A stretch of 43,238 nt of DNA from Planctomycetaceae bacterium (GTDB lineage Bacteria; Planctomycetota; Planctomycetia; Pirellulales; UBA1268). The notes beneath the pieces are model-generated. The model was not told where the DNA came from. It saw nothing but the letters and a program-made list of their open reading frames with translations, and made no database searches. The position numbers were made by a program, and so were the translations under genes. Positions 1-43,238 of the stretch are shown piece after piece; position 1 is the stretch's first letter; the number at the start of each line of letters is the position of its first letter. The stretch is from positions 1-43,238 of the forward strand of contig SXWA01000009.1 in the NCBI GenBank assembly GCA_005791575.1, written 5' to 3'.

Positions 1-8816: not shown

Positions 8817-9404
8817 TCATGGCTGCCGGGGGTGGCTCTGCCGCCAATCGGCCGGGTCGAGGGGGCGCTCGTCGGCCCACAAGCCGCGGCGCCCGCGGCG
8901 GGCCTCCGCCTCGGCCGCGACCAGGGCTGGATCGGGGGCGACACGGCCGAAGGCCCAGGCATGACCGTCGCGCACCAGCGACGCGTTCACGTCTCTCCCC
9001 TCCACCAGCAGGCGGGCCAATAGCCTGCCGTGCTGGTCAAGGCCGTGTGATTCGACCATGACCTGACGGCCGCCGACCCGGGTGGCGAGGGCGTCGCGGG
9101 ACTGGCGACCGTGGGGTTGATCGAACTCCGGCGCGTCGATCCCGATCAGCCTGATCCGGTGCTGGACGCCGTCGGGAGCCTTGGCCGACACGGTGTCGCC
9201 GTCCTGCACCGCCACCACCAGCCAGGGCCCGTCACTGGTGCTGCCGCGCTGCCGGCAGCTTTCCACACCGGTGGCGATCGCCGAGGCGAGCAGGGCTGCG
9301 ACGAGGTGCCGGCGCCGCAGCCCACGGGGGATGCGCACCAAGGGTGGGGGGGTTGTCCATGTGCGCGGGGAGGGGGCGCTGCGTCGCGGTCGGTTCATGG
9401 CCAT
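8817..9404 (-). CDS. thermonuclease (SNase-like) family protein
   Basis: VVAVQDGDTVSAKAPDGVQHRIRLIGIDAPEFDQPHG...DQHGRLLARLLVEGRDVNASLVRDGHAWAF; key Asp/Arg/Glu positions present. Confidence 0.88.
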   Translation of the reverse strand: MAMNRPRRSAPSPRTWTTPPPLVRIPRGLRRRHLVAALLASAIATGVESCRQRGSTSDGPWLVVAVQDGDTVSAKAPDGVQHRIRLIGIDAPEFDQPHGRQSRDALATRVGGRQVMVESHGLDQHGRLLARLLVEGRDVNASLVRDGHAWAFGRVAPDPALVAAEAEARRGRRGLWADERPLDPADWRQSHPRQP

Positions 9405-9540
9405 GGCGCGGCATTCTATCGGAGTTGACAGCCAACGAATGTGTGTGAAATAACAGGGAGCGGGTGATTGTTGGAGCCCGTGATGGGGTGGATGGTCGTC
9501 GTTCGCCTCGTTTCAGCCCTGTCGGGGAGCATGGCTTCCA

Positions 9541-10113
9541 ATGACGTGGCGGCACTGGCTGATTTTCATCGCACTGGCTGCTGCCGGGATGGGATGCTCC
9601 CGGACGCCGGTCCAGCGGGCCGAGAGCCTCGCCCGGAGTCTCGGCGGACGGGCGGTGTTCGACGGCGGGCGTTTGTTCCGCCTCGAACTGCCGCGTTCCC
9701 GCGTCCGCGACGGCGACCTCGTCGATCTCGTCGCTTGGGTGCCAGAGCTCGAGGAAATCGACCTTTCGTCGACCCGTGTCACCGACGAGGGGATCGCGAC
9801 CGTCGCCCGGTGGTCGCGGCTCCGCAAGATGGCGGTTTCCGCCACGAAGATCTCCCCGGCCGCGCTCGATCACCTGACCGCGTTGTCGCAGCTCACCGAC
9901 CTCTATCTCGTGAGCACGCCGATCGACGACGCTGCCATCCCGGCGCTGTCGAAGCTGAGTCGACTGCGGAAGCTCTCCGTCTCGGCGACGCAACTGACGC
10001 CCGAGGGGGTCGAGCAGCTGCGAAAGTCGCTTCCCGGTGTGGTGGTCATGGCCGAGGCGATCGCCGGCCAATCGCGCCCCCGCGGCACGAAGTCGGATCG
10101 CGACGGATCCTGA
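9541..10113 (+). CDS. leucine-rich-repeat lipoprotein
   Basis: Lipobox-like FIALAAAGMGCSR; LRR pattern LEEIDLSSTRVTDEGIATVARWSRLRKMAVSATKISPAALDHL. Confidence 0.75.
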   Translation: MTWRHWLIFIALAAAGMGCSRTPVQRAESLARSLGGRAVFDGGRLFRLELPRSRVRDGDLVDLVAWVPELEEIDLSSTRVTDEGIATVARWSRLRKMAVSATKISPAALDHLTALSQLTDLYLVSTPIDDAAIPALSKLSRLRKLSVSATQLTPEGVEQLRKSLPGVVVMAEAIAGQSRPRGTKSDRDGS

Positions 10114-10114
10114 T

Positions 10115-10143
10115 CGGCCTGGCAGGCCGGGGCTGCCAGGCCG
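10115..10143. terminator. hairpin between convergent genes, candidate bidirectional terminator
   Basis: Perfect 11-bp inverted repeat cggcctggcag-gccgggg-ctgccaggccg, 1 nt after the LRR gene stop and 25 nt from the end of the DUF1501 gene; no strong T-tract. Confidence 0.6.
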
Positions 10144-10168
10144 CATCGTTTGGGGGGCCTGCCCGCCG

Positions 10169-11584
10169 TCACGCGAGCCAATCGTGGATCACCCGGCCGT
10201 GGACGTCGGTGAGACGGAAGTCGCGGCCGCTGTGCCGGTAGGTCAGGCGGGTGTGGTCGAGGCCGAGCAGGTGGAGGAGGGTGGCTTGGAGATCGTGCAC
10301 GTGAACCGGTTTCTCCACCGCCTTGAAGCCCAGTTCGTCGGTGGCGCCGTAGACGGTGCCGCCGCGGACCCCGCCACCTGCCATCCAGACGGTGAAGCCA
10401 TGGTGGTTGTGGTCGCGTCCCGAGGCGACCGTCACGTTGCCGGGTGAGGGGAGCTCGATCGTCGGCGTCCGGCCGAACTCTCCCCCCCAGAGCACGACGG
10501 TGCTCTCCAGCAAACCGAGTCCCACCAGATCGTCGAGCAGCGCCCCGATCGCCTGGTCGCATTCCTTGGCGAGCTTGCGGTGGGCCTTCTCGATGTGTTC
10601 GTGGCTGTCCCACGGCTGTCCCTCGCCGTGCCAGACCTGCACGTAGCGCACGCCACGTTCCACCAGGCGCCGGGCGATGAGCATCTGCCGCCCCTGCACG
10701 TCGTCGCCGTAGCGTTCGCGGACGTGCTTGGGCTCGCGGGTCACGTCGAAGGCCTCGCTCGCCTCGGCCTGCATCCGCCAGGCCAGCTCCATCGACGCCA
10801 GACGGGCCTCGAGCTGGGGATCGTGGGGGCGGGCGGCAAGGTGGTCGCGGTCGAGGGTCGCGGTGAGGTCGAGCTGACGGCGCTGCGTGGCGCGGTCGAG
10901 CACCGGATGGCGGACATGCTCGACGAGCTCCTCGACGGTCTTCTTGCGCGTGTCGACGTAGGTGCCCTGGTAGGCCCCGGGGAGGAAGGCGCTGCGCCAG
11001 TTTTCCGTGCCCTTGATCGGATAGCCGCCGGGGCACATCGCGACGAAGCCGGGGAGATTCTGGTTTTCGGTACCCAGCCCGTAGGTCACCCAGGCGCCGG
11101 CCGCGGGGCGCACCAGCCGGCCGTCGCCGCAGTTCATCAGCATCAGCGACGGCTCGTGGTTGGGCACGTCGGCATGCATCGACCGCACCACGAGGAGCCG
11201 GTCGGCGTGGCGGGCCACCGCCGGAAAGAGATCGCTGATCTCCAGCCCGCTGTCGCCGTGGCGGGCGAAGGCGAACGGGGAGGGGAGGGCGGCCCCGGTG
11301 CGCCGCTCGGTGGGCAGCCGCCCCGGCACCTCCTGTCCGGCGTATTTCTCGAGGGCCGTCTTCCGATCGAAGGTGTCGAGATGGCTCGGCCCACCGTTGG
11401 CGAACAGATGGATCACCGCCCGCGCCCGCGCGGCGAAATGCGGGGGCCGCGGTGCCAGTGAGCGCGGTGCCGCCGGTCCGACGCTGTCGGCGGCCGCCGT
11501 CCCGGCCAACAAGCCGCTCGCCCCGAGCCAGCCGATCCCCAGGCCGGTGCGGACGAGGGCATCACGTCGCGAGAGGGCATCCAT
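10169..11584 (-). CDS. DUF1501 family protein with Tat-like signal
   Basis: SRRDALVRTGLGIGWLGASGLLAG; VIHLFANGGPSHLDTFDRK; GGEFGRTP...GRDHNHHGFTVWMAGGGVRGGTVYGATDELG. Confidence 0.92.
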   Translation of the reverse strand: MDALSRRDALVRTGLGIGWLGASGLLAGTAAADSVGPAAPRSLAPRPPHFAARARAVIHLFANGGPSHLDTFDRKTALEKYAGQEVPGRLPTERRTGAALPSPFAFARHGDSGLEISDLFPAVARHADRLLVVRSMHADVPNHEPSLMLMNCGDGRLVRPAAGAWVTYGLGTENQNLPGFVAMCPGGYPIKGTENWRSAFLPGAYQGTYVDTRKKTVEELVEHVRHPVLDRATQRRQLDLTATLDRDHLAARPHDPQLEARLASMELAWRMQAEASEAFDVTREPKHVRERYGDDVQGRQMLIARRLVERGVRYVQVWHGEGQPWDSHEHIEKAHRKLAKECDQAIGALLDDLVGLGLLESTVVLWGGEFGRTPTIELPSPGNVTVASGRDHNHHGFTVWMAGGGVRGGTVYGATDELGFKAVEKPVHVHDLQATLLHLLGLDHTRLTYRHSGRDFRLTDVHGRVIHDWLA

Positions 11585-11619
11585 GGGATCGTCCCCGGGG
11601 GCGGGTCACGGGCAGCGGA

Positions 11620-14502
11620 TCAGTCGATGAACTGCAACTCCGCCGTCGCGAGCAGGGCTTGGGCGAGCCGGCACCAACGGTCGAAATCGGTCGCTCCGGC
11701 GGCATCGGCTTCCCGTTCATGCTCGAGCCAGGCGCGGGCGGTGATCCGCTCGCCGGCGGTGGGATCGCGGGAGAGCACTGCCCGCCACAGCCTGCCGATC
11801 CGGTCGTCGTCGGGCGCGTCGCCGCCCGCCTCGCGCGCCGATCGCTCGGCGGCGCGCCGGGCCGCCTCCACCACCAGCGGCGCGTTGAGCACCGCCAGCG
11901 ACTGCTGCGGCACGCTCGTCCGCTGCCGCACATGCACGGCGGTGTCGGGGTTGGCCAGATCGAAGATCCGGAGCGTGCCGGGCACGTCCTGCCGGTCGAG
12001 CCGGGTGTAGAGGCTGCGGCGGTCGGCCGACTCCTTCGCCAGCGGATCGCTCCCCGGTCCTCCGCGGCGGGTCGTCGACAGGGTGCCGGCCGCGGTGAGG
12101 AGCGAATCGCGGAACGACTCCCAATCAAGACGGCGGCGGTTGGCCCGGGCGAGCAGCCGGTTGTCGGGGTCGATCGCGGCGGCGGCGGCGGCGGTGGCGC
12201 TCGACTGCCGCCAGACGTGGCTGGTGACGATCTCGCGATGGAGCCAGCGGAGGCTCCACCCCCCCTCCTCGATGAAGCGGCGTGCGAGGTCGTCGAGCAG
12301 CGCGCGGTGGCTCGGGGCCTCGCCCCGCAGCCCGAGGTCGCCGGGGGTCGCCACCAGCCCACTGCCGACATGATGGGTCCAGACCCAATTGACGATCACC
12401 CGCGCCGTGAGGGGATTGTCGGCGGCGACCACCGCCCGGGCGAGTTCCAGCCGGCCGCTGGTGGCTTTGGGCAACTCCCTGCCGCCGAGGATCTCCGGCA
12501 CACGCCGCGGCACCCGGTCGCCGGGCCGGCCGGGATTGCCACGGATGAGGATCTGGCTGTCGTGCGGTTGATCGGCATCGACGAGGACCATCGCCTTGGG
12601 GGGACCGCCAGGGGCTTCGGCCTCGTGGCGGACGATGTCCTGCCGGCGCTTGCGCGCCTCGTTCTGCTCGGCGACGGTCGCCACCCGCATCGCCTCCGCC
12701 TGGGCCAGCACCAGCGGTGTGCCCTCCGCCCCGAGCAGCGCCCGCACCTCCGCCATCCCGTCGGGATCGGTCCCCGGGGCAGGGCCGCCGGCCATCTCCG
12801 GGGCCGCGCGCAGGATCATCCGCGCATAGGCCTCGGCCACCGCGCGGAGCGAGTCGGGCGCGGACGAGCGCAGTTCGGCGAGCACGAGCGGATTGACGAC
12901 CGTGGCTGGCGGCGCCTCCCCCCAGGCGGCCAGCAGGTCGCGCACCGCGGCCCCCAGTTCGGCATCGGGCCGACCCTTGAGGGCGACCCACGGCCCGAGC
13001 ACCGGATGGCTCGCATCATGGCGGTTGACGAGTGCCGCGAGCCGTTCGATGAGAAACTGCTGCAGGTCGTAGCTGTCGGCCATCCGCGGGGGACGGTTGT
13101 CGGCATTGCGCGGCGCCGGGCGGGCGGTTTCCATGAAGTAGTCGGCCGCGTGGGCGACCGCCTCGCGGGAGCCACGCGCCTGGACGGCCTGTTCATGGGC
13201 GGGGATCGCCGCCTGCAGTTCGGCCAACCGGGTGGCGTAGACCGCGGCCTCGGGTCCCGGGGGTGCCGGGCCGATCACCGGCAGGGCATCGGGGATCCGT
13301 GAACTGGCGAACACGCCGTGGAGGGCGTAGTAGTCGGCGGTCCCGATCGGCTCGTACTTGTGGTCGTGGCAGCGGGCGCAGGCAACCGTCAGCCCCATCA
13401 GGCCGCGGGTCACGAGATCGATCCGGTCGTCGATGATGTCGTGGGTGTTGCCGAGGAAGGTCCGCCCCACGGTGAGGAACCCGAGGGCGGCGAGGTTGGC
13501 GGGGTCGACAGCGGGTTCGATCCGGTCTGCCGCCAGCTGGAGGGTGACGAAGCGGTCGTAGGGGAGATCCGCGGCGAGCGCCCGCACGACCCAGTCGCGG
13601 TAGGTCCAGGCGAAGGGATAGCGCGGATCCTGGTTCGCGAACGCGTAGCCCATCGTGTCGGCATAGCGGGCGAGATCGAGCCACTTGCGGGCCCAGTGCT
13701 CGCCATGCTCGGGGCTGGCGAGCAAGCGGTCGACGAGCGCCCGGTAGGCCTCTTCGGTGGGGGCGGCGACAAAGGCATCGGCTTCATCGGCCGGCGGCGG
13801 CAGGCCGACAAGGTCGAACCACAGCCGGCGGTGCAACTGGCGCGGGTCTGCCTCGGGCGACGGCGACAGTCCTGCTGCTCCGATCCCGGCGATGACGAAC
13901 CGGTCGATCGGCCCGGCCCACGCCGCAGCCACGGCGGGATCGATACTCGGCGGGATCTCCGGGGGAGTGCCGCGCTCGGGCGGTCGAAACGCCCAGTGGT
14001 CCGCCCGTGCCATGGCGATCCGGGCGGGCAGGGGCAGGTCGGAAAGCGCCGTGGGCGCGGCGGGGGAATCAGGCCAGGGTGCACCCGCCGCCACCCAGGC
14101 CTCGAGGGCTTCCGTTTCGGCGGCCGGAAGCGGTTCGTCGGGGGGCATCGCCAGGTCGCCGGTCCGCCTGATCGCGGCCACCAAGCGGCTGGCGGCGATG
14201 TCGCCGGGCACGATGACGGGGCCGCTGTCGCCCCCCTTGGCGAGCGCCTGGCGGCTGTCGAGCCGCAGCCCCGCCTCGGCCACACGCGTGCCGTGGCACC
14301 CCTGGCAGCGCGACACCAGCACCGGTCGGACGCGCTGTTCGAACAGTGTCTCGGCAGCCCGGGCGTCGGCCAGGGAAGCCACCGCAGGCTCGGCCGCACG
14401 CGCGGTATCAGGCCCGGCCGCGATGACCGCCACCAGCAGGATCGCCGGCGGAATGATTCGCGACGGTCGCAGGCGGCGCAGGGATGGAAGCGGCATCACC
14501 AT
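11620..14502 (-). CDS. PSCyt1-PSCyt2(DUF1549)-PSD1(DUF1553) cytochrome-type protein
   Basis: CQGCHGTRVAEAGLRLDSRQALAKGGDSGPVIVPG, CARCHDHKYEPIGTADYYAL, NWVWTHHVGSGLVATPGDLG; 35 nt upstream of the DUF1501 gene on the same strand. Confidence 0.92.
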   Translation of the reverse strand: MVMPLPSLRRLRPSRIIPPAILLVAVIAAGPDTARAAEPAVASLADARAAETLFEQRVRPVLVSRCQGCHGTRVAEAGLRLDSRQALAKGGDSGPVIVPGDIAASRLVAAIRRTGDLAMPPDEPLPAAETEALEAWVAAGAPWPDSPAAPTALSDLPLPARIAMARADHWAFRPPERGTPPEIPPSIDPAVAAAWAGPIDRFVIAGIGAAGLSPSPEADPRQLHRRLWFDLVGLPPPADEADAFVAAPTEEAYRALVDRLLASPEHGEHWARKWLDLARYADTMGYAFANQDPRYPFAWTYRDWVVRALAADLPYDRFVTLQLAADRIEPAVDPANLAALGFLTVGRTFLGNTHDIIDDRIDLVTRGLMGLTVACARCHDHKYEPIGTADYYALHGVFASSRIPDALPVIGPAPPGPEAAVYATRLAELQAAIPAHEQAVQARGSREAVAHAADYFMETARPAPRNADNRPPRMADSYDLQQFLIERLAALVNRHDASHPVLGPWVALKGRPDAELGAAVRDLLAAWGEAPPATVVNPLVLAELRSSAPDSLRAVAEAYARMILRAAPEMAGGPAPGTDPDGMAEVRALLGAEGTPLVLAQAEAMRVATVAEQNEARKRRQDIVRHEAEAPGGPPKAMVLVDADQPHDSQILIRGNPGRPGDRVPRRVPEILGGRELPKATSGRLELARAVVAADNPLTARVIVNWVWTHHVGSGLVATPGDLGLRGEAPSHRALLDDLARRFIEEGGWSLRWLHREIVTSHVWRQSSATAAAAAAIDPDNRLLARANRRRLDWESFRDSLLTAAGTLSTTRRGGPGSDPLAKESADRRSLYTRLDRQDVPGTLRIFDLANPDTAVHVRQRTSVPQQSLAVLNAPLVVEAARRAAERSAREAGGDAPDDDRIGRLWRAVLSRDPTAGERITARAWLEHEREADAAGATDFDRWCRLAQALLATAELQFID

Positions 14503-14602
14503 GTCTTCATCGTATCCGCCCGGCGCGGGGGATGACCGAAACCGTCCCGGCCGAAAAAACAGCCCGAAAAAGGGGGCGGCAAGAAATGGGCAGGCCCCGC
14601 GC

Positions 14603-14631
14603 TGGGCCTCGGAGCCGGCCCACTTTTTTTT
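14603..14631 (+). terminator. intrinsic-terminator-like hairpin with an 8-T tract
   Basis: tgggcc-tcggagcc-ggccca followed by c and tttttttt (14624-14631). Confidence 0.55.
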
Positions 14632-14711
14632 CCGCTGTCGCGGTCCCGGACGAAAGGGGCGCGGGTGTCACCACGGCCGGTTTTTGCTCTGGAGAGGGGG
14701 TGTGGCGGGGG

Positions 14712-14717
14712 TACAAT
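14712..14717 (+). promoter_or_regulatory. possible -10 element (TACAAT) upstream of the stand-alone DUF1501 gene
   Basis: gggggTACAATccc; a similar gggTAGAATcc lies at 398-403 upstream of the first PSCyt gene. No convincing -35. Confidence 0.25.
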
Positions 14718-14871
14718 CCCGTCGGCAGGCGTCGGGACCGCCGCGGTGTGGTGGCCTTTCGCAACCCGTGAAGACGAATCCCGTGATCGGCTGCCGGAGG
14801 CGGCCGACGGCGACCTGGGAAACCCTCGGCGTTTCCCAGATCGCCAACGTGCACGAAGGCCATGGATGCCA

Positions 14872-14906
14872 GTCCATGGATGCTTTGTCCATGGATGCTT
14901 TGTCCA
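14872..14906. repeat. 15-bp tandem repeat (two copies plus 5 bp) duplicating the probable start codon
   Basis: gtccatggatgcttt at 14872-14886 and 14887-14901, then gtcca; encodes MDALS-MDALS. Confidence 0.9.
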
Positions 14907-16330
14907 CGGGCAGCGAGCGCAGCCGAGGGGGGGGTGCCGTGGCGGGTCGGTTTCCTCATCCCTGCCGCGGTCCTGCCCCGCGCCGGGAGCTGCTGCGGAT
15001 CGGCGGCCTGGGGGCGCTGGGGGTGACGCTTTGCGACCTCGCCCGGCGGATCCAGCCCGCCGGCGCGGCCGTGCCGCTCGGTCAGCCGCGGGCGCGCAAC
15101 TGCATCGTCCTCTTCCTGGCCGGCGGGCCCCCGCAACACGAGACGTTCGACCCCAAGCCAGGGGCACCGGTGGAGATCCGCGGGCCGTTCCTCCCGGTGT
15201 CGACCAGCGTGCCGGGGGTGTCGTTCTGCGAACTGCTGCCGCGGACCGCGGCCATCGCCCACCGGCTGTGCGTGATCCGGTCGATGACCACCGGGATCCA
15301 CTCCCATTCCACCAGCGGCTGTTTCATGCTCACCGGCCACGAGCCGACGAGCGTCGCCGAGAACGTGCCCGCCAGTGCCGCCGACTGGCCGAGCATCGCC
15401 GCCGCCGTGGGAGCGCTGCGGCCGGCCGACATGTCGCCGCTCGACACGGTGATCATCCCCGAGCCGCTGGTGAACAATCCCGCCATCCCCTGGCCCGGAC
15501 AGAACGGCGGCTTCATGGGGCCGGCCTGGCATCCGCACCTCCTCCGCTGCGATCCGTCGCAGGCGCGGATCGAGATCGACGGCATGATCGTGCCCGACGG
15601 GGCGGCCGGCCTGCGGCTCGGTGTGCGCCGCGGATTGCTCGAGGGGCTCGACCGGTTTCCCCTGGTCGGGAGCCCGGCGCTGGTGGAGATCGACCGCGTC
15701 CGGCGCGAGGCCTTCGATCTGCTCGGCGACGGAACGACGCGCGCCGCCCTCGAGATCGACCGCGAGCCGGTGGCGACCCGCGACCGCTACGGCCGCGGCA
15801 AGTTCGGCCAGAGCGTGCTCCTGGCGCGGCGGCTGGTGGAGGCCGGGGTGCGGCTGGTGCAGGTCAACTACCCGCGCGAGCCGGGCGACACCACCGCCAA
15901 CAATCCGCTCTGGGACACCCATGCCGACAACGCCGGGAGGCTGAAGAACGTCCTCTGCCCCGCGTTCGACACCGCCTTCGCCACCCTCGTGGACGACCTC
16001 GCCGAGCGCGGGATCCTCGACGAGACGCTGGTCGTGGCGATGGGGGAATTCGGCCGCACGCCGCGCATCAACGCCGCCGGCGGCCGTGATCACTGGGGGA
16101 GCGTGTTCTCGGTGGCGCTGGCCGGCGCGGGAGTGCCCGGTGGGGCGGTGATCGGCGCCAGCGATTCCCATGGTGGGCAGCCGACCGACCGGCCCGTCCG
16201 TCCGCCCGACCTGGCGGCGACGATCTTCACGCTGCTGGGGATTCCCCCCGCGACGGAGTTTCGCGACGGCCAGGCGCGGCCGCACACTGTGGTCAGCGGC
16301 GGCGTGCCGCTGCGCGAACTGGTGGGCTGA
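14876..16330 (+). CDS. DUF1501 family protein with Tat-like signal (stand-alone)
   Basis: PAPRRELLRIGGLGALGVTLCDLARR; NCIVLFLAGGPPQHETFDPKP; GEFGRTPRINAAGGRDHWGSVFSVALAGAGVPGG. Start ambiguous (GTG 14849, ATG 14876 or ATG 14891). Confidence 0.85.
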   Translation: MDALSMDALSTGSERSRGGGAVAGRFPHPCRGPAPRRELLRIGGLGALGVTLCDLARRIQPAGAAVPLGQPRARNCIVLFLAGGPPQHETFDPKPGAPVEIRGPFLPVSTSVPGVSFCELLPRTAAIAHRLCVIRSMTTGIHSHSTSGCFMLTGHEPTSVAENVPASAADWPSIAAAVGALRPADMSPLDTVIIPEPLVNNPAIPWPGQNGGFMGPAWHPHLLRCDPSQARIEIDGMIVPDGAAGLRLGVRRGLLEGLDRFPLVGSPALVEIDRVRREAFDLLGDGTTRAALEIDREPVATRDRYGRGKFGQSVLLARRLVEAGVRLVQVNYPREPGDTTANNPLWDTHADNAGRLKNVLCPAFDTAFATLVDDLAERGILDETLVVAMGEFGRTPRINAAGGRDHWGSVFSVALAGAGVPGGAVIGASDSHGGQPTDRPVRPPDLAATIFTLLGIPPATEFRDGQARPHTVVSGGVPLRELVG

Positions 16331-16400
16331 GTGGCCTGGTGGGCTGAGTGGCCTGAGTGACCTGGTGACCTGGTGGCCTGGGTGACCTGGTGGGATGGGC
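16319..16400. repeat. 17-bp duplication over the stop codon followed by degenerate ~8-9 bp repeats
   Basis: ctggtgggctgagtggc at 16319-16335 and 16336-16352, then ctgagtga/cctggtga/cctggtgg/cctgggtga/cctggtggga. Confidence 0.9.
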
Positions 16401-16451
16401 AACTCAGCCAGCGGAAGGGCACTCAGTCGCGGCGTGCCGAGCGGCCGAGCG

Positions 16452-19211
16452 TCACTTGGCCGTGATCCCCTGCAGCGCCCGCAGTGCCGCCACGGCGGCA
16501 TCGACCTCGGCCTGCTTCGCCGCTGCGGCGGCCTTGGCGGCCTCGAGGGCCGTGGACGATTCCGCCACGACGGCTGCCGCGGCGGCGACCTGGCCGTCGA
16601 GCGACTGGATCCGGCCGCTCACCGCGGGCATCTCCCCCTTGGCCTTCACGGCGGCGGCCAGCCGTGCAGCGGCGTCCGTTTCCCACGCGAGCCGCTCCGC
16701 GGTCTGCGCGCTCATCGCCTCCTGCATCCCCTTGATCTGGTTTGCCTTGGCGGCCATCGTGTCGGTGAGCACCTTCACCGCGGCGGCGAGTTCCGCATCG
16801 GCGGGGGCGGCGGCAGCGGCGGCCTGCGCCTGGGCCGCGGCCGCGCCGAGCAGGCCCGCCGCCTTGGCGAGTTGCTCGAGCGCCCCTTGGGCGGCGGTCA
16901 GTTCCCCCTGCCGGGCGGCGACACGGGCGAGCAGGGCCGCGTGCTCCTGCTCCGCGGCGGTGACCGCCGCCGCGAGCGCATCGAGATCCTTCTGACCGGC
17001 GGCCCGCTGCTCGGCCATCGCGCGCCGGGCTGCATCGTCGGCGGCGACCTTGGCCTCCGCCTCGGCGGCCGACTGTTCGGCCTGACGGAGCACCTCCTCG
17101 GCGGCAGCGACGGCGGCCGAGAGGTCGCGGTAGCGGCCGAGGAACGTCGATTCCTCCTGCCACCGCGCCAGCTCGGCGCGCGCGGCGTCGAGACGGGCAG
17201 CGGCCTCGACGCGCCGTGCTTCGGCCTCGGCGGCGGCGACCTTCACCGCCGACAGTTCCGGTTCCATTGCGGCCACCTTCGCGGCCATCGCCTCGGCGCT
17301 GGCGCGGGCCTCGTCGCGGGCCGTAGTCATCGCCGCCATGGCGGCCTCGGCGGCAGCCAGCGCAGCGGCAGACCGGGTGACGTCGGCGCTGGTCTCGGCG
17401 ACACGGGTCCGCTGGCCGCGGAGACGATCCCCCTCGGCGACGACCGCGGCCCGGGCGGCGTCGTCGGGTGCGGCGGCGAGCGTGGCGAAGGCCCGGGCAT
17501 GGGCCTCGATCGCCGCCGCCAGGTCGGCTTCCGACTGCGTGGCGACGGCGGCCGCGGCGGTCCGGCCGCTGTCGGCGGCGGCCCGGGTGGCGGTGGCGGC
17601 TTCGGCCTGTTTTTGCCGCTCGTCGAACTGCCCGGCAGCGGCGTCGCGCGCCGCCACGAGCCCGTCGAACGACTTCTGCATGTCGGCGAGCTTCGCCAGC
17701 GCCGTCGCGGCCATCGTCGCCGCCGGTTCGACGGCCGGGGCGGTGTCGCCGACCACTTTCTCGGCGGCGGCGACACGCTCGGCGAGGGTGGGCGGGTTGG
17801 CGGAGAGATCGCCGAGTCGGGCCGCATCGGCGGCCTTCCACCCGCGGATCGCCCCGGTCCAGTCCCCCACCACGAGACTGTCGGTCTCGTCGCAGTACGA
17901 CACCGCGAGGGCGAGATCGGGGCAGGCTTCGAAGGCCTTCTGCTGGGTGCCGTCCTGGGCCCAGAGCTTCGGGGTCTTGTCGCGGCCGACGCTCACGAGC
18001 CTTCCGTCGCGCGTGAACTCGAGCGCCGTCACGCCGCCGCCGTGGGCGTTCCAATTCTTCACCTGGCCGCCGTTCTCCATCTCCCAGAGGCGGATCGTGC
18101 CATCCTCGCTGGCGGAGGCGAGCATGTTGGAATCAGTACGCCACGAGAGGCCGGTGACGGCGGCCCCGTGGCCGGCGAGGACGAGGTAGTCGCGGCCGGT
18201 GGCCGCCTCCCAGACGATCACGCCGCCGTTGCGGTCGGCGGTGGCGAGGAGGACACCGTCGGGGCTGAAGGACGCCGCGGTGATCCAGTCGGTGTGCTTG
18301 CGCAATTCATGGAGCTTCTCGCCGGTCGCCGCGGAGTGGACGCGCACCACCTTCTGCGGTCCGCCGAGCGCGACGAGGGTGTGGTCGGGGCTGATGTCGG
18401 CGGCGAGCACCGTGTCGAGCTCGTCGCCCACCTGGAGCACCCGGCGGCCGTCATCGACGTTCCAGCCGACGACACGGCCACTCGCCCCGCCACGGCCACC
18501 GCCGGCGAGCACCAGGCTGCCGGAGCGGCTGAAGACCACCACCTGGGGACGGCCCTCGGGGAAGGGGAGCACCCCGGCGAGTTGCCGGGTGTCGGTCCGC
18601 CAGAGGAGTACCTGCTTCTGCCCGCAGATGGCCGCCAGCGGCGCCCAGGGGCTGGTGGCGATCGAGCAGCAGGCGGCGTCGGTGGCGGTGCGCACCACCG
18701 GCTCGAGCGGCAGGCGCGCCGGCAGCGGGACGACGGCCGGCCGCTGCGTCGGGGAGGCGTCCATCGCGGCGAGCATCGGCTTCTTCTTCACCGCCGCCTT
18801 GCTCCCCGCGTTCTCGAGGATCCCACCGTCGATCCAGCGCTTCACCACGGCCGCTTCCGGCTCGGGGATCGGCGGCGCGTCGGGGGGCATCTTCGGTTCG
18901 CTCTGGTGGGTGATCAGCTGGTAGAGGTAGCTGGCCGCCGCGTCGCCCGCCTCGACGACGGCCCCGGAACCGCCGCCCGCCATCAGGCCGCTGTAGGTGG
19001 TGAGATCGAGGCCCCCCGCCTTCTTGTCGGGGTTGTGGCAGCTCCCGCAGCGCTGCCGGAAGACCGCGAGCGCGTGATCGTCGAAGGTCACCTTCTCCCC
19101 GTCTGCCGCCACGGCCACCGCGGGCAGGAGGAGGACGGCCGGGATCAAAAGCCCGGGGAAGGCGGTGGCGAACCGTCCGATCAGGGAGGAAAACGGAGCG
19201 GGAGCTTTCAT
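16452..19211 (-). CDS. PSCyt1-type cytochrome domain + WD40 repeats + long Ala-rich coiled-coil
   Basis: FRQRCGSCHNPDKKAGGLDLTTYSGLMAGG; WD40-like blocks (LVLAGHGAAVTGLSWRTDSNMLASASEDGTIRLWEMENG); about 450 aa Ala/Glu/Arg-rich coiled-coil C-terminus. Confidence 0.88.
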   Translation of the reverse strand: MKAPAPFSSLIGRFATAFPGLLIPAVLLLPAVAVAADGEKVTFDDHALAVFRQRCGSCHNPDKKAGGLDLTTYSGLMAGGGSGAVVEAGDAAASYLYQLITHQSEPKMPPDAPPIPEPEAAVVKRWIDGGILENAGSKAAVKKKPMLAAMDASPTQRPAVVPLPARLPLEPVVRTATDAACCSIATSPWAPLAAICGQKQVLLWRTDTRQLAGVLPFPEGRPQVVVFSRSGSLVLAGGGRGGASGRVVGWNVDDGRRVLQVGDELDTVLAADISPDHTLVALGGPQKVVRVHSAATGEKLHELRKHTDWITAASFSPDGVLLATADRNGGVIVWEAATGRDYLVLAGHGAAVTGLSWRTDSNMLASASEDGTIRLWEMENGGQVKNWNAHGGGVTALEFTRDGRLVSVGRDKTPKLWAQDGTQQKAFEACPDLALAVSYCDETDSLVVGDWTGAIRGWKAADAARLGDLSANPPTLAERVAAAEKVVGDTAPAVEPAATMAATALAKLADMQKSFDGLVAARDAAAGQFDERQKQAEAATATRAAADSGRTAAAAVATQSEADLAAAIEAHARAFATLAAAPDDAARAAVVAEGDRLRGQRTRVAETSADVTRSAAALAAAEAAMAAMTTARDEARASAEAMAAKVAAMEPELSAVKVAAAEAEARRVEAAARLDAARAELARWQEESTFLGRYRDLSAAVAAAEEVLRQAEQSAAEAEAKVAADDAARRAMAEQRAAGQKDLDALAAAVTAAEQEHAALLARVAARQGELTAAQGALEQLAKAAGLLGAAAAQAQAAAAAAPADAELAAAVKVLTDTMAAKANQIKGMQEAMSAQTAERLAWETDAAARLAAAVKAKGEMPAVSGRIQSLDGQVAAAAAVVAESSTALEAAKAAAAAKQAEVDAAVAALRALQGITAK

Positions 19212-19256
19212 CGGGTCACCCTGGCAAACGGGGCGCCGCGCTGGGGGCGGCGCCGT

Positions 19257-19288
19257 GGTATTTGATCGATGTGGTACTCGATCGATGT
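19257..19288. repeat. imperfect 16-bp tandem duplication in the intergenic gap
   Basis: ggtatttgatcgatgt (19257-19272) and ggtactcgatcgatgt (19273-19288). Confidence 0.75.
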
Positions 19289-19310
19289 GGTGCGCGCTCG
19301 GTCGCGGCGA

Positions 19311-21797
19311 TCAGTGATTGAAGACGAACTCACGCGAATTGAGCACCGCCCAGAAACCGTCCTCGAGGGCCTGCTGCGGGGCCGGGTCTGCGGCCACGAG
19401 CGCCAGCAGATCGGCCTTCTCCTTGTCGGTCGGCCGGCGCGTCAGGGCGCGGATGTAGAACTCCTCGATGATCTGCTCGGGGGTCTGGCCGGCGTCGAGG
19501 AGCCGTTTCACCAGGCCGCCGGCCTGGATCTTGCCCTGCACGGTGTCGCCGTTGAGGAGGTGGAGGGCCTGGGAGAGATTCGGCTCCATCTTCACCTCGC
19601 AGGAGCAGACGCTCCCGCGCGTCGCCCGGCCGAAGGTGGTGAGGAAGTAGGTCGACGTGTTGCCGTCGGCGATCTGCACCGCCCGGGCACCGAGCGGGAG
19701 GCCGCCGAACTTGTTCTTGGTGTCGGTGACCGCCGAGACCATGTCGAGGAGCACCTCGGCCCGCACCCGCCGCAGCAGCGCGTGGGAGAAGTTGCGCTCG
19801 TCGGTGGCGTTGGTCTCGTTGGTCTTCGTGGAGAGCTGGTACGTCCGCGAGGTGCAGATGTCGCGGACGAGTTTCTTGAAGTCGTATTTCGACTCCACGA
19901 ACCGGCGCGAGAGGTCGGTGAGCAGTTCCTCGTTGACCGGCGGATTGCTCACCCGCACGTCATCGACCTCGTTGATGAGGCCGGGGCCGAAGAAATGCGC
20001 CCAGACGATGTTGACGAGGTTGCGCGAGAAGTAGGCGTTGTCGGGGGAGGTGAGCCATTCCGCCATCACCGCCCGGCGGTCGCGGCCGGCGAGGTCGGGA
20101 AACCCGCCGCCGAGCGCCTTCGGCGGGACCACGCGGCCGCCGACCGGGTGCTTCACGTCACCACCGCCCGAGTTGAAGACCACCGTCTCCCGTGGATCCT
20201 CCCCCTGCTTGCGCCCGATCTGCGCGAAGAAGTTGGCGAAGCCGTAGTAGTCGTCCATCGTCCAGCGGTCGAACGGATGGTTGTGGCACTGGGCGCACTG
20301 GATCCGCATCCCGAGGAATACCTGGGCGACGTTCTCCGCCACCTTCAGGGTGTCGGTCTCGTTCTGGTAGTAGTTGGTCGCGGCGTTGGTGAAGGTGCCG
20401 CCGCTGGCCGAGAGGAGCTCGCGGACCAGTTGGTCGATCGGCACGTTGGCCTGGATCCGCTCCTGCAGCCAGTTGTAGTAGAGGAGCATCGCCTTGTAGC
20501 TGATCTGCTGCGACGTGCGGATCATGAGCAGCTCCGACCACTTCATGACCCACATCTCGACGAACTCCTTCCGCTCGAGGAGGGAATCGACGAGATGCTC
20601 GCGCTTGGCGGGGTCGGTGCTCTGGATGAAGGTGCGGTATTCGTCGGATGTGGGCAGCACGCCGCAGATGTCGAGCGACACGCGGCGGAGGAATTCCTCG
20701 TCGCTGCACAATTCCGAGGGGTTGATCCGCAGCTTCTCGAGCTTGCGGTTGACCAGTTCGTCGATCGCGTTGGCGGCCGGGGGATTGGACCAGGCGAACT
20801 GCAGCCCCTTGGGGAGCACGATCGTGTGCATGCCGACGGTGTGGGTCTCGAAGCGGGCCATCACGAAGGCCTCGCCGCGGTTCTTGGCGGTGATCACCCC
20901 GTCCTGCGACACGGTGGCGGCGTTGTCGTTGCTGGTGAGGAAGACCGCCAGGTGGGTGACGTCGCGGTCGGTGCCATCGGCGTAGCTGGCGCGCACCGTG
21001 AGTTGCTGGGTCTCCCCCTCGCCGTCGAGGACCGCGCCGGCCGGGAGGATCGTCACCGCGGTCACCGCGGGCACCGCTCCGGGGTCGGCTGGCGCACCCT
21101 TCTGCAGCCATTCGAGCAGCGTCGTGTGGTACGGGTCGCCGACCTTGATCTTGGCGCCGCCGCCGTGGGGCACGGCATTGGTGGCCTTCTCCACCAGCAG
21201 GCTCTCCTCCGCCAGCGCCAGGTTCAGTCGCCGGCCGGAGATCTCGCGCGTGAGGCGGTGGTGGTCGCCGTCGGGATCGAATCCGAACAGCGACAGGCGG
21301 AAGCCGTCCTTGCCGCGGGCGGCACCGTGGCAACTGCCGGTGTTGCAGCCCGCCTTCATGAACACCGGCATGACGTCGAGCTTGAAGCTCAGCGGCGGCG
21401 TTTCCGCAGCCCGCTCGACGTGCACCGGCACCGTGACCGTGCGGTCGCCGAAGGCGACTGTCAGGCTCGTGTCGCCGTCGGCGACGGGGCGGAGGATGCG
21501 GCCGTCGAGGGCGGCGGTCGCGGGAGCTGCCACCGTCAGGCCCGCCGCCGCGGTGACATCGCGCGTGATCCCGTCGGCGTAGGTGGCCTGGACCACGAGC
21601 GACTGCCGGTCACGGGAGCCGGAAAGGTGGACCGCGGACGGATGGACATCCATCGCGACAAGTGCCAGCCCGCCCGCAGCACGCGCCAGCCCGTCCGCGG
21701 CAAGTGCCGGTGCATCGGCGGCGAACGCCGGCGTGGCCACGGTGGCCGCGAGCGCTGCCAACACGACAACCAGCGACAGGCGTGCAGGATGGTTCAC
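19311..21797 (-). CDS. DUF1549/DUF1553 protein with bacterial Ig-like domains and a CX4CH motif
   Basis: GCNTGSCHGAARGKDGFRLSLFGFDP; CAQCHNHPFDRWTMDDYYGFANFF; signal VNHPARLSLVVVLAALAATVATPAFAADA. GTG start at 21797 preferred over the ORF start at 22055. Confidence 0.87.
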   Translation of the reverse strand: MNHPARLSLVVVLAALAATVATPAFAADAPALAADGLARAAGGLALVAMDVHPSAVHLSGSRDRQSLVVQATYADGITRDVTAAAGLTVAAPATAALDGRILRPVADGDTSLTVAFGDRTVTVPVHVERAAETPPLSFKLDVMPVFMKAGCNTGSCHGAARGKDGFRLSLFGFDPDGDHHRLTREISGRRLNLALAEESLLVEKATNAVPHGGGAKIKVGDPYHTTLLEWLQKGAPADPGAVPAVTAVTILPAGAVLDGEGETQQLTVRASYADGTDRDVTHLAVFLTSNDNAATVSQDGVITAKNRGEAFVMARFETHTVGMHTIVLPKGLQFAWSNPPAANAIDELVNRKLEKLRINPSELCSDEEFLRRVSLDICGVLPTSDEYRTFIQSTDPAKREHLVDSLLERKEFVEMWVMKWSELLMIRTSQQISYKAMLLYYNWLQERIQANVPIDQLVRELLSASGGTFTNAATNYYQNETDTLKVAENVAQVFLGMRIQCAQCHNHPFDRWTMDDYYGFANFFAQIGRKQGEDPRETVVFNSGGGDVKHPVGGRVVPPKALGGGFPDLAGRDRRAVMAEWLTSPDNAYFSRNLVNIVWAHFFGPGLINEVDDVRVSNPPVNEELLTDLSRRFVESKYDFKKLVRDICTSRTYQLSTKTNETNATDERNFSHALLRRVRAEVLLDMVSAVTDTKNKFGGLPLGARAVQIADGNTSTYFLTTFGRATRGSVCSCEVKMEPNLSQALHLLNGDTVQGKIQAGGLVKRLLDAGQTPEQIIEEFYIRALTRRPTDKEKADLLALVAADPAPQQALEDGFWAVLNSREFVFNH

Positions 21798-21852
21798 GGC
21801 GGGGATTCCCGGGTGGTGGCGTCCGACCGGAGCGCGGCCGGAAAGGAATGCG

Positions 21853-24357
21853 TCATGGGACGGCGGTGGCACCGACCCCCTTGGCTTGCTGCCGGAGCTT
21901 CTCCAGCCGCGACAGCGGTTTGGCGGGGGCCGGGGCGGCGGGCGCGGGGGCAGCCTGAGCCGCTTGGGGGGCCGCCGCCGGCGGTGGCGCCGCCGGCTTC
22001 GAGGGAGCGGCGATCTGTAGTTCGGTCTGGCCACCGCGGGCCTGGACCGGTTCACCCGCCACGGTGGTCACCAGTTCCACGAACGGAGTCTTGTGGTTGC
22101 CCACCGGACTCTTCTCCGAGGTGGCGACCTCGAACACCAGCTCCTTCGTCTCCTTGGTGAACGTCAGTTCGGGGGCCTTCGTCTCCGGCGGCAGGCCCTG
22201 GAGGCGGGCGACGGCCTCCCCTTCGAAGTCCGCCTTCTGCTCGAGGGTGCAGACGATCTGCGCCGGCTGGCCCTGCTCGCAGGAGGCCCGGGCGAGGGTG
22301 GCGGTGGTGAACGGCTCGGCGATGTCGAGGCTCGCCAGCTGCGAGGCGGCCCACGCCGGACCGCCGACGTCAGCCTGGGCGATGCAGTAGATCGGCCAGT
22401 TGCCCACGGCGGCGTTGCCGTCGGCGTTGATCGTGTAGAGCCCCTCGGTGGCGTCGGCGGCGATGGTGATGTTCGGCGCTGCCCCGATCCCCGGTGGGCG
22501 GAACGGAAACTCGACGGTCACCGGGCCGGCGAAGCCCTCGCTCCGCGTCACGACCACCTTGAGATTCATCGTGCCGTTGCGCACCAGCGGCGCCTTCGGT
22601 TGGACGATGTCGATGCGGAAGGGAAGCGGTTCGATGACCGCCATCGCGAGCGTGTCGACGCGGGCGCCGTAGTAGACGGCGTTGTTGGGCTGGCCGAGGA
22701 CGAAGTCGGCGAAATTGTCGAACCGGCCGCGGATCTTCGGCTCGTCGGCGGTGGGCCGGGCCTCGAACGCCACCAGCCCGCCGGCGACCGGAGCGTCGGC
22801 AGCCGCCTCGAAGACCACCGGCACCTGCGACACCGCCGCCGGCATCGCCCGGGTGTGGAGCGTGATTCCCGAGGGGAGCTGCCCCGGCTCGAGGACCAAC
22901 TCGCCGCCGAAGTTGGCCCGGGCGGCGTTGACGAGCACGGCATAGCGGTTGCCGCGCGGCACCGCCACCTGCTGGCGCGTCTGCGAATAACGGTCGATGC
23001 GCGGAATGGAGAGCGCGAGGGCGGGGCGGACCGGGTCGATCTCGACGCGGTAGACGAAGTCGGCACGCCCGCGGCCGAGGTGATCGGTGACGCGGATCAC
23101 GTAGTCGCCGTCCTCGGGCAGCTGCAACTGGAGAAACGAGTCGGGCCCGCGCGAATCGTCGTTGCCGGCGATCGACCGGCCATCGGCGTGGAACAGGTTC
23201 ATGACCGGATCGAGCCCGCTGCGGATCCGCCGTGCGAAGCACTCGATCGCCACCGCCTGCCCCTTGGTGCCGGTGAAGCGGAAGCAATCGACGTCGCCGG
23301 CAGTCTCGATGATTCCGTTGAAGGCGGTGCCCGCCGGGGCGGGGGTGGCGGCGGGGGGGTCGTTGTTGGGCTCGATCTCGAGCGTGTTGCCCAGCGGGGA
23401 GATCCGCAGCGGCAGACCCGACGGGCAGATGCCGCTTCCGTCGGCCGGGAAGAGCTTGAGGACGCTCCCCTCGGCCGGCACGGCGACATCCTGGCGGAGC
23501 GGGCCGGCGGCGTCGCCGAGGAAGGTCACGGCCAGCGCCTCGCCAGCCCGGCCGCCGGCCGGATAGACCGCCGTGGGGCGTGGGAAGGACCCGACGTGGA
23601 GCCGGTAGCGGCAGTTGCCGTCGCCGGCGTAGCTCGTCTCGCGCACCTGCACGAAGTAGGTGCCGTCGTCGGGGGCGATGATCGAGAGCACGCCGTCCTG
23701 CTGGGCGATCGGCGAGTCGTCGACGCTCGCCAACTCGAAGCGCCGCGCGTCGAGGATCGAGAGGGCGGGATCGAAGAGGTGGCTGCCGAGGCGCAGGGCC
23801 TCGATCTCGACGCTGATCCGCTGCCCCTTGGCCGCCTTGATCGCCACCAGATCGACATCCTCGCTGGTGACGACACCGTGCACGGTCGTGCCCGGCTCGA
23901 TCGCCTGGGCTTCGTCGAGCGATCCGTTGGGCTCCTTCTCCTCGACCACCGGCAGGGCGCCGACGACGAACGAGCGGAAATCGGAGATCCCCGACTTGCA
24001 GCGCACCTGGACGAGATGCTCGCCGAGCCGGCAATCGGCCGGGATCTCGATCAGGGCCTTGAAGGAGTTGTCGTCGACGGGGGTCAGCGACTTGACCACG
24101 AAGCCGCCCGGCTGATCGGGGGCGGTGGCGTGGAAGAGGAGTTCCTCGGCATCCTTGAGCCGGGCACCCTGGAAGAGGAGTTCGCGCTCCCCGCCGCGCT
24201 GCACGCCGCGGGGGAGGATCAGACCGAGCTGCGGAAACGACGCCCGGGCCGTGTCGGCCGACCCGATCCACCCGCCCACAACCGCCACACCGGCCACCAC
24301 CGCGGCACCCCATCGGGGCCAGCGGGATCGTCGCACCCGGTCCTGCATTGGTTGCAT
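21853..24357 (-). CDS. PPC (pre-peptidase C-terminal) domain-containing exported protein
   Basis: Repeated PPC-like segments (EKEPNGSLDEAQAIEPGTTVHGVVTSEDVDLVAIKAAKGQRISVEIEALRLGSHLFDPALSILDARR; DVDCFRFTGTKGQAVAIECFARRIRSGLDPVMNLFHADGRSI). Start 24357 or 24384. Confidence 0.8.
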   Translation of the reverse strand: MQPMQDRVRRSRWPRWGAAVVAGVAVVGGWIGSADTARASFPQLGLILPRGVQRGGERELLFQGARLKDAEELLFHATAPDQPGGFVVKSLTPVDDNSFKALIEIPADCRLGEHLVQVRCKSGISDFRSFVVGALPVVEEKEPNGSLDEAQAIEPGTTVHGVVTSEDVDLVAIKAAKGQRISVEIEALRLGSHLFDPALSILDARRFELASVDDSPIAQQDGVLSIIAPDDGTYFVQVRETSYAGDGNCRYRLHVGSFPRPTAVYPAGGRAGEALAVTFLGDAAGPLRQDVAVPAEGSVLKLFPADGSGICPSGLPLRISPLGNTLEIEPNNDPPAATPAPAGTAFNGIIETAGDVDCFRFTGTKGQAVAIECFARRIRSGLDPVMNLFHADGRSIAGNDDSRGPDSFLQLQLPEDGDYVIRVTDHLGRGRADFVYRVEIDPVRPALALSIPRIDRYSQTRQQVAVPRGNRYAVLVNAARANFGGELVLEPGQLPSGITLHTRAMPAAVSQVPVVFEAAADAPVAGGLVAFEARPTADEPKIRGRFDNFADFVLGQPNNAVYYGARVDTLAMAVIEPLPFRIDIVQPKAPLVRNGTMNLKVVVTRSEGFAGPVTVEFPFRPPGIGAAPNITIAADATEGLYTINADGNAAVGNWPIYCIAQADVGGPAWAASQLASLDIAEPFTTATLARASCEQGQPAQIVCTLEQKADFEGEAVARLQGLPPETKAPELTFTKETKELVFEVATSEKSPVGNHKTPFVELVTTVAGEPVQARGGQTELQIAAPSKPAAPPPAAAPQAAQAAPAPAAPAPAKPLSRLEKLRQQAKGVGATAVP

Positions 24358-24439
24358 GGATCTCGTGCAGCCGGTCGGCCGCATGTCGCTCCTGGAGGGA
24401 ATGGTCGCGATCGGACAGAGGGTCGGCGGGGTGCCGCGA

Positions 24440-25747
24440 TCAGGCCAACAGGTCCTGCCGCACCTTGCCGCCATCGACGATCTCGATCGGCCGGGCACCG
24501 GGGGCCATCAGTTCCTTGTCGGCGACGATCCCCATCCGGTCGTAGATCGTCGTCGCCCAGTCCTCGACGGTGAGCGGGTCGTCCTCGGGCTCGCTGGCGG
24601 TGGCGTTGCTCGAGCCATGGACGATGCCCTGCTTGATGCCGCCACCGGCCATCACCACGCTGAACACCTTCGGCCAATGGTCGCGGCCGGCAGTGCCGTT
24701 GATCTTCGGGGTGCGGCCGAACTCGGAGCTGATGCAGACCATCGTCGAACCGAGCAGCCCGCGCCGCTCGAGATCGCGGATCAGCGTGGCGAATCCCTGG
24801 TCGAGGGCGGGAAGCTGGTTCTTCATGCCACCGGCGATGTTGTCGTGCATGTCCCAGCCGCCGTAGGTGAGGGTCACGAACCGGACCCCCGCCTCGACCA
24901 GCCGCCGGGCGAGGAGCATGCGCATCCCCGCCTGGTTGCGGCCGTACTCGTCCTTGATGGCATCGGGCTCCTTCGACATGTCGAAGGCCTCGCGCGCCTT
25001 CTCGGAGCTGATCATGCTGTAGGCCCGGTCGTAGAACGTGTCGAGCGCGTCGAGGGAGTCGCTCTTCTCCTTCTCGCGGAAGTAGCCGTTGACGACGTCG
25101 AGCATCTTGCGGCGCTTGTCGAAGCGGACCGGATCGACACCGCCCGGCAGGGCCAGGTCGCGGACCTGGAAGGTGGTGTCCGCCGGGTCGCTCCCCAGGC
25201 TGAAGCCGGCGTACGAGGAACTGAGGTACCCGGTGCCGGCGAACTCGTTGGGCTGGTTGGGGATGCAGACGTAGGGGGGGAGGTTGTTCCGCGGGCCGAA
25301 CTCGTGCGCCACGACGGAGCCCATGCTCGGATACTGCAGCGCCGGGCTCGGCCGGTAGCCGGTGAACATGTTGTGCGTGCCGCGCTCATGGGCCGCCTCC
25401 CCGTGGGTCATCGAGCGGCAGATGGCGATCTTGTCGGTGACCTTCGCCGTGTGCGGGAGCAGCTCGCCGACGCGCACGCCGGGTACCGCCGACTCGATGC
25501 TGCCCAGCGGTCCGCGGTATTCGACCGGCGCGAACGGCTTGGGGTCGAACGTCTCCTGGTGGGCCATGCCGCCCGGCAGGAAGATCGAGATCACGCTCTT
25601 GGCGACCCCCTCCTTGCTCTCGTAGTTCTTGAGGTCGGCCCGGGCCTGCTCCATCCGCAGCACGTCGGCCAGGGAGATCCCCAACCCCCCGACGACACCC
25701 ACGGAGAGGAATCCACGGCGGGCGAGATGGTTGCCGGTGCACGTCAT
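24440..25747 (-). CDS. DUF1501 family protein with Tat-like signal
   Basis: LARRGFLSVGVVGGLGISLADVLRM; SVISIFLPGGMAHQETFDPKPFAPVEYRGPLG; SSEFGRTPKINGTAGRDHWPKVFSVVMAGGGIKQG; upstream gtggaggccgtcccATG. Confidence 0.92.
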   Translation of the reverse strand: MTCTGNHLARRGFLSVGVVGGLGISLADVLRMEQARADLKNYESKEGVAKSVISIFLPGGMAHQETFDPKPFAPVEYRGPLGSIESAVPGVRVGELLPHTAKVTDKIAICRSMTHGEAAHERGTHNMFTGYRPSPALQYPSMGSVVAHEFGPRNNLPPYVCIPNQPNEFAGTGYLSSSYAGFSLGSDPADTTFQVRDLALPGGVDPVRFDKRRKMLDVVNGYFREKEKSDSLDALDTFYDRAYSMISSEKAREAFDMSKEPDAIKDEYGRNQAGMRMLLARRLVEAGVRFVTLTYGGWDMHDNIAGGMKNQLPALDQGFATLIRDLERRGLLGSTMVCISSEFGRTPKINGTAGRDHWPKVFSVVMAGGGIKQGIVHGSSNATASEPEDDPLTVEDWATTIYDRMGIVADKELMAPGARPIEIVDGGKVRQDLLA

Positions 25748-26050
25748 GGGACGGCCTCCACGATGGATGGGTGATCGGTTGATGGGCGATCGGGGCAACT
25801 GGCGATCGGGCGGGAAGGCAGACCAAAAACACCGTAAGTCTACCACATGGAGGGGGGGCTGTCGAGAAAGCCGGCAACGCCGTCTGCCGGAGTCTCAAGT
25901 CGTGTCATGGAAAGATCTTGTGATCGGATTGGTGACGCTGGTCGCGGGGTGGACAGGCACGCGCGGTGATTCTTCGTACGATGCGTCCGCCGTGTCAGGC
26001 CGACACGGTGAGATGCGGGCGGTGTCTGCCGGTCGAGAGGGGCAGGGGGC

Positions 26051-27130
26051 GTGAACGAGAGCGAACCAGCCGGTCCGAGTCGCACGCCATGTCTGCCACC
26101 TGTGCCTGATCCCCATCCCGACCGTGGCTTGGTGATGGGGGTGGTGGCAGCGGTCATGTCGGTCGCGCTCGCCTATCCAGTGAGCCGCGCGGTTGCCACG
26201 CTGCTCTGGCCGCTGAAGCGTTTGGTCGCCGAACCGCTGGGCGACCGGGCGCGATTCGTCCTCCTCGAGGCGATCGTCGTCGCCTGCGTGTTCACCCTCG
26301 GGGCGACGCTGGGCAGTTTCCTCAACGTCGTCGTCCATCGGCTCCCGCGGGGGCGGTCACCCCTCCAGGGGCGATCGCACTGCCCGGCCTGTGGCCACCA
26401 GATCCGGGCCCGCGACAACATCCCGATCCTCGGCTGGCTCCGCCTGGGGGGGCGGTGCCGCGATTGCGGTGTGCTGATCGCGGCGTGCTACCCGATCGTG
26501 GAGGCGGTCTGTGGCAGCATCGTGCTGGCGCTCTTCGGGTGGGAATTACTCTCCGGCGGCGCCACGATCCCCATCCGGCAGCCGAACCGGCTGCCCGGGA
26601 TGGATTCGATCCTGCTCCATCCGCAGTCCGACCTCGTCGGCCTGTTCCTCTTCCATGCCGCCGTGCTGCTTGTGCTCGTGGTCTGGACACTGGTGGCGGC
26701 CGATGGTGGGCGGCTGCCACGCGGGCACCTCCTCCGGGTGCTGACCACCGTCGCGCTGCTGCCGGTGGTCTGGCCGCCGCTGCACCCGGTGCCGGTGTTG
26801 CCGGGCGCGGCGGAACCGGCCTGGTTGATCCAGGGGTTGGCGGTGTCGGTGGTGGGGCTGGCGGTCGGCGGGCTCCTCGGCCGACTCGCCGGTCGGTCGG
26901 TGGCGCTGACCTGGTGGCCGACGGCCTGTCTGGCCCTGTGGGGGGCCGCGTGCGGTTGGCAGGCTGCCCTGGGGACGGCACTGGTGTGTGCCGTCCTGGC
27001 CGGAACCGACCGGCTGCTGGCACGCCACTCCGTCTGGCTGCCGCTCCCGCTGCCATGGCTTCTGCTCGCCGCCGCCGTGATCCACCTGTCGGCCTGGCGG
27101 GCGATCCATCTGCTGTTCATGCCGGGCTGA
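26051..27130 (+). CDS. prepilin peptidase-like (A24 family) membrane protein
   Basis: LGATLGSFLNVVVHRLPRGRSPLQGRSHCPACGHQIRARDNIPILGWLRLGGRCRDCGVLI...YPIVEAVCG, plus multiple TM segments; GTG start. Confidence 0.8.
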   Translation: MNESEPAGPSRTPCLPPVPDPHPDRGLVMGVVAAVMSVALAYPVSRAVATLLWPLKRLVAEPLGDRARFVLLEAIVVACVFTLGATLGSFLNVVVHRLPRGRSPLQGRSHCPACGHQIRARDNIPILGWLRLGGRCRDCGVLIAACYPIVEAVCGSIVLALFGWELLSGGATIPIRQPNRLPGMDSILLHPQSDLVGLFLFHAAVLLVLVVWTLVAADGGRLPRGHLLRVLTTVALLPVVWPPLHPVPVLPGAAEPAWLIQGLAVSVVGLAVGGLLGRLAGRSVALTWWPTACLALWGAACGWQAALGTALVCAVLAGTDRLLARHSVWLPLPLPWLLLAAAVIHLSAWRAIHLLFMPG

Positions 27131-27188
27131 CGGCACTGGGGCCCCGGAACGGGTCGGTGGTACCGGGGCTCCGGCAACGTGACGGTGG

Positions 27189-27626
27189 CTATTTCGTCGA
27201 CAACTCGATCGGCGGCAGTTCCTTGGTCGTGGGGCTGACTTCGACCGAGAGCGTCGATTTGTCACGCATCGCGAACTTGCCTTGGAGCAGGTCGGGGATG
27301 TCGGGGGTCTGGCCCATCATCGTGCCCTTGGCGTTGCGCTTCGCGGGATCGGGCCAGTTGGCGGTGATCTTGTACTTGCCGGCCGGAATGCCCGGCTTCG
27401 TGTTGTAGACACAGGCGAACGCGCCGCTGGAATCGGCCGTGGCGCTCGCCACCTGGCCGCCCGACTCCGGATGGAACAGCAGCACGGCCCCGTCGGCCGG
27501 CTTGCCATCGACCGTGATCCGACCCTTGACCGGATAGAGCGACTCCCCCTTCGTGCCGCAGCCGGCGAGGACTGCGAGGCCGAGGAGCACTGCCGTCGTG
27601 GCGGCACGGTGCGGGAAGCGGGGCAT
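27189..27626 (-). CDS. lipoprotein with carboxypeptidase-regulatory/transthyretin-like fold (planctomycete type)
   Basis: VLLGLAVLAGCGTKGESLYPVKGRITVDGKPADGAVLLFHPESGG...GIPAGKYKITANWPDP. Confidence 0.8.
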   Translation of the reverse strand: MPRFPHRAATTAVLLGLAVLAGCGTKGESLYPVKGRITVDGKPADGAVLLFHPESGGQVASATADSSGAFACVYNTKPGIPAGKYKITANWPDPAKRNAKGTMMGQTPDIPDLLQGKFAMRDKSTLSVEVSPTTKELPPIELSTK

Positions 27627-27820
27627 GCAGACACTCGCTGGGGTGAAGGACGAAGGGATCGAACGCGTGGCCTCGGGAGCCGCCCCGGGGATGATTGTTC
27701 TGGTGGTTCTTGCCACCACGGTTCTTTCCACCGCCGACACCGCCGCCCGGTGACCGGCTGATCACCGGGCGGCGGGTATCAGGGACGGCGCTGCCGAAAG
27801 GTGGGCCAGCCCCAGCTGGT

Positions 27821-28900
27821 TCAGTCCATGCCCACGTTCTCGGCCCCGTCGCGGGTGACCGCGGCGGCGACGACGTTGGCGGCGGCATCGGCGGACATGA
27901 AGAAGACCGACCCGTCACCGCGGACGGTCATCGCCCCGGCCGGGTGGAACGAGTAGAGGCCGTTCTCGTTGAACACGTTGATCGCCGAGCATCCGGTCGT
28001 CTGCGGGTTGTTGGCATCGGCACCGCTGTAGCCGTAGATGTAGCGCGACGTGTTCCAGTCGCCGAAGAACGAGTTGAGGAAGTAGGGGGTGCCGGTGTAG
28101 ACGGTCGCCGGAACGATCTTGTTCTGGAAGTAACGGTTCTGCTTGCCGGCGATCTCGACCATCAGGAAGGTCTTCGACAGGCCGTCCTGCACCGCGGCGA
28201 ACTTCACCCGCCGCTGCCGCTCGAGCGTCGGGCAGTTCATGCCCGAGCAGTCGGCGTCGGACACGCCGAGCATGCCGTTCTGCGTGTTCGCCGACGGCAG
28301 GCCGGCACAGACGGCGAGGCTCGAATGCAGACCGCGCGGCGGGGCGTAGTCGGTCCGCGGCATGAAGTAGGGGGTCGGGCAGCCGAGGGCGCCGAGGTAC
28401 TGGCCATACTCGGAGGGGATCCCGTCGGGGGTGGACGGGCAGATGAACAGTGGGATCGGCGACCGGGCAGAGGCGGGCAAGGCAGCGCCCGCCCACGGGG
28501 CCGCCAGGTTCTTCGGATCGATCAGTGACCGCTTCATGTCGAAGAGGTTGAACAGCGTGTTGCCCTCGACGAAGGGGAGCATCTGGCCCAGGGCGCTGAA
28601 CCCGCGGCGGGTGTCGCTGGAGCCGACGTTGAAGTAGGGGTTGGCGGGGTTGAGCGCGGCGCCGTCGGCCGTCGAGAAGTGCAGCGCCCAGGCGGGCACC
28701 GACTTGTATGTGCTTTCACAATTGTGGAACGCGAGCCCGATCTGTTTGAGGTTGTTGCTGCAGTTCGACCGGCGGGCCGCCTCGCGCGCCGCTTGCACGG
28801 CGGGCAGGAGAAGGCCGACCAGGGTGCCGATGATGGCGATGACGACGAGCAGCTCCACCAGCGTGAAGCCAGCCCGGGCGGGATGGCGGGAACGGATCAT
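27821..28900 (-). CDS. DUF1559 family protein with prepilin-type N-terminal methylation motif
   Basis: [56 protein letters not shown]-terminal [19 protein letters not shown]. Confidence 0.95.
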
Positions 28901-29329
28901 GACGAGACTCCTCTCGCTACGGAATGACGAACGGGGGATGAGATGAAACGACCGTGCAATGGATACGCAATCGATGAACCGGAGGTCGGTTACACGCCTG
29001 ACGGGGATTCGGGATCGAGGAGCGAAGCGAACAAGCCCTGATCAACCACGCGCCTGAAACCCCGCTGGGTCGGAAGGCAGCGACCGCGATCGCTCGTTGC
29101 CCGGCATGACAATCAGAAGGGTGCCGCCGTCATCCGATCCGTGGCGACGCCCGACCGAATCACACCAGCCATGAACCGATCCCGGCCCACGAATGTGCAT
29201 TCTCCCCCAGCCCCGTCCGGGATGATATGAGAGGGGGCCGTCCGCTGCAATGGATGGTGGATGAGGGATGGCTCGGGGTTCCGGCTGCCGCACCTTCGGG
29301 GGCGGCCGACACGCAGCGGGGAAAACACC

Positions 29330-31654
29330 ATGGCAGGTTCTCGCCGGGGATCCGTGGGACCGCTCTTTCCACGCCGCTCCGGCCTCGCGGCGTGCTGGCT
29401 GCTCACAGCCCGTGGCCAAAGTCCATCCGTGGCCTTTGGCCACCCGAAAAGCTGCGCTTTTCAGGGGAGCTGCGCTCCCGGCACCGGATCCCTCCGGTGC
29501 AGCAGGCTGTTGATCCACAGCCTGCTGGCACTGGTGCTGGGCACCTCCTGGCAGACGTCGGGAGCTGGCGAGGTGCCCACGGCTGCCGTTGCCGGGCGGT
29601 TCATCCAGGAAGTCCCCCTCCACAGAGAGGCGTTGCCGGGGATTCCGCCCGGTTTCGTCGCCACCCGGGTGGTTGCCGTCGCCGGTGATGGCATCGTGGC
29701 GGTCGGCAATGATGGCGCCTGGCGGCTCGAGGATGGTCGCTGGAGTGCGGTTCCCGCAGCCGAACTGGCCGATCCCACCCGTGCGGCCGGCTGGCTGGAC
29801 GGCCTCGATCCGGGGCTTGTGGTCCGGCAGGCCGCCCGGCGGGACGACGGCACGACGGCCGCCGCCACCGATCGTGGCGTGTTCGAACGCGCTCCGGGCG
29901 GCGCGTGGCAAGCGCTGCAGCCGGTCGATCCGCAGGGCCTCGTTTGGGCGGCGGCCGACGTCCGTGGGGTGTGCTACGACAGCACCGGCAGCCTGTGGTG
30001 TACCACCGCCGCGGGGATCGCCCGACGGACCGGCGGCAGGTGGGACTTCTTCACCGGCCGGGAAGGGCTGCCGGTCACCGACCTGTCCCGCTGTGCCGCC
30101 GCCGCCGACGGGAGCGTGTGGTTCGGTTCCGCGAGGGGTGCGGTCCGCTGGCGGGACGGTGCCTTCGCCTACCGCCAGGGGCCGAGGTGGCTGCCGGGCG
30201 ACCGGGTCCACGACGTGGCGATCGCCGCCGATGGCACGGTCTGGCTGGCGACCGACGGTGGCCTGGGGCGGATCGAGCCGCGTGTGACGACGCTGGCGGA
30301 GAAAGCGGCCTTCTACGAGACCGAGATCGAGCGGTCGATCCGCCGCACCGGGTACGGATTCATCGCCAGCGCCGTCCTCGACCGGGCCGGCGACCCGTCA
30401 ACCGCCCGGCAGATCGACAGCGACAACGACGGCCTGTGGACGGCCATGTACGGCGCCGCCGAGTGCTTCGCGTTCGCCGTCAGCGGGGCGCCGGAAGCGA
30501 AACGCCGGGCCGACGCGGTCTTCCGGGCCCTCGCCTTCCTCCAGGACGTGACCCAGGGGGGCGACCACGCCCCGCCGCCGGGCTTTCCCGCGCGGACCGT
30601 GCTGCCGATCACCGATCCCGATCCCAACAGCGGGCAAGCCGAGCGCGACCGGCGCCTGCGGGACGGTGCCGATCCGCGCTGGAAATCGCTCGACCCCCGC
30701 TGGCCGCGCTCCGCCGACGGGAAGTGGTGGTGGAAGGCCGACACCAGTTCCGACGAGCTCGACGGCCACTACTTCTTTCTCGCCCTCTACCACGACCTCG
30801 TCGCCGCCACGCCGGAGGAACGGGCCGCCGTGGCGACCGTCGTCGCCCGGCTCACCGACCATCTCCTCGACCACGACTTCGCGCTGGTCGACCACGACGG
30901 CCAGCCGACCCGCTGGGCGGTCTATGGCCCCGCGGCGCTCAATCACGATCCGGCCTGGAGCGTGGAGCGCGGCCTCAATTCGGTGAGCATCCTCGCCTAC
31001 CTGGCGATCGCCGCGCATGTCACCGGCGCGGAGAAGTATGCCGCCGCCTCGGCGCGGCTCTGCCGCGACCACGCCTACGATGCCAACGCGATGGTGCCCA
31101 AGGTGCAGCGCGGGATCGGCTCCGGCAACCAGTCGGACGACGAGATGGCCTTCATGAGCCTCTATCATCTCGTGAACTACACCCCCGATCCGGCGCTGCG
31201 GCAGCGCTTTCTCGCCGCCTTCCACGGCGCCTGGCGGTTGGAGGAGCCGGAGCGGAACCCGTTTTTCCACGTCGCCTACGCCGGCGCGGCGGCGCCGTTG
31301 GCCGATTCGGCACCGCACCTCCAGCCGGACGGCGGGTGGCTGGCCGACACGCTCGACAGCCTCCGCCTCCTGCCCCTCGACCGGTGCTCGTGGCCGCATG
31401 CCAACGCCCATCGCGCCGACATCGTGCGGCTGCCGTCGCAGCAGTCGATCGATCTCGACCGGCGCGACGGCGCGGCGCGCGGTCTGCGGGTCGACGGCAA
31501 GGTGGTGCCGGTCGACGAGCGCTTCTTCGCGCATTTCAACCACGACCCGTGGCGCCTCGACACCGGTGGCGACGGTCGCGAACTGGCCAGCGGGACGGTG
31601 TTTCTCCTGCCCTACTGGATGGCCCGTCACCACGGCTTCATCGCCGGGGAGTGA
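29330..31654 (+). CDS. exported protein: ligand-binding sensor-type beta-propeller N-terminus and uncharacterised alpha-helical C-terminal region
   Basis: Propeller-like repeats (GLVWAAADVRGVCYDSTGSLWCTTAAGIARRTGGRWDFFTGREGLPVTDLSRCAAAADGSVWFGSARGAVRW) then YGFIASAVLDRAGDPSTARQIDSDNDGLWTAMYGAAECFAFAVSG. Confidence 0.8.
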   Translation: MAGSRRGSVGPLFPRRSGLAACWLLTARGQSPSVAFGHPKSCAFQGSCAPGTGSLRCSRLLIHSLLALVLGTSWQTSGAGEVPTAAVAGRFIQEVPLHREALPGIPPGFVATRVVAVAGDGIVAVGNDGAWRLEDGRWSAVPAAELADPTRAAGWLDGLDPGLVVRQAARRDDGTTAAATDRGVFERAPGGAWQALQPVDPQGLVWAAADVRGVCYDSTGSLWCTTAAGIARRTGGRWDFFTGREGLPVTDLSRCAAAADGSVWFGSARGAVRWRDGAFAYRQGPRWLPGDRVHDVAIAADGTVWLATDGGLGRIEPRVTTLAEKAAFYETEIERSIRRTGYGFIASAVLDRAGDPSTARQIDSDNDGLWTAMYGAAECFAFAVSGAPEAKRRADAVFRALAFLQDVTQGGDHAPPPGFPARTVLPITDPDPNSGQAERDRRLRDGADPRWKSLDPRWPRSADGKWWWKADTSSDELDGHYFFLALYHDLVAATPEERAAVATVVARLTDHLLDHDFALVDHDGQPTRWAVYGPAALNHDPAWSVERGLNSVSILAYLAIAAHVTGAEKYAAASARLCRDHAYDANAMVPKVQRGIGSGNQSDDEMAFMSLYHLVNYTPDPALRQRFLAAFHGAWRLEEPERNPFFHVAYAGAAAPLADSAPHLQPDGGWLADTLDSLRLLPLDRCSWPHANAHRADIVRLPSQQSIDLDRRDGAARGLRVDGKVVPVDERFFAHFNHDPWRLDTGGDGRELASGTVFLLPYWMARHHGFIAGE
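29409..29529 (+). repeat. 121-bp multi-hairpin element, copy B, inside the N-terminal coding region of the propeller protein
   Basis: Aligned without gaps to 5814-5934 (15 differences); encodes RGQSPSVAFGHPKSCAFQGSCAPGTGSLRCSRLLIHSLLA versus CGQSPHLAFGHSKTDGFHGSFAPGTGSLRCGRLFVHSLLA. Confidence 0.93.
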
Positions 31655-31687
31655 GCGCCCGCGCCGGTGCCGCGGACGGGGCCCTGC

Positions 31688-33157
31688 TCACTGTCCGCCG
31701 GCGGTGGCCGGCGGCACCGGGCGCACGAATCCCGGCTCCCCTTCCCAGGGGAGCTTCTTCTGATCGAGGCCGTCGAAGGGGAGGATGTCGGGGGTGACCC
31801 GCACCGCCGTCGACACCTTGAAGGGGAACAAGCCGCCGGAGTCATAGGCGAGCTCGACGAACGCCGCGGTCCAGCCCTTCTCGGCGGGAGCGGCCCGGCC
31901 CACCCAGGCGCCGTCGGCCGCCGGCTCGAGTGCCGTGCTCGTCCAGGTCTTGCCGATGGTGTCGACGCGGAAATCCCGGGCGGCGGGATTGCTCGCCTGC
32001 CAGAGGGTCACGCTCTGCGGCTTGACGGCGCTGGTCACGCGGATCGAACCGTCCGCTTCGAAGGTCCAGGCCGGCGTGGGGCGCGGCTTCCCCGCGATCA
32101 GCATCTGGTAGAAGGCGACGATGCTCGTCACCGCGTCGAACGAGCTGTCGACACCGTGATCGGTGTTGGGGACGTAGCGGATGTGCTTCTCGCCGAGCAG
32201 TTCGTCGTAGTAGAAGCGCGACGAATCGGGGAGGAAGAACTGGTCGCCACTGCCGTTGACGATGTACTTGGGAAGGGTGAGGCGCTCGCGGTAGGAGAAC
32301 GGATCCTCGACGCGGTGCAGGTCCTGCATCCGCGGGTGGTCGGGGCGCTGCACGATGCCGTGCTGCACGTAGTTGCCCAGCGCCTTGGCCCAGAAGCCGT
32401 AGGCGGCGCCGTGGTGGCGGATCGACTCGTCGACGTTGAGCACGTCGATGACGATCGGCACGATCGCCTCGACGCGCGGATCGGCCACGCCGGCCATCCA
32501 GGTCGTCCACCCGCGCTTGCTGCCGCCGGCGACGACGAACTTCGCGACCGGCGCCCCCTCCTTCGCCGACCATTCCTGGAGGCAGTCCATCGCCTTGACC
32601 ACGCTCTTCACCATCGGCAGGCGCGGGAGCCACGTCGGGTCGCCGGTGTCGAGGAACTGGTCCCAGCAGTAAGCGATGAGGTCGTCTTCCTTGCGCGGCA
32701 CGCCGTCACCGTGGAAGACGATCGGCTGGTTGGGGATCATCTTCAGCTCGGCCACCATGCTGCCGGTCGCCTGCGCGATCTGCGCGATGATCTGGTTCGG
32801 CTTGTCGGGCGCCGGCCGGTCGTTGGCCCCGCCGGTGACGAGCAGGAACAGCTTGTCGGTCTTGAGCGTGTTCGGCTTGACGACGGTGAGCCAGTGCTGC
32901 CAGACCGGCTTGTCGACCTCCGCCGGGCTCCGCCAGGTCTGCGACGTGAGATTGATGACGTAGGTCTGCGAGGGATTGCCGGGAAAGGTGTTCTCCACCT
33001 TCCATGCGTAGGAGGGGTCGGGCTTCTTCACGTAGGCGTCGAGCGCGGTGGCGAGGTCGGCAGTGCCGGCCGGCGCCTGGGCACAGGTCGTTCGCGCCGC
33101 CATCGCCATGCCCGACGCCACCAACAGCCCGACTCCGATCCAGCGTGCCGCAGCCAT
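31688..33157 (-). CDS. PhoPQ-activated pathogenicity-related protein (PqaA-like)
   Basis: KVENTFPGNPSQTYVINLTSQTWRSPAEVDKPVWQHWLTVVKP; KFVVAGGSKRGWTTWMAGVADPRVEAIVPIVIDVLNV; signal-like N-terminus. Confidence 0.88.
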   Translation of the reverse strand: MAAARWIGVGLLVASGMAMAARTTCAQAPAGTADLATALDAYVKKPDPSYAWKVENTFPGNPSQTYVINLTSQTWRSPAEVDKPVWQHWLTVVKPNTLKTDKLFLLVTGGANDRPAPDKPNQIIAQIAQATGSMVAELKMIPNQPIVFHGDGVPRKEDDLIAYCWDQFLDTGDPTWLPRLPMVKSVVKAMDCLQEWSAKEGAPVAKFVVAGGSKRGWTTWMAGVADPRVEAIVPIVIDVLNVDESIRHHGAAYGFWAKALGNYVQHGIVQRPDHPRMQDLHRVEDPFSYRERLTLPKYIVNGSGDQFFLPDSSRFYYDELLGEKHIRYVPNTDHGVDSSFDAVTSIVAFYQMLIAGKPRPTPAWTFEADGSIRVTSAVKPQSVTLWQASNPAARDFRVDTIGKTWTSTALEPAADGAWVGRAAPAEKGWTAAFVELAYDSGGLFPFKVSTAVRVTPDILPFDGLDQKKLPWEGEPGFVRPVPPATAGGQ

Positions 33158-33249
33158 GCGATCCTCCCCATGTGCCCGCGTGAACCCGTCTGACATCCCC
33201 CACGCCACACCGTCGGCGGGAGTATAGCGGTTCGGTGCCGGAGGCGGCT

Positions 33250-33906
33250 TCACAGGCCCCCGTCGGTGAGCGACCCGAGCCCGCCGGTCGGTGCGGCCGG
33301 ATGCCACACCGGCCAGTTGTCCACCGCGCGGCTGTTGAACGTGACGAGATCGATCTCGACCGAACGTGGCCAGGGGGCGGTGGCGTCCTTCGGGGCATGG
33401 TAGAAGAACGCTGAAAAGTCCTTCACGCGCCGCGGGCCGGGGCGGCGCGTCTGGTCGGCGGGATTGTGGGGGGAGACCACCAGGAGGAAGTCGCTCGGCG
33501 CGACTCCCCTGACCTCGCTGTCGCGCCACGGCGCGAACATGCAGCGCATCATCGGCGGGCGGTTCCGCGCGGCGCTCGCGTTGGCCGCGGCCGCCACCGT
33601 CTGGCGGACGTCGAGGGCGTCGAACAGCGCCCGCTCCTCCATGAACGGGAGGATCTCCCGGGCCCAGCCCCCGGGATTGGGTGGCGTCGGCGGCGGTGGC
33701 AAGAGCCCCTTGCGCGCGTCGCAGTACATGTCGAGGGCCAGCGACAATTGCCGCTTGTGGTCGGCGCACTCGGCCCGTGCCATCCCCGCGCGCACCGAGT
33801 GGATCGCCGGAAACATCAGCGACACCATGATCCCGATGATCGCCAGGCAGACGAGCAACTCGACGAGGGAGACGCCACGGCGGCAGACGGGCGAGGACGT
33901 GGGCAT
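33250..33906 (-). CDS. prepilin-type N-terminal cleavage/methylation domain protein (DUF1559-related)
   Basis: RRGVSLVELLVCLAIIGIMVSLMFPAIHSVRAGMARAECADHKRQLSLALDMY. Confidence 0.85.
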   Translation of the reverse strand: MPTSSPVCRRGVSLVELLVCLAIIGIMVSLMFPAIHSVRAGMARAECADHKRQLSLALDMYCDARKGLLPPPPTPPNPGGWAREILPFMEERALFDALDVRQTVAAAANASAARNRPPMMRCMFAPWRDSEVRGVAPSDFLLVVSPHNPADQTRRPGPRRVKDFSAFFYHAPKDATAPWPRSVEIDLVTFNSRAVDNWPVWHPAAPTGGLGSLTDGGL

Positions 33907-33969
33907 GGCGGGTTCGCTCCCGGGCGCGGCGACTCGACGGCAAGGATAGCGGACCGAGGACCGGGCTCC

Positions 33970-34953
33970 TCAGTCGCCCGGCGCGATACCGGCCGCCGCG
34001 GAGACACCGGCCGCGGCAAAGGCCCCGCGCATCGCGCGGTGGCAGTCGCGTGCCGCCGCAGCGGGATCGTAGCCAGGCCGCTTCGAGACCTGGCCGCTCA
34101 CTTCGCAGCAGACGTCGCCGCGGTACCCGGCCGCGACGAGCCCGCGGAGGATCGCGGCGTGGTCGGGGGTGCCGGTGGCACCGGGCAGTTCGAAACCCAC
34201 CGTGCCCCCGCGCTCCACCGCATCCTTGACCGCCACGTGAAACACCCGCGGGGCCGCCGTCACGAGCGTGGCGGCGGGATCGATGCCGCGGAAAACGAGA
34301 TGGCTGGCGTCGAACACCAACCCCAGGGAGGCATGATCGCCGAGTTGGGCGAGCAGCCAGAGCCCGTCCGCCGGTGTCGATAGCGCGCCGAAGCGGTGCG
34401 GCTTGACGGCGATCCTGAAGCCCTCGCGGCCCGCCAGGTCGCGCCAGTCGCCGACGCGATCGACGACCATCCCGCGCACCTCCTCCCAGCGACCCCCGCC
34501 GAGCACCGTCTGCACCAGGGGCACCCGGTCGGGGGCGAGGTCGCGCGACAGGGCGGCGGCACGGGCGAGCCGTTCGAGCTGGCCGCGGTGAACCGTCTCA
34601 TCGGCCGCCGGGGGGAGATTCTCCATCAGCGCCGAAAGGACGAGGCCCCGGCCGGCCAGCCGCGCGCGGAGGTCGTGACGGTCGACGGCGGTGAGCCGCT
34701 CGGGTGCCATCGGCCCGTCGGCGAGGGCCGCGACCTCGATCGAATCGAAGCCGGTGTCGGCGACGAGGTCGACCGCCGCGGCGGGGGCGAGCGACTGCAT
34801 GCCGTAGGTGCCGATCCCGAGCGTGATCGGCGGCGCCAACGCCTCGGCCGCGCCAACCGCCGGAGCGGCGAGCACTGCGGCGACGAGCAGACGGCGCCGC
34901 GGCACCGCGCCCGCCTGCCGTGCTGCCCTCCCCGCCGCCTGTCTTCGTTGCAT
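33970..34953 (-). CDS. sugar phosphate isomerase/epimerase-like TIM-barrel protein
   Basis: GIGTYGMQSLAPAAAVDLVADTGFDSIEVAAL; SLGLVFDASHLVFRGIDPAATLVTAAPRVFHVAVKDA; HAAILRGLVAAGYRGDVCCEVSGQ. Confidence 0.78.
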   Translation of the reverse strand: MQRRQAAGRAARQAGAVPRRRLLVAAVLAAPAVGAAEALAPPITLGIGTYGMQSLAPAAAVDLVADTGFDSIEVAALADGPMAPERLTAVDRHDLRARLAGRGLVLSALMENLPPAADETVHRGQLERLARAAALSRDLAPDRVPLVQTVLGGGRWEEVRGMVVDRVGDWRDLAGREGFRIAVKPHRFGALSTPADGLWLLAQLGDHASLGLVFDASHLVFRGIDPAATLVTAAPRVFHVAVKDAVERGGTVGFELPGATGTPDHAAILRGLVAAGYRGDVCCEVSGQVSKRPGYDPAAAARDCHRAMRGAFAAAGVSAAAGIAPGD

Positions 34954-34966
34954 GGCGTGGCGCCGC

Positions 34967-43238: not shown

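What the first reader, a model, noticed from the sequence alone, without database searches (positions are those of the whole stretch)
29409..29529. Copy B of the element: divergence confined largely to loops, with a compensatory stem change
In the manual alignment there are 15 differences over 121 bp. Most fall in loops or between stems: H1 loop cacct/tccgt, H2 loop gac/tgc, H3 loop ttt/tgc, H5 loop tg/ga. In the H2 stem, gaaaaCc...gGttttc in copy A becomes gaaaaGc...gCttttc in copy B. The paired bases changed together (C-G to G-C), which is the signature of selection on or amplification of a structure rather than only on the peptide. H4 (gcaccggatccctccggtgc) is invariant.
Basis: seen in the sequence. 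Interest (0 to 1): 0.85.

Follow-up and report, generated by a model that had tools for sequence, protein, structure and literature searches.

The report
Hairpin-rich mini-transposon inside signal peptides
The repeat is one of about a hundred copies of a tiny, protein-less jumping DNA element, apparently moved by an IS1182-like transposase; in a freshwater planctomycete it lands mostly between genes or exactly on stop codons, and in this window two copies sit in frame inside the secretion signals of two proteins.

Summary
In detail: copies A and B differ at 15 positions in the reported interval (16 in the true 119-bp element), 13 of the 16 in loops, with a real paired C-G to G-C change in H2. 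The element is a MITE: 119 bp, 18-bp ends CAGCCCGTGGCCAAAGTC, a 4-bp CTAG-type target duplication, often tandem with a 123-bp period. This genome has 95 exact H1 hits. The family is confined to one planctomycete family (43 of 74 genomes; none of 326 others sampled in the order). IS1182-like insertion sequences with the same ends and target occur in the same genus and family. Insertions are mostly intergenic or exactly on stop codons, where the duplication keeps the stop. Because 119+4 bp is 41 codons, some copies are read through in frame, chiefly in signal peptides; orthologues of both window genes lack the insert. Pairing is conserved across subfamilies, but stems also vary uncompensated, H4 is not invariant, and G-U is not favoured over A-C, so strand-specific RNA selection is not shown. 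It is a new variant of a known kind (MITE).

The parts
29406..29524 (+). MITE copy B, 119 bp
   Evidence: alignment with 88 full copies and blast over the own genome
29402..29405 (.). left flank CTCA, position of the 4-bp target duplication
   Evidence: sequence; does not match the right flank, so degenerate or old
29525..29528 (.). right flank CTGG, position of the 4-bp target duplication
   Evidence: sequence
29406..29423 (+). left terminal repeat CAGCCCGTGGCCAAAGTC
   Evidence: 17 of 18 identical to the end of an IS1182-like IS in the same family, L167
29412..29443 (+). hairpin H1 (terminal repeat folded on its own inverted copy)
   Evidence: fold and pair counts
29446..29462 (+). hairpin H2, with the compensatory pair at 29451/29457
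29464..29480 (+). hairpin H3
29481..29500 (+). hairpin H4, rarer of two alleles
29503..29524 (+). hairpin H5, contains the right terminal repeat
29330..31654 (+). gene with copy B in frame inside the signal-peptide region (Reg_prop repeat, otherwise unnamed)
   Evidence: translation, Pfam, orthologues without the insert
5811..5929 (+). MITE copy A, 119 bp, flanks CTTG and CTGG
5762..7285 (+). gene with copy A in frame inside the signal-peptide region (no Pfam match)
   Evidence: orthologues without the insert
14762..14913 (-). third, degenerate copy of another subfamily, between genes
   Evidence: right end assigned by eye

Best explanation
It is a non-autonomous miniature transposon (MITE). 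Shown: 119 bp, inverted ends CWGYCCGTGGNNAAAGTC, a 4-bp target duplication of the CTAG type (also CTAA, CTGA, CTGG, CCAG), high copy number, tandem copies sharing one duplication, and relatives throughout one planctomycete family. Shown: IS1182-like insertion sequences in the same genus and family have the same ends and target. Inferred: their DDE transposase moved the MITE in trans. Shown: inserts survive mainly between genes and on stop codons (the target contains the stop and the duplication restores it); because 119+4 is 123 bp and two sense frames lack stops, inserts in genes can be read through as 41 extra codons, mostly in signal peptides, as in both window copies. Inferred: the chain of palindromes is kept at the DNA level (transposase or cruciform recognition, self-templated repair, conversion between copies) rather than by selection on one RNA strand or on the peptide.
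For: Copy number: 95 exact H1 hits against 0 in the reversed control. Duplication: 26 of 56 solitary copies have identical flanking 4-mers against 3.2 by shuffling; relatives with TTAG/TTAG and TTAA/TTAA. Array period 123 bp in 18 of 20 neighbours. Partner ISs with the same ends and 4-bp duplications, IS1182 as best transposase model. Context: 44 of 69 intergenic and 9 on stop codons, against 20% and 0.1% of random positions. In-frame copies in signal peptides; orthologues without insert. G-U about equal to A-C.
Against: No IS1182-like transposase was found in the own genome, which is 74.5% complete, so the partner is inferred from relatives. The transposases score below the IS1182 equivalog cut-off. 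Both window copies have non-identical flanks. Transposition was not observed. DNA-level maintenance of the hairpins rests on a null result (no G-U excess), and elements near gene 3' ends lean to the sense orientation, 32 to 16.
Confidence: 0.88

Rival explanations
1. The paired changes come from template switching or conversion: palindromes correct their own arms during replication or repair, so both sides change in one event and no selection on structure is needed. The element is still a MITE.
For: H2 and H4 alleles are nearly all-or-none, with few one-sided intermediates at those pairs; all four H2 x H4 combinations occur; no G-U preference.
Against: H3 pair 65/69 does show one-sided G-U intermediates (5 copies); H1 arms covary over several dinucleotide types across genera, and all hairpins persist in divergent subfamilies.
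Confidence: 0.4
2. A structured cis-regulatory or non-coding RNA, spread by transposition but kept because its RNA fold regulates or protects host mRNAs.
For: Very stable RNA fold; MITE transcripts with such roles are known (PMC2229807, PMC10969869); near gene 3' ends, sense orientation is somewhat commoner, 32 to 16.
Against: G-U not favoured over A-C; no Rfam match at gathering score; elements on stop codons occur in both orientations; 5'-end copies sit inside coding sequence.
Confidence: 0.12
3. A REP/REPIN-type palindrome moved by a RAYT (Y1) transposase.
For: Short palindromic repeats in high copy number; REPs are reported from Planctomycetes (PMC3733652).
Against: No Y1_Tnp in four genomes of the genus, one of them 97% complete; target duplications are present, which Y1 enzymes do not make.
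Confidence: 0.02
4. A protein-level element, kept because the 41-residue insert benefits exported proteins.
For: Two window copies and at least five others lie in frame in signal peptides, and the insert ends in RLFVHSLL or similar, which extends the hydrophobic stretch.
Against: 13 of 42 residues differ between A and B; most copies are intergenic; one signal-peptide copy is antisense (L230); other genera often have 118-bp elements, which would shift the frame.
Confidence: 0.03

Closest known systems
ISMac2-derived MITEs of Methanosarcina acetivorans (IS1182 family; PMC3852290, Table 4)
   Same: Short non-autonomous element with the ends of an IS1182-family IS; one of the two has a 4-bp direct repeat
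   Different: 160-169 bp and 7-14 copies; no chain of conserved hairpins, stop-codon landing or signal-peptide insertion was reported in the passage read
Yersinia palindromic sequence (RU-2) and ERIC (PMC2229807)
   Same: MITEs with open frames, fused in frame to host genes, with a signal peptide partly formed by the MITE in one case
   Different: TA-type termini, and a fold by 5'-3' end pairing rather than a chain of local hairpins; different partner
Rickettsia palindromic elements (PMC10969869)
   Same: Palindromic elements of about 150 bp inserted in frame in many genes
   Different: No IS1182-type ends or target; target duplication uncertain in RPEs (PMC2229807, Table 1)
IS1272 of Staphylococcus aureus (IS1182 family; PMC5678879)
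   Same: A transposase family in which some members act on palindromes
   Different: IS1272 replaces stem-loops without target duplication; this element makes a 4-bp duplication at CTAG-type sites

Membership tests
MITE | Short, multicopy, no transposase gene | tested here: met
   119 bp; 95 exact H1 hits in the own genome
MITE | Terminal inverted repeats | tested here: met
   CAGCCCGTGGCCAAA against CAGGCTGTGGACAAA, 12 of 15
MITE | Target-site duplication | tested here: met
   26 of 56 solitary copies with identical 4-mers, shuffled mean 3.2
IS1182-derived MITE | Ends and target shared with an autonomous IS1182-family IS | tested here: met
   17 of 18 bases with L167; CTAG, TTAG and CTAA duplications in ISs
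IS1182-derived MITE | Partner transposase belongs to IS1182 by the curated model | tested here: inconclusive
   NF033551 is the best model, 182-195 bits against a cut-off of 270
IS1182-derived MITE | Mobilised in trans by that transposase | not testable with these tools
   needs a transposition assay
REP/REPIN (RAYT) | Y1 transposase in the genome | tested here: not met
   none in four genus genomes
REP/REPIN (RAYT) | No target duplication | tested here: not met
   4-bp duplications
Known structured RNA family | Rfam match at gathering score | tested here: not met
   none; with the permissive setting only a weak sub-threshold hit outside the element

The most novel reading that the evidence does not exclude
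A MITE superfamily in which a chain of palindromes, including a self-complementary copy of its own transposase site (H1), is conserved by pairing across genera because the folded DNA takes part in transposition, and whose CTAG-type target and length make stop codons and signal peptides the tolerated landing sites.
Probability: 0.3. Interest if true: 0.7.

Novelty: new variant of a known kind. Interest (0 to 1): 0.5.

Why it matters
It ties a palindromic repeat family to a specific transposase type and target, gives more than a hundred natural insertions that show where a small element is tolerated, and offers a natural set for asking whether internal hairpins of MITEs are selected, mutationally maintained or RNA-functional. 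It also shows recurrent in-frame remodelling of signal peptides, and a repeat whose tandem arrays lie at contig ends in these metagenome assemblies.

Tried and rejected
REP/RAYT: no Y1 transposase in the genus. DDE_Tnp_1 in the own genome: none; the partner was found only in relatives. The target duplication was first read as 3 bp and corrected to 4 after copies with T-initial sites were seen. Known RNA family: none. Phage and plasmid collections: no match. Selection for in-frame length in all relatives: rejected, 118-bp elements are common. No paper describing this element was found. The pair counts treat copies as independent; no phylogeny-aware test was run.

Full report
CHECK. The reported interval contains a repeat whose other window copy starts 23,595 bp upstream.

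ANATOMY. The own genome (3.84 Mb in 274 contigs, 74.5% complete) holds many copies: 102 blast matches with only 40 of 236 candidates scored, 280 terminal-repeat matches with at most one mismatch against 25 in the reversed control, and 95 exact H1 matches against 0. Copies are 119 bp, flanked by a 4-bp duplication: 26 of 56 solitary copies have identical flanking 4-mers against 3.2 by shuffling, and close neighbours are 123 bp apart in 18 of 20 cases. Duplications TTAG/TTAG and TTAA/TTAA in relatives set the length at four. The ends are inverted repeats, CAGCCCGTGGCCAAA and CAGGCTGTGGACAAA.

RELATIVES. The same architecture (terminal repeat folded on itself as H1, then two or three further hairpins, then the right end) recurs with different sequence in other genera. 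Named records are planctomycete metagenome-assembled genomes; that they are mostly from lakes is inferred from isolate names. A degenerate H1 pattern finds 43 of 74 genomes of the family and none of 326 sampled genomes of other families in the order.

PARTNER. A DDE_Tnp_1 hit in a same-genus genome has an IS end CTAG|CAGCCCGTGGCCCAAG. Relatives in the order are complete 1.47-1.5 kb ISs, typically ending CAGCCCGTTGAAAAAG...TTTTTCAACGGGCTG, with identical 4-bp duplications (CTAG, TTAG, CTAA, ATAG). In the window's family the end becomes CAGGCCGTGGCCAAAGTC, 17 of 18 identical to the MITE. NCBIfam IS1182 is the best model, below its equivalog cut-off. IS1182-family ISs and MITEs with 4-bp repeats are on record (PMC3281130, PMC3852290). 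No such transposase was seen in the own genome.

CONTEXT. With a self-trained codon model and elements removed, 44 of 69 sites in the own genome are intergenic, 9 lie exactly on a stop codon and 16 in genes, against 20%, 0.1% and 80% of random positions; in relatives 15 of 56 lie on a stop codon, against 5 of 84 unoccupied CTAG sites (p = 0.001). The target contains a stop codon and is duplicated, so the gene keeps its stop. In genes, the 123-bp insertion is often read through in the sense frames without stops: signal peptides (judged by eye, no SignalP) in window A, window B, L005, L221, L206:2311, L230 (antisense) and L198, and internal positions in L006 and L011. Some predicted intragenic sites (for example L206:1381 and L218:1162) instead introduce a stop. 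Orthologues of A in three sister species and of B in one sister species and in more distant genera have no insert.

COVARIATION. Over 76 distinct ungapped copies, 96.7% of stem cells are paired, against 34-46% when one side is slid. Departures from the majority pair are 67 two-sided Watson-Crick, 28 one-sided G-U, 21 one-sided A-C and 86 other. The two variable bases in H1, left free in the search pattern, are complementary in 86 of 104 hits against 49 expected. Pairing is therefore conserved, but without an RNA signature, and with many uncompensated changes. All four combinations of H2 and H4 alleles occur, which fits exchange between copies or recurrence. The embedded peptide differs at 13 of 42 residues between A and B.

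CONCLUSION. A MITE, most likely mobilised by an IS1182-like transposase, is well supported. DNA-level maintenance of the palindromes is the preferred but unproven reading; self-templated mutation is the strongest rival for the compensatory change itself. IS1272, an IS1182-family member, acts on stem-loops (PMC5678879), which makes a role of folded DNA plausible. In-frame MITE fusions, including in signal peptides, have precedents (PMC2229807, PMC10969869).

Noticed in passing
window 14762-14913 (minus): A third, degenerate copy from another subfamily (GGGAAACGCCGAGGGTTTCCC hairpin), with a short internal duplication, in an intergenic stretch.
   Followed up: partly
G000 contigs C43, C57, C120, C129, C189, C251, C260: Tandem arrays of the element lie at contig ends, so the repeat probably breaks the assembly.
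   Followed up: no
L065, L102, L109: About 43-bp mini-elements made of H1 plus the right end, one with matching CTCA flanks; possibly deletions between H1's 3' arm and the right terminal repeat.
   Followed up: no
L004 (array), L026:1501-1619: Flanks CGAG and CTCG, reverse complements of each other rather than direct repeats, in two loci.
   Followed up: no
loci of G000 and relatives: Unoccupied CTAG is very scarce in the own genome's loci (16 sites found in the analysed stretches).
   Followed up: no
window 163-354: Three 60-bp tandem units (CGGTGTGGCGGTGCCCGGGCC...) near the contig start, unrelated to this element.
   Followed up: no
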